From the NCBI RefSeq assembly GCF_003651225.1, contig NZ_RCDB01000002.1:186001-250000 (forward strand): a DNA stretch of 64,000 nt, read 5' to 3'. This document shows, one piece after another, positions 1 to 64,000 of this stretch; positions within the stretch are counted from its first letter, which is position 1, and each line of letters starts with the position of its first letter. The position numbers and the translations under genes were made by a program. The notes beneath the pieces were generated by a model, which was given only the letters and a program-made list of their open reading frames with translations, did no database searches and was not told the origin of the DNA. This DNA comes from Microbacterium telephonicum (GTDB lineage: Bacteria > Actinomycetota > Actinomycetes > Actinomycetales > Microbacteriaceae).

Positions 1-634
1 TGTCGAGGGGGGCGTGGCTGGTCTCGCCGAGGTTCTGGATCCACTTGACCCCGACCGCGAGGGCGAGGACGGCGATCGGCAGGACGATCGCGAAGATCCA
101 GCGCCAGCTGAGGTTGTCGAGCACGAGGCCCGACATCGTCGGCCCGATCGCGGGGGCGAGCGAGATGACGACGCTCACGCGGCCCATCATCCGACCGCGC
201 AGGTGCGCGGGGACCACCGTCATGAGGGTCGTCATCAGCAGCGGCATCATGACCGCGGTGCCGGATGCCTGCACGACGCGGCCGACGAGCAGCACCTCGA
301 AGCCCGGAGCGACGAGCGCGATGAGGGTGCCGGTGGAGAACAGTCCCATCGCGGTGGCGAACATCGCACGCGTCGAGAAGCGGCGCAGCAGGAACCCGGT
401 GGTGGGGATGACGACGGCCATCGTCAGCATGAACGCGGTGGTGAGCCACTGCGCGGTGACCTCGGTGATGTCGAGGTCGTGCACGAGGTGGGGGATCGCG
501 ACGCCCATCGTCGTCTCGTTGAGGATCGCGACGAATGCGGCGGCGAGCAGCAGCCAGATGACCCGGTTCTCCTTCGCGCCCACGGTGGTGGGCGGCGTGG
601 CCGGAACGGTGCGGACGGTGTCGGTGGTAGCCAA
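1..634 (-). CDS. DHA2-type MFS drug exporter, N-terminal part
   Basis: Membrane antiporter of the 14-helix DHA2 drug:H+ family, by similarity of its helices. The visible 211 residues start at a TTG (RC of 632-634) preceded by a GAGGAG ribosome site. They show about six hydrophobic segments, the first near residue 26 (WLLLAAAFVAILNETTMGVA), then an R-V-V-Q-A-S-G helix 4 motif, a G-P-x-x-S-G motif C-like turn near residue 165 and the WRWIF loop usual in DHA2 proteins. The C-terminal half lies outside the window, before base 1. It is divergent from the ABC exporter at 747, which may share its regulation. Substrate cannot be read from sequence. Confidence 0.85.
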   Translation of the reverse strand, partial: MATTDTVRTVPATPPTTVGAKENRVIWLLLAAAFVAILNETTMGVAIPHLVHDLDITEVTAQWLTTAFMLTMAVVIPTTGFLLRRFSTRAMFATAMGLFSTGTLIALVAPGFEVLLVGRVVQASGTAVMMPLLMTTLMTVVPAHLRGRMMGRVSVVISLAPAIGPTMSGLVLDNLSWRWIFAIVLPIAVLALAVGVKWIQNLGETSHAPLD

Positions 635-746
635 AGGGGGACTCCTCGTGGATGAGCGCGGGAAGTCGACCCGAGAGCCGGGACGAACTCTCACCCTAAC
701 GGCGCGGTCCGACACGGCATTCCCGATCCGGTGACACGATTTGGTC

Positions 747-2651
747 ATGAGTATGGGTGGGCCAGGCGGCGGACATCCCGGCGGGCGACCCGGGTTCCGC
801 GGCGTGGACGAGGCGGCGCAGCGTCGGCAGAACGCCGATGCCCCCCACATCGAGGGACTGGGACGCCGAGTGGTGGCGCTCTTCCGCCCCTACACGGGTC
901 GCCTCGTCGTCACCGGCGCGCTGGTCGTGCTGGGCGCGGCGATCGCGGTCATCCCGCCGCTGATCGTGCAGCGCATCTTCGACGAGGCGCTCTTCCCGGT
1001 CGACGGTGGCGCCCCCGACCTGCCCTTGCTGGCACAGCTCGTCGCGGCCACCATCGGGCTGTACCTGCTGTCGGCGGCCATCGGGGTCGTGCAGACCTGG
1101 CTGACCTCGACGGTGGGCAACCGGGTGACCGGAGATCTGCGGGTGCGGCTGTTCGAACACCTGCAGTCGATGGAACTCGCCTTCTTCACCCGCACCAAGA
1201 CGGGTGTCATCCAATCGCGCCTCCAGAACGACGTGGGCGCGGTGTCGGGTGTGCTCACGAACACGCTCACCAGCATCCTGGGCAACGCCGTGACGGTCGT
1301 CTCGGCGCTGGTGGCCATGATCATCATCGACTGGCGGCTGACGCTCATCTCGGTCGCCCTCATGCCCGTGCTGGTGCTCGTGCAGCGGCGCGTCGGTCAG
1401 GTGCGCGCGCGGATCGCCGGGCAGACGCAGGAGTCGCTGTCGGAGCTCACCTCGATCACGCAGGAGACCCTGAGCGTGTCCGGCGTGCTCCTGTCGAAGG
1501 CGTTCAACCGGCAGGGCGCAGAATCGGCGCGATACCAGGACGAGAACCGCAACCAGGTCGCCCTGCAGATCAAACGCGCCATGAGCGGTCAGGGATTCTT
1601 CGCCGTCGTGCAGGTGATCATGGCGTCGGTCCCGGCACTCATCTACCTCGTCGCGGGGTGGCTCATCGGCGCCGGCACCGACGCGATCACCGCGGGGACG
1701 ATCGTCGCGTTCACGACCGTGCAGGCGCGGCTGCTGCAGCCGCTCATGGGGCTGCTGCGCGTCTCGCTCGACCTGCAGACCTCGGCGGCGATCTTCGCGC
1801 GCATCTTCGAGTACCTCGATCTGCGACCCGCGATCGCCGACCCCCCGCGCGCCGCCCGGGTGGACGACGCTCCCGGTCCCGTCGGACGCATCGAGTTCCG
1901 CGATGTCGTCTTCCGGTATCCGGATGCCGCGCCCTCGACGCGGCCGTCGCTGGACGGCGTGTCCTTCGTCGCCGAGCCGGGTCAGCACGTCGCGTTCGTC
2001 GGTCCCTCGGGGGCGGGGAAGACCACCGTGCTCTATCTCGCGCCGCGCCTGTACGAGGCGACCGGCGGCACGGTTCTGTTCGCCGGCGCCGACGTACGCG
2101 AGCTCGCGGCAGACTCGATCATCGAGCAGATCGGGATCGTGTCGCAGGAGACCTACCTGTTCCACGCCTCGATCGCCGAGAATCTGCGCTACGCAAAGCC
2201 CGATGCCACGGATGCCGAGCTCGTCTCCGCGTGCACGGCGGCGAACATCCACCACGTGATCACGTCGTTCGCGCGCGGCTACGACACCGTCGTCGGCGAA
2301 CGCGGGTACCGGCTGTCGGGCGGCGAGAAGCAGCGCATCGCGATCGCGCGGGTGCTGCTCAAAGACCCGCCGGTGCTGCTGCTGGACGAGGCCACCAGCG
2401 CCCTCGACACCGTCTCGGAGCGGGTCGTGCAGGAGGCGCTGGACGCCGCCGCGCGAGGGCGCACGACGCTCACCGTCGCGCACCGGCTCTCGACGGTCGT
2501 CGGCGCCGACGTCATCCACGTCGTCGAGGCGGGGCGCATCGTCGAATCCGGCGCCCACCTCGAACTGCTCGCGGCGGGAGGCCTCTACGCCCAGCTGGCC
2601 GCCGAGCAGATCGCCGCGGCGCGGATCGAGCAGTTCGAGGAGGACGCCTGA
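747..2651 (+). CDS. ABC exporter half-transporter (TMD-NBD)
   Basis: ATP-driven exporter of the MsbA/MdlB-like type that works as a homo- or heterodimer in the cytoplasmic membrane. The 634 residues hold six membrane helices at about 50-340 and a nucleotide-binding domain at about 370-620. The domain shows Walker A GPSGAGKTT (about 419), signature LSGGEKQR (about 523), Walker B VLLLDEATSALD and switch histidine in AHRLST. The N-terminus is glycine-rich (MGGPGGGHPGG). The ATG at 747 was chosen over a TTG at 741. There is no good ribosome site; a CACGAT box ends 6 bases before the ATG, so the mRNA may be leaderless. No partner half-transporter lies next to it. Drug, lipid or peptide could be the substrate. 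Confidence 0.9.
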   Translation: MSMGGPGGGHPGGRPGFRGVDEAAQRRQNADAPHIEGLGRRVVALFRPYTGRLVVTGALVVLGAAIAVIPPLIVQRIFDEALFPVDGGAPDLPLLAQLVAATIGLYLLSAAIGVVQTWLTSTVGNRVTGDLRVRLFEHLQSMELAFFTRTKTGVIQSRLQNDVGAVSGVLTNTLTSILGNAVTVVSALVAMIIIDWRLTLISVALMPVLVLVQRRVGQVRARIAGQTQESLSELTSITQETLSVSGVLLSKAFNRQGAESARYQDENRNQVALQIKRAMSGQGFFAVVQVIMASVPALIYLVAGWLIGAGTDAITAGTIVAFTTVQARLLQPLMGLLRVSLDLQTSAAIFARIFEYLDLRPAIADPPRAARVDDAPGPVGRIEFRDVVFRYPDAAPSTRPSLDGVSFVAEPGQHVAFVGPSGAGKTTVLYLAPRLYEATGGTVLFAGADVRELAADSIIEQIGIVSQETYLFHASIAENLRYAKPDATDAELVSACTAANIHHVITSFARGYDTVVGERGYRLSGGEKQRIAIARVLLKDPPVLLLDEATSALDTVSERVVQEALDAAARGRTTLTVAHRLSTVVGADVIHVVEAGRIVESGAHLELLAAGGLYAQLAAEQIAAARIEQFEEDA

Positions 2652-2655
2652 GGAA

Positions 2656-2683
2656 CTCCCCGCGGCTCAGCAGGCTCGGGGAG
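2656..2683 (+). terminator. weak hairpin after ABC exporter gene
   Basis: CTCCCCG (2656-2662) pairs with CGGGGAG (2677-2683), starting 4 bases after the exporter stop codon. There is no T-run, so a terminator role is only possible. Confidence 0.3.
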
Positions 2684-2695
2684 ACTCAGCGAGGC

Positions 2696-2902
2696 TCAGG
2701 AGCGCTCGGCGTCCGGCCAGTCCTCGGAGCCGATCGCGTCGGTCGGCTCCGGCGTCGGCTCATCCTCCTCGACGGCCTTCGGCGTCGGCGAGACGAGGTC
2801 CTGCGTGGACTGCTCCTGCAGCTCGTCGATCTCCTCGCGCAGCTCGCCGAGGTCGGGCCCGTCGGGCGTGGCGGGCAGCGGCGTTGCGGATGCATCGGTC
2901 AT
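2696..2902 (-). CDS. small acidic hypothetical protein
   Basis: A 68-residue protein rich in Asp, Glu, Pro and Thr with no membrane segment. Residues about 20-32 (LGELREEIDELQEQ) look like a short amphipathic helix or coiled coil, and the rest looks disordered. It lies 62 bases after the glycosyltransferase stop, in the same direction, so it is probably the last gene of the nad operon transcript. Several alternative frames overlap it; the ATG start and acidic composition make this frame the best choice. Function is unknown. Confidence 0.55.
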   Translation of the reverse strand: MTDASATPLPATPDGPDLGELREEIDELQEQSTQDLVSPTPKAVEEDEPTPEPTDAIGSEDWPDAERS

Positions 2903-2964
2903 GGGCGCCAGCATAGGCGTCGTCGCCGTCGCGGTCACCCGCGGGCCTCGACGGCGTGCCGCGT

Positions 2965-3927
2965 TCACCAGAGTCGAGCGGCAGAGAGCAACGGGGCCGA
3001 ATCGGAGTCGAGCACGATCTCCTCGTCCTCCGCACGCGCGGCGAGGTCGCGCACGAAGGCGCCGAGCGCGCGACGGTACGCGTCGTCGCGATGGCCCTGC
3101 GCGATGCGCACGAGCGGTGGCACGTCCATGTCGAGGATCAGCCGCACCCGGGAACGCGCGGCGGCCGCGTGCCCCGCGGCGTCGAGCACGGCGATGCCGC
3201 CTCGCATCGCCTCGAGGTAGTCGGCGAGTACGGGCACGGCATCCTTGTGCTGGGTGATCGAAGAGCCGTCGGCGCGTTCGCGCCAGTGCACCACGACGTC
3301 GGGCACGACGTCGATGCCGCGCGCCAGCGTGTAGAGGCGCTGCGCGACGAGCTGGTCCTCGTACAGCTTCCCCTCGGGGAAGCGCACCTCCGCCCGACGC
3401 CACAGCTCGATGCGGCTCACCTTCGACCACGCGACGATGTTGCCCGAGACGTCGGGGTGAGCGGTCAGGTCGGTGCCGGCCCGGGGCGGGGCGGTCGCGG
3501 CGCTCACCCACGGCTGCACGATCCCCGGCGTGTATCCGCCGTCGGCATCGGGCCGAAGCCGGACGTACGCGCCGACGGCGATGTCGCTTCCCGACGCGTC
3601 GAGGGCACCGACGAGGCGCTCGAGCGCCGACGGCGTCATGACGTCGTCGGCGTCGAGGAATCCGACGAAGGGCGTCTGCACGAGGTCGAGACCCGCGTTT
3701 CGGGCGGCGCCCAGACCGCGGGGGATGTCGTGACGCACGAGCGAGAAGCGCGGGTCGGTGGCCGTGGCATCCGCGAAGATCGCCGTCGTCGCGTCGGTGG
3801 AACCGTCGTCGACGAGCACGGCGCACCAGGAGTCGAGGGTCTGCGCGCGCAGCGACGCGAGCGCCTCGGCGGCGAACTCGCCGACATCGCGCCCCGGGAC
3901 GATGACGGTGACGACCGGCGTGCTCAC
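2965..3927 (-). CDS. family 2 glycosyltransferase
   Basis: GT-A fold sugar transferase of 320 residues acting in the cytoplasm on an unknown acceptor. The N-terminus has the beta strand VVTVIVPGRDV, then LVDDGSTDAT near residue 41 (nucleotide binding) and FLDADD near residue 93 (the metal-binding DXD-type motif). It starts at a GTG whose GTGA overlaps the stop of the upstream cysteine desulfurase gene, so it is translationally coupled to the NAD operon. No sugar-nucleotide or wall-polymer genes adjoin it, so its presence here may reflect transcription convenience only. No membrane anchor is visible. Confidence 0.85.
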   Translation of the reverse strand: MSTPVVTVIVPGRDVGEFAAEALASLRAQTLDSWCAVLVDDGSTDATTAIFADATATDPRFSLVRHDIPRGLGAARNAGLDLVQTPFVGFLDADDVMTPSALERLVGALDASGSDIAVGAYVRLRPDADGGYTPGIVQPWVSAATAPPRAGTDLTAHPDVSGNIVAWSKVSRIELWRRAEVRFPEGKLYEDQLVAQRLYTLARGIDVVPDVVVHWRERADGSSITQHKDAVPVLADYLEAMRGGIAVLDAAGHAAAARSRVRLILDMDVPPLVRIAQGHRDDAYRRALGAFVRDLAARAEDEEIVLDSDSAPLLSAARLW

Positions 3928-5060
3928 CCGGTCGATCGTACTGCCGTGACGGATGCGGCGACCGCCGCGGCGAGCTGCGCCGGATCCGGCGACCCGCCGT
4001 GGCCGAACGTGAAGCGCACCGCGGTGAGGGCGACATCCGGGGCGACGCCGCACGCGAGCAGCACGTGCGACGGGTCGCTGTCGCCGGCTGCGCACGCCGA
4101 GCCGCTCGACGAGACGACGCCGCGGCGCTCGAGTTCGAGCAGCACGGCCTCGCCCGACGTTCCGGTGAACGTGAAGCTCGCCGTGCCCGGCAGCCGGTGC
4201 ACCGGGTCGCCGGTCAGGCGCGCGTCCGGGACGGTGGCGAGCACGGCGTCGATGAACGCCGTCGTCACAGCGCCGACGCGCGCGGCGTCGGCGGAACGTT
4301 CCGCCTCGGCGAGTTCCAGGGCGGTGGCGAATCCGACGGCGCCGGCGACGTCCTCCGTGCCCGAGCGCCGTCCGCGTTCCTGACCGCCGCCGTGCAGCAG
4401 CGGCTCGAGCGGGATCCTGCCGCGCACGGCGAGCACTCCGGTGCCCTGCGGCGCCCCGATCTTGTGTCCCGCGATCGAGAGCGCGTCGGCGCCGGTGCCG
4501 GACAGTGCCAGCCAGCCGGCCGCCTGCACCGCGTCGAGGTGCAGCGGCACGCGTGCGGTGGCGGCGGCGATCGCGCCGACGTCCTGCACGGTGCCGATCT
4601 CGTTGTTGGCGTACCCGATGCTCACGAGCGCGGTGTCGGGCCGCAGCGCCGCGGCGACGGCATCCGGGTCGATGCGGCCGGTCGACGAGACCGCCAGGCG
4701 GGTGACCTGCACGCCGTGGACGCGTTCGAGGTACGCGCACGACGCCAGCACGGCCTCGTGCTCGATCATCGACGTGATGACATGGCCGGGGATGCCGGAG
4801 CGCAGTGCCGCGGCGATCGTGATGCCCTTGATCGCGAGGTTGTCGGCCTCGGTGCCGCCCGAGGTGAACACGATGTCGCCGGCCCGCATGCCCACGAACG
4901 CGGCGACGCGGGCGCGCGCGTCGGCCAGCGCTCCGGCTGCCCGCTCGCCGACGGTGTGGTGGCTCGACGGGTTGCCGAAGCGGTCGGACAGGTGCGGCAG
5001 CATCGCCTGCAGCACCTCGGGGCGCACCGGTGTCGTCGCGGCGTGATCGAGGTAGAGCAT
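3924..5060 (-). CDS. cysteine desulfurase (NifS/IscS type)
   Basis: PLP enzyme that takes sulfur from cysteine for Fe-S cluster assembly. The 378 residues show YLDHAATTPVR at the N-terminus, the cofactor histidine in MIEHEAVL, the PLP lysine in SIAGHKIGAPQGTG and the sulfur-accepting cysteine in SSGSACAAGDSDPSH. The long Cys loop marks it as group I. It starts at an ATG that shares one base with the nadC stop codon; a GTG three bases upstream is an alternative. Because it sits in the NAD operon, the simplest role is building the 4Fe-4S cluster of NadA, as proposed for the nifS gene next to nadB in Bacillus. No scaffold gene accompanies it here. Confidence 0.93.
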   Translation of the reverse strand: MLYLDHAATTPVRPEVLQAMLPHLSDRFGNPSSHHTVGERAAGALADARARVAAFVGMRAGDIVFTSGGTEADNLAIKGITIAAALRSGIPGHVITSMIEHEAVLASCAYLERVHGVQVTRLAVSSTGRIDPDAVAAALRPDTALVSIGYANNEIGTVQDVGAIAAATARVPLHLDAVQAAGWLALSGTGADALSIAGHKIGAPQGTGVLAVRGRIPLEPLLHGGGQERGRRSGTEDVAGAVGFATALELAEAERSADAARVGAVTTAFIDAVLATVPDARLTGDPVHRLPGTASFTFTGTSGEAVLLELERRGVVSSSGSACAAGDSDPSHVLLACGVAPDVALTAVRFTFGHGGSPDPAQLAAAVAASVTAVRSTG

Positions 5061-5914
5061 CACACCTCGATGCGCACGTCCAGCCCGAGATCCAGGGCCG
5101 GCGCGGAGTGGGTGAGGGCGCCGACCGAGATGACGTCGACGCCGGTCTCGGCGATCGCGCGGACGCTCGTCAGGTCGACGCCGCCGGATGCCTCGATCTG
5201 CGCGCGCCCGGCGATCTTCTCGACGCCCGCGCGCAGGTGCTCGAGCGTGAAGTTGTCGAGCATGATCGTGTCGACCCCGGCCGCCAGCACCGCCTCGATC
5301 TGGTCGAGATGATCGACCTCGACCTCGACGTGCGCGGTGTGGGGGAGTCGGGCAATCGCGCCCTGCAGGGCCTGCGTCACCGGCGCGCCGCCCGCGGTGA
5401 GCACCGCGAGGTGGTTGTCCTTGGCCATGACGGCGTCCGACAGGGAGAAGCGGTGGTTGTGGCCGCCGCCGCAGCGCACCGCGTGACGCTCGAACGCGCG
5501 CAGCCCCGGTGTGGTCTTGCGGGTGTCGGCGATCCGCGCGCCGGTGTGCGCGACCTGCTCCACGTAGCGCGCCGTCAGCGTCGCGATGCCCGACATCCGC
5601 TGCACGAAGTTCAGGGCGACCCGCTCACCCGTCAGCACCCCGCGGGCGGGTCCGGTCACCGTGGCCAGCACGTCACCGACGTCGAACGCCGCGCCGTCGG
5701 CGACGGTCTGCGTCACGTGCACCGCCGGGTCGGTGAGGGTGAACGCGGCGGCGAACACGGCGCCGCCGCTGAAGACCCCGGGCTCCCGGGCGATCAGATC
5801 CGCCGTCGCGACGGCATCCGCGGGGATGAGCGACGAGCTGGTGAGATCGCCCCAGGGCGCATCTTCCTCGAGCGCGGCCTGCACGACGCGGGAGATGTGG
5901 GCGGCGGTGAGCAT
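5060..5914 (-). CDS. nadC: nicotinate-nucleotide pyrophosphorylase (carboxylating)
   Basis: Quinolinate phosphoribosyltransferase: quinolinate plus PRPP gives nicotinate mononucleotide, CO2 and pyrophosphate, the third step of de novo NAD synthesis. The 284 residues match family length. Visible signatures are EDAPWGDLTSSSL near the start, LNFVQRMSGIATLT, the active-site stretch IADTRKTTPGLR, CGGGHNHRFSLSDA with AKDNH, EVEVDH and the C-terminal EASGGVDL. The ATG at 5914 overlaps the nadB stop by one base. Confidence 0.96.
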   Translation of the reverse strand: MLTAAHISRVVQAALEEDAPWGDLTSSSLIPADAVATADLIAREPGVFSGGAVFAAAFTLTDPAVHVTQTVADGAAFDVGDVLATVTGPARGVLTGERVALNFVQRMSGIATLTARYVEQVAHTGARIADTRKTTPGLRAFERHAVRCGGGHNHRFSLSDAVMAKDNHLAVLTAGGAPVTQALQGAIARLPHTAHVEVEVDHLDQIEAVLAAGVDTIMLDNFTLEHLRAGVEKIAGRAQIEASGGVDLTSVRAIAETGVDVISVGALTHSAPALDLGLDVRIEV

Positions 5915-7536
5915 CAGGCGACCTCCTGCTGTTCGGAACTCCGGAGATCCGCGCGATCGCGGCGACCGGAAGCGTTTTCGAGCGGCGACACGGCGTGGAT
6001 CTCCGGAGTTGTGGACGAGGCGGCGGCGTCGCGCCGGAAGTGCGCGCCGACCGACTCGGTGCGGGCGAGGGCGGCGGCGACGACCGCGCGGGCAACGACG
6101 AGCAGGTTCGCGTCCTCCCGGGCGGCGGCATCCGTCGGTTCCGGCATCGCCCGGCCGTCGAGCACGCGCGCCGCGTGCGCGAGCCCCGCCGCATCGCGCT
6201 CGACACCCGCGCACTCCCACATGAGCTGCTGCAGCTCCGCGCGGCGCATCGGTGCGCGAGGGGTCGCGACACGCGATGCGTCCGCGGCGGGCGCCGCGTG
6301 TTGCGACCCCTCGCGGACGGGAAGGCCGGGCGCGGGTGCGGATGCCGGGGCCGACGCGGCGGCTCGGCCGGCACGGGCGCCGAAGACGGCGCCCTCCAGC
6401 AGCGAGTTCGAGGCCAGGCGGTTCGCGCCGTGCACGCCGGTGCGGGCGACCTCGCCGGCGGCGAACAGACCGGGGATCGACGTCCGGCCGTCGAGGTCGG
6501 TCACGACACCGCCCATGAGGTAGTGGGCCGCAGGGGTGACGGGGATGGGCTCGCGCGCCCAGTCCAGTCCGCGGGCGCGGACGGCGGCGTCGATCGTCGG
6601 GAAGCGCTCGGCGAGGAAGTCGGCCGTCGCGGCGGGAGTGGCGCGCAGTCCGGTGGCGTCGAGCAGCACGGGGCGTCCGTCCTGCGCGGCCATGGCCGTC
6701 ACGATCGCGCGGGCCACGACGTCGCGGGGCGCGAGCTCGGCATCGGGGTGCACGTCGACCATGAAGCGGTGCCCCCGCGCGTCGCGCAGCACCGCGCCCT
6801 CGCCGCGCATCGCCTCGGAGACGAGGAACGCATCACCGGCGGCGAGCACCGTCGGATGGAACTGCACGAACTCGAGGTCGGCGACCTCGGCGCCGGCCCG
6901 CAGCGCCGCGGCGATGCCGTCACCGGTCGCGACGGCGGGATTGGTCGTGTGCGCGTAGAGCTGCCCGGCGCCCCCGGTCGCGAGCACGACGGCGTCCGCC
7001 CGCACCGTGCGCAGGGCGCCGGCGACGAGCAGTTCGACCCCGACGCAGCGTCCGCCGTCCGTCAGCAGTTCGGTGAGCAGTGCGCCCTCGACGATCTCGA
7101 CGCCGTCGGTGCGGAGGCGGGCGATCAGGCCGGCCTCGATCACGGCGCCGGTCGCGTCGCCCCCCGCGTGCAGCACACGGGGGTAGGAGTGTGCGGCCTC
7201 GAGTCCGCGGACGAAGGCGCCGTCGGCGGTGCGGTCGAAGGCGACCCCCGCCGCGACGAGCTCGCGGATGCGCGCGGGACCCTCGGAGGCGAGCACGCGC
7301 ACGGCGGCAGGGTCGCCGAGGCCGGCCCCGGCCATGAGCGTGTCGCGCACGTGGTCGGCGACGCGGTCGTCGTCGAACATGACCGCGGCGACCCCGCCCT
7401 GCGCGTAGCGCGTGTTCGACTCCGCGAGCGACGCCTTCGTCACAAGGGTCACCCGCGCGCCGGCCGCCGCGGCGTGGTGGGCCGCGGTGAGCCCCGCGAT
7501 CCCGGAGCCGACGACGACCACGTGCGGCGTGGTCAC
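5914..7536 (-). CDS. nadB: L-aspartate oxidase
   Basis: FAD enzyme that oxidises L-aspartate to iminoaspartate for NadA. The 540 residues begin with the FAD motif VVVGSGIAGL, then TRYAQGGVAAV, HTTNPAVATGDG, EFVQFHPT, the active-site stretch around PAAHYLMGGV and GEVARTGVHGANRLASNSLLE. The GTG start overlaps the nadA stop (GTGA). Residues about 408-427 form an Ala/Pro/Arg linker encoded entirely by a long inverted repeat (6255-6315). The last 30 residues contain a second inverted repeat (5937-6010). Neither breaks the frame; both lie outside the catalytic core. The C-terminal Arg/Glu-rich tail is therefore probably not conserved. Confidence 0.95.
   Translation of the reverse strand: MTTPHVVVVGSGIAGLTAAHHAAAAGARVTLVTKASLAESNTRYAQGGVAAVMFDDDRVADHVRDTLMAGAGLGDPAAVRVLASEGPARIRELVAAGVAFDRTADGAFVRGLEAAHSYPRVLHAGGDATGAVIEAGLIARLRTDGVEIVEGALLTELLTDGGRCVGVELLVAGALRTVRADAVVLATGGAGQLYAHTTNPAVATGDGIAAALRAGAEVADLEFVQFHPTVLAAGDAFLVSEAMRGEGAVLRDARGHRFMVDVHPDAELAPRDVVARAIVTAMAAQDGRPVLLDATGLRATPAATADFLAERFPTIDAAVRARGLDWAREPIPVTPAAHYLMGGVVTDLDGRTSIPGLFAAGEVARTGVHGANRLASNSLLEGAVFGARAGRAAASAPASAPAPGLPVREGSQHAAPAADASRVATPRAPMRRAELQQLMWECAGVERDAAGLAHAARVLDGRAMPEPTDAAAREDANLLVVARAVVAAALARTESVGAHFRRDAAASSTTPEIHAVSPLENASGRRDRADLRSSEQQEVA
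5937..6010. repeat. palindrome overlapping 3' end of nadB
   Basis: AACTCCGGAGATCC (5937-5950) is the exact reverse complement of GGATCTCCGGAGTT (5997-6010), with 46 bases between the arms. It codes for residues about 509-534 of NadB and ends 22 bases before the nadC start codon. Confidence 0.8.
6255..6315. repeat. 21-bp-arm palindrome inside nadB
   Basis: Arms 6255-6275 and 6295-6315 are complementary over 21 bases with a single G-T pair; the core is GGGGTCGCGACACGCG on the left arm. A related palindrome lies at 32193-32255. The element is in frame with nadB and encodes a linker. Confidence 0.85.
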
Positions 7537-8846
7537 GGCCGTGCCGCCAGCATCCGCTCGAGTGCGACCCGCGCGGGGTCGGCGACGTCCGCCGGCACCG
7601 TCACCCGGTTGAGCACTGTGCCGGCGACGAGTCCCTCCAACACCCAGGCGAGGTAGCCGGGGTGGATGCGGTACATCGTCGAGCACGGGCACACGACGGG
7701 GTCGAGGCAGAATATCTCGTGCTGCGGATGCTGCGCCGCGAGCCGCTGCACGAGGTTCACCTCGGTGCCCACCGCGAACACGGTCGGCTCGGTCGTCGCG
7801 GCGATCGCGGTGCGGATGTAGTCGGTCGATCCTGCCTCGTCGGCGGCGTCCACGACGTCCATCGGGCATTCCGGGTGCACGATGACGCGGACGCCGGGGT
7901 GGTCGGCGCGGGCCTTGTCGATCTGGGCCGTCGTGAACCGGCGGTGCACCGAGCAGAAGCCGTGCCAGAGGATGACGCGGGCATCGTCGAGCGTCGCCTC
8001 GTCGGATCCGCCGAGGGGCTTGCGCGGGTTCCACATCGGCATCTGCGCGAGCGGGACCCCCATCGCCTTGGCGGTGTTGCGCCCCAGGTGCTGGTCGGGG
8101 AAGAACAGCACCCGGCGGCCGCGGGCGAACGCCCATTCCAGCACGGTGCGCGCGTTCGACGACGTGCAGACGATGCCGCCGTGACGGCCCACGAAGCCCT
8201 TGATCGCCGCGGAGGAGTTCATGTACGTCACCGGGATCACCGGCACGAGGCCGTCGGCATCCGCCTCGTCCATGTCGCCGTAGATCTCGGCCAGCTGCTC
8301 CCAGCACTCCTCGACCTCGTCGATCGAGGCCATGTCGGCCATCGAGCATCCGGCGGCGAGATTCGGGAGGATGACGGCCTGGTCGGGACGCGACAACAGG
8401 TCGGCGGTCTCGGCCATGAAGTGCACGCCGCAGAACACGATGGCCTCGGCATCCGGATGCTGCTGCGCGAACCCGGCGAGCTGGAACGAGTCGCCGGTGT
8501 GGTCGGCGTGGACGATGATCTCCTCGCGCTGATAGTGGTGGCCCATCACCACTACGCGGTCGCCGAGGGTCTGCTTCGCCGCGCGGATGCGGCGGTCGAG
8601 CTCTTCCTCGCTCGCCTCCCGGTACTCGGCGGGCAGCTCGCCCTGCCGGGGTGCACCGGTGGGGATGACGTCGCCCATCGACGATCCCGGACCGTAGCCG
8701 GGGCGGGCGTCGAATTCCCACGGGCCGGCGGCGAGGTCGGTGTTGCAGGTCTCGCCCGGGGCGGCCCCGGCGACGATCGCCTGGATGCCGTGGTCGACGG
8801 ACGGGTCGACCGGACGCGGCTGGAGCGTGAGGAGGGTGGCGGCCAT
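7533..8846 (-). CDS. nadA: quinolinate synthase
   Basis: Condenses iminoaspartate with dihydroxyacetone phosphate to quinolinate; needs a 4Fe-4S cluster. The 437 residues belong to the long actinobacterial form with an N-terminal extension of about 85 residues. Signatures are VVVMGHHYQREEI, HADHTGDSFQLA, the three cluster cysteines in VFCGVHFMAETADLL, WHGFCSVH (or the HPECP cysteine) and CPCSTMYRIHP, plus NSSAAIKG. It starts at an ATG 15 bases after the nrtR stop with an AAAGG ribosome site and overlaps nadB by GTGA. Confidence 0.96.
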   Translation of the reverse strand: MAATLLTLQPRPVDPSVDHGIQAIVAGAAPGETCNTDLAAGPWEFDARPGYGPGSSMGDVIPTGAPRQGELPAEYREASEEELDRRIRAAKQTLGDRVVVMGHHYQREEIIVHADHTGDSFQLAGFAQQHPDAEAIVFCGVHFMAETADLLSRPDQAVILPNLAAGCSMADMASIDEVEECWEQLAEIYGDMDEADADGLVPVIPVTYMNSSAAIKGFVGRHGGIVCTSSNARTVLEWAFARGRRVLFFPDQHLGRNTAKAMGVPLAQMPMWNPRKPLGGSDEATLDDARVILWHGFCSVHRRFTTAQIDKARADHPGVRVIVHPECPMDVVDAADEAGSTDYIRTAIAATTEPTVFAVGTEVNLVQRLAAQHPQHEIFCLDPVVCPCSTMYRIHPGYLAWVLEGLVAGTVLNRVTVPADVADPARVALERMLAARP

Positions 8847-8861
8847 GGTTCGCGCCTTTCG

Positions 8862-9554
8862 TCAATCGGGCAGCGGCCCGCGCTCGGCGAGCTCGACGTC
8901 GTGGTTGTAGCGGTAGAGGCGCGCGGGGCGGTGGCTGCCGCCGCGGCGCTCGTCGGTGGGGATGAGGGTCGCCGAGCCTTCGACCTGGCGGCGGAAGTTC
9001 GCGGGGTCGAGCCTGCGGCCGAGGATCGCCTCGTACACCTCGCGGAGGTCGGCGAGGGTGAACAGGTCGGGCAGCAGTCCGTGCGCGATGCGGCTGTAGC
9101 CGACCTTGTTGCGCAGGCGCCACAGCGCGTAGCGCACGATGTGGTCGTGGTCGAAGGCGAGCTCGGGGTGGGTGGTCGCGTCGAACCACGCGACGTTCTC
9201 CTGTGCGGTCGCACGGGATTCGTCTTCGCGCACGAGCGCCCAGTAGACGATCGACACGACGCGCGTGGGGGAGCGGTCGACGTCCCCGAACGCGTAGAGC
9301 TGCTCGAGGTAGCTCGGGGCGAGTCCGGTCGTCTCGGCGAGTGTGCGGGAGGCCGCGGCCTCCATACCTTCGACGTCGCCGAGCCATCCGCCGGGAAGTG
9401 CCCAGCGGCCCTCGAACGGGTCGCGGGTGCGGCGCACGAGCGGCATCACGACGCGTGCGCGGTCGTCGCCGGGGTCGCGGCGCAGCGAGAAGATCACGGT
9501 CGAGACGGCGACGCGAATCTGCTCGGGGTGCGGATGCTCGGTTAGGGTAGACAT
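8862..9554 (-). CDS. NrtR-type Nudix transcriptional regulator of NAD synthesis
   Basis: Repressor with an N-terminal Nudix-like sensor domain (about 15-145) and a C-terminal winged helix (about 150-225, with LFTLADLREVYEAILGR). NrtR proteins bind ADP-ribose and release DNA. The Nudix box GGWLGDVEGMEAAASRTLAETTGL-like segment keeps the first G, E and R, but the catalytic REUxEE part reads R-T-L-A-E-T-T, so hydrolase activity is probably lost. It is the first gene of the nad operon and thus likely autoregulated; a palindrome lies in its promoter. The ATG at 9554 with GGAG 9 to 10 bases upstream was preferred to an upstream GTG. 230 residues. Confidence 0.9.
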   Translation of the reverse strand: MSTLTEHPHPEQIRVAVSTVIFSLRRDPGDDRARVVMPLVRRTRDPFEGRWALPGGWLGDVEGMEAAASRTLAETTGLAPSYLEQLYAFGDVDRSPTRVVSIVYWALVREDESRATAQENVAWFDATTHPELAFDHDHIVRYALWRLRNKVGYSRIAHGLLPDLFTLADLREVYEAILGRRLDPANFRRQVEGSATLIPTDERRGGSHRPARLYRYNHDVELAERGPLPD

Positions 9555-9573
9555 GACTGTAACTCCGTGATGC

Positions 9574-9603
9574 ATCTTATTGTCACGCTGACACGAAGTG
9601 CAA
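9574..9603 (-). promoter_or_regulatory. nad operon promoter with palindromic operator
   Basis: Read on the minus strand: TTGCAC (9598-9603), an 18-base spacer, and TAAGAT (9574-9579). The perfect palindrome TGTCA-CGC-TGACA (9581-9593) fills the spacer, the ideal place for repression. Binding by the NrtR-like protein encoded next to it is inferred. Confidence 0.75.
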
Positions 9604-9649
9604 GCCGGGGTGGCCGTGCCTGCGCGGCCGAACCGATCGCCTCGCGAGT

Positions 9650-9754
9650 TCGCCGCATGACACGCGAGATCGCCGGTCGGTGCGCGAGATCGCCGGCGAG
9701 CTCGGCGCGCAACCGGCGAGCTCGGCGCGCGACCGGCGAACTCGGCGGCGGCGC
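9650..9754. repeat. multi-unit inverted repeat between nrtR and marP-like gene
   Basis: The left half carries three copies of GCGAGWTCGCCG-like units and the right half three copies of CGGCGARCTCGGCG-like units, so the 105 bases form one large imperfect palindrome centred near 9700. It fills most of the 9604-9787 gap. Nothing else is seen there apart from the TAGCCT box (9782-9787) before the next gene. Confidence 0.7.
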
Positions 9755-9799
9755 ATGCGGGGATCTCAAAGCTCGTGCCCGTAGCCTCGGGAGTCGGAG

Positions 9800-10978
9800 G
9801 TGCCCGTGTTCGTGGTCGACGTCATCGTCGTGGCAGCGCTGATCGTCGCGTTCGCGATCGGCCTGAGCCGCGGTTTCGTCGCGACCATCGGCACCATCGC
9901 CGGGCTCGTCGTCGGCGCGTTCGTGTCCGCATGGCTCGTGCCGCTCGTCGGTCCGCTCGTGCCGGATGCCGCCTGGCGCGGCGCGGCCACCATCGGCGCC
10001 ACGGTGGCCCTCGTGCTCCTCGGCGGCGCTGTCGGATCCGCCATCGGCCGGGTCGTGCGCCGCGGCGTCGACCGCGTGAAGCTCAGCTGGCTCGATCGCA
10101 CGCTCGGCGCCGCCGTCGGAACGGTCGCCACCGCCCTCGTGCTGCTGATGGTCGGCCAGTCGGTCACCGCCACCGGCACACCGGTGGTCTCGTCGGCCGT
10201 CGCGTCCTCCAAGGTGCTCGGCTGGATCGACGACCTCACGCCGCCACCCATGGACACCGCTCTCGCCCAGCTGCGGGCGCTCGTCGTCGACGAGGGGATC
10301 CCGACGCTCGGCGCGCTGTTCGAGTTCGAGCAGGCTCCCACGGCGCCGCCCATCGCCCTGGACGATCCCGAGCTGCAGCAGGCCGCCGCATCCGTCGCCC
10401 GCATCGGCGGCACCGCGTATGCGTGCGGCGTGTCCCTCACCGGCTCCGGCTTCGTCGTCGCCGACGACCTCGTCGTCACCAACGCGCACGTCGTCGCCGG
10501 CGTCGACGCGCCCGTCGTGGAACTGCCCGGGCGCTCGGCGGCGGAGGGACGCGTGGTGTACTTCGACCCGGTCGACGACCTCGCCGTCATCGCCGTGGGA
10601 TCCCTCGACGCGCGGGCGCTGCCCCTCACCGAGCAGCTCGCGCCCGGTGATCGTGCGGCCGTGCAGGGATATCCGCTGGGCGGCCCGTTCACGAGCATCG
10701 GTGCCGATGTGCTCTCGGAGGGCACCGTGCCCGTCCCCGACATCTACGACGATTCTTCGACGCCGCGCGCCGTCTACGCCCTCGCCGCGGACGTGCAGCC
10801 GGGTAACTCGGGCGGTCCGCTGCTGACGGCCGACGGCGAGGTCGCCGGAGTCGTCTTCGCCCGCGGCGCCGACGGCGAGGGCCGCGGTTATGCGATGACG
10901 GTCGCCGAGCTCGCGCCGGCGCTCGGGGCCGCATCCGCGCAAGGCCCGACGGTCTCGACCGGCCGCTGCACCGGGTGA
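9800..10978 (+). CDS. MarP-like membrane-anchored serine protease
   Basis: Periplasm-facing trypsin-like protease after a CvpA-type membrane domain, as in mycobacterial MarP (acid and oxidative stress resistance). The 392 residues have four hydrophobic helices (about 3-160) and a protease domain (about 200-385). The triad is visible: His in NAHVVAG, Asp in DPVDDLAVI, Ser in QPGNSGGPLL. Cysteines in AYACGV and at the end in GRCTG could form the disulfide known in MarP. A GTG start is chosen with GGGAG upstream. TAGCCT at 9782-9787 is a likely -10 box. It stands alone, divergent from the nad operon. Confidence 0.9.
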   Translation: MPVFVVDVIVVAALIVAFAIGLSRGFVATIGTIAGLVVGAFVSAWLVPLVGPLVPDAAWRGAATIGATVALVLLGGAVGSAIGRVVRRGVDRVKLSWLDRTLGAAVGTVATALVLLMVGQSVTATGTPVVSSAVASSKVLGWIDDLTPPPMDTALAQLRALVVDEGIPTLGALFEFEQAPTAPPIALDDPELQQAAASVARIGGTAYACGVSLTGSGFVVADDLVVTNAHVVAGVDAPVVELPGRSAAEGRVVYFDPVDDLAVIAVGSLDARALPLTEQLAPGDRAAVQGYPLGGPFTSIGADVLSEGTVPVPDIYDDSSTPRAVYALAADVQPGNSGGPLLTADGEVAGVVFARGADGEGRGYAMTVAELAPALGAASAQGPTVSTGRCTG

Positions 10979-10998
10979 CCTTCCGAGCGGGCCGTATC

Positions 10999-11033
10999 GC
11001 GTCGGGCGCGGCATCCGCGGTGATGCCCGACGC
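10999..11033 (+). terminator. hairpin after marP-like gene
   Basis: GCGTCGGGC (10999-11007) pairs perfectly with GCCCGACGC (11025-11033). An alternative inner pairing GGCATC/GATGCC exists. No T-run follows. It separates the protease gene from the riboswitch transcript. Confidence 0.5.
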
Positions 11034-11037
11034 CCGC

Positions 11038-11256
11038 TAGACTCGAGCCCACAACAGCACAGACCGTTTCACCCGTCACGGGAGAACACCGCCGCAGCGT
11101 GGTGTGCCGTAGGAGCAACCCCTCCCGGAATCTCTCAGGCCCACGTACCGTGGCGGTGAGGTCACTCTGGAAAGCGACGCCCAGGCGTCCGCCGACGGGG
11201 CAAGCGCGGTGCGCCGCGTGGAAACTCTCAGGCCCATGACAGAGCGGGAGGAACTC
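11038..11256 (+). promoter_or_regulatory. tandem glycine riboswitch (gcvT element) with -10 box
   Basis: TAGACT (11038-11043) is the likely -10 box. The leader then carries two glycine aptamers. Aptamer 1 (about 11078-11176) contains CGGGAGA, CCGTAGGAGCAA and GGAATCTCTCAGGC. Aptamer 2 (about 11188-11256) contains CGCCGACGGGGCAAGC and GGAAACTCTCAGGC. These are the conserved blocks of the family, which senses glycine and usually switches on glycine catabolism. A small hairpin ACCCC/GGGGT (11263-11277) lies before the sdaA ribosome site and could be the expression platform; no T-run terminator was seen. This region explains the whole 10979-11296 gap. Confidence 0.93.
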
Positions 11257-11296
11257 GCCGCGACCCCGCCCCGGGGTGGCCAGAACGGAGTTCCCC

Positions 11297-12688
11297 TTGA
11301 CCGACGCTCTTGCACCCCCGCCGTACATCGGCGTGTTCGACCTGTTCACGATCGGGATCGGGCCGTCGTCGTCGCACACCGTCGGGCCGATGCGCGCCGC
11401 CGCCGACTTCGTCGCGCGGCTCGGGGACGAGCTGACCGCCGCGACGGGGCTCGCCGTCACCCTGTACGGATCGCTGGCCGCGACCGGTGAAGGTCACGGC
11501 ACCTTCGCCGCCGTGCTGCTGGGGCTCGAAGGATGCCGTCCCGACGACATCCGCGCCGACGAGGTCGCGGCGCGCACCGCGCGCATCGAACGCGACGGCA
11601 CGGTCGTGCTGGCGGGCGGCCCGGCCGTCCCGTTCCGGACCTCCGATATCGTGCGGGAGCCGTTCACCGTGCTCGAACGCCACACCAACGGCATCCGCTT
11701 CGCCGTGACAGACGCCGAAGGCGCGCAGATCGCGTCCGCGCTGTACTTCTCGGTCGGCGGCGGCTTCATCGTGCGCGACGGCGCCGCGCCGACGACGGCC
11801 GACGCGACCGCCGTGCCCTACCCGTTCGCCTCGGCCGACGAGCTTCTCACGCTGTGTCGCCGCGAGGGGCTCTCGATCGCCGAGGTCGTGCGCCGCAACG
11901 AATGCACGCGGCGCACCGACGACGCCGTCGACGCCGGCATCCTCGCGATCCGCGACGCGATGCACGAGTGCGTGGCCGCCGGAATAGCGTCGTCGGGCGT
12001 GCTCCCGGGCGGGCTGGACGTGCGCCGTCGCGCCCCCGGTTGGCACGACAGGCTCCGCGCCGAAGACCCCGACCGCGACCCGCGGTTCTGGCAGGAGTGG
12101 GTGAACCTCGTCGCCCTCGCCGTCAACGAGGAGAACGCTGCCGGCGGCCGGGTCGTCACCGCCCCCACCAACGGCGCCGCGGGCATCATCCCGGCGGTCC
12201 TCCACTACGCGGAGCAGTACTCGCCCGCCGCGGGGACCGGCTCGCGCGACGACATCGCGATCGAGTTCCTGCTGACGGCTGCCGCGATCGGCGCGCTCTA
12301 CAAGACCCGCGCGTCCATCTCGGGCGCCGAGGTCGGCTGCCAGGGCGAGGTCGGCTCCGCGTCGTCGATGGCCGCCGGCGCGCTGGCCGCCGTTCTCGGC
12401 GGCACTCCCGAGCAGGTCGAGAACGCAGCCGAGATCGCGATGGAGCACAACCTCGGCCTCACCTGTGACCCCGTGGGCGGGCTCGTGCAGATCCCGTGCA
12501 TCGAACGCAACGCGATCGCCGCGGGGAAGGCGATCAACGCCGCCAAGATGGCCCTGTGGGGCGACGGCACGCACCGGGTCTCGCTGGACACCGTGATCGA
12601 GACCATGCGGCAGACCGGCCGCGACATGAGCGACAAGTACAAGGAAACCGCGATGGGCGGCCTCGCCGTCAACGTGGTGGAATGCTGA
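11297..12688 (+). CDS. sdaA: L-serine dehydratase, single-chain Fe-S type
   Basis: Deaminates L-serine to pyruvate and ammonia with a 4Fe-4S cluster. 463 residues, the usual length for the fused alpha-beta form. [12 protein letters not shown] lies near the N-terminus, and the catalytic domain has [15 protein letters not shown] with cluster cysteines in [18 protein letters not shown] and [11 protein letters not shown] start is chosen because GGAG (11287-11290) sits 6 bases before it; a GTG at 11276 would add seven residues. As first gene under the glycine riboswitch it would drain serine formed from glycine, giving a glycine to serine to pyruvate route. Confidence 0.93.
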
Positions 12689-12698
12689 GGAGGCCCGC

Positions 12699-13834
<1,136 letters not shown>

Positions 13835-13838
<4 letters not shown>

Positions 13839-14214
13839 CCGACCTGACCAGCCTCAAGTACACCGCCGAGCACGAGTGGGTCGCCCTCGACGGCGACATC
13901 GCCACCGTCGGCATCACCGACTACGCCGCCGACAAGCTCGGCGACATCGTCTACGTCGACCTGCCGGCCGTGGGCACCGCCACCACCGCGGGCGCCGTGT
14001 GCGGCGAGATCGAGTCGACGAAGTCCGTCGGCGAGCTCTACGCCCCGCTGGACGGCGAGGTCGTCGAGACCAACGCCGACGCGGACGCCGACCCCGGCAT
14101 CGTGAACTCCGAGCCGTTCGGCGGCGGCTGGCTGCTGAAGCTCCGCGTCGACCCCGCCGCTGTCGACGCGCTCCTCGACCGCGCCGCGTACGAGGCGCTC
14201 ACCGGAAGCGACGC

Positions 14215-14218
<4 letters not shown>
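13835..14218 (+). CDS. gcvH: glycine cleavage H-protein
   Basis: Lipoyl carrier that shuttles the aminomethyl intermediate between GcvP, GcvT and dihydrolipoamide dehydrogenase. 127 residues; the lipoylated lysine is in [15 protein letters not shown] (about residue 63). Starts inside the gcvT stop and overlaps gcvP by ATGA. No lpd gene is in the window, so L-protein must be shared from elsewhere. Confidence 0.97.
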
Positions 14219-17091
<2,873 letters not shown>

Positions 17092-17130
17092 CCCCGCGGG
17101 GGTCGTCGGGGTGTCTCCTCCCGCTGCGGC

Positions 17131-17203
17131 CCGCGAGACCTCAACTGTCGGACGAGACCGTGGGTGGCACCCGCGGTCTCGTCCGCACGTTGAGGTCTCG
17201 CGG
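17131..17203. repeat. long palindrome, copy 1 (also possible bidirectional terminator)
   Basis: Outer arms CCGCGAGACCTCAAC (17131-17145) and 17189-17203 match perfectly over 15 bases; inner arms CGGACGAGACCG (17149-17160) and 17174-17185 match perfectly over 12. It lies between the converging gcvP and AbiEi-like genes and encodes the last 20 residues and stop codon of the latter. Copy 2 is at 18273-18345. Confidence 0.9.
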
Positions 17204-18172
17204 ATGCAGCTGCGCGGGGCGCAGCAGCCGGGCGAAGGAATGCAGCTGCAGCGCGTTCTCGGGGAGGAACGGTCGGAGGCCGTGGCCCGACAGCAGGGCT
17301 CGCACCGATTCGACGTCGGCGGTCTCGGCCCAACCCCAGTGCGCGATCGACCGCACATGTGGGCCGATCAACCGCGCGTCACGTCGGCGCCTGGCGCGCA
17401 GAGCGGCGACAGGATCGCCGAAGGTGCCGTCGTACTTCAGCTCGCCGTCGACTTCGCCCAGCAGCCCGGCGGAGTCCCACCAGAAGTCGCCGCGGTCGGC
17501 GGTTCCATCCGGGTGTGAGAATCTCACCTGAAGATCCGGGTCGGGATACCCGAGCCACTCGATGAGGGCGAGATTGAGTGACTCGAGCATCGACTCCGGC
17601 CGCGCGTCCGCGACGGTCAGCGGCCACCGAGCGTGCCGTCGTCCGCGGCTGCTGGCGCGCGTCTCGTTGTCGTGGACCATCGACGCGAGATCCAGCGTCC
17701 GGTCGAGGCGCAGCGCGGCATCCGCCATCGCTCTGCCGAGCGCGTTGTGGCGGTGCCGTGCCAATGTGACGGCCGTTTCGCCGGGTGATGTCACAAGCAG
17801 ACCACCGACATCGAGAGGGGTCGACGGATCCGACCGGGCGTGCGCGCGCACACCCGCGTACATCCGGGATGCCGACGCGGACTCGACCAGGATGTGAACG
17901 GCGCCCGGATCGCCGATCACCCCCAACCCGAGGAGCACGGCGGCCGACTCGTGGGAGAACACCGCATCCGGATAGGACCCCGCGACCGCATGGACTCGCG
18001 CGAGATACCGATCCCACGGCGCAAGATCACGCCACGCATCCACCGGGACGTAGATGCCGCGCCGGACTCGCTGCACGTCACCACGGGCCACCGCCCGCTC
18101 GGGGTGGGCGAGCTCGTCGGTGCGCAGCAGGGCGATCGGGCAGGGTCGGATGGTCTGTTCCGGATCAGTCAT
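17141..18172 (-). CDS. AbiEi/DUF559-like protein
   Basis: 343 residues. The first 170 resemble the N-terminal wing and middle domain of AbiEi-type antitoxin-like proteins (VQRVRRGIYVPVDAW, VFSHESAAVLLGL, TSPGETAVTLARH). The C-terminal part (about 195-260) looks like a Vsr/DUF559 fold of the PD-(D/E)XK class: ESMLESLNLALIEW, GDFWWDSAGLLGEVDGELKYDG, with candidate Asp, Glu and Lys. No AbiEii-like toxin gene is next to it, so this is a solitary member. The last 20 residues (PRDLNVRTRPRVPPTVSSDS region) are read from the palindrome and so are probably acquired. The gene is bracketed by two copies of that palindrome. A CAGAGT box ends 6 bases before the ATG. Nuclease or antitoxin function is unproven. 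Confidence 0.7.
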   Translation of the reverse strand: MTDPEQTIRPCPIALLRTDELAHPERAVARGDVQRVRRGIYVPVDAWRDLAPWDRYLARVHAVAGSYPDAVFSHESAAVLLGLGVIGDPGAVHILVESASASRMYAGVRAHARSDPSTPLDVGGLLVTSPGETAVTLARHRHNALGRAMADAALRLDRTLDLASMVHDNETRASSRGRRHARWPLTVADARPESMLESLNLALIEWLGYPDPDLQVRFSHPDGTADRGDFWWDSAGLLGEVDGELKYDGTFGDPVAALRARRRRDARLIGPHVRSIAHWGWAETADVESVRALLSGHGLRPFLPENALQLHSFARLLRPAQLHPRDLNVRTRPRVPPTVSSDS

Positions 18173-18272
18173 CGCCCCACTCTGCGGCGCTTCGCGGCCC
18201 CGCCGTCGTCGAATCTGTCGACTTCTGGATGCCGCGTGCCGATCGGCCTCCTGGGGAGGAAAGGTTCAGCAT

Positions 18273-18345
18273 CCGCGAGACCTCAACGGCCGGACGAGAC
18301 CGAGGGATCCCACCGCGGTCTCGTCCGGCAGATGAGGTCTCGCGG
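18273..18345. repeat. long palindrome, copy 2
   Basis: Same sequence family and orientation as 17131-17203: arms CCGCGAGACCTCA (18273-18285) with 18333-18345, and CGGACGAGACCG (18291-18302) with 18316-18327; the 10-odd base loops differ. It occupies the 18173-18389 gap, where nothing else is seen. Confidence 0.9.
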
Positions 18346-18389
18346 TCCCGGAGGCCGCCAGGGCCCAGAGCCGCGCCCCGCCGGGCGGG

Positions 18390-19178
18390 TCAGGCGAAGA
18401 CGGTGGGCCACCAGGCGGCGGCGAGGGGGTAGCCGACGAAGGCGACCACGTCGATCAGCACATGGGCGATCACGAGCGGCATGACGCGGCCCCAGCGGTG
18501 GTAGACCCAGCCGAAGACGGCGCCCATGGCGATGTTGCCGACGATCGCGCCGAAGCCCTGGTACGCGTGGTACGCGCCGCGCAGCGCGGCGGTGGACAGG
18601 ATGATGGTCCAGGTGCCCCAACCGAGCCGGCGCAGCCGGTCGAACAGGTAGCCGATGAACACGACCTCCTCGGTCAGGCCCGCCCGCAGCGCCGCGAACA
18701 GCAGCAGCGGGATCGTCCACCACGACGAGTCCAGCGGCGACGCGTCCACCTGCACGGTGATCCCGAGCGCGCGGCCCGCCGCATACAGCGCGAGGCCGGG
18801 CACGCCGATCACGAGCACGAGCAGGATGCCGGCTCCGACGTCGCGTCCGAACGCGCGGAAGTCCAGGCCGATCCGGCGGAACGCCGACACCCCCGGCTCC
18901 CACAGCAGCCAGATCGCCAGGGCGATCGGGGCCAGGGCGAACGCCTGCGAGAGGAACTGGTTCAGCACGTCCCAGAACTGCGCCGCGTTCGCGCCCGGGT
19001 TCAGCGACGTCGACTGGTCGCCGAGGGCGACGTCCCGGGTCAGCGCCTGCACGAGCGAGAGCACGGAGTACAGCGCGGACCGGCCCACCGAGAGTGCGAG
19101 CACGATCGCGACCTCCCACCACAACCTCGTGCGAGAGTGGGCCCAGCTGAGCGTTTTCGCGGTCTGAGTGTCGGTCAC
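18390..19178 (-). CDS. CPBP-family intramembrane metalloprotease homologue
   Basis: Multi-pass membrane protein of 262 residues with about seven hydrophobic segments. The Abi/CPBP (Rce1-like) motifs are visible: GLTEEVVFIGYLF with the Glu pair (about residue 170), RGAYHAYQG with a histidine, and HVLIDVV near the C-terminus. The arginine usual after the first motif (EExxxR) reads G here, so activity may be altered. GTG start; no clear ribosome site. Substrate unknown; members process prenylated or bacteriocin-related proteins in other bacteria. Confidence 0.8.
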   Translation of the reverse strand: MTDTQTAKTLSWAHSRTRLWWEVAIVLALSVGRSALYSVLSLVQALTRDVALGDQSTSLNPGANAAQFWDVLNQFLSQAFALAPIALAIWLLWEPGVSAFRRIGLDFRAFGRDVGAGILLVLVIGVPGLALYAAGRALGITVQVDASPLDSSWWTIPLLLFAALRAGLTEEVVFIGYLFDRLRRLGWGTWTIILSTAALRGAYHAYQGFGAIVGNIAMGAVFGWVYHRWGRVMPLVIAHVLIDVVAFVGYPLAAAWWPTVFA

Positions 19179-19239
19179 GTTGTCAGATTGTCACAGCCAT
19201 GTTGCGATCAGTAAAGGATCTGTAACGGTTTGGCAACCT

Positions 19240-19254
19240 GGCGTGGGCCACGCC
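19240..19254. promoter_or_regulatory. perfect 15-bp palindrome upstream of peptide ABC operon
   Basis: GGCGTGG-G-CCACGCC, 80 bases before the start of the solute-binding protein gene. It could be an operator; no convincing -35/-10 pair was found around it (TAGTGT at 19266-19271 is a possible -10). Confidence 0.35.
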
Positions 19255-19334
19255 GGACCCGTGCTTAGTGTGTTCCCATCCGCGCCCGTTCGGCCCCCGC
19301 CGACGCGTGCGCACAACCTTGCACAGGAGGAACA

Positions 19335-21170
19335 GTGAGAATGAAGCGCATCTCGGCTGCGGTGGCCATCGCCGCAGTCGGCGCACTGGCCATCTCGGGC
19401 TGCGCCGCCGGTGGCGACTCCGACGGAGACTCCGGTCTCGTCGAGGGCTCGTCGATCACGGCGGCGTGGAACCAGGCGTTCTATTCGATGAACGGCAACA
19501 CGTCGTTCGGTAACGCCACCGCCAACAACAACATCAACTACTTGGTGCTGGACGGCTTCAACTACTACGACAACACCCCGGCCCTGGTGAAGAACACCTC
19601 GTTCGGTTCGTACGAGGTCCTCTCCGAAGACCCGCTCGAGGTCAAGTACACGATCGCCGACGGCGTGAAGTGGTCTGACGGCACCGACATCGACGCCGCC
19701 GACCTCCTGCTGAACTGGGCCGCGCTGTCGCGTGCCCTGGACACGCCGGACTTCGACCCGGCCGACTTCACCGACCCTGAGACCGGTGAGTTCACCGACG
19801 CCTTCCCGACGGATGTCGTCTACTTCGACTCCGGCGCCACCCCGACGTCGGGTGTCGGCCTCGTCTCGCAGACCCCCGAGGTCGGCGACGACGGCAAGTC
19901 GATCACGCTCAAGTACGACGCCCCGTTCGTCGACTGGGAGCTCTCCTTCGCGTCGCCGCTGCCCGCGCACATCATCGCGGAGAAGGCGCTCGGCATCGAC
20001 GACCCCGCCGAGGCGAAGCAGGCCGTCCTCGACGCGATCGACAACGAGGACGCCGCGGCGCTCGCGAAGCTGTCGTCGTTCTGGAACTCCGGCTTCAACT
20101 TCACCGAGATGCCGTCGGACACCGACCTCGTCACCGCGAGCGGTCCGTACATGATCACGGACTACGTCGCCGACCAGTTCGTGACGCTGAAGGCCAACCC
20201 CGAGTACAAGGGCGACAACGCGCCCAACATCGAGGAGATCACCATCCGCTTCATCCCCGACCCGCTCGCTGCGGTTCAGGCGCTGGAGAACGGTGAGGTC
20301 GACATCATCCAGCCGCAGGCCACCGCTGACATCGTCACGGCCCTCGACGGGATCGACAACATCACGGTCAACCAGGGTGTCGGCGGCACGTACGAGCACA
20401 TCGACCTGCAGTTCGACCAGGGCAAGAACCCGGAGAACATCTTCTCGAACCCGCAGGTGCGCGAGGCGTTCCTCAAGACGGTCCCCCGTCAGGAGATCCT
20501 CGACAAGCTGATCAAGCCGATCGCGGGCGAGGACGCGCTGCTGCGCAGCTCGCAGATCTTCGTCCCGGGCGCCGAGGGCTACGACGACTCCGTCGCCGCC
20601 AACGGCTCCGAGGCCTTCGCCGAGGTCGACATCGAGGGCGCCAAGGCTCTGCTCGACGCGTCGGGTGTCACCAACCGTGACGTCTGCATCCTGTACGCAT
20701 CGAACAACCCGCGTCGCGTCAACGAGTTCGCGCTCATCCAGCAGTCGGCCAACCTCGCCGGCTTCAACGTCACCGACTGCGGCTCGACCGAGTGGGGCGG
20801 CCTCCTCGGCACGCCCGGCGCGTACGACGCCTCGCTGTTCGGCTGGCAGTCCACGAGCCTCGGTGTGACCAACTCCCTGCCGACCTTCGAGACCGGTGGC
20901 ATCAACAACCTCAACTTCTACAGCTCCGAGGCTGTGGATGCTGCGGTCAAGTCGCTGCAGACGGAGTTCGACGCGGAGAAGCAGATCACCCTCCAGCAGG
21001 ACCTCGACAAGGCTCTGTGGGCTGACTTCTACGGTGTCACCATCTTCCAGTTCCCCGAGGTCACCGCGTTCAGCGACCGCGTGACCAACATCGACCCGTC
21101 GATCCTCGCTCCGACGATCTTCTGGAACGCCTGGGACTGGGAGGTCACTGACGGCGGTACCGCCGAGTAA
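19335..21170 (+). CDS. peptide/opine-type ABC transporter solute-binding lipoprotein
   Basis: Extracellular lipoprotein of 611 residues, SBP family 5 (DppA/OppA class), that captures peptides or similar solutes for the permeases downstream. Residues 1-22 form a lipoprotein signal peptide with lipobox AISGC. Features include the long bilobal fold, SDGTDIDAADLLLNW, TASGPYMITDYVADQ and FSNPQVREAFLKTVPRQ. AGGAGG (19325-19330) lies 4 bases before a GTG and 10 before an ATG at 19341; either may be used. Acidic surface composition and less extreme third-position GC than its neighbours (many AAC, AAG) suggest high expression. Confidence 0.92.
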   Translation: MRMKRISAAVAIAAVGALAISGCAAGGDSDGDSGLVEGSSITAAWNQAFYSMNGNTSFGNATANNNINYLVLDGFNYYDNTPALVKNTSFGSYEVLSEDPLEVKYTIADGVKWSDGTDIDAADLLLNWAALSRALDTPDFDPADFTDPETGEFTDAFPTDVVYFDSGATPTSGVGLVSQTPEVGDDGKSITLKYDAPFVDWELSFASPLPAHIIAEKALGIDDPAEAKQAVLDAIDNEDAAALAKLSSFWNSGFNFTEMPSDTDLVTASGPYMITDYVADQFVTLKANPEYKGDNAPNIEEITIRFIPDPLAAVQALENGEVDIIQPQATADIVTALDGIDNITVNQGVGGTYEHIDLQFDQGKNPENIFSNPQVREAFLKTVPRQEILDKLIKPIAGEDALLRSSQIFVPGAEGYDDSVAANGSEAFAEVDIEGAKALLDASGVTNRDVCILYASNNPRRVNEFALIQQSANLAGFNVTDCGSTEWGGLLGTPGAYDASLFGWQSTSLGVTNSLPTFETGGINNLNFYSSEAVDAAVKSLQTEFDAEKQITLQQDLDKALWADFYGVTIFQFPEVTAFSDRVTNIDPSILAPTIFWNAWDWEVTDGGTAE

Positions 21171-21185
21171 GCGCGAGAACGGTCT

Positions 21186-21206
21186 GATGCCGGGTCACCC
21201 GGCATC
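21186..21206 (+). terminator. hairpin 1 after solute-binding protein gene
   Basis: GATGCCGGG (21186-21194), loop TCA, CCCGGCATC (21198-21206): perfect 9-bp stem 15 bases after the stop codon. Confidence 0.55.
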
Positions 21207-21214
21207 GAACCAGG

Positions 21215-21250
21215 GGAGGGTGCAGGTCCCTTCGGGGGCCTGCACCCTCC
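21215..21250 (+). terminator. hairpin 2, attenuator between binding protein and permeases
   Basis: GGAGGGTGCAGG (21215-21226) pairs with CCTGCACCCTCC (21239-21250), with a further CCC/GGG pairing around a TTC loop, followed by a T-containing stretch. Partial termination here would keep binding protein mRNA above permease mRNA, a common arrangement. Confidence 0.75.
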
Positions 21251-21349
21251 TGCGTTAGACTTTCTCGTCGCGGCGCGATCCGGAGGCCGGCACTCACCCA
21301 GCCGGCCTCGTTTCCTGCGCCGACTCATCGATTGGCAGGGCGCCACACC

Positions 21350-22867
21350 ATGGCTTCATTCATCATCCGGCGATTGATCGCGTCGATCTTCGTGCTCTTC
21401 GCCGCGACCTTCCTGATGTATCTGCTCGTGTCCGTCTCGGGAGACCCCCTGGAGGACCTGCGGCAGAGCAACGCACCGAACAAGGCCGAGCTCATGGAGG
21501 CTCGGACCAAACTCCTCAACCTCGACGTCGCACCTCCGCTGCGCTACTTCCTCTGGCTCGGCGGGATCTTCCGCGGCGACTTCGGCATCAGCATCCAGAA
21601 CCAGTCCGTCAATGCACTGCTGGGGAACGCGATCACGTCGACGCTGACGCTGGTCACCACCGCCACCGTCGTGGCGATCGTCCTCGGCATCACGGTCGGC
21701 ATCGTGTCGGCTCTGCGCCAGTACACCGGCTTCGACTACGGCGTGACGCTGATGTCGTTCCTGTTCTTCTCGCTGCCGATCTTCTGGGTCGCGGTGCTGC
21801 TCAAGCAGTACGGCGCGATCCAGATGAACAACTGGCTCTCCGACCCCGTCATCTCGGTACCGGTCATCATCGGCGTCGCGCTCGTGATGGGCCTGATCTG
21901 GATGTCGCTGCTCGGTGGCAAGGCCAAACGCCGACTCATCGTGTTCGGCGTGTCGGCCGTCGCGACCGGTGTCGTGCTGGCCGCCCTGTCGGTGACCAAG
22001 TGGTTCGCCGACCCGCAGATCGGGATCGTCGTCTACGCGTTCCTCGCGGTCGGCATCGCCTTCGGCGTCACCGCGATCTCGGTGGGCCTGCGCAACCGCA
22101 AGGCGCTGTACGCGTCGCTCATCGTCGCGGCCATCGGCATCGCGCTGTACTTCCCGATGATGAACTCGCTGCTCAACGGCATGACGATGCTCTCGTTCCT
22201 GCTGTACGCGGCCGCCACGCTCGTCGTCAGCGGCGTCATCGGCTGGTTCATGGGCAAGCCCGACCGCGGCCCGGTCGTGCGCACCACGATGATCACCGGC
22301 TTCCTCGTCGCCGCCTTCATCGCCCTCGACAAGTACATGTCCTACTGGGCGGCGTACTCCGCGTCTTCGCGCGTGCGCGGCCGTCCGATCGCGACGGTGG
22401 GCGCCTCGACGCCCGGACTCGGCGGCAACTTCTGGGTGCAGGGCATCGACCTGTTCACCCACCTGCTGCTGCCCACGATCGCGATCATCCTCATCTCCTT
22501 CGCCAGCTACACCCGCTACTCGCGGGCGAGCCTGCTGGAGGTCATGAACCAGGACTACATCCGCACGGCGCGCGCGAAGGGTCTCACCCAGCGCACCGTC
22601 GTCGTCCGCCACGCGTTCCGCAACGCCCTCATCCCCATCACGACGATCATCGCGTTCGACATCGGCGCGCTCATCGGCGGGGCGGTGATCACCGAGAAGG
22701 TGTTCGGCTGGACCGGTATGGGAAGCCTCTTCGTCAATGCGCTCGCGTTGCACGACCCGAACCCGGTCATGGCGTTCTTCGTCGTCACGGGAACGCTGGC
22801 CGTCATCTTCAACCTGATCGCGGACCTCGTCTACGCGGCCCTCGACCCGAGAATCAAGGTGGGCTGA
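21350..22867 (+). CDS. peptide ABC transporter permease (DppB/OppB type) with extra helices
   Basis: Inner-membrane permease of 505 residues; the usual length is about 310-330. N-terminal helix and first periplasmic segment (DFGISIQNQSVNALLGNAI) and the C-terminal half with the EAA loop (EVMNQDYIRTARAKGL) are typical. Between them, residues about 168-335 (21850-22350) hold six additional hydrophobic segments, doubling the helix count. The frame is open throughout, so it is not an assembly break in this sequence. ATG at 21350 was chosen over a TTG at 21332. One base separates it from the next permease gene. Confidence 0.9.
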   Translation: MASFIIRRLIASIFVLFAATFLMYLLVSVSGDPLEDLRQSNAPNKAELMEARTKLLNLDVAPPLRYFLWLGGIFRGDFGISIQNQSVNALLGNAITSTLTLVTTATVVAIVLGITVGIVSALRQYTGFDYGVTLMSFLFFSLPIFWVAVLLKQYGAIQMNNWLSDPVISVPVIIGVALVMGLIWMSLLGGKAKRRLIVFGVSAVATGVVLAALSVTKWFADPQIGIVVYAFLAVGIAFGVTAISVGLRNRKALYASLIVAAIGIALYFPMMNSLLNGMTMLSFLLYAAATLVVSGVIGWFMGKPDRGPVVRTTMITGFLVAAFIALDKYMSYWAAYSASSRVRGRPIATVGASTPGLGGNFWVQGIDLFTHLLLPTIAIILISFASYTRYSRASLLEVMNQDYIRTARAKGLTQRTVVVRHAFRNALIPITTIIAFDIGALIGGAVITEKVFGWTGMGSLFVNALALHDPNPVMAFFVVTGTLAVIFNLIADLVYAALDPRIKVG

Positions 22868-22868
22868 C

Positions 22869-24050
22869 ATGAGCATCTCATCCAACGAGCCCACGACGAC
22901 CGAGACCGAGGCGAAGGCCGAGATCTCGATCGAGCAGAAGGAGACCGAGGGTCTCAGCCAGGGGCAGATCGTCCGGCGCCGGTTCTTCCGGCACCGCGCC
23001 GCGCTGATCTCGATGTTCGTGCTCGCGTTCATCGTCATCCTCGCCTTCACTTCGGTGGGCGTGGACCTGTGGGGCATCCGCATCCCCGGCTGGTGGAAGT
23101 ACGACTGGAACCAGATCCCGGCCAAGCTCAACAACGGCGAGCCGACGCTGAGCCTGTTCCCGCCGGCCTTCGGCGAGCACCCGTTCGGTCAGGACGAGGT
23201 CGGTCGCGACATCTTCGCCGTCGTCATGCGCGGTGCGCAGCAGTCGATCATGGTCATGGTCATCGCCGGTGTCGTGGCGACGATCATCGGCGTCGTGATC
23301 GGTGCGATCGCCGGCTTCTACGGCAAGGCGACGGATGCCGTGCTGATGCGTTTCACCGACATCATCATCACGATCCCGCTCATCGTCATCGGGTCGGTGC
23401 TGGGCACCGCGTTCGGCAGTCTCGGCGCCGCGGTGCTGGGTGTGGTCATCGGCCTGTTCGCCTGGACGACCCTCGCGCGTCTCGTGCGCGGTGAGTTCCT
23501 GTCGCTGCGCGAGCGGGAGTTCGTCGACGCGGCCCGGGTCTCCGGTGCGCGCGACCGGCGGATCATCTTCCGCCACATCCTGCCCAACGCGGTCGGCGTG
23601 ATCGTCGTCAACGCGACGCTTCTGATGGCCGGCGCCATCCTGCTCGAGTCGGCGCTGAGCTTCCTCGGCTTCGGCGTGCAGAGCCCGGACACCTCGCTCG
23701 GCAAGATCATCTCCGAGAACCAGGCGGCCTTCGCGACGCGTCCGTGGCTGTTCTGGTGGCCGGGTGTGTTCATCATCGCGATCGCCCTGTGCGTCAACTT
23801 CATCGGCGACGGTCTGCGCGACGCGTTCGACCCGCGCCAGAAGAAGATGCCGAGCGAGCGCGCCATGGCGCGCGCCGCGCGTGCCGCCGGGCCGGCCGCC
23901 CCGGTCGTCGACACCACGCCGTCCACCGGCGCCCCGTCGGTGACGGTCGCGGGCGAGGCGATCTACACGGGCGACGTCGTGAACTATCACGATCCGCGCC
24001 CGGAGGAGCCGGGCGACACCCAGCACAAGCCGCTCGACCCGGAGCGGTGA
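22869..24050 (+). CDS. peptide ABC transporter permease (DppC/OppC type)
   Basis: 393-residue partner permease. It has a charged N-terminal tail, the OppC_N segment GQIVRRRFFRHRAA, the EHPFGQDEVGRDIF motif typical of DppC/OppC, five to six helices and the EAA loop (REREFVDAARVSGARDRRIIFRHILPN, in pieces). The C-terminal 70 residues after DAFDPRQKKMP are a long cytoplasmic Pro/Ala/Thr tail not usual in the family. Part of the importer operon. Confidence 0.93.
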   Translation: MSISSNEPTTTETEAKAEISIEQKETEGLSQGQIVRRRFFRHRAALISMFVLAFIVILAFTSVGVDLWGIRIPGWWKYDWNQIPAKLNNGEPTLSLFPPAFGEHPFGQDEVGRDIFAVVMRGAQQSIMVMVIAGVVATIIGVVIGAIAGFYGKATDAVLMRFTDIIITIPLIVIGSVLGTAFGSLGAAVLGVVIGLFAWTTLARLVRGEFLSLREREFVDAARVSGARDRRIIFRHILPNAVGVIVVNATLLMAGAILLESALSFLGFGVQSPDTSLGKIISENQAAFATRPWLFWWPGVFIIAIALCVNFIGDGLRDAFDPRQKKMPSERAMARAARAAGPAAPVVDTTPSTGAPSVTVAGEAIYTGDVVNYHDPRPEEPGDTQHKPLDPER

Positions 24051-24070
24051 GGACCGACTCCGTGACGCTG

Positions 24071-24694
24071 CTAGACCAGCAGGCCGATCGCCGTCGCCGC
24101 GCCCAGCGCAGCGGCGACGGCGATCGTGCCGCGGTGCCACACGACGGTCGACGCCTCCGGGTCGACGCCACTCGTGAAGGCACCGGTGTCGCGAAGACGC
24201 TCCCAGCGCCCGCGCACCAGCTGCGCGAGGTTGCCGATGGGCGTCGACGTGGCATCCGACAGGCGCAGTTCGCCGTGCACGCCGCGGGCGGATTCGCCGA
24301 TGCCGTCGAAGTCCTTGGGCGACAGACCCAGGGTGCGGTGGCGACCGGATGCCGGCGCCGCCCACACGCGGATCGTGCGGTCACGGTCGCCACCGGCGAC
24401 GGTGTGCAGGGTCAGGGCGAAGCGGGTGTCGATCGCGGTGATGTTCGGCCACGGCACGAAGTGGGTGCGGAGCGGATTCACGACGGTGATCCCGTGCTCG
24501 GCCACCACGAGGCCGGGACGCCAGTACATGGCCCACGCGAGCACACCCACCAGCAGCAGCGGCCAGGCGTAGCGCAGCGCCGCAGCGGGATCGGTCACGA
24601 CGGTGGCCACCGCGCCGAAGGCGCACACGACCATGGTCACGACGGAGAGGATGCGGCCGAAGAGCGGCCGATAGTCGACCTCCTGAAAAGACAT
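24071..24694 (-). CDS. PH-domain membrane protein, antisense within the peptide importer locus
   Basis: 207 residues with two N-terminal hydrophobic helices (about 10-60), a bacterial PH-like domain of the kind found in actinobacterial low-molecular-weight antigen proteins (GLVVAEHGITVVNPLRTHFVPWPNI, in part) and a C-terminal helix. It points against the importer genes, between the DppC-type permease and the ATPase. Role unknown. Transcription of the ATPase gene from the upstream operon promoter would have to pass through it, giving an antisense RNA. Confidence 0.8.
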   Translation of the reverse strand: MSFQEVDYRPLFGRILSVVTMVVCAFGAVATVVTDPAAALRYAWPLLLVGVLAWAMYWRPGLVVAEHGITVVNPLRTHFVPWPNITAIDTRFALTLHTVAGGDRDRTIRVWAAPASGRHRTLGLSPKDFDGIGESARGVHGELRLSDATSTPIGNLAQLVRGRWERLRDTGAFTSGVDPEASTVVWHRGTIAVAAALGAATAIGLLV

Positions 24695-24726
24695 GATTTC
24701 AAGCTTTGCAGATAGGGAAACCAGTG

Positions 24727-26508
24727 ATGACTGACACGACGGGCACCGACGCCACCATCCCGGCGTCGCACGACCCCCAGCAGCCGATCCTCGAGGTCAC
24801 GAACCTCGGCGTGGAGTTCTGGGTCGACGGCGAGTTCTACCCGGCCGCGATCGACATGAACTACGAAGTGCGCCGCGGCGAGGTGCTCGCCATCGTCGGC
24901 GAGTCGGGTTCGGGCAAGTCCACGAGCTCGATGTCGCTGCTCGGCCTCCTGCCGGAGAACGCGCGCGTCACCGGCTCGATCAAGCTGCTCGGTCGCGAGC
25001 TGCGCGGCGCCGACGACGCGACCCTGCGGTCGCTGCGCGGCAACGACATCGCCGTGATCTTCCAGGAGCCGATGACGGCGCTGAACCCCGTGTACACGAT
25101 CGGGTTCCAGATCATGGAGGCACTGCGCTCGCACGACCGGGGCCTCGCGCCGTCGGAGGCCAAGGAGCGCGCCGTCGAGCTGCTGCGCATGGTCGAGATG
25201 CCCAACCCGGAGCAGTCGTTCCACAAGTACCCGCACCAGCTGTCGGGCGGTCAGCGCCAGCGCGCCATGATCGCGCAGTCGATCTCGTGCGACCCGCTGC
25301 TGCTCATCGCCGACGAGCCGACGACGGCGCTCGACGTGACGGTGCAGGCCGAGGTGCTCGATCTCCTCCGCAACCTGCACAAGCGCCTCGACTCGGCCAT
25401 CATCCTCATCACCCACGACATGGGCGTCGTCGCCGACCTCGCCGACCGCATCATGGTGATGAAGAACGGCGTCGTCGTGGAGTCGGGCTCGGTCGAGCAG
25501 ATCTTCGCCGCGCCGAAGCACCCGTACACACAGCAGCTGCTCGCCGCGGTGCCGCACCTCGGCATCGGCGTGACCGAGGAGCCGACGGCCTTCGAAGAGC
25601 ACGAGGCGTCTTCGCTCGCCGCCGTCCGCGAGCGCGCGAGCGTGGTCGAGGACGTCTCGGAGACCCGCACCCCGGTGCTGAGCTTCCAGGACGTCGCGAT
25701 CGAGTACCCCAAGCGCGGGCGCATCCCCGCCTTCCGTGCCGCCGAGCACATCGATCTCGACATCTACCCGGGCGAGATCGTGGGCCTCGTGGGCGAGTCC
25801 GGTTCGGGCAAGACGACCCTCGGACGCGCCGCCATCGGCCTGCTCCCGATCGCCGAGGGAAAGCTCACCGCGGTCGGCACCGACATCTCGAACGCGAGCC
25901 GCAAGGACCTGTTCGCGATCCGCCGCAAGACCGGCATCGTCTTCCAGGACCCGGCGTCGTCGCTGAACCCCCGCATGCCGATCGGCCAGTCCATCGGCGA
26001 GCCGATCCTGCTGGCGGGCGTCGCCTCCGGCAAGGACCTCGACACGCGCGTCGAGGAGCTGTTGACCCAGGTGGAACTGCCGGCCTCGTACCGCAACCGC
26101 TTCCCGCACGAGCTGTCGGGCGGTCAGAAGCAGCGCGTCGGCATCGCCCGCGCGCTCGCCCTCGCGCCCGAGCTGCTCGTCGCGGACGAGCCGACCTCGG
26201 CGCTGGACGTGTCGGTGCAGGCACGCTTCCTCGACCTGCTGCAGGAGCTGCAGCAGCAGCTGCAGTTCGCCTGCCTGTTCATCAGCCACGACCTCGCCGT
26301 CGTCGACATCCTCGCCCACCGCATCGCCGTGATGCACCACGGCAAGCTCGTGGAGGTCGGCACGCGCGACCAGATCCTGCGCGGCGCGCAGGACCCGTAC
26401 ACGCAGCGCCTCATCGCCGCCGTGCCGGTGCCCGACCCGGCCGCGCAGCGCGCGCGTCGCGAGGCCCGCGCCGCCTTGCTCTCGCAGGGCGACCAGGCCG
26501 CGAGCTGA
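24727..26508 (+). CDS. fused double ATPase of peptide ABC importer (DppD-DppF)
   Basis: 593 residues with two nucleotide-binding domains in one chain, energising the two permeases. Domain 1 (about 20-290): [29 protein letters not shown]. Domain 2 (about 320-590): [29 protein letters not shown]. Each ends with an oligopeptide-type C-terminal region ([12 protein letters not shown] and [12 protein letters not shown]). The ATG at 24727 is preferred to a TTG at 24706. It may have its own promoter in the 32 bases separating it from the divergent PH-domain gene, or be read through. Confidence 0.95.
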
Positions 26509-26536
26509 GTCGCGGCTGCCGTACAGCAGCGCCTTG

Positions 26537-26576
26537 TAGAATGGGGTGCCCCCGAATCCGGGTGGCGCCCCATTCT
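26537..26576 (+). promoter_or_regulatory. TAGAAT box and hairpin before typA
   Basis: TAGAAT (26537-26542) resembles a -10 box. AGAATGGGG (26538-26546) pairs with CCCCATTCT (26568-26576), extended by GTGCC/GGCGC pairing. The hairpin could end the importer operon or form the typA leader; the sequence does not decide. Confidence 0.5.
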
Positions 26577-26594
26577 GCATTCTGAGGACCCTTC

Positions 26595-28508
<1,914 letters not shown>

Positions 28509-28518
28509 TCCCTCTGCA

Positions 28519-28560
28519 ACGATGAAGGGCCCCGACCGCGCGGTCGGGGCCCTTCATCGT
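28519..28560. terminator. bidirectional terminator between typA and DUF2200 gene
   Basis: Perfect 20-bp-arm palindrome: ACGATGAAGGGCCCCGACCG (28519-28538), two bases, and its complement (28541-28560). It serves the two converging genes. Confidence 0.85.
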
Positions 28561-28561
28561 G

Positions 28562-28903
28562 TCAGCGGAGCACCTTCTCCATCGCTTTGCCCTTGTAGAG
28601 CTCGTCGACGAGCTTGTCGAGGTAGCGGATCTTCTGCATGAGCGGGTCCTCGATCTGCTCCACCCGCAGGCCGCAGATCACCCCGGTTATCCGGTCGGCG
28701 TGCGGATGCAGCTGCGCCTGCGCGAAGAACTCCTCGAAGGTCGTGTCGGCCGCGAGGTGGCGGGCGATCGCGGGCTCGTCGAATCCGGTGAGCCACGTGA
28801 TGACCTCGTCGAGCTCCGCCTTCGTGCGTCCCTTGCGCGCGAGCTTGTCGATGTACAGCGGGTACACGCGCGCGACCGGCATGGCGAAGATGCGCTGGGT
28901 CAT
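28562..28903 (-). CDS. DUF2200 family protein
   Basis: Soluble protein of 113 residues spanning the whole family: RIFAMPVARVYPLYIDKL, KGRTKAELDEVITWLTGF, then GVICGLRVEQIEDPLMQKIR and LDKLVDELYKGKAMEK. Function of the family is unknown. TAGCCT (RC of 28910-28915) ends 6 bases before the ATG, and its TAG is the stop codon of the upstream pectate lyase gene. Confidence 0.9.
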   Translation of the reverse strand: MTQRIFAMPVARVYPLYIDKLARKGRTKAELDEVITWLTGFDEPAIARHLAADTTFEEFFAQAQLHPHADRITGVICGLRVEQIEDPLMQKIRYLDKLVDELYKGKAMEKVLR

Positions 28904-28909
28904 GCCGAC

Positions 28910-28915
28910 AGGCTA
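28910..28915 (-). promoter_or_regulatory. -10 box of DUF2200 gene overlapping a stop codon
   Basis: TAGCCT on the minus strand; spacer of 6 bases to the ATG. The first three bases are the pectate lyase stop codon. Confidence 0.6.
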
Positions 28916-30973
28916 ATCGACGGTCACCTCTCGCGGAGACGTCGCCGTCTCGCCACCCGGACCTCGCAGCACCGCGGTGAACACGTGTGTGCCGGGCGTG
29001 AGCGCGCCGACGTGCGTCTGCGCGTGCTGCGCCCCCGGGGTCGCGGCCGTGAGCGCGTGACGGTCGATCTCGACGCCGTCTTTCCACAGCACGTACTCCG
29101 TGGCGTTCTGTCCCCACCACAGGTCCATCGTCACCGTGACGTCGTTCGCCCACACTCCGCTCGCGCGGAGCACCGCGACGCCGGGTGCGGCATCCGTCAC
29201 CGTGACGACGTGGGTGCGCGAGGTCGTGACGCCGTAGGGGTTGAGAGCGACGATCTCGTAGCGGTAGGTGCCGTTCCCACGGGCGCGCACGTCGAACGCG
29301 ACCTGCTGGGCTGCGGGTGTGGCCGCCGACAGCGCCGCCGCATCGATGAGCACACCGTTCTCGAAGAGCTTCGCGACCGTGGCGTTCTGCCCCCACCACA
29401 GGTCGCCGCGCACGGTGAAGTCGCCGTCGCGCAGCCCGGTGTCCCAACCGTTGTCGTCGGACACCGCGAAGGCGCCCGGCGCCGCCGTCGCGACGGGCGT
29501 CCCGGAATCGAGCACACCGGCCCCCGCTCCGGCCCGCACGACCCCGGCGACCTCGTCGACGGGGGTGAGCGCATAGGCGTAGGCGTCGGCGGGCCGCCAC
29601 CGGGTGGTGGCGTTCAGCGGCGTCGCGGCGGTCTGGTTGTACGCGGCGAGCACGTCGACGGGCTCGCCGTCCACGAGCGTGTCGGATGCCGACAGCTCGG
29701 TGCCGCCCCATCCGGCGATGATCCGGTCCACCGTCGACGCGTCGGCGAGCTCGATCGCGTTGCCCTCGGCGACGATGCTCGATTCGCGTCCGGCTCCCCA
29801 GTAGTACTGGAAGAACGGCACGCCGGGCGTCGACTCCTGCAGCGACAGCGCCGTCTGCTCGTAGAGGTTGTTGTAGACGTGCACGTCACCGTAGCGCACG
29901 CGCGGTGCGCGCTGTCCGATGTCAGTCCACCGGTTGTGGTGCTGTGTCACCCGATGCTGGCCGCGGTCCTGCGTGCGCGAGTCAGAGGAGCCGATGAGGT
30001 CGGTCTTGTCGTGGTTCTGCAGCCAGTTCCACGACATCGTCACGAGGTCGGCGCCGTGGGTGATGTCGACGAAGCCGTCGTGCACCTCGAAGGGCCGCCC
30101 GTACACGCGCTCCAGCGACAGCGGCGGGTGGGCGCCGTCGTCGAACGTGTTGTGGTCGATCCACACGCTCGTCGACGTCCACACCGAGAGGTTGTCGTAC
30201 GCCGAGTTCCAGTTGCCGCCGGCGTCGTTCGCGTCCCACTGCGGGAAGCAGTCATACGCGTCGGAGAGCGTGAGGTTGCGCACGATCACGTTGTGCGCGT
30301 CGCGGATGCGCAGCGAGGCGCCCACGATGCGGGCGTCGTCCCCGACGCCGACGAGCGTGACGTTCGAGCCGATGTGCTGCAGCGTCGCCCGCGCCTGGAC
30401 GGCGGCGGCCTCGACCCGCGCCGCTTCGAGCGGGCCAGACGGGTCGATCCCCGGCCCGAAGGCGGCGATGTAATCGGCCATCGCGAAGGCGCCGCCGCCG
30501 GCCACGGTCACGGTGCCGGCGATGTCGTCGCACGTCATCCGGGTGCCGTCGGCGCGCTCCCACGGGTCGATCGTGCCCGTGACGTACACGATCCGGGGCG
30601 TCTGGTTGTAGCGGGCGTCGTTCTGGGAGCCGCCGGGACGGCCGGCGAGGGCGTCGCGCAGCTGCGGCCAGTCGGAGACGACATAGACCTCGGCGGGGGC
30701 CGCATCCGCGCCGCCGGTGACGGGCTCTGCGGTGCGCGGCACGCCCTCGGGCCGGGTCGTCCCCGACCAGGAGGCCCAGCCGTCGCCGGCGGGGAGCACC
30801 TCCCGGCCGAGGTCCACGGGCGCGGCGTGCGGGGATGCGGTGGGCGGGGCCGCGGCGGCGGGGGAGAGGCCCCCGAGGGTGAGGGCGAGGGTGGCGGCCG
30901 TTGCGGCGAGGGCGGCCGTGGGCATCGCGCGGCGACGGGAGGCGGTGCGCGGATGCGGGGTGGGCGTGGTCAT
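28913..30973 (-). CDS. secreted pectate lyase (PL1 family)
   Basis: Exported enzyme cleaving polygalacturonate by beta-elimination. 686 residues: signal peptide at about 1-42 (twin Arg near RRRAM, hydrophobic core, AAAAPP cleavage zone); PL1 beta-helix at about 110-480 with VWIDHNTF, MSWNWLQNHDKTDLIGSSD and the catalytic-region HHNRWTDIGQRAPRVRYGDVHVYNN (two pieces). The C-terminus carries two copies of an immunoglobulin-like module, each with DLWWGQNAT (about 530 and 630), probably substrate binding. AAGGAG lies 5 bases before the ATG. A LacI-type operator lies 74 bases upstream, suggesting repression relieved by a sugar. Confidence 0.93.
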   Translation of the reverse strand: MTTPTPHPRTASRRRAMPTAALAATAATLALTLGGLSPAAAAPPTASPHAAPVDLGREVLPAGDGWASWSGTTRPEGVPRTAEPVTGGADAAPAEVYVVSDWPQLRDALAGRPGGSQNDARYNQTPRIVYVTGTIDPWERADGTRMTCDDIAGTVTVAGGGAFAMADYIAAFGPGIDPSGPLEAARVEAAAVQARATLQHIGSNVTLVGVGDDARIVGASLRIRDAHNVIVRNLTLSDAYDCFPQWDANDAGGNWNSAYDNLSVWTSTSVWIDHNTFDDGAHPPLSLERVYGRPFEVHDGFVDITHGADLVTMSWNWLQNHDKTDLIGSSDSRTQDRGQHRVTQHHNRWTDIGQRAPRVRYGDVHVYNNLYEQTALSLQESTPGVPFFQYYWGAGRESSIVAEGNAIELADASTVDRIIAGWGGTELSASDTLVDGEPVDVLAAYNQTAATPLNATTRWRPADAYAYALTPVDEVAGVVRAGAGAGVLDSGTPVATAAPGAFAVSDDNGWDTGLRDGDFTVRGDLWWGQNATVAKLFENGVLIDAAALSAATPAAQQVAFDVRARGNGTYRYEIVALNPYGVTTSRTHVVTVTDAAPGVAVLRASGVWANDVTVTMDLWWGQNATEYVLWKDGVEIDRHALTAATPGAQHAQTHVGALTPGTHVFTAVLRGPGGETATSPREVTVD

Positions 30974-31046
30974 GGGACTCCTTCGTCCGGACGGGACAGG
31001 GGAGCGGTGATGAGAACGCCGCGGCGCGGCGCAACAGAAGAGTGCT

Positions 31047-31060
31047 AGAAAGCGCTTTCT
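31047..31060. promoter_or_regulatory. LacI-family operator upstream of pectate lyase
   Basis: Perfect 14-bp palindrome AGAAAGCGCTTTCT with the central CG typical of LacI/GalR-type sites. No regulator of that family is encoded in the window. Confidence 0.7.
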
Positions 31061-31116
31061 GCGCGTGGGTCCATTGTGCACCGTCCCGTTCGCGGAACGC
31101 AACGGTGCCGCGCCGA

Positions 31117-31122
31117 TATCAT
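31117..31122 (+). promoter_or_regulatory. -10 box of azlC
   Basis: TATCAT, 6 bases before the GTG start codon of azlC. Confidence 0.55.
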
Positions 31123-31128
31123 CGACCG

Positions 31129-31869
31129 GTGGATGCCGCGCCGACCCCCGACCCCGACGTCGAGGTGCGTCGCGCGTGGCGGGACGCCCTCGGCGTGGTC
31201 CTGGCCACCAGTGCGTATGGAATCTCGTTCGGTGCGCTGTCGGTGGCGAGCGGGCTCGACGTCTGGCAGACCTGCGTGCTGAGCCTGCTGATGTTCACCG
31301 GCGGGTCGCAGTTCGCCTTCGTGGGCGTGATCGGCGCGGGCGGCCTGGCCGCCGCGCCCGCGGCCATCGCCTCCAGCGGCCTGCTGGGCGTGCGCAACGT
31401 CGCCTACGGCCTGCGGATGGCGCCGGTCGTCGCGACCAGCCGGATGCGGCGCGTGCTCGCCCCGCACTTCACGATCGACGAGTCCACCGCGGTGTCGTTG
31501 GCGCTCACCGGCGTGCGCGCCCGCACCGTCGGATTCTGGGCCACCGGCATCGGGATCTGGATCGGCTGGAACCTGACCACCCTCGCCGGAGCGCTGCTGG
31601 GCGACGTGCTCGGCGACCCGAAGCAGTACGGGCTCGACGCCGCGGCAGCCGCCGCGTTCCTGGCCCTGCTGTGGCCGCGGCTGCGCCGTCGCCAGCCGAT
31701 CGCGGTCGGAGTCGCCGCCGCCGTCGTCGCGACCCTGCTGACCCCGGTGCTGATGCCGGGCGTGCCGGTGCTCGTCGCCGCCGTCGTGGCGGTCGTCGTC
31801 GGCTGGCTGAACCTCTTCGCCGAGCGCCCCGCGCCGGCGCGACTTCCGGAGAGGCAGCGGGAGTCATGA
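31129..31869 (+). CDS. azlC: branched-chain amino acid exporter, large subunit
   Basis: AzlC/YgaZ family membrane protein, 246 residues with about seven or eight helices, that with AzlD exports branched-chain amino acids or analogues. Family motif region GGSQFAFVGV near residue 60, then LGVRNVAYGLRMAP and HFTIDESTAVSLA. The GTG start has no ribosome site but follows a TATCAT box by 6 bases. Overlaps azlD by ATGA. Confidence 0.92.
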   Translation: MDAAPTPDPDVEVRRAWRDALGVVLATSAYGISFGALSVASGLDVWQTCVLSLLMFTGGSQFAFVGVIGAGGLAAAPAAIASSGLLGVRNVAYGLRMAPVVATSRMRRVLAPHFTIDESTAVSLALTGVRARTVGFWATGIGIWIGWNLTTLAGALLGDVLGDPKQYGLDAAAAAAFLALLWPRLRRRQPIAVGVAAAVVATLLTPVLMPGVPVLVAAVVAVVVGWLNLFAERPAPARLPERQRES

Positions 31870-32180
31870 CCCTCTGGAACGCCGTGCTGCTGGCATCCAT
31901 CGTCTGCGTCGCGCTCAAGACGATCGGCTATCTCATCCCGCCGCGCTGGTTCGACGCGCCGACGCCCTCGCGCATCACCGATCTGCTCACCGTCGCACTG
32001 CTGTCGGCGCTCGTCGCCGTGCAGACGCTCGGAGTCGGCCAGGCGATCACCGTCGACGCGCGCGTGCCCGCCGTGGCCGTCGCCGCCGGCCTGCTGCTCC
32101 TGCGCGCCCCGTTCCTCGTCGTGGTCATCGCCGCCGCCGCCACGGCCGCGCTCCTGCGCCTCTGGGGCTGGGCGCTCTGA
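31866..32180 (+). CDS. azlD: branched-chain amino acid exporter, small subunit
   Basis: 104 residues with three to four hydrophobic helices, typical of AzlD; partner of AzlC, to which it is translationally coupled by a 4-base overlap. Followed by a palindrome that may end the transcript. Confidence 0.9.
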   Translation: MTLWNAVLLASIVCVALKTIGYLIPPRWFDAPTPSRITDLLTVALLSALVAVQTLGVGQAITVDARVPAVAVAAGLLLLRAPFLVVVIAAAATAALLRLWGWAL

Positions 32181-32192
32181 CCCTCCGCACGT

Positions 32193-32255
32193 GCGCGAGA
32201 GGTCGCGACACGCCGTGACCGGCCCCGCCGCACCGCGTGTCGCGACGCCTCGCGC
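32193..32255. repeat. palindrome related to the one inside nadB
   Basis: GCGCGAG (32193-32199) and GTCGCGACACG (32202-32212) pair with CGTGTCGCGAC (32236-32246) and CTCGCGC (32249-32255). The arms share GCGAG.GGTCGCGACACG with 6255-6315 in nadB. Sits 12 bases after azlD and may act as a terminator. Confidence 0.8.
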
Positions 32256-32295
32256 ATCCGGGGGTGGGAGTGGGGCTCGGGGCTAGGATCGGGGG

Positions 32296-32694
32296 GTGGG
32301 ATTCTCGTGGGCGCGGCTGGGCACCTGGGCCGTGGCGTTGCTGATCGGGGCCGTCTACGGCGTGGCCGGCACGATCGGCCAGGCGGCCGCCTGGGGTCCG
32401 GTTCCCATCGGCCTCGTGATCGCCCTCATCGGCGTCGCCGCACTGCTCGTCGCGGTGCGCCTGCTCGTCTCCGACCGCTGGGCGGCCGCGGCCACCGGGC
32501 TCGGCGCCACCGTCGCCGCACTCGTCTTCTCGGGGCGCGGACCGGGCGGATCGGTCGTCGTGCCGGCGCCCGCCGAGGGGGAGATCTCCACAGGACTGCT
32601 GTGGACGATCATCGTGCCGCTGATCGCGGCGATCGTCGTCGGCTGGCCGTCATCGACCGTCGCGAAGCAGGCCGCCCCGGAGGAGTCGAACTAG
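32296..32694 (+). CDS. small membrane protein, DUF6113-like
   Basis: 132 residues with four hydrophobic segments and a short polar C-terminus. Length, topology and position directly before fdxA fit the actinobacterial DUF6113 group; function unknown. GTG start preceded by TAGGAT (32284-32289) with a 6-base spacer. Its TAG stop is also the first three bases of the fdxA -10 box. Confidence 0.7.
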
Positions 32695-32697
32695 AAT
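32692..32697 (+). promoter_or_regulatory. -10 box of fdxA overlapping a stop codon
   Basis: TAGAAT with a 7-base spacer to the fdxA GTG. TAG is the stop codon of the preceding gene. Confidence 0.6.
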
Positions 32698-32704
32698 CGA
32701 GGGC

Positions 32705-33025
32705 GTGACGTATGTGATCGCCCTGCCGTGTGTCGATGTCAAGGACCGTGCATGCATCGACGAGTGTCCCGTCGACTGCATCTACGAAGGCGAGCGCTCC
32801 CTCTACATCCACCCCGACGAGTGCGTCGACTGCGGCGCCTGCGAGCCGGTCTGCCCCGTCGAGGCGATCTACTACGAAGACGACCTGCCCGGCGAATGGC
32901 AGGACTACTACACCGCCAACGTCGAGTTCTTCGAGGACATCGGCTCGCCCGGCGGCGCGGCGAAGGTCGGCGTCATCGCGAAGGACCACCCCGTCATCTC
33001 CGCCCTCCCGCCCCAGTCGCACTGA
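32705..33025 (+). CDS. fdxA: seven-iron ferredoxin
   Basis: Electron carrier of 106 residues with one 3Fe-4S and one 4Fe-4S cluster. Cysteine pattern: [21 protein letters not shown], then [15 protein letters not shown] (given in pieces here). Long C-terminal tail usual in actinobacterial FdxA/FdxC. One base shared with the dapC start. Confidence 0.95.
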
Positions 33026-34122
33026 TGGGCGTCCGCGATCTCGACGACTACCCGTGGGATGCCGTCGCCCCGTATGCGGCGCGCGCGAAGCAGCATCCGG
33101 GCGGCGTCGTCGACCTGTCGATCGGCTCGCCCGTCGACCCGACCCCGGATGTCGTCGCCGCGGCGTTGACGCGCGCCACCGACGCGCACGCCTACCCTCA
33201 GACGATCGGCACCCCCGCGCTGCGCGAGGAGATCGTCGCCTGGTACGCCAGGCGGCGGGGCGTGGCCGGTCTCACGGTGGACCAGGTGCTGCCCACGGTC
33301 GGCTCGAAAGAGCTCGTCGCACTGCTTCCCCTGTTGCTGGACCTCGGCCCCGGTGACGTCGTCGTGCACCCGCGCGCGGCGTACCCCACCTACGAGGTGG
33401 GCGCGAAGCTCGTCGGGGCGACGCCGCTCGCGGCCGACGACCCGGCGCAGTGGCCGGAGGGCACCAAGCTCATCTGGATCAACTCGCCCGGCAACCCCGA
33501 CGGTCGCGTCCTCGGCGTCGGCGAATTGCGCGCCGCCGCCGCCCGGGCCCGGGAGCTCGGCGCGGTGCTCGCCTCCGACGAGTGCTACGCGGAGCTCGGA
33601 TGGAACGTGGCGTCCGTCCCCAGCATCCTCGACCCGCATGTGACCGGAGGTGACGTGTCCGGCCTGCTCTCGGTGTACTCCCTGAGCAAGCAGTCCAACC
33701 TCGCCGGCTACCGCGCGGCTTTCCTCGCCGGCGACGCCGCGCTCGTCGCGCGGCTGCTGACGGCGCGCAAGCACCTCGGCCTCATGCTCCCCGCCCCGGT
33801 GCAGGCCGCGATGACGGCGGCCCTCGCCGACGACGCCCACGTGGCCGCGCAGCGCGCGCGGTACGCCGAGCGCCGTGCCGCGCTGCTGCCGGCCGTGCAG
33901 GCGGCGGGATTCCGGATCGACCACTCCGAGGGCGGCCTGTACCTGTGGGCCACCGAGGGGCGCGACGCGTGGGAGTCGATGGGGCGGCTCGCCGACCTCG
34001 GCATCCTCGCCGGACCCGGGCACTTCTACGGCGCGCACTTCCCGCAGCACGTGCGCTTCTCCCTGACGGCGACCGACGAGCGCATCGCGGCCGCGGCGGC
34101 GCGCCTGACCGCCTCGGCCTGA
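33025..34122 (+). CDS. dapC: succinyldiaminopimelate aminotransferase
   Basis: Class I/II PLP aminotransferase, 365 residues, making N-succinyl-L,L-diaminopimelate in the lysine and peptidoglycan pathway. Seen: TIGTPALREEI, SPGNPDGRVL, SDECYAELGW and the PLP lysine in SVYSLSKQSNLAGYR. The fdxA-dapC pairing and the nearby dapD and dapE support the assignment. ATG shares one base with the fdxA stop. Confidence 0.92.
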   Translation: MGVRDLDDYPWDAVAPYAARAKQHPGGVVDLSIGSPVDPTPDVVAAALTRATDAHAYPQTIGTPALREEIVAWYARRRGVAGLTVDQVLPTVGSKELVALLPLLLDLGPGDVVVHPRAAYPTYEVGAKLVGATPLAADDPAQWPEGTKLIWINSPGNPDGRVLGVGELRAAAARARELGAVLASDECYAELGWNVASVPSILDPHVTGGDVSGLLSVYSLSKQSNLAGYRAAFLAGDAALVARLLTARKHLGLMLPAPVQAAMTAALADDAHVAAQRARYAERRAALLPAVQAAGFRIDHSEGGLYLWATEGRDAWESMGRLADLGILAGPGHFYGAHFPQHVRFSLTATDERIAAAAARLTASA

Positions 34123-34192
34123 CCCCTCCGTCCGACCCCCGCCGAAAGTCCGTAGACATCCTCCTGTCGATCCCGTGATCCTTTGGCGCCGA

Positions 34193-34221
34193 TCGGCATA
34201 GGCCGGGGAGGCCATTAGGCT
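34193..34221 (+). promoter_or_regulatory. gltA promoter
   Basis: TCGGCA (34193-34198), 17 bases, TAGGCT (34216-34221); predicted leader of about 28 bases with AAGGAGG before the GTG. Confidence 0.5.
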
Positions 34222-34255
34222 GTAACGACGCTTGTCCCAATCGCAAGGAGGCTTC

Positions 34256-35548
34256 GTGAGCGACTCTGGCATTCCCCAGACGGCGACCGTCACGGTCGGT
34301 GATCGCACCGCAGAACTCCCGGTCCTGCACGGCACCGACGGCGCATCCGCGATCGACATCGCCACGCTCACCAAGCAGACCGGCCACACGACGATCGACT
34401 ACGGATTCGTCAACACCGCCGCCACCAAGTCGGCGATCACCTACATCGACGGCGACGAGGGGATCCTTCGCTACCGCGGCTACCCGATCGAGCAGCTCGC
34501 CAAGGCGAGCAGCTACCTCGAAGTCGCCTGGCTGCTGATCTACGGCGAGCTGCCGACGGCCGACGAGCTGGACGCGTGGGATCACCGCATCCGCCGTCAC
34601 ACGCTGCTGCACGAAGACCTCAAGCGCTTCTTCTCGGCGCTGCCGCCGACAGCCCACCCGATGTCGGTGCTGTCGTCGGCCACCGCCGCGCTCTCGACGT
34701 ACTACGAGCACGAGTCCGACCCCGACAACCCCGACCACGTCGAGCTCACGACGGTGCGACTGCTCGCGAAGCTTCCCGTCATCGCGGCGTACGCGCACAA
34801 GAAGAGCATCGGGCAGGCCTTCCTCTACCCCGACAACAGCCTCAGCTTCGTCGACAACTTCCTGCGCCTGAACTTCGGCGTCATGAGCGAGCAGTACGAG
34901 ATCAACCCGGTCGTCTCGCAGGCGCTCGAGCGCCTGCTCATCCTGCACGAGGACCATGAGCAGAACGCGTCGACCTCGACGGTGCGGCTGGTCGGCTCCA
35001 CCGGAGCGAACCAGTTCTCGTCGGTGTCGGCCGGCATCAACGCCCTCTACGGCCCGCTGCACGGCGGCGCGAACGAGGCCGTGCTCGACATGCTCGCGCG
35101 CATCCGCGACAGCGGTGAGAGCGTGCAGCGCTTCGTCGAGCGGGTCAAGAACAAGGAAGACGGCGTGAAGCTCATGGGCTTCGGGCACCGGGTCTACAAG
35201 AACTACGACCCGCGCGCCAAGCTCGTCAAGGAGTCGGCGGATGCCGTGCTCGCCGAACTCGGCGTGCACGACCCGCTGCTCGACCTCGCCAAGGAGCTCG
35301 AGGAGATCGCGCTCAACGACGAGTACTTCCAGCAGCGTCGCCTCTATCCCAACGTCGACTTCTACACCGGCGTGATCTACAAGGCGATGGGCTTCCCCAC
35401 GCGCATGTTCACGGTGCTCTTCGCGATCGGTCGCCTGCCCGGCTGGCTCGCGCACTGGCGCGAGATGCAGTACGACCCACAGAAGAAGATCGGCCGCCCG
35501 CAGCAGCTGTACGTCGGCTCACCCGAGCGCGACTACCCTCGGCGCTGA
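34256..35548 (+). CDS. gltA: citrate synthase
   Basis: Condenses oxaloacetate and acetyl-CoA at entry to the TCA cycle. 430 residues, type II hexameric length. Catalytic histidines in ALYGPLHGGANEAV and MGFGHRVYKNYDPR, and the Asp in PNVDFYTGVIYKAMGFP. AAGGAGG precedes the GTG start by 4 bases. Ends at a strong hairpin shared with the converging ppk2 gene. Confidence 0.96.
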   Translation: MSDSGIPQTATVTVGDRTAELPVLHGTDGASAIDIATLTKQTGHTTIDYGFVNTAATKSAITYIDGDEGILRYRGYPIEQLAKASSYLEVAWLLIYGELPTADELDAWDHRIRRHTLLHEDLKRFFSALPPTAHPMSVLSSATAALSTYYEHESDPDNPDHVELTTVRLLAKLPVIAAYAHKKSIGQAFLYPDNSLSFVDNFLRLNFGVMSEQYEINPVVSQALERLLILHEDHEQNASTSTVRLVGSTGANQFSSVSAGINALYGPLHGGANEAVLDMLARIRDSGESVQRFVERVKNKEDGVKLMGFGHRVYKNYDPRAKLVKESADAVLAELGVHDPLLDLAKELEEIALNDEYFQQRRLYPNVDFYTGVIYKAMGFPTRMFTVLFAIGRLPGWLAHWREMQYDPQKKIGRPQQLYVGSPERDYPRR

Positions 35549-35553
35549 CACGC

Positions 35554-35583
35554 GGGCCGGATGCCGAGCGCGGCATCCGGCCC
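35554..35583. terminator. bidirectional terminator between gltA and ppk2
   Basis: GGGCCGGATGCCG (35554-35566), loop AGCG, CGGCATCCGGCCC (35571-35583): 13 perfect pairs. Confidence 0.8.
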
Positions 35584-35587
35584 CTCG

Positions 35588-36394
35588 TCATTCCGCGGCA
35601 GCGACGACCTCGGCCGCGTAGTCGGGGACGCGTCCGCTGAGATTCTGCGGCGGCCGCTCGTAGCCGCCGCCGGCGGGCCGCGGCGGGATCTCCACCTCGG
35701 GGCGGTCGACGAGCTCGTACGGCACCTGCGAGAGCAGGTGGTGGATCATGTTGAGCCGCCCGCGACGCTTGTCCTCGTTGTCGACCTCGTGCCAGGGGGC
35801 TTCGGGGATGTCGGTGTGCACGAACATCGTGTCTTTGGCGCGGGAGTAGTCCTCCCACTTCGTGATCGACAGCACGTCGTTGGGGGAGAGCTTCCAGCGG
35901 CGCATCGGGTCGTCGTTGCGCGAACGGAACCGGGCCTCCTGCTCGACGTCGGACACCTGGAACCAGTACTTGAGCAGGATGATGCCGTCTTCCACCAGCA
36001 TCCGCTCGAAGATGGGCGCCTGGTGGAGGAACCGGTGGTATTCGGCGTTGGTGCAGTACCCCATGACATGCTCCACACCCGCACGGTTGTACCAGGAGCG
36101 GTCCATCAGCACGATCTCGCCCGCCGCCGGCAGATGCGAGATGTAGCGCTGGAAGTACCACTGCGTCTTCTCGCGCTCGGTCGGGGCGGGGAGGGCGACG
36201 ATGCGGGCGACGCGGGGGTTGAGGTACTCCGTCACGCGTTTGATCGTCGAGCCTTTGCCGGCCGCGTCGCGACCCTCGAAGATCACGACGATGCGCGCAC
36301 CCGAGGCCTGCACCCACGCCTGCATGTCGACCAGCTGCGCCTGCAGTCGGCGCAGCTCCGTCTCGTACACCTTCTTCGGCACCCGCTTGCTCAT
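35588..36394 (-). CDS. ppk2: polyphosphate kinase 2
   Basis: Uses polyphosphate to phosphorylate nucleotides. 268 residues, one PPK2 domain. Walker A FEGRDAAGKGSTIKRV, then PTEREKTQWYFQRY, MDRSWYNRAGVEHVMGY (Walker B region) and RSRNDDPMRRWKLSP. One-domain class I/III members use ADP or GDP; the substrate class cannot be read. TACGCT (36401-36406 on the minus strand) ends 6 bases before the ATG. Confidence 0.93.
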   Translation of the reverse strand: MSKRVPKKVYETELRRLQAQLVDMQAWVQASGARIVVIFEGRDAAGKGSTIKRVTEYLNPRVARIVALPAPTEREKTQWYFQRYISHLPAAGEIVLMDRSWYNRAGVEHVMGYCTNAEYHRFLHQAPIFERMLVEDGIILLKYWFQVSDVEQEARFRSRNDDPMRRWKLSPNDVLSITKWEDYSRAKDTMFVHTDIPEAPWHEVDNEDKRRGRLNMIHHLLSQVPYELVDRPEVEIPPRPAGGGYERPPQNLSGRVPDYAAEVVAAAE

Positions 36395-36429
36395 GGCATG
36401 AGCGTAGTGGTGCCGGTCGGAGGCCGGGG

Positions 36430-37374
36430 TCAGGCGTGCAGGGCCTCGTTGAGCGTCACGCCGACACCCTGACGCCGGACGGCCTCGATCGCGCCGGTCA
36501 CGGAGTTGCGGCGGAACAGGATGCCGTTCTGTCCCGACAGCTCGGCGCCCTTCACGATCGGCTTCGAGCCGTCGTGCAGCGGCGGTTCGGCGGGCAGCAG
36601 GATCTTCGACCCGGCCGTGACGTACAGGCCCGCCTCGACGATGCAGTCGTCGCCGAGCGAGATGCCGATGCCGGCGTTCGCGCCCAACAGCGTCCGCGCG
36701 CCGATCGAGACGCGGTGCGATCCGCCTCCGGAGAGGGTGCCCATGATCGAGGCGCCGCCGCCGATGTCGCTGCCGTCGCCGACGACGACGCCCTGCGAGA
36801 TGCGGCCCTCGACCATCGAGGTGCCGATGGTGCCGGCGTTGAAGTTGACGAACCCCTCGTGCATGACGGTCGTGCCCGGCGCCAGGTGCGCGCCCAGGCG
36901 CACGCGGGACGCGTCGGCGATGCGCACTCCGGCGGGGATGACGTAGTCGGTGAGGCGGGGGAACTTGTCGAGCCCCTGCACCTGGATGCCGGCGCGCTGC
37001 AGTCCGGCACGCAGGCGCGGCAGGTCGGCGGGGTGGACGGGCCCGGCGTTGGTCCACGCGACGTTCGGCAGGTGGCCGAAGATCCCGTCGAGGGCGAGCT
37101 CGTTGGGCCGCACCAGCAGGTGCGACAGTGCGTGCAGACGCAGGTAGGCGTCGCTGGTCGAGGCGGGCGCGGCATCCAGGTCGATCTCGACGACGACGAC
37201 CTCGACGGTGACGTCGCGGCGGTCGTCGCGTCCTGCGTGAGCCGCGAGGTCACCCGTGTCGGCATCCTGGGGCGCGCGCCCGACCGCCGGCGACGGATAC
37301 CAGGTGTCGAGCACCGTTCCGTCGGCGGCCACCGTGGCCAGTCCAGCACCCCACACCCAACGCGCATCGCTCAT
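36430..37374 (-). CDS. dapD: tetrahydrodipicolinate N-succinyltransferase (actinobacterial type)
   Basis: Makes N-succinyl-2-amino-6-ketopimelate for diaminopimelate synthesis. 314 residues, with an N-terminal domain, a left-handed beta-helix of hexapeptide repeats ([20 protein letters not shown] region, [15 protein letters not shown]) and a short C-terminal tail. Divergent from dapE across only 44 bases. Confidence 0.94.
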
Positions 37375-37380
37375 GCCTCC

Positions 37381-37411
37381 AGGCTAGTGGCCCGTGCGCC
37401 GCCGATAGACT
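37381..37411. promoter_or_regulatory. divergent dapD/dapE promoters
   Basis: Minus strand TAGCCT (37381-37386) ends 6 bases before the dapD ATG; plus strand TAGACT (37406-37411) ends 7 bases before the dapE ATG. The -35 region of each would overlap the other promoter. Confidence 0.6.
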
Positions 37412-37418
37412 CGGCGGC

Positions 37419-38495
37419 ATGCCCGCGCTCGACCTGCAGCAGTCCTCCGTCGACATCACGCGCGCGATCTGCGACATCCCGAGCGTCTCCGGGGAGGAGA
37501 CCCCGCTCGCCGACGCGATCTTCGCGGCGCTGGGGGAGTACCCCCATCTCGAGGTCATCCGCGACGGCGACACGATCGTCGCGCGCACGAACCTCGGACG
37601 CGCGCAGCGGGTGGCGATCGCCGGGCACATCGACACCGTGCCGATCAATGCGAATCTGCCCACGCGCTTCGTCGATGTCGACGGCGAGCCGCACCTGTGG
37701 GGGCGGGGGACGGTCGACATGAAGGCCGGCACCGCCGTGCAGCTCAAGCTCGCCGCCGAGCTCACCGACCCGCGCGTCGACATCACCTGGATGTGGTACG
37801 ACCATGAGGAGGTCGCGGCCGACCTCAACGGTCTCGCGCGCCTCGCCCGTCACCGCCCCGACCTGTTCGCCGCCGACTTCGCCATCCTCGGCGAGCCGTC
37901 CGACGGTCAGGTCGAGGGTGGCTGCAACGGCACGCTGCGCGCGATCGTGCGCACCACCGGCATGCGCGCGCACAGCGCGCGCGCCTGGATGGGCGAGAAC
38001 GCGATCCACCGGGCGGCCCCCATCCTCGCCCGCCTCGCGGACCACCGCCCCCGGGAGATCGTCGTCGACGGTCTCGCCTATCGCGAGGGCCTGAACGCGG
38101 TGCGCATCGAGGGCGGCGTCGCCGGAAACGTCATCCCCGACCGGTGCGAGGTCGAGGTCAACTACCGGTTCGCCCCCAGCCGCACGCCCGAGGAGGCCGT
38201 CGCCTACGTGCGCGACGTGCTCGACGGGTTCGAGATCGAGGTCGTCGACCTGTCGGCCGGTGCGCGCCCCGGACTCGACGCGCCGCTGGCGCAGGAGTTC
38301 GTCGCCGCCGTGGGCGCCGAGCCGCGACCCAAGTACGGCTGGACCGACGTCGCGCGCTTCTCGGCGCTCGGTGTGCCCGCCGTCAACTACGGTCCCGGCG
38401 ACCCGAGCCTGGCCCACCACGACGAGGAGCGGGTGCCGCTCGCGCAGATCACCGCCGTCGAGCAGGGCCTGCGCTCGTGGCTGTCCGCCCCGTGA
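37419..38495 (+). CDS. dapE: succinyl-diaminopimelate desuccinylase
   Basis: Zinc M20 amidohydrolase releasing succinate and L,L-diaminopimelate. 358 residues. Metal and catalytic residues: AGHIDTVP, GRGTVDMKAG, YDHEEV, LGEPSDG, and the last histidine in GPGDPSLAHHDEE. The dimerisation domain lies at about 175-285. Its GTGA end overlaps the next gene. Confidence 0.95.
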   Translation: MPALDLQQSSVDITRAICDIPSVSGEETPLADAIFAALGEYPHLEVIRDGDTIVARTNLGRAQRVAIAGHIDTVPINANLPTRFVDVDGEPHLWGRGTVDMKAGTAVQLKLAAELTDPRVDITWMWYDHEEVAADLNGLARLARHRPDLFAADFAILGEPSDGQVEGGCNGTLRAIVRTTGMRAHSARAWMGENAIHRAAPILARLADHRPREIVVDGLAYREGLNAVRIEGGVAGNVIPDRCEVEVNYRFAPSRTPEEAVAYVRDVLDGFEIEVVDLSAGARPGLDAPLAQEFVAAVGAEPRPKYGWTDVARFSALGVPAVNYGPGDPSLAHHDEERVPLAQITAVEQGLRSWLSAP

Positions 38496-39715
38496 CGGGA
38501 GACGTCCTCGGCGCGCGTCGCGACTCCGTGTTCACGCGGATGCCGATCGCCGCGCGCATCGCCCTGATCTACGTCGCGGCGCGCATCGTGACGACCGTGT
38601 TCCTGGTGATCGCCGCGGAGCTGTCCACACCGGCATCCCGGTTCGGCGGAGATGCGAACATCGGGAACTTCGTCCTCGGCTGGGATGCGCAGTGGTACCA
38701 GTTCATCGCGGAGTACGGCTATCCCGCCGAGCTGCCCCGTGACGACGCGGGGGTGGTCACGACCAACCAGTGGGCGTTCATGCCGCTGTTCCCCGTGCTC
38801 GCGAAGATCCTCGGCCTTCCGTTCGGAGGCTACGGTGTCGGCGCGCTGCTGCTCGCCCTCGCCGCCGGATACGGCGCCTGTCTCGCGCTGTACCACCTGC
38901 TGCGCACGCACCTCGACGAGGCCGCGGCGCTGTGGGCCGTGGTCTTCTTCGCGTCGATGCCGATCGCCGCCCTCTTCCAGGTCGGCTACGCGGAGGGACT
39001 CTTCCTCCTCCTGCTGTTCCTGGCGCTGCGGTGCGTCCAACGTCGCCGGTTCGGGTGGCTCTACGGCCTCGTCCCGCTCATGGGCTTCACCCGGCCGGGC
39101 GTACTGGCCTTCGCGCTCATGCTCGCGCTCTACGGCATCTGGCGCTGGTTCCGGCGCCGCACCGACCCGCTGCCGGTGCGCCAGATCGTGCACATCGTGC
39201 TCGTCGGACTGCTCGCGGCGGCGGTGGGACTGTCGTGGCAGTACATCGCCGGCGCGGCCACCGGCGACCCCTCCGCCTACCTGGAGACCGAGCTCGCGTG
39301 GCGGCGGTCGTGGACGGGCGAGAGTGAAGCCGGCTTCGTCCCGTTCCACGGGTTCGTGCAGGCGACGGCCGTCTGGTTCCGGCTCTGGGGGATGCCGGAG
39401 GTACTCGGCTATGTCGCGCTCGGCGTCGCCGTGCTCGCCATCGCGGCCGTGCTGCTGTTCGAGCCGCACGTGCGCCGGCTCGGCGTGGAGATCCGGCTCT
39501 GGTCGACGAGCTACGTCGTCTACCTGCTGCTCGTCTTCTTCCCGCAGTCCAGCATCTTCCGGCTGCTGGTGCCGCTCGCTCCGCTGTTCGGCGCGTTCGC
39601 GTTGCCACGGTCGATCGGGTGGCGGATCGGCGTGCTGGCGGCGTGCCTCGCGGGCCAGTGGTGGTGGATCTACAACATGTATGCCCTTGCGAGCACGTAC
39701 TACCAGATCCCCTGA
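38492..39715 (+). CDS. PIG-V-like membrane mannosyltransferase
   Basis: GT-C fold integral membrane protein of 407 residues with about ten helices. LGWDAQWYQFIAEYGY near residue 60 matches the WDxxWY motif of PIG-V type polyprenyl-phosphate-mannose-dependent transferases, and FMPLFPVLAKIL follows. Acceptor unknown, perhaps a lipoglycan. GTG start within the dapE stop, so co-translated with it; no metabolic link to DapE is evident. Confidence 0.82.
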   Translation: MTGDVLGARRDSVFTRMPIAARIALIYVAARIVTTVFLVIAAELSTPASRFGGDANIGNFVLGWDAQWYQFIAEYGYPAELPRDDAGVVTTNQWAFMPLFPVLAKILGLPFGGYGVGALLLALAAGYGACLALYHLLRTHLDEAAALWAVVFFASMPIAALFQVGYAEGLFLLLLFLALRCVQRRRFGWLYGLVPLMGFTRPGVLAFALMLALYGIWRWFRRRTDPLPVRQIVHIVLVGLLAAAVGLSWQYIAGAATGDPSAYLETELAWRRSWTGESEAGFVPFHGFVQATAVWFRLWGMPEVLGYVALGVAVLAIAAVLLFEPHVRRLGVEIRLWSTSYVVYLLLVFFPQSSIFRLLVPLAPLFGAFALPRSIGWRIGVLAACLAGQWWWIYNMYALASTYYQIP

Positions 39716-39773
39716 GAGCGCGCGATTCCGGGTGATTTGTCCCGCCGTGACGAGCGGTGTCGGTTTCGACCGA

Positions 39774-39779
39774 TAAACT
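39774..39779 (+). promoter_or_regulatory. -10 box of DUF3117 gene
   Basis: TAAACT, with a leader of about 26 bases and AAAGGGAG before the ATG. Confidence 0.5.
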
Positions 39780-39811
39780 TGTCAGGTAGTCCTCAGACGA
39801 AAGGGAGCCCA

Positions 39812-39985
39812 ATGGCAGCCATGAAGCCGCGTACCGGTGACGGACCGATGGAGGCCGTGAAGGAGGGGCGCCTCATCATCGTCCGTGTCCCGCTCGAGGG
39901 TGGCGGTCGCCTGGTCGTCTCTGTCAACGACGAAGAGGCCAAAGAACTGCACAGCGTTCTCGGTGGGGTCGTCGGCGCCGCCTGA
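39812..39985 (+). CDS. DUF3117 family small protein
   Basis: 57 residues, near-invariant actinobacterial protein: MAAMKPRTGDGPMEAVKEGR, then an acidic DEEAKEL helix and Gly-rich end. Function unknown. Strong ribosome site and its own terminator suggest an abundant monocistronic message. Confidence 0.93.
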   Translation: MAAMKPRTGDGPMEAVKEGRLIIVRVPLEGGGRLVVSVNDEEAKELHSVLGGVVGAA

Positions 39986-40003
39986 CCTCTTTCTGATCCA
40001 CGG

Positions 40004-40035
40004 CGAACGGCCGGTCCTTCGGGACCGGCCGTTCG
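40004..40035. terminator. bidirectional terminator with TTCG loop
   Basis: CGAACGGCCGGTCC (40004-40017), TTCG, GGACCGGCCGTTCG (40022-40035): 14 perfect pairs between converging genes. Confidence 0.85.
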
Positions 40036-40069
40036 TGTGCGTGCAGGGCGGAGCGCGTCGCGCGTCGCG

Positions 40070-40711
40070 TCAGCGGGCGTCGGTGCTCGTCGTGGTGAGC
40101 TGCAGCAGCCCCTCGCCGACGATCGACAGCGCGCCGAGGACGGCCGGTGAGCCTTGCGTCTCCTGGATGAGCGAACGGTAGGCGGTCGTCTGCGCATCGC
40201 GCTTGACCGGGTCGGCGACCGCGCCGCCGGCGAGCACCCGCGGCACGAGAACGGTGCCGCCCGCCCGCACCAGCCGCAGACCGTGCTCGACGTACTCGAT
40301 GACGCCTTCCGGATCGGCGTCGACGAGCACGATGTCGTACGACGCCTCGTTCATGCGGGGGAGGACATCCGATGCCCGTCCCGTGATGAAGCGGGCGCGC
40401 GCCGCCGGGATGCGGGCGTCGGAGAACGCGGACCGCGCGACGGCGAGGTGCTCGGGCTCCTTGTCGATCGTGGTCAGCGTCGCGCGCGGCGAGCCGTGCA
40501 GCAGCCACAGACCCGACACTCCGCCGCCCGTGCCGATCTCGACGATGTTGAGCGCGTTGGTGGCGGCGGACAGCACGGCGCACTGGGCGCCGACGGCGGC
40601 GCTGATGGGCGCGGCGCCGATCTCGAGCGCGGCGCTGCGCGCGCGTGCGATCGCCTCCGGCTCCACCGTCGTCTCGTCGGTGAACCTGCGGATCGCGTCG
40701 TAATCGCCCAT
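40070..40711 (-). CDS. SAM-dependent O-methyltransferase
   Basis: Rossmann-fold methyltransferase of the catechol/caffeoyl-CoA type (DUF/MTF3), 213 residues. SAM motif I NIVEIGTGGGVSGLWLL, motif II TTIDKEPEHLAVA, and DIVLVDADPEG with the metal-binding Asp. Placed upstream of tatB and mrp as in mycobacteria (Rv1220c neighbourhood). GGAGG lies about 8 bases before the ATG. Substrate unknown. Confidence 0.9.
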   Translation of the reverse strand: MGDYDAIRRFTDETTVEPEAIARARSAALEIGAAPISAAVGAQCAVLSAATNALNIVEIGTGGGVSGLWLLHGSPRATLTTIDKEPEHLAVARSAFSDARIPAARARFITGRASDVLPRMNEASYDIVLVDADPEGVIEYVEHGLRLVRAGGTVLVPRVLAGGAVADPVKRDAQTTAYRSLIQETQGSPAVLGALSIVGEGLLQLTTTSTDAR

Positions 40712-40772
40712 GCCCCTACCTCCAGCCGCCAGCCTACGTGTGCGCCTGCGCGAGGGCGGGGAGGCGCACGGG

Positions 40773-40778
40773 TAACCT
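40773..40778 (+). promoter_or_regulatory. -10 box of tatB
   Basis: TAACCT with a 7-base spacer to the ATG. Confidence 0.6.
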
Positions 40779-40785
40779 GGACGCT

Positions 40786-41160
40786 ATGTTCTTCGGCCTC
40801 GACATGGAGAAGCTGCTCCTCATCGGGGTGTTCGCCGCTCTGCTGCTCGGCCCGGAGAAGCTGCCCAAGTACGCCGAGATGCTCGCGCGCTTCGTGCGCC
40901 GCGCCCGCGGGTGGCTCGAGGGCGCCAAGGAGCGCGTCAAAGAGGAGATGGGCGACGATTACGACGACATCGAGTGGCGCAAACTCGATCCGCGTCAGTA
41001 CGACCCGCGCCGCATCATCCGCGACGCCCTCATCGACGACGCCCCCGTCGCGACGGTGAAGGCCGTGAGCGCCGCCGCCGCCGTGACCGCGGTCGCCGCC
41101 CCGACCCCGCGACCGTTCGACCCCGACGCCCCCGTGCCGTTCGACGCCGAAGCCACCTGA
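40786..41160 (+). CDS. tatB: twin-arginine translocase subunit TatB
   Basis: 124 residues: N-terminal membrane helix (MEKLLLIGVFAALLLGPEKLP), the glycine-proline hinge, then an amphipathic helix (MLARFVRRARGWLEGAKERV) and a charged tail. Part of the Tat receptor complex with TatC, which is not in the window. The start MFFGLDM is typical for actinobacterial TatB. Ala/Pro-rich end is variable. Confidence 0.92.
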   Translation: MFFGLDMEKLLLIGVFAALLLGPEKLPKYAEMLARFVRRARGWLEGAKERVKEEMGDDYDDIEWRKLDPRQYDPRRIIRDALIDDAPVATVKAVSAAAAVTAVAAPTPRPFDPDAPVPFDAEAT

Positions 41161-41170
41161 CCCGCGCCTT

Positions 41171-41219
41171 CGGTGCCGGTGACGGTGCCGGTGCCGGTCG
41201 CGGTGCCGGTCGCGGTCGC
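41171..41219 (+). repeat. GGTGCCGGT-type simple repeat
   Basis: About eight degenerate hexamer units (GGTGCC, GGTCGC, GGTGAC) just after tatB. Confidence 0.7.
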
Positions 41220-41228
41220 CCGTCGCCG

Positions 41229-41553
41229 CGTGTCACACGAAGTGCCGGTGCGCATGACCTGTGGGCGCCGTTCGAGTGACATGCGGATGCTGCGTGTCAC
41301 ACGGAGTGCCGGTGTTCGGGGGCGGAAGGCTCCATCCGTGTGACATGCGGGCTGGGATGACCCCTGCCGGGCATCCGGGCCGCCGCGGCTCGTGCCTCGG
41401 TGCCGACGGTGCGGCATCAGCATCCATGTCACGCGAACGGCTGGTGCATCGCGGCTTCGACGGCCGTTCGTGTGACATGCGGATGCTGCGTGTCACGCGA
41501 AGAGCCGGTGCGCGCGGGCGGAAGGCGCCGTTCGTGTGACATGCGGATGCGGT
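41229..41553. repeat. array of four palindromic units (BIME-like)
   Basis: Units at about 41229-41289, 41292-41350, 41426-41486 and 41488-41553. Each has a left arm TGTCACRCGAA and a right arm TTCGTGTGACATGCGG (one variant with CCGTGTGACATG); unit 3 pairs over 17 bases with one mismatch. The units form two close pairs with a 75-base spacer. Together with the simple repeat this fills the 434-base gap between tatB and mrp; no gene is seen there. Confidence 0.85.
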
Positions 41554-41594
41554 GGCCGCAGGTCACGGGCGCGGCCGCACGACGCCGACCGGGG

Positions 41595-42770
41595 TCAGCG
41601 GACGGCGACGGGGAGGGAACGGCCGGAGAGACCGCGGGGACGGCGCGCGAGGGTGCGGGCGATCTGCACGATCGCGGCGGCGGCGGGGTCGGTGGGGTCG
41701 GCGACGACGACCGGTACACCCGTGTCGCCGCCCGCGCGCAGGCCGGGCGACAGCGGCACCGAGCCGAGCAGCGGCACCTCGTCGCCGCCCGCAGACAGTG
41801 CCGCGGCGACCGCTGCGCCGCCGCCGCTGCCGAACAGGTCGAGGGTCGTGCCGTCGGGGAGGGCGAGGCCTGCCATGTTCTCGATGACGCCGATCACGCG
41901 CTGTCCCGTCTGGCGGGCGACGGTGCCGCTACGCACCGCGACGTCGGCCGCGGCGGCCTGCGGAGTCGTGACGACGAGCACCTCGGCGTGGGGGAGCAGC
42001 TGCCCGACCGAGATCGCGACGTCTCCGGTGCCGGGCGGCATGTCGATGAGCAGCACGTCGAGGTCGCCGAAGAAGACGTCGGTCACGAACTGCTGGACGG
42101 TGCGGTGCAGCATCGGGCCGCGCCACGCGACCGCGCCGGAGACGCCTTCGCCGCGCGGCAGGAACATGCCGATCGAGATCGCCTTCACGCCGTGCGCCAC
42201 CGGGGGAACGATCAGGTCGTCGATGCGCGTGGGTTGCGGCGGCAGGCCGTCATCGCCGACGAGGCCGAGCAGACCCGGGATCGAGAACCCGTGCACGTCC
42301 GCGTCGATCAACCCGACCGACAGTCCGTCCGCGGCGAGGGCGACCGCGAGCCCGGCCGTCAGTGTGGACTTGCCGACCCCGCCCTTCCCGCTCGTGACGG
42401 CGATGACCCGCGTGAGGCTGTCGGGGCCGAACGCGCTCGTGCGGGCGGCGCGGCCGCCCCGGAGCTTGTCGGTGAGCGCGGCGCGCTCCGCCGTGGACAT
42501 GACGCCCACCTCGACCTCCACCCGCCCGATGCCCGGGACGGATGCCGCCGCGGCGCGCACGTCGCGTTCGATGCGGTCGGCCGCGGGGCAGCCGACGATC
42601 GTCAGGGCGATGCCGACCCGCGCGAGGTCGCCGTCGACGGCGACGCCGCGCACCATGTCGAGCTCGGCGAGGGGACGGCGCAGCTCGGGGTCGACGACCG
42701 CGCCGACGGCGGCATCCACCCGCCCCGCGAGCCCGCTCGCGGAGGAGTCGAGGGCGCTCGGATCCGTCAC
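41595..42770 (-). CDS. Mrp/NBP35-family P-loop ATPase
   Basis: Putative Fe-S cluster carrier of 391 residues. N-terminal DUF59/MIP18 domain (about 15-95), then the deviant Walker A TSGKGGVGKST, DADVHGFSIP and LLIDMPPGTGDVA. The C-terminal CxxC pair of classical Mrp/ApbC is absent: the stretch after VIENMAG reads LALPDGTTLDLFGSGGG with no cysteine. The only cysteine seen is in IVGCPAADR of the first domain. GTG start overlapping the DUF1003 gene stop. Confidence 0.9.
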   Translation of the reverse strand: MTDPSALDSSASGLAGRVDAAVGAVVDPELRRPLAELDMVRGVAVDGDLARVGIALTIVGCPAADRIERDVRAAAASVPGIGRVEVEVGVMSTAERAALTDKLRGGRAARTSAFGPDSLTRVIAVTSGKGGVGKSTLTAGLAVALAADGLSVGLIDADVHGFSIPGLLGLVGDDGLPPQPTRIDDLIVPPVAHGVKAISIGMFLPRGEGVSGAVAWRGPMLHRTVQQFVTDVFFGDLDVLLIDMPPGTGDVAISVGQLLPHAEVLVVTTPQAAAADVAVRSGTVARQTGQRVIGVIENMAGLALPDGTTLDLFGSGGGAAVAAALSAGGDEVPLLGSVPLSPGLRAGGDTGVPVVVADPTDPAAAAIVQIARTLARRPRGLSGRSLPVAVR

Positions 42771-43303
42771 GGGGTGACCGGCGACCCGGCGTCGGATGCG
42801 GAGCCGCGTTCGTCGAGCTTCTCGAGCACCGCCTTCAGCTCCGCGCGCAGCACGTCACGGGTGACGACCTCTTCGGTGACTTCGTTGAGCGCCATCCGCA
42901 GGGCGACGATCTCGCGGGCGAGGTATTCGGTGTCGGCGAGGTTGCGCTCGGCGCGCTGCCGGTCCTGCTCGATCTGCACGCGGTCCCGGTCGTCCTGACG
43001 GTTCTGCGCGAGCAGGATGAGGGGCGCGGCATACGAGGCCTGCAGCGAGAGCATGAGGGTGAGCGCCGTGAAGCCGTTCGCGGCGGAGTCGAAGCGCAGC
43101 GACTCGGGCATGAGCGTGTTCCACGCGAGCCAGGCCACGCAGAACAGGCTCAACAGCAGCAGGAACATGGGCGTGCCCATCGCCCGCGCGATCCACTCGG
43201 TGAAGCGCCCGAACCGGTCGCGCGAGGGCTGCGGGGTGCGCGAGAGCATCCCGCCACGGCCGCGGGGCGCGTCGAGGGTCACCTTCGGGGCACGCGCCAT
43301 CAT
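42767..43303 (-). CDS. DUF1003 membrane protein
   Basis: 178 residues with two hydrophobic helices (about 44-62 and 78-96: MLSLQASYAAPLILLAQNRQ, the family hallmark), then a cytoplasmic helical part with charged coiled-coil character. Function unknown. ATG start overlaps the stop of the CBS protein gene; three-gene unit with it and mrp. Confidence 0.9.
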   Translation of the reverse strand: MMARAPKVTLDAPRGRGGMLSRTPQPSRDRFGRFTEWIARAMGTPMFLLLLSLFCVAWLAWNTLMPESLRFDSAANGFTALTLMLSLQASYAAPLILLAQNRQDDRDRVQIEQDRQRAERNLADTEYLAREIVALRMALNEVTEEVVTRDVLRAELKAVLEKLDERGSASDAGSPVTP

Positions 43304-44571
43304 CGCGTCACCGTCCCGGCCGCCGGCGTCACCGGGTCACCGTCGTGGGAACGCCAGTCCTCGGGCAGCAGGTGATCGAGCACGTCGTCGATGGAGACCG
43401 CGCCGACGAGGCGGTGGGCGGTGTCCACGACCGGCACGGAGACGAGGTTGTAGCTCGCGAGCATGCGGGCGACCTCGGCCGCCGACGCCGATGCGGCGAC
43501 CGGATCGAGGGTGTCGTCGATGATCGCCCCGAGCCGTTCGGCGGGCGGGTAGCGCAGCATCCGCTGGAAGTGCACGGTCCCGAGGAACCGTCCCGTCGGC
43601 GTCTCGTACGGCGGGAGGGTGACGTACACGGCGGCCGCGAGGGCGGGGTGCAGTTCGTGGCGACGGATCACCGCGAGGGCCTCGGCGACGGTCGCGTCGG
43701 CCGACAGCACGATCGGCTCGCTCGTCATGAGCCCGCCCGCCGTCTCGGCGCCGTACTTCAGCAGGGCGCGCACGTCTTCGGCCTCTTCGGGCTCCATGAG
43801 CTCGAGCAGCTCCTCGCGCTGATCCTCGGGCAGTTGGCCGAGCACGTCGGCCGCGTCGTCGGGCTCCATCTGGTCGAGGATGTCGGCGGCACGCTCGTCG
43901 CCGAGGGCTTCGAGGATCGCGACCTGGTCTTCTTCGGGCATCTCCTCGAGGGCGTCGGCGAGACGGTCGTCGGGGAGTTCCTCGGCGACTTCGAGCAGGC
44001 GCTCCTCCGGAAGGTCCAGCAGCGTGTTGGCGAGGTCGGCGGGCTTGAGCTCCGAGTAGGTCGCGACGAGCTGCTCGGCCGACTGCGCCTCGCCGGGCTC
44101 GGCGCTCTCGCGCACGTCCGACCAGGCCACGAAGGTGGTCGGCCCCTTCGCGAACGGCGACGCGCTCGTCTTGGGCTTGCGCAGGAACAGCTGACCGATG
44201 TCCCACTCGCCGAGGCGGTTGCGTTCGATCGCGACGTCCTCGATGACGGCGTCGCCCGACCCGTCGCGGAAGAACACGCGCCGGCCGACGAGTTCGGCCA
44301 TGACGCGCACCTCGCCGCCGCGCGACTGGAAGCGGCGCACGTTGATGAGGCCGGTGGTGATGACCTGGCCGGGGGCGATCGAGGTCACGCGCCCGATCGA
44401 GAGGAACACGTGACGGCGGCCGGGGATCTCCACGACCAACCCGACCACACGGGGCGGGTCGTCTTTTCGGAAGATGACGACGACGTCCCGGACCTTGCCG
44501 AGCCGGTCGCCCGCGGGGTCGAAGACCGCGCAGCCGGTCAGGCGTGCGACGAAAACCCTCTGCGTGCTCAC
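43300..44571 (-). CDS. PRC-barrel / MgtE-N / CBS protein without membrane channel
   Basis: 423 residues: PRC-barrel-like segments at about 1-120, an MgtE N-terminal superhelical domain at about 165-285 (repeated LPEERLLEVAEELPDD, EEMPEEDQVAILEAL units) and two CBS motifs at about 290-415. It resembles the cytosolic regulatory part of the MgtE Mg2+ channel, but no membrane helices follow, so it is probably a Mg2+ or nucleotide sensor rather than a transporter. GTG start; TAGGCT (44578-44583 on the minus strand) ends 6 bases before it. Confidence 0.88.
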   Translation of the reverse strand: MSTQRVFVARLTGCAVFDPAGDRLGKVRDVVVIFRKDDPPRVVGLVVEIPGRRHVFLSIGRVTSIAPGQVITTGLINVRRFQSRGGEVRVMAELVGRRVFFRDGSGDAVIEDVAIERNRLGEWDIGQLFLRKPKTSASPFAKGPTTFVAWSDVRESAEPGEAQSAEQLVATYSELKPADLANTLLDLPEERLLEVAEELPDDRLADALEEMPEEDQVAILEALGDERAADILDQMEPDDAADVLGQLPEDQREELLELMEPEEAEDVRALLKYGAETAGGLMTSEPIVLSADATVAEALAVIRRHELHPALAAAVYVTLPPYETPTGRFLGTVHFQRMLRYPPAERLGAIIDDTLDPVAASASAAEVARMLASYNLVSVPVVDTAHRLVGAVSIDDVLDHLLPEDWRSHDGDPVTPAAGTVTR

Positions 44572-44577
44572 CGGTCC

Positions 44578-44642
44578 AGCCTAGCCCGCGGGGCCGGACC
44601 GACCGCGGCTCCCGGCCCGCACGAAGGCGGGCGTGACAGGAT
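44578..44642. promoter_or_regulatory. divergent promoters of CBS protein and stress-type protein
   Basis: Minus-strand TAGGCT (44578-44583) and plus-strand CAGGAT (44637-44642), each 6 bases from its start codon. Confidence 0.5.
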
Positions 44643-44648
44643 GGAGGG

Positions 44649-45263
44649 ATGAGCATGATCGGCGGCGCACCCCAGGAGCACGGCGAGAAGATCGCGGACT
44701 TTCCGTCGTACCCGGCCGCGCAGAAGGCGGTCACGCGGCTGATCGAAGCCGACATCCCCGCGAAGGACATCGCGATCGTCGGCCGCGGCATCCGTTCGGT
44801 CGAGACGATCACCGGCCGCCTCGGCTACGGCGCTGCGGCACGCTCCGGCGCCATCAACGGCATCCTCCTCGGTCTGCTCTTCTCGGCCCTGTTCGTGCTG
44901 GGCACGCCGGGCGCCGCCGTTCAGCTGTTCGCGGGGGTCATGCTCGTGGGCATCGCCCTCGGCATGCTCATGAGCCTCATCGTCTATGCCTTCCTGCGTC
45001 GCAAGCGCGACTACAGCTCGATCACCCAGCTCATCGCCGACCACTACGAGGTCACCGTGCTGCCGCGTTCGATCCACCGCGCGCGCGAGGTCGTGGGAGG
45101 ACGGGTCGGCCCCGCCGCCGCGGCGCCCGTCGCCGCCCCGCAGCAGACCCCGGCCCCCGCGCCGGCGCCCGCCCCGCAGCCGGCGCCGCCGCTGGATGCC
45201 GAGCCGCCGCGCTACGGCGAACGCATCGACCCGACTCCCGGCGACACCCCGCCCGCGTCGTGA
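44649..45263 (+). CDS. general stress protein 17M-like membrane protein
   Basis: 204 residues. N-terminal alpha/beta domain like that of YflT/GSP17M (SYPAAQKAVTRLIEADIPAKDIAIVG, in two pieces), then two membrane helices (about 75-120) and a Pro/Ala-rich tail. Role unknown; probably stress related by family. Followed by a GTGA overlap with the hydrolase gene. Confidence 0.78.
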   Translation: MSMIGGAPQEHGEKIADFPSYPAAQKAVTRLIEADIPAKDIAIVGRGIRSVETITGRLGYGAAARSGAINGILLGLLFSALFVLGTPGAAVQLFAGVMLVGIALGMLMSLIVYAFLRRKRDYSSITQLIADHYEVTVLPRSIHRAREVVGGRVGPAAAAPVAAPQQTPAPAPAPAPQPAPPLDAEPPRYGERIDPTPGDTPPAS

Positions 45264-45937
45264 CCGGCATCCCGGTCGCGCTGCCCGCCGGCGAGGTCGT
45301 CGTCAGCTCGACGACCGACGTGCCCGCCGACCCCTGGGCTGTGCTCGCGCTCGCCCACGGCGCCGGGGCCGGGATGGACCACCCGTTCCTCGTCGGTTTC
45401 GCCGAGGTGGCGGCTGCCGAGGGCGTCGCGGTCGTGCGCTTCCAGTTCCCGTACGTCGAGGCGGGAAGGCGGATGCCGGGCCCCGCCGCCCATGCGGTGG
45501 CGACGTGGGCGGCTGTCGCCGACGACGTCGCCGAGCGCTTCCCGGGACTGCCGTTCGTGGCGTCCGGCAAGTCCTACGGCGGCCGGATGGCGTCGGTCGC
45601 GGCCGCCGACGGCGCGATCGATCCGACCGCGCTCGTCTACCTCGGCTACCCGCTGCATCCGCCCGGGAAGCCCGAGGCGCTGCGGGTCGCTCACTTGCCC
45701 GGGGTGCGCGCGCCGCAGCTGTTCGTCAGCGGCACGCGGGACCCGTTCGTCGACCCCGTCGCCGACCTCGAAGCGGCCGTCGCCTCGTGCGTCGACGCCG
45801 AGCTGGAATGGGTCGAGGGAGGCGGGCACTCGTTCGAGGTCGTCGGCAACAAGCGGCCGCCCGCGACGATCGGCGCCGCACTCGTGCCGACCGTCGCCGC
45901 GTGGCTGCGCGCGCGGATTCAGCGCCCTGCGGCGTAA
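45260..45937 (+). CDS. alpha/beta hydrolase (KANL3/Tex30-like)
   Basis: 225-residue serine hydrolase. Nucleophile in ASGKSYGGRM, acid in GTRDPFVDP, histidine in EGGGHSFEV; LALAHGAGAGMDHPF supplies the oxyanion hole. Substrate unknown. The last 19 bases overlap the convergent gamma-glutamyltransferase gene. Confidence 0.85.
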   Translation: MTGIPVALPAGEVVVSSTTDVPADPWAVLALAHGAGAGMDHPFLVGFAEVAAAEGVAVVRFQFPYVEAGRRMPGPAAHAVATWAAVADDVAERFPGLPFVASGKSYGGRMASVAAADGAIDPTALVYLGYPLHPPGKPEALRVAHLPGVRAPQLFVSGTRDPFVDPVADLEAAVASCVDAELEWVEGGGHSFEVVGNKRPPATIGAALVPTVAAWLRARIQRPAA

Positions 45938-47709
45938 CCCGACATCCCGCGCGGGTTCGCGGCCGCCCAGAGCGTGCGCGTGTCGCGGTCGATCCCGACG
46001 GCGCACAGGCGGCCGAGCGACCACCCGCCGGCCACGGTGACATCGTGCCCGCGGGCCCGGAGGCCGTCGACGACGTCGGTGCCGAGCCGGTCCTCGACGA
46101 CGACGCCGGCGGGCTCCCAGGTGCGGGGCCAGAACGAGTCGACGAGGGCGGTCGTGTGCAGGGTCGGGGCGTCGATCGCCTGCTGGGCCGTGTAGCCGCC
46201 GACGAGCATTCGCAGCAGCATCGGCAGCTGCCACTGGTCCTGCTGGTCGCCGCCGGGTGTCCCGAGAGCCATCACCGGAGCACCGCCCCGCAGCACGAGC
46301 GTCGGGCTCAGCGTCGTGCGCGGCCGGTGACCGGGGACGAGCGCGGAGGGCGCCGCATCGTCGAGCCACATCGCCTGCACGCGCGTGCCGAGGCAGAAGC
46401 CGAGTCCGGGAACCGTCGGCGACGACTGCAGCCAACCGCCCGACGGGGTCACGGCGATGATGTTGCCCCAGCGGTCGACGACGTCGATGTGGCACGTGTC
46501 ACCGCGGGTCGCGCCGGTGCGCTCGACGGTCGGCTCACCGGTTCCCGCGGCCGCCGCCGGGCGCACCGAGCGCAGCGGCGGACGGAAGGGCACGGCGCCG
46601 CCGGGGGAGCCGGGCCGCCAATCACGCGACGCCGATTCCCCGACGAGGCGTCGACGCTCGGCGATGTAGGAGTCCGCCAGCAGGGCGGCGGGGTCGGCGC
46701 CGTCGCCGAAGTGCCCGTCGCGGTCGGCGAGGGCGAGTTTGAGCGTCTCCACGATCGTGTGCGCGCCTGCAGGCTGCGACGGATCGAGCAGGGCGTCGTC
46801 GTAGGCCTCCAGCATCCGCAGCGCCTGCAGCAGGATCGGCCCTTGCGTCCACGCCCCGGCCTTCGCGATCGTGTGGCCGCGGAAGTCGACCGTGACCGCA
46901 TCCTCGTACCCGGCCTCGAAGGCGGCGACGTCGGCATCGGAGAGGACGGCGGCGTGGTCGGTGCCCGAGGAGTGCCGGTGCGGGCGGGCGAGGAAGGCGG
47001 TGGCCGCCGACAGCTCGGTGCGCCACGCCGAACGCGCGGCGTCGATCCGCTGCTCCCGTGTCGCGTGCTCGGATGCGGCGAAGGATGCGGCGTCGACCAG
47101 CCGCTCGAGCACGGCGGCGTAGGCCGGGTTGGGCACGAGGTCGCCGGCGGCCCGCGCCGTGCCGTCCGGTCGGAGCCACCGCTGCGCCGACGTTGGCCAG
47201 TGGTCGCGGAAGAGGCCCGCCACCTTCGCGATCGCGGCGGCCGCGGCGGGCAGCAGCGGGATGCCCTCGCGGGCGTGGAACCGCGCGGCATCCAGTACGT
47301 CGGACAGTTCGAGCGTGCCGTGATCGCGCAGCAGCACGAGCCACGCGTCGACGGCGCCCGGCACAGCCGCGGCGAGCCCGCCGGCGCCCGGGACGAGATC
47401 CAGTCCCTCGGCGCGGAAGTGCGCGATCGTCGCGGCGCGCGGAGCGGGGCCCTGACCCATCAACACCCGGGGGCCGTCGGCGTCCGCGGCGTGGAAGACA
47501 CCGACCAGGTCGCCGCCGGGTCCGTTGAGGTGGGGTTCGGCCAGGTGCAGCACGAATCCGCCCGCCACGGCGGCGTCGAACGCGTTGCCGCCGCGCTCGA
47601 GGATCGCCTGCGCGGCGGCCGTCGCGCTCCAATGGGTGCTGGCTGCGGCGCCGAACGTGCCGGTGATCTGCGGGCGGGTGGTGAAGACGGGCGGCGCGGT
47701 GAAGGTCAT
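45919..47709 (-). CDS. gamma-glutamyltransferase family protein
   Basis: Ntn-hydrolase of 596 residues that should self-cleave before the catalytic threonine in GDTCHIDVVDRWGN (about residue 410). STHWSATAAAQAILERGGNAFDAAVA at the N-terminus (in part), NGPGGDLVG, and TPGGDQQDQWQLPMLLR near the end. No signal peptide is visible, so it is probably cytoplasmic and acts on glutathione-like or other gamma-glutamyl or acyl amides. ATGA overlap with the aminopeptidase gene upstream. Confidence 0.9.
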   Translation of the reverse strand: MTFTAPPVFTTRPQITGTFGAAASTHWSATAAAQAILERGGNAFDAAVAGGFVLHLAEPHLNGPGGDLVGVFHAADADGPRVLMGQGPAPRAATIAHFRAEGLDLVPGAGGLAAAVPGAVDAWLVLLRDHGTLELSDVLDAARFHAREGIPLLPAAAAAIAKVAGLFRDHWPTSAQRWLRPDGTARAAGDLVPNPAYAAVLERLVDAASFAASEHATREQRIDAARSAWRTELSAATAFLARPHRHSSGTDHAAVLSDADVAAFEAGYEDAVTVDFRGHTIAKAGAWTQGPILLQALRMLEAYDDALLDPSQPAGAHTIVETLKLALADRDGHFGDGADPAALLADSYIAERRRLVGESASRDWRPGSPGGAVPFRPPLRSVRPAAAAGTGEPTVERTGATRGDTCHIDVVDRWGNIIAVTPSGGWLQSSPTVPGLGFCLGTRVQAMWLDDAAPSALVPGHRPRTTLSPTLVLRGGAPVMALGTPGGDQQDQWQLPMLLRMLVGGYTAQQAIDAPTLHTTALVDSFWPRTWEPAGVVVEDRLGTDVVDGLRARGHDVTVAGGWSLGRLCAVGIDRDTRTLWAAANPRGMSGYAAGR

Positions 47710-49121
47710 GCCGGACGGCGGGCGATCCAGGCCTCGACCTCGTCGGCCGTGCGCGGGATGCCGGCCGACAGGTTGACGGGCCCGTCGGCGGTCATGAGCA
47801 CGTCGTCCTCGATGCGCACGCCGATGCCGCGGTACTCCTCCGGAACGGTGAGGTCGTCGATCTGGAAGTACAGCCCCGGCTCGATCGTGAACACCATGCC
47901 GGGCTCCAGGACGCCGTCGTAGTACATCTCGCGGCGCGCCTGCGCGCAGTCGTGCACGTCGATGCCGAGGTGGTGGCTCGTGCCGTGCACCATGTAGCGG
48001 CGGTGCTGTCCGCCGCGGTCGGCGTCGAGGGCCTCGTCGGCCGTCACCGGCAGCAGACCCCACTCGGCGACCCGACGGGCGATGACCGTCATCGCGGCTT
48101 CGTGGATGCTGCGGAACGTCACTCCGGGGCGGGCCACCGCGAAGGCGGCGTCGGCGGCTTCGCGCACCGTCTCGTAGATCGTGCGCTGGATGGGGGTGAA
48201 GGTGCCCGACACGGGGAGGGTGCGGGTGATGTCGGCGGTGTAGAGGCTGTCGACCTCGACGCCCGCGTCGATGAGGATCAGGTCGCCCGGCACGACGGCG
48301 CCGTCGTTGCGCGTCCAGTGCAGGTAGCACGCGTGCGGACCGGAGGCGGCGATCGTGTCGTAGCCCTCGCCGTTGCCCTCGGTGCGGGCGCGGTGGTGGA
48401 ACACGCCCTCGACGGCGCGCTCACCGCGCGGCGTGGCGATGATCCGCGGCAGGTCGGCGACGATGTCGTCGAACCCGCGCCCGGTGACCTCGACCGCGAG
48501 GCGCATCTGCGCGATCTCGTACTCGTCCTTGATGAGGCGCAGCTCGGAGACGACGCGCGTGAGGTCTTCGTCCACGTCCAGCACGAGGTCGTCGTGCCCG
48601 GCGACGAACGTGTCGACGTGCGCGGTGGCGAGGCCGAGCTCCGCCGCGACGCCGGCCAGCGACGGGCGCGGCCCGATCCAGAACTCGCCGATCGTCGCGT
48701 CGGCGTAGAACTCGCGGGTCGTGCGGTCGGCCCGCTCACGCAGGTACAGCGTCGCATCGTGGCCGTCGGCGCCGCCGCGCGGGTCGAGCACCAGCACCGA
48801 GTCGGGCACCGCGTCGGCGCCCCATCCGGTCAGGTGCGCGAAGGCGGAGTGGGCGCGGAAGGGGTAGTCGGTGTCGTTGGAGCGCTGCTTGTACCCGCCG
48901 GCCGGGAGCACGAGCCGGCGTCCGGGGAAGGCGGCCGAGAGGGCGTCGCGCCGTGCCGCGGCGTAGGGCGCCTCCTGTCGCGCCGGAGGCGGCGTGTCGG
49001 GACGCTCAGCCCAGCCGGTGGAGATGGTGTCGAGGAAGCCCTGCGGGAAGGGCTGCTTGCGGTTCGACGTCGAAGCCTGCTGCTCGGACTGCGCGATCGT
49101 GTCGCTCTCGCTCGTGCTCAT
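47706..49121 (-). CDS. Xaa-Pro aminopeptidase (M24B)
   Basis: Metallopeptidase releasing N-terminal residues before proline. 471 residues: AMP-N domain (about 45-190) and pita-bread domain. Metal ligands: LIDAGVEVDSLYTADITRTL (two Asp), HGTSHHLGIDVHD, TIEPGLY and RIEDDVLM. With the downstream gamma-glutamyltransferase it may form a peptide-scavenging pair. Confidence 0.94.
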   Translation of the reverse strand: MSTSESDTIAQSEQQASTSNRKQPFPQGFLDTISTGWAERPDTPPPARQEAPYAAARRDALSAAFPGRRLVLPAGGYKQRSNDTDYPFRAHSAFAHLTGWGADAVPDSVLVLDPRGGADGHDATLYLRERADRTTREFYADATIGEFWIGPRPSLAGVAAELGLATAHVDTFVAGHDDLVLDVDEDLTRVVSELRLIKDEYEIAQMRLAVEVTGRGFDDIVADLPRIIATPRGERAVEGVFHHRARTEGNGEGYDTIAASGPHACYLHWTRNDGAVVPGDLILIDAGVEVDSLYTADITRTLPVSGTFTPIQRTIYETVREAADAAFAVARPGVTFRSIHEAAMTVIARRVAEWGLLPVTADEALDADRGGQHRRYMVHGTSHHLGIDVHDCAQARREMYYDGVLEPGMVFTIEPGLYFQIDDLTVPEEYRGIGVRIEDDVLMTADGPVNLSAGIPRTADEVEAWIARRPA

Positions 49122-49170
49122 GCGACCAGTCTTCCACCGGTGGGCGGCATCCGCGCCCTCGGGAGCCGTG

Positions 49171-50208
49171 TCAGCCCGTCGCGGAGCGCTCGAGCTGCAC
49201 GACGAGGGGGCGATGGTCGCTGCCGGCGTCGTCGAGTCCGGAGAGCACGACCGAGCCGGTCGCCGTCCACGCGTCGGTCGCGAGTACGTGGTCGATGGGC
49301 GCCCCCAGCAGCTTCGGAACATCGGTGGGCCACGTGCCGACACCGCCGTTGCCCGTCGTCGAGGCCGCGTCGCGGCACCGGCCGAGGGTGCCGCCGTCGA
49401 CGCCGAGCCGGTCCATGTGGTCGATCGTCGCGTTGAAGTCGCCCGCCATGACGACGTCGTCGGTGCCGCACTGGTCGGCGAGCCACTGCAGATCGCTCTG
49501 CCAGTCGTCCATCGCCTGCGGCCGTGGGGCGACGGCATGGGCGACGACGACGACCGGGCCGTCGCCGTCGACCGGCATCGCGACGACGCTCGGCAGGATC
49601 GCGGTGCCCGTGGTGCCGTCGGACGTCGATTGCACGACGGCGTAGTCGCCCAGCTCGGGGGAGATCAGCAGTGTCGTGGAGTTGGCCGCCCACTCCTCCC
49701 AGCCTTCGCGGTCCTGATAGCTCTCGTGGTGGGCCCACATCGGACTGCCGAGCTCACGCATCTCGACGGCGACCTGCGTGCCGGCCTCGATCGTGGTCTC
49801 CGGGAGGGCGACGACGTCGGCCTGCATCGCGACGGCGGCCTTCGCGATCGTCTCGGGGTCGGTCGCGGCGCCGGCGGTGTTCCACGTGAGCACGCGGATG
49901 CTGTCCTCGGTCTTGTCGGGGAGGGTGTCTGTTCCGGTGCCGCGCACGAGCAGGATCGTCCCGTTGGCACCCGCGGTGAGCAGGGCGATGAGCGCGATGG
50001 TCCCGGCGAACGCGCGCAGCGGTCGGGCCAAACACAGCAGCAGGAAGACGACCGCGATCGCGAGGGCCGCGACGGCGACGCCCGCGCGCAGCGACACGAT
50101 CTGCGCGATCGGGGCGACGCGCTCGAGACGGAAGAACTGCGGCCAGGTGAGGATCGCGGCGCCGATCAGGGCTGCCAGGCTCAGCAGGATCCCGAACACG
50201 CGCCACAC
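49171..50208 (-). CDS. membrane-anchored endonuclease/exonuclease/phosphatase family protein
   Basis: 345 residues. Three hydrophobic helices (about 3-105), then an EEP domain likely outside the cell: VLTWNTAGAA, VVALPETTIE (catalytic Glu), VMAGDFNATIDH and GSDHRPLVV. Could act on nucleic acids, nucleotides or lipids. GTG start; TAGCCT (50216-50221 on the minus strand) ends 7 bases upstream. Confidence 0.88.
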   Translation of the reverse strand: MWRVFGILLSLAALIGAAILTWPQFFRLERVAPIAQIVSLRAGVAVAALAIAVVFLLLCLARPLRAFAGTIALIALLTAGANGTILLVRGTGTDTLPDKTEDSIRVLTWNTAGAATDPETIAKAAVAMQADVVALPETTIEAGTQVAVEMRELGSPMWAHHESYQDREGWEEWAANSTTLLISPELGDYAVVQSTSDGTTGTAILPSVVAMPVDGDGPVVVVAHAVAPRPQAMDDWQSDLQWLADQCGTDDVVMAGDFNATIDHMDRLGVDGGTLGRCRDAASTTGNGGVGTWPTDVPKLLGAPIDHVLATDAWTATGSVVLSGLDDAGSDHRPLVVQLERSATG

Positions 50209-50215
50209 GGGTCCC

Positions 50216-50295
50216 AGGCTAGGCGAGCAGGCTGGGAGAACCCCGCCCGCCGGGACGTGCGCGCGCGACCGGTCGCCCCGGCGGGCGGTTACCCT
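50216..50295. promoter_or_regulatory. divergent promoters of EEP and PHP genes
   Basis: Minus-strand TAGCCT (50216-50221, 7-base spacer) and plus-strand TACCCT (50290-50295, 6-base spacer). Confidence 0.55.
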
Positions 50296-50301
50296 CGGAA
50301 C

Positions 50302-51177
50302 ATGCCGAGCACCGCACCCCCGCCGCGTCGCGCCGCGGGACCGTGCGACCTGCACCTGCACTCCGACCATTCCGACGGCACCGAGCCGCCGGCCCAGGTG
50401 GTCGCCGCCGCGCACCGCAACGGCGTTCGCACGCTCGCCCTCACCGACCACGACACGACAGCGGGCTGGGCCGAGGCCGCAGAGGCGAGCGCCTCGCTCG
50501 GGATGACCTTCCTCCCGGGGATGGAGCTGTCGGCGCGGCACGAGTGGCGCAGCGTCCACGTGCTCGCGTACCTCTTCGACCCCGACGACGCCGGCATCCG
50601 CGCCCTCACCGACCGCATCCGCTCGTCACGGCTGACGCGTGCCCGCGAGATCGCCGACCGCATCGCCCGCGACTACGCGCTCGCCTGGGACGACATCCTC
50701 GCGCAGACGACGGTCGGCGCCACCGTCGGGCGTCCGCACATCGCCGACGCCCTCGTGGCCGCCGGGATCGTCGCCGACCGGGGCGAGGCGTTCGCCGGCA
50801 TCCTGCATCCGTCCGGCGGATATTACGTCGACCTGTACGCACCCGACCCGGTCACCGCCGTCGGGGCGATCGCCGACGCCGGGGGAGTGCCGATCATCGC
50901 CCACCCCGCCGGTCGCGCCGGCATCCTGCCGCGGCCGCTGCTGCGGCGGATGCTGGATGCGGGGCTGGCCGGGTTCGAGCTCGGGCATCGGGAGAACCGG
51001 CCCGACCAGGTCGCCGTGCTGGCAGAGCTCGTGCGTGAGCGGAACCTCATCGTCACCGGATCCAGCGACTACCACGGTGCGGGCAAACCCAACCTGCCGG
51101 GCGAGCACACGACCGATCCCGCGATGGTGGAGCGCATCATCGCCGCGGCACGCGGCAGCGCCCCCGTCTTCCCCTGA
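50302..51177 (+). CDS. PHP-domain phosphoesterase
   Basis: 291 residues, YciV/RNase AM or nucleoside-bisphosphate phosphatase-like. Metal ligands: CDLHLHSDHSDG, LTDHDTTAGW, LPGMELSA, IIAHPAGR and GSSDYHG. Probably removes phosphate from 3',5'-bisphosphonucleotides or RNA 5' ends. The stop codon lies inside the terminator hairpin. Confidence 0.9.
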   Translation: MPSTAPPPRRAAGPCDLHLHSDHSDGTEPPAQVVAAAHRNGVRTLALTDHDTTAGWAEAAEASASLGMTFLPGMELSARHEWRSVHVLAYLFDPDDAGIRALTDRIRSSRLTRAREIADRIARDYALAWDDILAQTTVGATVGRPHIADALVAAGIVADRGEAFAGILHPSGGYYVDLYAPDPVTAVGAIADAGGVPIIAHPAGRAGILPRPLLRRMLDAGLAGFELGHRENRPDQVAVLAELVRERNLIVTGSSDYHGAGKPNLPGEHTTDPAMVERIIAAARGSAPVFP

Positions 51178-51197
51178 GGGGCCGGCGGGGGCGCTGC
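51155..51197. terminator. terminator overlapping the end of the PHP gene
   Basis: GCAGCGCCCCCG (51155-51166) pairs with CGGGGGCGCTGC (51186-51197), with inner CCCC-TGA-GGGG. The stop codon is in the inner loop. Serves both converging genes. Confidence 0.75.
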
Positions 51198-51209
51198 GTG
51201 CGGATCAGG

Positions 51210-51626
51210 TCAGGTGAGCGCCTTGGCCTTGATCGCCTCGTACTCGGCCTGCGTGATCGTGCCGGCGTCGAGGAGGCCCTTCGCCTTCGCGATCTCGTCG
51301 GACGGGCTCGTGCCGGCGACCTGCTTGATGTAGTCGTCCTGCGCGGACTTGTACTGCTGCGCCTGCGCGGCCGCGCGCTGCCCCATGCCGCCGCCGCGGG
51401 CGACGAGGTAGACGAGCGCGGTGATGATCGGGAAGAAGATCAGGAAGAAGATCCAGACCGCCTTCCAGCCGCCGCTGAGCTTGTGGTCGCGGAAGAGGTC
51501 GCCGATGATCGCGAACAGCGCGAACAGGTAGGAGACGAAGACGAATGCCCACAGGAACCACCAGATGAGGTCCCAGAACGATCCCCAGAAGCCCTGGTAT
51601 TCGACGGTCGCGTCGATGAATCGCAC
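51210..51626 (-). CDS. SHOCT-domain membrane protein
   Basis: 138 residues: two membrane helices of the PLDc_N type (about 15-80: WWFLWAFVFVSYLFALFAII and VWIFFLIFFPIITALVYLVA), then a C-terminal SHOCT domain (SDEIAKAKGLLDAGTITQAE). Function unknown. GTG start with AAAGG upstream; TACTGT (51673-51678, minus strand) is a likely -10 giving a leader of about 40 bases. Confidence 0.88.
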   Translation of the reverse strand: MRFIDATVEYQGFWGSFWDLIWWFLWAFVFVSYLFALFAIIGDLFRDHKLSGGWKAVWIFFLIFFPIITALVYLVARGGGMGQRAAAQAQQYKSAQDDYIKQVAGTSPSDEIAKAKGLLDAGTITQAEYEAIKAKALT

Positions 51627-51742
51627 GTGTGTGCCTTTCTCGGAAGAAAGCGCGGGAACACCCGCACCTTGCACAGTAGCGAGGTCGGGGGTCCTGCGGC
51701 CAGCGTGACGCGATATGTCGTCCCGGGCGGGTGAGACTGCGC

Positions 51743-53242
51743 TCAGGCTCCCGTAGGAGCGCCCGACCCGGTGCCGCGGCGACGGCGACGGCGACGGCGC
51801 GCCGGGGCGGGCTTGCCGTCGTGGTGCTCGGATCCGGCGCCGTCGTGCGTGCCGGCGCCGTCGTCGGCGCGGTCGGCGGAGTCGGTGCCCTTGCCCTCCG
51901 GGACCGCGGGCTCGGCGCCCTCGGCGAAGCTGGTGCCGACCTTCGCGGCGTTCGAGCGGCGACGCCGACGGCGGGTGCCGCCCTCACGGGCTCCGTCCTC
52001 GGCGGCATCCGCGGCGCGCTCGGTGCGCGGGACGCGCACCGTCTCGGTCTTGGGCGCCTTGGCGATGCGGCCCTTCGTCCCCGCCGGGATGTCGAGGTCG
52101 CTGTAGAGGTGCGGGCTCGACGAGTAGGTCTCGACCGGCTCCGGCTGGCCGAACTCGAGGGCGCGGTTGATGAGAGCCCACTTGTGCAGGTCCTCCCAGT
52201 CGACGAAGGTGACCGCGATACCGGTCTTGCCGGCACGGCCGGTGCGGCCGGCGCGGTGCAGGTAGGTCTTCTCGTCGTCGGGGATGGTGTGGTTGATGAC
52301 GTGCGTGACGTCGTTGACGTCGATGCCGCGGGCGGCGACGTCGGTCGCGATCAGCACATCCTTCTTGCCCGCCTTGAACCCGGCCATCGAACGCTCGCGC
52401 GCCTCCTGGCTCATGTCGCCGTGGACGGCGCCGGCGTTGAAGCCGCGGTCGTTGAGCTCGTCGACGAGCTTCTGGGCGGCGCGCTTCGTGCGCGTGAAGA
52501 TGACGGTCTTGCCCCGGCCCTCGGCCTGCAGGATGCGGGCGATGACCTCGTCCTTGTCGAGCGAGTGCGCGCGGTAGACGAGGTGCTTGATGTTGGCCTG
52601 TGTGAGCCCCTCGTCGGGGTCACTGGCGCGCATGTGGATGGGGTTGGTCATGAACCGTCGCGCGAGGGCGACGATGGGACCGGGCATGGTCGCCGAGAAC
52701 AGCTGCGTGTGACGGACGGCCGGCACCTTCGAGAAGATCTTCTCGATGTCGGCGAGGAAGCCCAGATCGAGCATCTTGTCGGCCTCGTCGAGCACGACCT
52801 CGGTCGCGTTGGACAGGTCGAGCAGGCGCTGGTTGTTGAGGTCGATGAGGCGTCCCGGCGTGCCGACGACGATCTGCGCGCCCGCCTTCAGCTGGTCGAT
52901 CTGCCCCTCGTAGGCCTTGCCGCCGTAGATGGCGACGACGCTCGTGGAGCGGTTCGAGGTCAGCATGTCCATGTCTTCGTACACCTGCACCGCGAGCTCG
53001 CGCGTGGGGACGACGATGAGGGCCTTCACGCCCGGTGCCGGGTCGAGGCCGAGGCGCTGCACGACCGGGATGCCGAAGCCGAAGGTCTTGCCGGTGCCGG
53101 TCTTGGCCTGGCCGATGATGTCCTGTCCGGGAAGGCCCAGCGGGATGGTCTGCTCCTGGATCGGGAACGCGTCCACGATGCCCTTGGCGGAGAGGGCGTC
53201 GACGATGTCCTGGTCGACGCCGAGTTCGACGAATGTCGTCAC
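51743..53242 (-). CDS. DEAD-box RNA helicase (RhlE/CsdA-like)
   Basis: 499 residues. Motifs in order: Q motif FPIQEQTIP, I AKTGTGKT, Ia PTREL, Ib GTPGR, II VLDEADKM, III SATMP, IV VIFTRTK, V ATDVAARGID, VI HRAGRTGR. The C-terminal 120 residues are disordered and Arg-rich with RRRRRR blocks, likely RNA binding. The GTG at 53242 gives the usual TTF-ELG start; a GTG at 53290 would add 16 residues. Neighbour order matches the mycobacterial rhlE region. Confidence 0.94.
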   Translation of the reverse strand: MTTFVELGVDQDIVDALSAKGIVDAFPIQEQTIPLGLPGQDIIGQAKTGTGKTFGFGIPVVQRLGLDPAPGVKALIVVPTRELAVQVYEDMDMLTSNRSTSVVAIYGGKAYEGQIDQLKAGAQIVVGTPGRLIDLNNQRLLDLSNATEVVLDEADKMLDLGFLADIEKIFSKVPAVRHTQLFSATMPGPIVALARRFMTNPIHMRASDPDEGLTQANIKHLVYRAHSLDKDEVIARILQAEGRGKTVIFTRTKRAAQKLVDELNDRGFNAGAVHGDMSQEARERSMAGFKAGKKDVLIATDVAARGIDVNDVTHVINHTIPDDEKTYLHRAGRTGRAGKTGIAVTFVDWEDLHKWALINRALEFGQPEPVETYSSSPHLYSDLDIPAGTKGRIAKAPKTETVRVPRTERAADAAEDGAREGGTRRRRRRSNAAKVGTSFAEGAEPAVPEGKGTDSADRADDGAGTHDGAGSEHHDGKPAPARRRRRRRRGTGSGAPTGA

Positions 53243-53373
53243 GGTTTCATGCCTGTCTGGCGGTGCGATGCCGCCGGTGAGTGAGTCCACGCCCTTCGCT
53301 CAGCCACAGGCGCGGTGGTCCCGATCCGACGCCGGGACCGGTCCAGCCTACCGGAGCCGTACGTCCCCGCCCT

Positions 53374-53379
53374 TAGGCT
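53374..53379 (+). promoter_or_regulatory. -10 box of ferritin-like gene
   Basis: TAGGCT with a 6-base spacer to the GTG. Confidence 0.6.
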
Positions 53380-53385
53380 GTACGC

Positions 53386-54102
53386 GTGGTCACGTGGTTC
53401 TGGCAGCGCAGGCGCCCCGCCGAGCGGACGCTCAAGGTGCGTTCGCGCGGCGACTACGGAGATGTGCAGCGCGTCGACTTCGCGGAGCTCGCACCCGACA
53501 TCGACACGTTCCTCGGGCAGGCCGCGTACCTGCAGCTGGGGTACTTCGAGACGCTGAGCGCACTCATCGCGCCGACACCGGGGCTCGGCGACAAGGAGTC
53601 GATCTCTCGCGCCGCCGCCGCGGCCCTCGACAAGCACCAGTCGCTGGTCGCGCTGATCCGCGATCGCGGTGACGACGCGCTGGAGGTCATGCTCCCGTTC
53701 CGAGAGCCGCTGGACGCCTTCCGCCGCGCGACCCACGGTGCCCGGCCGCTGGAGACGATGCTGTCGGTGCACCTCACGGCAGGGATGCTCGACGACTTCT
53801 ACCTCGCGCTGTCGGCCAGCTACGCCTCGACGGGATCGCGGGTCGCCGCGATCCTGGGGCGCAGCGACAACCGGCAGGCGCTCGCGGCGATCCTGACGGA
53901 CGCGATCGAGGCCGACGCGCAGTGGCGGTCGCTGCTGTCGCTGTGGGGCAGGCGACTGGTCGGAGACACGCTGCTGATCGCGCGCGGCGCGCTGCGCCCG
54001 CACGCGCTGGACGCCGCCGAGGAGAAGCGGGTGGAACCCGTGTTCACGCAGCTGCTGGCAGCCCACGCCCGACGGATGTCGGAACTGGGACTCGACGCGT
54101 GA
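53386..54102 (+). CDS. ferritin-like fold protein (Rv3210c-like)
   Basis: 238 residues, all-helical; actinobacterial family with a ferritin/MiaE-like four-helix bundle. LQLGYFETLSAL, KHQSLVALIRDRG and METMLSVHLTAGMLDDFYLAL-like helices (here LETMLSVHLTAG) carry candidate Glu and His ligands. Function unknown; the tRNA-modifying MiaE relation is only structural inference. Assignment rests on sequence character plus position beside the DEAD helicase. Confidence 0.75.
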   Translation: MVTWFWQRRRPAERTLKVRSRGDYGDVQRVDFAELAPDIDTFLGQAAYLQLGYFETLSALIAPTPGLGDKESISRAAAAALDKHQSLVALIRDRGDDALEVMLPFREPLDAFRRATHGARPLETMLSVHLTAGMLDDFYLALSASYASTGSRVAAILGRSDNRQALAAILTDAIEADAQWRSLLSLWGRRLVGDTLLIARGALRPHALDAAEEKRVEPVFTQLLAAHARRMSELGLDA

Positions 54103-54108
54103 CGGTCG

Positions 54109-54127
54109 CGGGCGGTGCTGCCGCCCG
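54109..54127. terminator. hairpin between converging genes
   Basis: CGGGCGG (54109-54115), loop TGCTG, CCGCCCG (54121-54127). Confidence 0.5.
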
Positions 54128-54138
54128 GTGGGGTGCCG

Positions 54139-54429
54139 TCAGGCGATGCCGAGGCGGATGCGCTCGCGCGCGTCGTGTGCCGCGCGCGTGCGGGTGAGCA
54201 CGGCGAGCACGGCCGGGACCACCGCGAACGGGGCGACGAAGGAGACGAGCCACAGCAGCGGGTCGAGCGTCGTCAGCCCCGCCCACGTGAGACCGAGCCA
54301 CACGAGGCCGCCGACGGCCGCGCCGAGGATCGGCGCGAGCGCGGCGCCGCGGGAGGAGCGGCCCGGCATCAGGAAGTGGAACACGCCGCCCGCGGCGGCG
54401 CCCACGACCAGGGCGATGATGATGTCCAC
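54139..54429 (-). CDS. small integral membrane protein
   Basis: 96 residues with three hydrophobic helices (DIIIALVVGAAAGGVFHFLM; ALAPILGAAVGGLVWLGLTW; LLWLVSFVAPFAVVPAVLAV) and a short charged C-terminus. Not recognised. It lies 20 bases after the DUF3107 gene and is probably co-transcribed with it. GTG start. Confidence 0.65.
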   Translation of the reverse strand: MDIIIALVVGAAAGGVFHFLMPGRSSRGAALAPILGAAVGGLVWLGLTWAGLTTLDPLLWLVSFVAPFAVVPAVLAVLTRTRAAHDARERIRLGIA

Positions 54430-54449
54430 GAGGGCTCTCGGGCGCCCGG

Positions 54450-54674
54450 TCAGGCGACGAAGCCGACGCGGCGCGTGTGGTCGGTGCCGACCTCCACGAA
54501 CGCGATGCCGGCGCTGGGGACGATGTAGGTGCTGCCCTTGCTGTCGACGAAGGACACGAACGCGGCCTTCGACTCCAGCGCGGCGGCCACATCCTTGCGG
54601 ATCGACTCGGCGGTCTCGTCCGACTCGAAGCTCAGCTCGCGGGCGGTGTTGGTGATGCCGATGCGGATCTCCAC
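54450..54674 (-). CDS. DUF3107 family protein
   Basis: 74 residues, conserved in Actinobacteria: VEIRIGITNTARELSFES at the start, then AESIRKDVAAAL and IAFVEVGTDHTRRVGF. Ubiquitin-like or ATP-binding-type small fold is possible; function unknown. GTG start with GGAAAGG upstream. Same position as in mycobacteria, near the ferritin-like and DEAD helicase genes. Confidence 0.9.
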   Translation of the reverse strand: MEIRIGITNTARELSFESDETAESIRKDVAAALESKAAFVSFVDSKGSTYIVPSAGIAFVEVGTDHTRRVGFVA

Positions 54675-54766
54675 GATGCGACTGCCTTTCCGGGCCGGTC
54701 CGACGGCCCACGACGAGCCTACGACACCCCGAGGGCCCGGGACGCGTCGGTGTCGGCGACGGCGGC

Positions 54767-54772
54767 TACCGT
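54767..54772 (+). promoter_or_regulatory. -10 box of adnA-like gene
   Basis: TACCGT with a 7-base spacer to the GTG; the spacer GAAAGGC is also a possible ribosome site. Confidence 0.5.
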
Positions 54773-54779
54773 GAAAGGC

Positions 54780-57700
54780 GTGCCGCATCCCCCCGCCCCT
54801 CCGACGCCGGGCGCACCCGTCCTCGACGCCGACCAGAGTCGTGTCGTCGCCCTGCCCGTCGACGCGTCGGCGGTCGTCGTCGGCGCGCCGGGAAGCGGGA
54901 AGACCCGCACGATCATCGCCCGTGTCGACGCCCTCGCAGCGGCGGGGGTGCCCGTCGACGACGTCATAGTGCTCACCCCCACCCGACAGGCGGCGACGGC
55001 GCTGCGTGACCGGCTCGCGGTGGCCGTCGGAGTGGCGACGGCGGGGCCGCTGGCGAAGTCGGTCGCCGCCCTGGCCTTCCAGATCGTGCGTGCCGCCGTC
55101 GTGCACGCCGGCGGTGAGCCGCCGCAGCTGCTGACCGGACCGGACGAGGACCGCATCGTGCAGGACCTGCTCGACGGTGACGCGGCCGACGACCTCGCCG
55201 GTCGTGGCCGGTGGCCGCACTGGCTGCCCGCCGACGTGCGCGCCACGAAGGGGTTCCGCACCGAGGTGCGCGCGTTCCTCGCCGAGGCGACGGCGCTGGG
55301 ACTGGACCCCGCGGCGCTCTCGGCGCGCGCCGCACGCCAGCGGGTGGAGGTCTGGACGGCACTGGCGTCGTTCGCCGGCGAGTACCACGACGTGCGCGGC
55401 GCGTTGCGCGGCGCCCACCGGGATGCGGCGGGACTCGTGCGCGAGGCGGTCGCACTGCTGCGGGCGCTCCCCGCCGACGCGCCGCAGCTCGGCGCGCTGG
55501 CGTCATTGCGCTGCGTGCTGGTCGACGACGCGCAGGAGCTCACGCTGGGCGGCGTCGAACTGCTCGAGGCGTTGCGCGCCCGGGGTGTCGCGGTGCTCGC
55601 GTGCGGCGACCCCGATGTGAGCTCGGGCGCGTTCCGCGGTGCCACCGCCGAGAACTTCGCGCGACTGGCCACCGGGCTCCCCGTCCACGTGCTGGGCGGC
55701 TCCCACCGCGGCACGCCCGCGCAGCGCGCCCTGCTGTCGCAGGTGACCTCCCGCATCGGCGCGGTCGGGGTCGTCGCCCATCGCGCCGCCCCGGCGGATG
55801 CCGAGCCCGACGGATCGGTCGTCGCACACGCGTTGCGCTCCCCGGCGGAGGAGTACGACACGATCGCGCGGCTGCTGCGCGAACGGCACATCCACGACGG
55901 GGTGCCGTGGTCGTCGTGCGCGGTGATCGCGCACGACGCGCGACAGGTCGCCGCCCTCGAGGCGGAGCTGGGCGCGCGGGAGGTTCCGACGGGCGCGACC
56001 GGTCCCACCCGCGCCCTCGCCGCCGTGCGCGCCGTACGCGATCTGCTGCGTGTCGTCGACCTCGCCGGACGGGGAGACTGGGACGCCGACGACGCCGTCG
56101 ACCTGCTCTTGGGCGCCGGATTCGACCCGATCGAGCTGCGGCGCCTGCGTGCCGCGCTCCGCCAGCGCGCGCTGGCCGACGCCGAGGCTGCCGCTCCCGC
56201 GGCACCCGCCGACGGGGAAGCGGCACCGCCGGTCCCGTCGGCGCGGGAGCTGCTCGTCTCGGCGCTGCGTCATCCGCTGGAGTTCACCGTGCTCGACACG
56301 CGCGAGGGCAGGCGTGCGGCACGCGTCGCCGAGACGATCGGCACCGTGGCCGACCAGATCGTCGCGGGGGCGACGGCGCACGAACTGCTGTGGACGGTGT
56401 GGGAGCGCTCGGGCCGCGAGCGCGCGTGGGAGATCGCGGCGCGGGGGCACGGTCCCCTCGCCGCGCAGGCGTCCCGCGACCTCGACGCCGTCGTCGCGCT
56501 GTTCCAGGCGGCCAAGCGCCACGGCGAACGGGATGACGGCACCGCTCCGCTCGCCTTCCTGCGCGGTGTGCTCGACGCCGACGTCGCCGAAGACCGGCTG
56601 AGCGCGCCGGTGCCGTCGGCCGCGGTACAGCTCATGACCCCCGCCGGAGCGCTGGGCACCGAGTTCGACACCGTCGTGATCGCGGGCGTGCAGGACGGCG
56701 TGTGGCCGAACCTCCGGGCGCGCGGGTCGCTGCTGGAGACGTGGCGTCTCGCCGAGGCGGAGGATGCCGACCCCGCCGCCGTCGACCGCCGCCGCGGGGT
56801 GCTCCACGACGAGCTGCGGCTGTTCGCCCGCGCCGTGTCGCGCGCGTCAGGGCGGCTGATCGTCACGGCGGTCGACGACGACGACACCGGCCCGAGTGCG
56901 CTGTTCGACCTGCTGCCGCCCGCCCAGCCCGCTCCCGCCGCGGCCGAGCATCCGCTGACGCTGCGCGGACTGGTCGCCCTCCACCGCCGCACCCTCACCT
57001 CCGAGAGCCCGCGACAGAGGCGCGCGGTCGCCGCCGGTCAGCTCGCCGTGCTCGCGGCGGCCGGCGTGCCCGGCGCTGATCCGGCCGAGTGGTACGGGAT
57101 GGCCGAGATCACGTCGCGGGCTCCGCTGCGCGACCTCGCCGTCGACGACGTGCGCGTGTCGCCGTCGCGTCTGCACGCGGTGGAGGAGTGCGCCCTCAAC
57201 TGGGTCGTCACCGACCTGGGCGGAGCGCAGTCGAGCACGACCGCCGGGCTCGGCACCATCCTGCACGCCGCCATGGAGACCGCGCAGGATGCGGACGTCG
57301 AGCGGCTGTGGCACAGCGTCGAGCAGCGGTGGGGCGAACTCGACTTCGACGCCGCGTGGATCGAGCGCAGCGAGCGGGCCCGTGCGCGCGACCTCGTCGA
57401 GCGCATCGCCGCGTACCTGCGCGACACCGAGCGCGCGCACATCGAGGTCGTCTCGGCCGAACCGCACTTCGAGGTGCGCCTGCCGATCGCCGACGCGCCG
57501 CCGCCGGCCGGCGACGACGCCGCACCGCACGGGATCGTGCTGTCCGGCTACATCGACCGTGTCGAACGCCATCCCGACGGTCGCGTCGTGATCGTCGACC
57601 TGAAGACCGGGCGCTCCGAGAAGACCAGCGCCGCCGCGATCGCCGTGCATCCTCAGCTCGCGGCGTACCAGCTCGCCTTCGAGCGTGCGGGCATCGCCGT

Positions 57701-57941
57701 GGGCCTCCCCGGGGGCGCGATGCTGCTCGTCCTCAAGAGCGCGGGCGACAAGCCGTACCTCACCGCGCTGCAGCAGCCGTTCGACGACGCGACCCGCGAC
57801 GCGTTCCTCGCACGCCTCGACACGGCGGCGACCGTCATGCGAGGCGACCGGTTCCTCGCGCCGTACGAGGCCCACTGCCGTGACGACCACACGTACGGCG
57901 TGTGCCGCATCCACACCGTCGGGGCGGTGAGCTCGGCGTGA
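54780..57941 (+). CDS. AdnA-like helicase-nuclease subunit
   Basis: 1053 residues. UvrD-like motor with Walker A GAPGSGKTRT (about 38) and degenerate Walker B CVLVDDAQEL, where UvrD has DE-x-Q-D; this fits AdnA being the weaker motor. The C-terminal RecB-type nuclease shows GYIDRVERH and VVIVDLKTGR (Asp, Asp and Lys of PD-(D/E)XK). Cysteines in EECALNW and HCRDDHTYGVCRIH could hold an Fe-S cluster. With the next gene it would process DNA double-strand ends, replacing RecBCD or AddAB. GTGA overlap with adnB. Confidence 0.88.
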   Translation: MPHPPAPPTPGAPVLDADQSRVVALPVDASAVVVGAPGSGKTRTIIARVDALAAAGVPVDDVIVLTPTRQAATALRDRLAVAVGVATAGPLAKSVAALAFQIVRAAVVHAGGEPPQLLTGPDEDRIVQDLLDGDAADDLAGRGRWPHWLPADVRATKGFRTEVRAFLAEATALGLDPAALSARAARQRVEVWTALASFAGEYHDVRGALRGAHRDAAGLVREAVALLRALPADAPQLGALASLRCVLVDDAQELTLGGVELLEALRARGVAVLACGDPDVSSGAFRGATAENFARLATGLPVHVLGGSHRGTPAQRALLSQVTSRIGAVGVVAHRAAPADAEPDGSVVAHALRSPAEEYDTIARLLRERHIHDGVPWSSCAVIAHDARQVAALEAELGAREVPTGATGPTRALAAVRAVRDLLRVVDLAGRGDWDADDAVDLLLGAGFDPIELRRLRAALRQRALADAEAAAPAAPADGEAAPPVPSARELLVSALRHPLEFTVLDTREGRRAARVAETIGTVADQIVAGATAHELLWTVWERSGRERAWEIAARGHGPLAAQASRDLDAVVALFQAAKRHGERDDGTAPLAFLRGVLDADVAEDRLSAPVPSAAVQLMTPAGALGTEFDTVVIAGVQDGVWPNLRARGSLLETWRLAEAEDADPAAVDRRRGVLHDELRLFARAVSRASGRLIVTAVDDDDTGPSALFDLLPPAQPAPAAAEHPLTLRGLVALHRRTLTSESPRQRRAVAAGQLAVLAAAGVPGADPAEWYGMAEITSRAPLRDLAVDDVRVSPSRLHAVEECALNWVVTDLGGAQSSTTAGLGTILHAAMETAQDADVERLWHSVEQRWGELDFDAAWIERSERARARDLVERIAAYLRDTERAHIEVVSAEPHFEVRLPIADAPPPAGDDAAPHGIVLSGYIDRVERHPDGRVVIVDLKTGRSEKTSAAAIAVHPQLAAYQLAFERAGIAVGLPGGAMLLVLKSAGDKPYLTALQQPFDDATRDAFLARLDTAATVMRGDRFLAPYEAHCRDDHTYGVCRIHTVGAVSSA

Positions 57942-60900
57942 GTGCACCGCAGACCCCCGCCGAGGTGCGGTCCGTGTCGCCGGAGGCGATCGCGGCGGCG
58001 CTCGGACAGTTCCCGCCCACGCCCGAGCAGTCCGCGGTGATCTCCGCGCCGCTGACGCCGGCGCTCGTCGTCGCGGGTGCCGGCAGCGGCAAGACCGAGA
58101 CGATGGCCGGTCGGGTCGTGTGGCTCGTGGCCAACGGCCTCGTGGCCCGCGACGAGGTGCTCGGGCTCACCTTCACCCGCAAGGCGGCGGGGGAGCTCAC
58201 CGAGCGGATCCACCGCCGGCTGCGGCGCCTGGCCGAGTTCGAGGCCCGCGGGCTGGTTCCGCATCTCGCTGCGCTGCACGCGGCCGGCGCGCTGGACGTG
58301 TTCGCCCGGCTCGAACGCGAGGGTGGTTCCGACGCGGCGCGCCGCGCGGCGCTCGACGAGCTGGCGGCGTCGCTCGGTGCTGCGCCCCGGGCCGCGGCCG
58401 ACGACCTGCTCGATCGCCCCACCGTTTCGACGTACAACAGCTTCGCCGACACGATCGTGCGGGAGAACGCCGTGCGCATCGGCCGCGACCCGGAGGCGGC
58501 GGTGCTGACCGAGAGCGCCGCCTGGCTGCTGATGCGCCGCGTCGTGCTCGCCTCCGACGACCCCCGCCTCGAGCAGCGCGCGGAACGACCCTCGACCATC
58601 ATCGACGCCGCGCTGCGCCTGGCACGCGACAGCGTCGACAACCTCGCCGACCTCGACGCCCTCGACCGGTTCGCGGAGCGCTTCGCCGGGGTCGCGGAGC
58701 GCCCGTCGACGAACGCCCGTCACCCGCAGCTGGCCGACATCACGGCGGTCGCCGAGAAGGTCGGCGGGCTCGCCGTGCTCACCGGCTTCGCCCGCGAGTA
58801 CCGGCGCCAGAAGCAGCGGCTGGGTCTCATCGACTTCGCCGACCAGGTCGCCGGTGCGCTCGAGGTCGTCCGCAGCCACGAGAGCGTCGCGGCGGAGCTG
58901 CGTGCGCGCTACCGCGTCGTGCTCCTCGACGAGTATCAAGACACGTCCGTCGTGCAGACCGGTCTGCTCGCGGAGCTGTTCCGCGACACCGGCGTCATGG
59001 CCGTCGGCGACCCGCACCAGTCCATCTACGGATGGCGCGGGGCGAGCGCGGGCAACCTCGGCGACTTCGCACGCGCCTTCGCGCCCGCGGGGGAGTCCGC
59101 CCGGTTCACGCTCCTGACGAGCTGGCGCAACGCGACCCGCATCCTCGACGCCGCCAACGCGGTCCTCGCTCCGCTCGCGGCGAGTTCGCCGGTGCCGGTC
59201 GCCGAACTGCGCGCCCGTCCCGACGCCCCCGCCGGACGTGTCGAGGTGCGCTCGGGCCGTGACGTGGATGCCGAGGCGGATGCCGTCGCCGACTGGTTCG
59301 CGCAGGTGCGCACCGAACGTGCCCGCGCGCAGCGCACCACGACCGGTGCCCTGCTGTTCCGCAGCAAGAAACACATGGTCGCCTTCGCCGACGCCCTCGG
59401 GCGGCGCGGCATCCCGCATCGCATCCTGGGGCTCGGCGGTCTGCTGTCGACACCGGAGGTGGTCGACGTGGTCTCGGCCCTGCGGGTCGTGAGCGACCCG
59501 CAAGCCGGCTCCGCGCTGATCCGTCTGCTCGCCGGGCCGCGCTGGGGCGTGGGCCTGGCAGACCTGCGCGCCCTGGAACAGCTCTCCCGCAAGCTCGGCG
59601 AGGAGGAGGGTGCCTCCCTCGTCGACGCGCTCGACGTGCTGCCCCGGCTCGACGACGCGCACGGACTCCTCGCCGGATTCACCCCGGCCGCCCTGGAGCG
59701 GCTGCGCGAGGCGGCGGGCGTGTTCGCGGGGCTGCGTCGCGCGGCGGGTCTTCCCATCCCGGAGCTCGTGCGGCTCGTCGAGCACGAGCTGCGTCTGGAC
59801 ATCGAGCTCGCCGCGAACGAGACACGCGGACCCGCGCGCATCGCCCACGCGCAGTTGCGCGCCTTCGTCGACGAACTGCAGGGCTTCCTCGCGACCGATG
59901 AGAGCGGGTCGCTGCCGGCCCTGCTGGCGTGGCTCGACCGGGCCGAGCAGCTCGACGAGTTCGCCCCCCGCACGGAGCCTCCCGAGGAGGATGTGGTCCA
60001 GCTCCTCACGATCCACGGCTCGAAGGGGCTCGAGTGGGACGCCGTCGCCATCGTGCGCGCCGTCGACGGGGAGCTTCCGTCGGCGCTGCGCGACGGTCAG
60101 GGCTGGCTGGGGTTCGGCGCGCTGCCCTACCCGTTCCGCGGCGACGAGGCCTGGTTGCCCGTGCTGCACTGGGGGGCCGACGACGCACCGTCGCAACAGC
60201 AGTTGAAGACCCGCATCGGCGACTTCAAGGACGGCGTCCGCGCCCGCCACCTCGAGGAGGAACGGCGCCTCGCCTACGTCGCCGTCACCCGCGCGCGGGA
60301 GCATCTGCTGCTGAGCACGGCGCCGTGGTCGGGGACCGTCAAGCCGCGGACGGCGGGCGCCTTCCTCCGCGAGATCGACGAGGCCCTCGCCCTCGGCGTC
60401 GACCTCGACGCCGAGCCCGGTGAGAACCCGTATCTCGACACCCGCCGCTACCTCTCCTGGCCGCTCGACCCGCTCGGTGCGCGGCGTCCGGCCGTGGCGG
60501 CGGCGGCATCCGCGGTGCAGTCGGCCATGGCGGGCGATCCCGCCGAGCCCGCGCGCGACCTCGTGCTGCTGCTCGCGGAGCGCGACGAGCGTCGCGACGG
60601 CCCGTCGGACCTGGCCCCGGTACGCATCCCCGCCTCCCGCTACAAGGAGTTCGCCGCCGACTACGCGGCGGCCGCCGCGGCGACCAGCCGCCCGCTGCCG
60701 GAGCGACCGTACCGGCAGACGCGGCTCGGCACACTGTTCCACGCCTGGGTGGAACAGCGCTCCGGCCTCGTGGGAGCCGGTGCGGCGCTGGACGACGCCC
60801 TCTGGGAGAGCGACGAGGAGAGCGGGGCGGCATCGGCCGACGCCGCCGACCTCGCCCGGCTGCAGGCGAACTTCCTGGCCTCGGAGTGGGCGCACCGCCG

Positions 60901-61198
60901 ACCGATCGCCGTGGAGACCGAGATCGACTTCGCCGCCCCCGACCTGTTCGGCGACGGCCGGGACCATGTCGTGATCTGCAAGCTCGACGCGGTGTACCGC
61001 CGGGAGGACCGCGGCGGGCGCATCGAGATCGTCGACTGGAAGACGGGGCGCTCCCCGCGCACCGCAGCCGAACGGGCCGAGCGGATGCTGCAGCTGGAGC
61101 TGTACCGCCGCGCGTACCACGTGAAGCACGCCGTCCCGCTCGACGAGATCGACGTCGTGCTGTACTACGTCGCGGACGGCACGGTGCTGCGCGGCTGA
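57938..61198 (+). CDS. AdnB-like helicase-nuclease subunit
   Basis: 1086 residues. Full UvrD motor: Q motif FPPTPEQSAVI, Walker A AGAGSGKTET, FTRKAAGEL, Walker B LLDEYQDTS, GDPHQSIYGWRGA, TIHGSKGLEWD, VAVTRAREHLLLS. C-terminal nuclease with CKLDAVYRRED and IEIVDWKTGRSP. In mycobacteria AdnB drives the AdnAB complex. Starts inside the adnA stop, implying fixed stoichiometry. No Fe-S cysteine set was seen at the C-terminus. Confidence 0.92.
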   Translation: MSAPQTPAEVRSVSPEAIAAALGQFPPTPEQSAVISAPLTPALVVAGAGSGKTETMAGRVVWLVANGLVARDEVLGLTFTRKAAGELTERIHRRLRRLAEFEARGLVPHLAALHAAGALDVFARLEREGGSDAARRAALDELAASLGAAPRAAADDLLDRPTVSTYNSFADTIVRENAVRIGRDPEAAVLTESAAWLLMRRVVLASDDPRLEQRAERPSTIIDAALRLARDSVDNLADLDALDRFAERFAGVAERPSTNARHPQLADITAVAEKVGGLAVLTGFAREYRRQKQRLGLIDFADQVAGALEVVRSHESVAAELRARYRVVLLDEYQDTSVVQTGLLAELFRDTGVMAVGDPHQSIYGWRGASAGNLGDFARAFAPAGESARFTLLTSWRNATRILDAANAVLAPLAASSPVPVAELRARPDAPAGRVEVRSGRDVDAEADAVADWFAQVRTERARAQRTTTGALLFRSKKHMVAFADALGRRGIPHRILGLGGLLSTPEVVDVVSALRVVSDPQAGSALIRLLAGPRWGVGLADLRALEQLSRKLGEEEGASLVDALDVLPRLDDAHGLLAGFTPAALERLREAAGVFAGLRRAAGLPIPELVRLVEHELRLDIELAANETRGPARIAHAQLRAFVDELQGFLATDESGSLPALLAWLDRAEQLDEFAPRTEPPEEDVVQLLTIHGSKGLEWDAVAIVRAVDGELPSALRDGQGWLGFGALPYPFRGDEAWLPVLHWGADDAPSQQQLKTRIGDFKDGVRARHLEEERRLAYVAVTRAREHLLLSTAPWSGTVKPRTAGAFLREIDEALALGVDLDAEPGENPYLDTRRYLSWPLDPLGARRPAVAAAASAVQSAMAGDPAEPARDLVLLLAERDERRDGPSDLAPVRIPASRYKEFAADYAAAAAATSRPLPERPYRQTRLGTLFHAWVEQRSGLVGAGAALDDALWESDEESGAASADAADLARLQANFLASEWAHRRPIAVETEIDFAAPDLFGDGRDHVVICKLDAVYRREDRGGRIEIVDWKTGRSPRTAAERAERMLQLELYRRAYHVKHAVPLDEIDVVLYYVADGTVLRG

Positions 61199-61213
61199 AC
61201 CGCGGGCGTTCGG

Positions 61214-62461
61214 TCAGTCGGTGCCGGTCCAGCGCCGCATCGCGTTGCGTGCGGCGGAGTCGATGTCGGGTTCGGCGTCGAGATCGGCCGCCGAGGCGGG
61301 CTCGGCATCCTTTCCGGACCACAGCGAGAACTCCAGCGGCTCCGTCGCCTCGCCCGGCGCCGCGACACCGGTGCGGGTCTGGTTCAACGCCTCGATCTCC
61401 TCCGTCGAGAACAGGCCCAGACGCTCGGGGTCGTAGGTGTCGGTCTGCATCGAGGTGTCGACGGCGTCGGTGCCTGTGCTGACGCGGCCCAGCACGGCCA
61501 TCGCATCGGAGACGCTCACCGTCTCGCGCCCCAGCGGCGGTTCGTCGCGCACACTGTCGGCGAGGGATTCGAGCAGCGCGACCGCGTCGTCGACGACCGA
61601 GGCGGTGCCGGCATCGTGGCCGTGCACGAGCCACGCGGCGAACTCCAGCTCGGCGTGCAGGCGTGCGCGCTCGGCGAGCATCGTGTCGGTGGCCCGGTGC
61701 GCGCGGGCGCTGTAGGCGGCGAGCACGTCGTCGCGGGCGGCGGGGGCCGAGGCGAGCCAGCGCAGGTCCTGCGCGGGATCTCCGACGCCCAGGCCCGACC
61801 ACGACAGCAGCCCCGAGACGCGCGGGATGCCGTGCACGTCGTCGCTCAGCAGGAACGACGACGGGTCGGCCCCGCCGAGGGTGACGGTCGTCTCGAAACG
61901 CCACAGCGCCTCGGTTCCGATCGCGGTGCTCCAACGGCGCAGCAGCCCGAAGGGCAGACGTTCGGTGGCCTCGGCACGGTCGAGCAGTCGTTCTGCTTCG
62001 TCGCGCACCTGCGCGGCGGTGCGCACGGGCAGGCCGGCGTCGCGCACGACCGACGTCGGCAGCGCGTGCACCGCGGCGAGGGCGTCGGCCAGCGCCGTGG
62101 CCACGCCGGGCCCGGCGGGGACGTGTCCCGCGTCGACGCGGTAGCCGGGCAGGAAGCTCTGCACGAGCGCGGGCGAACGCTTCAGCGTCGCGCGGCCCAG
62201 CACATCGGGCGCCGCGAACGGCAGCACGCCGCGCACGCCGGCAGACAGCGCGGCGAGGGCGCGCGCGTCGCCGGCGAGGTCGTCGGCGGCTTCGGCATCC
62301 ACGGCCACGCGCACGACGACCTGCCTCCCGTCGCCGAGTGTCGCGATCGCGCTGTCGTAGCGACCCGACATGCCCTCGGTGAGTTCGGCCACCCGCACGA
62401 CCTCGGTGCGGGGAAGGGCCGACGTCACCGCGGCGGCTAGAGTGAGGGGAGAGCGTGCCAT
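61214..62461 (-). CDS. phosphotransferase (APH-like), probably degenerate
   Basis: 415 residues with an aminoglycoside/macrolide phosphotransferase-like fold at about 15-260 (VVVRVAVD as the ATP-lysine region but with V-R-V, FLPGYRV, ALAAVHALP). The catalytic HGDxxxxN stretch reads TLGGADPSSFLL, lacking the His-Gly-Asp and Asn, although SWSGLGVGDPAQDLRWLA keeps the second metal motif GDP-x-x-D-L. It may be a pseudokinase. The 150-residue acidic C-terminus is unrelated to APH. TACCCT (62468-62473 on the minus strand) ends 6 bases before the ATG. Confidence 0.8.
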   Translation of the reverse strand: MARSPLTLAAAVTSALPRTEVVRVAELTEGMSGRYDSAIATLGDGRQVVVRVAVDAEAADDLAGDARALAALSAGVRGVLPFAAPDVLGRATLKRSPALVQSFLPGYRVDAGHVPAGPGVATALADALAAVHALPTSVVRDAGLPVRTAAQVRDEAERLLDRAEATERLPFGLLRRWSTAIGTEALWRFETTVTLGGADPSSFLLSDDVHGIPRVSGLLSWSGLGVGDPAQDLRWLASAPAARDDVLAAYSARAHRATDTMLAERARLHAELEFAAWLVHGHDAGTASVVDDAVALLESLADSVRDEPPLGRETVSVSDAMAVLGRVSTGTDAVDTSMQTDTYDPERLGLFSTEEIEALNQTRTGVAAPGEATEPLEFSLWSGKDAEPASAADLDAEPDIDSAARNAMRRWTGTD

Positions 62462-62525
62462 GCCCCCAGGGTAGGTCGCTCCCGCGCCGGCTCCGCCGCG
62501 CCACGCCCGGCAAGGAAGGTCCTGA

Positions 62526-63437
62526 ATGTCACCGCAGGACGCGCCGCAGGCACCGGCCCTCGCCCGGGCGGCCATCGACCGTGCCGCCGACGAGCGCCGC
62601 GAGGCGGGACTGCTGCAGCGGCTGCGCGACGACCCCGCGAGCCGCGTGCTCGCCGTGCACGGCGACCGCACCCCGGTGCGGGATGGCCGACTCGTCTTCG
62701 CGACGCCGTCGGAGGTGACGGCGGCCGCGCACTGGGCGCTTCTCGGGCGCACCGGCGACGGGACCGCCGTGCTCCTGGCCGCCACCGGCGCCGGTGACGA
62801 CCCGCCGACTCGCGCCGAAGAGTGGGCGTCGCTGCGCGCCGTCGGCGCACAGCTCGACGCCGAGGAGGCCGGGCTGCTCGTGGAGGCGGTCGCGCTCGCC
62901 CGCTGGCTCGTCGACGCCCCGTTCTGCCCGTTCTGCGGCACGCGGCTCGAGGACCGCGCCGCCGGGTGGTCGCGGTCGTGCCCCTCGTGCGGCCGTGAGC
63001 ACTTCCCGCGCACCGACCCCGCCGTCATCGTCGTGATCGCGGATGCCGACGACGAGCGACTGCTGCTCGGACGCAACGCGCTCTGGGGCGATCGGGTGCT
63101 GTACTCCGCGTTCGCCGGATTCGTCGAGGCGGGGGAGTCGGCGGAATCCGCGCTCGTCCGCGAGGTCGCCGAGGAAGCCGGCGTGCGGGTGACCGACCTG
63201 CGCTACCGCGGGTCGCAGGCCTGGCCCTACCCGCGATCGCTCATGCTCGGCTTCACGGCGGTCGCCGCCGATGTCGCTGCGGCGCGTGCCGACGGCGAGG
63301 AGATCGTCGACGTGCGCTGGTTCACCCGCGCCGAACTGCGCAACGCGCTGGCGGGGGCCGGCGACATCGAGCTGCCCGGACCCGCCTCCATCGCCCACGC
63401 CCTCATCCGCGACTGGGTCGGGACGGAGCGCTCGTGA
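62526..63437 (+). CDS. nudC: NAD+/NADH pyrophosphatase (RNA deNADding)
   Basis: Nudix enzyme of 303 residues that cleaves NADH to NMNH and AMP and removes NAD caps from RNA. Zinc finger CPFCG ... CPSCG (about 137-160), Nudix box GFVEAGESAESALVREVAEEAGV (positions about 199-221, all catalytic Glu kept) and the NADH-specific GSQAWPYPRSLMLGF. AAGGAAGG precedes the ATG. GTGA overlap with uvrD2. Confidence 0.95.
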   Translation: MSPQDAPQAPALARAAIDRAADERREAGLLQRLRDDPASRVLAVHGDRTPVRDGRLVFATPSEVTAAAHWALLGRTGDGTAVLLAATGAGDDPPTRAEEWASLRAVGAQLDAEEAGLLVEAVALARWLVDAPFCPFCGTRLEDRAAGWSRSCPSCGREHFPRTDPAVIVVIADADDERLLLGRNALWGDRVLYSAFAGFVEAGESAESALVREVAEEAGVRVTDLRYRGSQAWPYPRSLMLGFTAVAADVAAARADGEEIVDVRWFTRAELRNALAGAGDIELPGPASIAHALIRDWVGTERS

Positions 63438-64000
63438 GCGGCGATGCCCTGGCGGGCCTGGACGAACGCCAGCGCGAGGCCGCGTCGATCCTGCGGGGGC
63501 CCGTCTGCGTGCTGGCCGGCGCCGGCACCGGCAAGACACGCGTGATCACGCACCGCATCGCCCACGGCGTCGACACCGGCGCCTACTCGCCCCACCGCGT
63601 CATGGCGGTCACGTTCACGACGAAGGCGGCGGGCGAGATGCGTGGCCGCCTGCGCGAGCTGGGCGTGCAGGGCGTCGCCGCCCGCACTTTCCACGCCACC
63701 GCGCTCGCCCAGCTGAACCACTTCTGGCCGCAGGTGGCGGGAGACTCCGCCCCGACGATTTCCGACAGCAAGGTGCGCGTGCTCGCCCACGCCGCCGAGG
63801 AGCTCAAGCTGCGACTCGACCGGGCATCGCTGCGCGACGTGGCCGGCCAGATCGAGTGGCGCAAGGTCACCATGCGCTCCATCGACGCCTACGCGCAGGC
63901 ACGGCCGCAGGGCGTCGCCGGTCTCGCGTTGCCCGCACTGATCGACCTCATGCGCGCGTACGAGCGGATCAAGGACGAGCGCCGACAGCTCGACTTCGAA
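63434..64000 (+). CDS. uvrD2: UvrD2-like DNA helicase, N-terminal part
   Basis: The first 189 residues of a superfamily 1 helicase; the gene runs past the window end. Q motif GLDERQREAASIL, Walker A VLAGAGTGKTRVI, FTTKAAGEMRGRL and the TFHATALAQL motif (motif Ic-like) are visible. Order nudC-uvrD2 after adnAB is the mycobacterial one, which supports UvrD2 over UvrD1 or PcrA. GTG start within the nudC stop. Confidence 0.85.
   Translation, partial: MSGDALAGLDERQREAASILRGPVCVLAGAGTGKTRVITHRIAHGVDTGAYSPHRVMAVTFTTKAAGEMRGRLRELGVQGVAARTFHATALAQLNHFWPQVAGDSAPTISDSKVRVLAHAAEELKLRLDRASLRDVAGQIEWRKVTMRSIDAYAQARPQGVAGLALPALIDLMRAYERIKDERRQLDFE

Follow-up and report, generated by a model that had tools for sequence, protein, structure and literature searches.

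The nearest known counterpart of the repeats described here is the REP/RAYT system. As reported for this system, a RAYT gene is flanked by two palindromes, evolves faster than its neighbours and coevolves with the palindromes at orthologous places, and solitary copies lie mostly between genes (PMC2817692). REPs inside genes are also known; the same source gives CGTC as the terminus of R. conorii RPEs and notes the apparent lack of a dedicated transposase for CGTC repeats (PMC3733652). RPEs are palindromic repeats that are read in frame within genes (PMC10969869). Furthermore, the promoter of an AbiEi antitoxin contains inverted repeats to which the antitoxin itself binds (PMC7319586).

Here, we analysed a stretch of 64,000 nucleotides of Microbacterium telephonicum (the window; G000:C2:186001-250000), from a genome of 3.1 Mb in 6 contigs (G000; G and L numbers denote genomes and loci). 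The similarity to RAYTs and REPs in a whole set of features, the absence of the Y1 transposase and the binding of inverted repeats by AbiEi proteins led us to propose a REP-like system run by another enzyme. The palindromes would be tied to, and spread by, AbiEi-like/DUF559 predicted nucleases, and the palindrome in nadB would be a solitary, non-autonomous copy. We regard this reading as probable. The features of the window are listed in Table 1.

Table 1. Palindromes and associated genes in the window, with the basis of each assignment.
Feature	Position	Strand	Basis
nadB (L-aspartate oxidase), host of two solitary palindromes	5914-7536	-	TIGR00551 and gene call
Solitary palindrome of another type, AACTCCGGAG..CTCCGGAGTT, 74 bp, in the 3' end of nadB	5937-6010		Cognate unit in own genome
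Solitary palindromic repeat of type CGCGAGGGGTC+GCGACACGC, in frame in nadB	6255-6315		Nuclease gene of G160 flanked by this type
73-bp palindrome at the 3' end of the AbiEi-like gene, overlapping its last codons	17131-17203		Inverted-repeat detection
AbiEi-like gene of a complete unit, divergent member	17141-18172	-	Weak AbiEi_4 match, missed by profile A2
73-bp palindrome of the same type, upstream of the AbiEi-like gene	18273-18345		Inverted-repeat detection
Second solitary copy of the 6255-6315 type, intergenic, core beginning 24 nt past the upstream gene	32194-32254		Covariance-model copies, gene calls

The system shares with REP/RAYT a gene flanked by two repeat copies, coevolution of the repeats with a faster-evolving gene, and solitary copies that are mostly intergenic. 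In contrast to the Y1 HUH transposase of RAYTs, the gene here encodes an AbiEi-like/DUF559 predicted nuclease. The palindromes also differ, as they are about 55-95 bp long and have paired boxes, a free spacer and no consistent GTAG tag; GTAG was absent from the 11 aligned copies and occurred in the flank of only one (L250) of 91 copies with 15-nt flanks. Copy numbers are 6 and at least 20 here, compared with 37-427 perfect copies in Stenotrophomonas in the RAYT report (PMC2817692). If these were ordinary REP/RAYT or IS200/IS605-derived repeats, the gene-plus-two-palindromes anatomy, the coevolution and the extragenic bias would be as described for RAYTs in that report. However, the Y1 transposase profile PF01797 had no match in any of 24 genomes, of which 12 carry the core pattern and 12 lack it, versus matches in 5 of 14 control genomes. 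A RAYT origin was therefore rejected, and we consider this explanation scarcely credible.

Other systems show partial likenesses. RPEs are likewise palindromic repeats read in frame within genes, but in-frame positions are not the rule here (2 of 92 nadB-type core copies lie in predicted genes) and a cognate nuclease gene exists. MITEs are also short non-autonomous repeats that share sequence with the ends of a gene-bearing unit; in the units read here, however, a whole palindrome stands on each side and the gene between encodes a predicted nuclease. AbiEi antitoxins have in common with our proteins the AbiEi_4-like N-terminal domain, in a group known for inverted-repeat binding, whereas our proteins carry a nuclease-like C-terminal domain and their repeats occur on both sides of the gene and dispersed. 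We assume that the nuclease of these units belongs to a fold group related to Vsr-like/EDxHD homing endonucleases. Selfish spread would be similar in the two cases, but here it is the palindromes, not a host gene, that look like the cognate DNA, and none of the units read showed an intron or intein context.

The nadB frame (5914-7569 on the minus strand) matches TIGR00551 with 518 bits, and its closest named record is NadB of Microbacterium sp. T2.11-28 (68%). The first palindrome has a core of 59 bp (6256-6314), with arms of 19-20 nt, a spacer of 21 nt and one G-T pair. It encodes approximately residues 419-439 of the 551-residue frame, and the conserved C-terminal helices of NadB continue in frame beyond it. 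Counting every placement in which arms of 20 nt had no more than one mismatch and the loop spanned 0-60, with neighbouring placements of one repeat taken separately, we found five inverted-repeat placements in the window and none in 60 simulated first-order Markov windows. A chance origin of the nadB palindrome was thus rejected. These data confirm what the initial annotation had noticed, an inverted repeat with one G-T pair inside the nadB frame. Its related palindrome between genes near 32193 was also confirmed, and is flanked by two genes on the same strand.

The initial annotation further described the repeat as inserted in frame. The in-frame location holds, but an insertion does not show in the length of the protein, as the NadB linker counts 54 residues versus 47-75 residues (median 53) in the 29 best-matching NadB proteins of the genus with loci. 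Hence, a clean insertion that lengthened NadB is unsupported. In the nearest relative, G082, the linker itself carries a degenerate palindrome (score 18) of a type that brackets a nuclease gene of G082, with 4 differences; comparison with G082 is therefore not a comparison with an empty site. Palindromes of any kind scored at least 15 in 5 of 43 NadB linkers, the window's included, and 14 in another five, on a scale on which some control stretches reach 15-19. Among these linkers, the palindrome is thus not conserved. The remaining linkers that score at least 15 are those of G209 (17), Microbacterium sp. AK031 (L033, 25) and Agromyces allii (L035, 15), and there is perhaps a palindrome in Microbacterium sp. 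SD291 (L036, 14). By eye, the linker peptide PIPEHVEGSNP of L161 (G247) resembles another repeat-derived segment.

A covariance model built from 11 copies was used to search the own genome. Six strong and two weak copies were found, and beyond these eight matches E exceeded 0.6; the further genomic copies that the initial annotation had suggested looking for are thus present, five of the six strong ones between genes. Among the 11 copies found by sequence similarity, total length was 60 in nine and 59 in two, both of which lie in the window. Spacers of 21-22 nt are nearly free in sequence and the arms nearly identical: across 15 copies from three species, arms averaged 93% identity and spacers 46%, versus the 35% to be expected if random spacers are compared in whichever orientation fits better. 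The inner half GCGACACGC-N22-GCGTGTCGC occurred in 57 of 366 genus genomes, and the reversed control pattern in none of the genomes listed; the N22 spacing of these copies is imposed by the search pattern, so that the evidence on spacing comes from the 11 similarity-found copies only. Outer arms vary among species, and in G160 and G191 also within one genome. The near-equal lengths combined with free spacers suggest a protein acting on duplex DNA.

Dispersed nadB-type copies share no spacers, unlike local tandem copies, which keep them. Either the dispersed copies are old, or they were not made by copying of the whole palindrome; unless they are old, the observation speaks against whole-palindrome copying. 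No target-site duplications were seen by eye beside the 11 copies, and a plasmid search with the nadB element gave no match. As an impression, the word GGATGCC/GGCATCC seems frequent in the genus, palindrome spacers included.

Gene context was assessed for 92 distinct core-bearing copies, sampled at no more than a few listed places per genome, using gene calls from a codon-usage script trained on the window. In total, 52 copies lay between tandem genes, 34 between convergent genes, four between divergent genes, and two within predicted genes (nadB and one gene of G119). Among the tandem cases, 38 of 52 copies were nearer to the upstream stop codon. This short distance after genes, together with very stable predicted RNA hairpins (-48 to -75 kcal/mol when the 11 copies were folded along with short flanks), would fit transcription terminators or 3' RNA hairpins unrelated to the nuclease. 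However, the loops are about 20 nt long, no T run follows within 30 nt of the 11 copies, the arms vary between units, matched pairs surround one gene family, and some copies are read in frame within genes. We therefore rate terminators as very improbable.

The context data also bear on the idea that the palindromes are operators of an AbiEi-like regulator, with an autoregulated unit and the scattered copies as its regulon. In its favour, AbiEi antitoxins are known to bind promoter repeats of their own genes, as cited above, and the near-fixed box spacing (60 bp, twice 59 bp, in 11 copies) suggests a protein on duplex DNA. In contrast, the copies avoid divergent promoter regions (4 of 92, compared with 29 divergent gaps among the 114 intergenic gaps of at least 100 bp at sampled loci), a copy is also present downstream of the gene, and several copies lie within coding sequence. 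An operator function consequently appears improbable, if slightly less so than terminators.

The largest recurrent family among the genes adjoining copies (10 loci) combines an AbiEi-like N-terminus with a DUF559/MTES_1575 nuclease-like C-terminus, which we take to have a Vsr-type PD-(D/E)XK fold. DUF559 (PF04480) exceeded its cut-off of 20.6 bits in nine of the ten element-adjacent proteins, and also in the G170 protein and L271; L258 (20.3 bits) and the G160 protein (20.1 bits) fell just below it. Five of the ten proteins had first been called with shortened N-termini and were rescanned. AbiEi_4 scored above its cut-off of 25 bits in five of the ten and 16.3-24.9 bits in the other five, and for L271, as given, none was listed from the profile start. 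A profile built on the ten proteins yielded 1-10 matches in each of eight genus genomes, and AbiEi/DUF559-type proteins were found in 67 of 149 genomes of the order. A PDB sequence search with the nuclease profile gave one weak match, 3hrl 'Endonuclease-Like Protein' (E 0.0067). We know of no settled role for AbiEi/DUF559-type proteins.

In seven of the ten element-adjacent genes, a copy with like outer arms was present on each side. The other three (L260, L262, L218) showed a palindrome on one side at first; a second was later found for two and in part for the third. More than one palindrome per side was observed at L322 (G082), L235/L308 (G170) and L188 (own genome), and neighbouring palindromes in G082 and G170 have near-identical spacers, as after local tandem duplication.

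To quantify the pairing, 57 profile rows were reduced to 44 nuclease genes by removing 10 fragment rows and 3 duplicate loci. A strict word test, in which one 8-base word and its reverse complement had to occur within 45-110 bases of each other in both flanks, was passed by 23 of the 44 nuclease genes and by only 2 of 160 control genes. Ten of the 44 genes had been found via their palindrome; without them, 17 of 34 genes found by homology only still passed (p 3e-13). The controls are not independent, as 54 come from the surroundings of nadB in 29 genomes and 65 from the vicinity of elements; taken separately, 1 of 41 window controls passed, none of the 54 and 1 of the 65, with p 1e-6 or less each. 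The single positive among the 65 near-element controls is a gene between two elements (L236). Conversely, several of the 21 nuclease genes that failed the test display pairs by eye. Flank palindrome scores of the 44 full-length genes were also higher than those of 39 window genes, both upstream (Mann-Whitney p 3e-8) and downstream (p 3e-6).

Palindrome types vary from one nuclease gene to another, and left and right palindromes match each other. Where both scores were at least 14, the best downstream match of an upstream palindrome was that of its own gene in 23 of 27 cases; with homology-found genes and no score cut, it was so in 22 of 34. In the wider order the own partner ranked first at 11 of 28 loci, and at 9 of 24 outside the genus. 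The pairing of palindromes with nucleases is thus weaker outside the genus.

Palindrome likeness climbed with nuclease identity (rho 0.27 over 350 pairs that are not independent). The mean palindrome score was approximately 12 at 20-40% nuclease identity, 35 in the 60s and 44 in the 70s. The list of the 32 closest gene pairs contains 23 with at least one common neighbour and nine with none. In the neighbour-sharing pairs, the nucleases are 60-76% identical (lowest 59.5%), whereas identity ranges from 51 to 96% for the shared neighbours, most of which exceed 72%; a further listed match, of 44%, joins different neighbours. On these figures, the nuclease gene diverges faster than its neighbours and coevolves with its palindromes.

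A second nuclease subfamily, found from G170, includes a gene of G160 that is bracketed by the nadB-type palindrome and lies between terC and leuC. One of its flanking palindromes is exact in both arms; the other has 2 and 3 arm differences. At the same place in 15 other genomes, there was no nuclease match beside terC. Without the unit, terC and leuC are 79-308 nt apart in 11 genomes and 943 and 1356 nt apart in two, with leuC out of reach in the other two; G137 has a solitary palindrome of another type there. In the own genome, none of five matches to the second subfamily carries the nadB-type palindrome, so that the nadB-type copies appear to be orphaned there. No nuclease with the nadB-type palindrome was found among the matches examined in G018, where the copies likewise look orphaned, and the further stretches L338 and L339 (G018) and L341 (G160) contained no nadB-type palindrome.

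The absence of the G160 unit from the other 15 genomes, and the solitary palindrome of another type in G137, would also suit a whole unit that is itself mobile, homing into or leaving solitary palindromes, which would be its targets or, like solo LTRs, its scars. Moreover, Vsr-like nucleases include homing enzymes. However, neighbours are shared across species in 23 of the 32 closest gene pairs, and at several shared places the palindromes on both sides change together between species (by eye). Joint change on both sides next to shared neighbours is more readily explained by a driver that stays in place than by a unit that moves. We consider a mobile unit unlikely, but less so than operators or terminators.

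In the preferred reading, palindromes driven by a resident nuclease, each repeat type would belong, as cognate DNA, to one resident gene whose two-domain product has an AbiEi-like winged-helix DNA-binding N-terminus and a nuclease-like C-terminus, and this gene would be bracketed by two copies of its own palindrome. The protein would bind the paired boxes, an outer and an inner one with a gap between, on duplex DNA, with a spacer of near-fixed length and free sequence. It may nick or cut at the palindrome, whereupon repair or replication would copy the palindrome to new places. Copies would survive chiefly just past the ends of genes, and occasionally as in-frame segments of a tolerant linker, as in NadB. 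The anatomy, dispersed copies, gene pairing, left-right match, relation of palindrome likeness to protein likeness and gene-end preference were computed directly. Binding, cutting and dissemination by the nuclease are proposed on the basis of these sequence patterns.

More broadly, the repeats may represent a class of selfish DNA, in which AbiEi-like/DUF559 nucleases common in the order maintain and spread their own bipartite palindromes, with uniform boxes and drifting spacers. This would be a second REP-like system independent of RAYTs, with in-frame insertions adding peptides; we see the arguments for and against this wider claim as evenly balanced. The Y1 transposase, by which RAYTs are defined, was sought and not found in the 24 genomes. 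Within the open-access literature, no paper combining DUF559 with palindromic repeats was found by title or abstract start. Should the proposed nuclease action prove wrong, the finding would reduce to known parts in a new association. The two flanks of each nuclease gene spell out the DNA target predicted for its product. Provided that the proteins do spread the repeats, selfish repeats of the REP kind originated two or more times, with enzymes unrelated to each other; otherwise, the pairing still gives access to a family of predicted sequence-specific nucleases and to their likely targets.

The second palindrome in nadB has its cognate unit in the own genome, at G000:C3:464016 (loci L271 and L188). 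Matching in the loci fetched, which is not a full count, and with two overlapping matches excluded, gave 20 copies of the AACTCCGGAG type: four surround the gene at G000:C3:464016, six lie in frame within genes and ten are intergenic. Hence, 6 of the 16 dispersed copies, not counting the four around the cognate gene, are in frame within genes, namely in nadB, a DNA methylase, two ABC ATPases and, twice, a DEAD helicase. Five of the six in-frame copies encode peptides with the pattern N-S-G-[DE]...[DV]-[LV]-R-S. Lengths equal to 1 mod 3 were found in five of the six copies inside genes versus 1 of 14 elsewhere (p 0.002, in a test conceived after the lengths had been seen). The copies in NadB, the two ABC ATPases, the DNA methylase and the helicase show how repeats may add protein segments. 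The suggestion in the initial annotation of a coding-tolerant element in this actinobacterium holds in part: in-frame palindromes do exist in its genes, the 5937-6010 type being the better example. The 6255-6315 type is not mainly such an element, as five of the six strong copies and 90 of the 92 core-bearing copies are intergenic by the gene calls and the NadB linker does not exceed that of relatives in length.

The window also contains a complete palindrome-gene-palindrome unit (17131-18345); this unit, like the pairing with AbiEi/DUF559 nuclease genes in general, had escaped the initial annotation. Its palindrome-flanked gene was predicted beforehand to belong to the nuclease family, and proved to be AbiEi-like but a weak member, with an AbiEi_4 match of 16.1 bits (E 0.012). 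The protein had no DUF559, NCBIfam or profile A2 match, and its single-sequence structure prediction had a mean pLDDT of 36.7. A homologue with 49% identity at G000:C2:682000 has like palindromes on both sides, and had itself been a match (E 1.6e-5) of the G170 nuclease used as query. In the strict word test the window unit fails because its palindrome overlaps the gene end; with a flank that starts 80 nt within the gene, it passes.

Two further inverted repeats were observed in the window. At 28511-28568, a palindrome with 29-bp arms and no loop lies at the 3' end of a small minus-strand gene and is possibly a terminator. At 9665-9744, overlapping inverted repeats with CGAGATCGCCGG/CCGGCGAGCTCG words are located between divergent genes.
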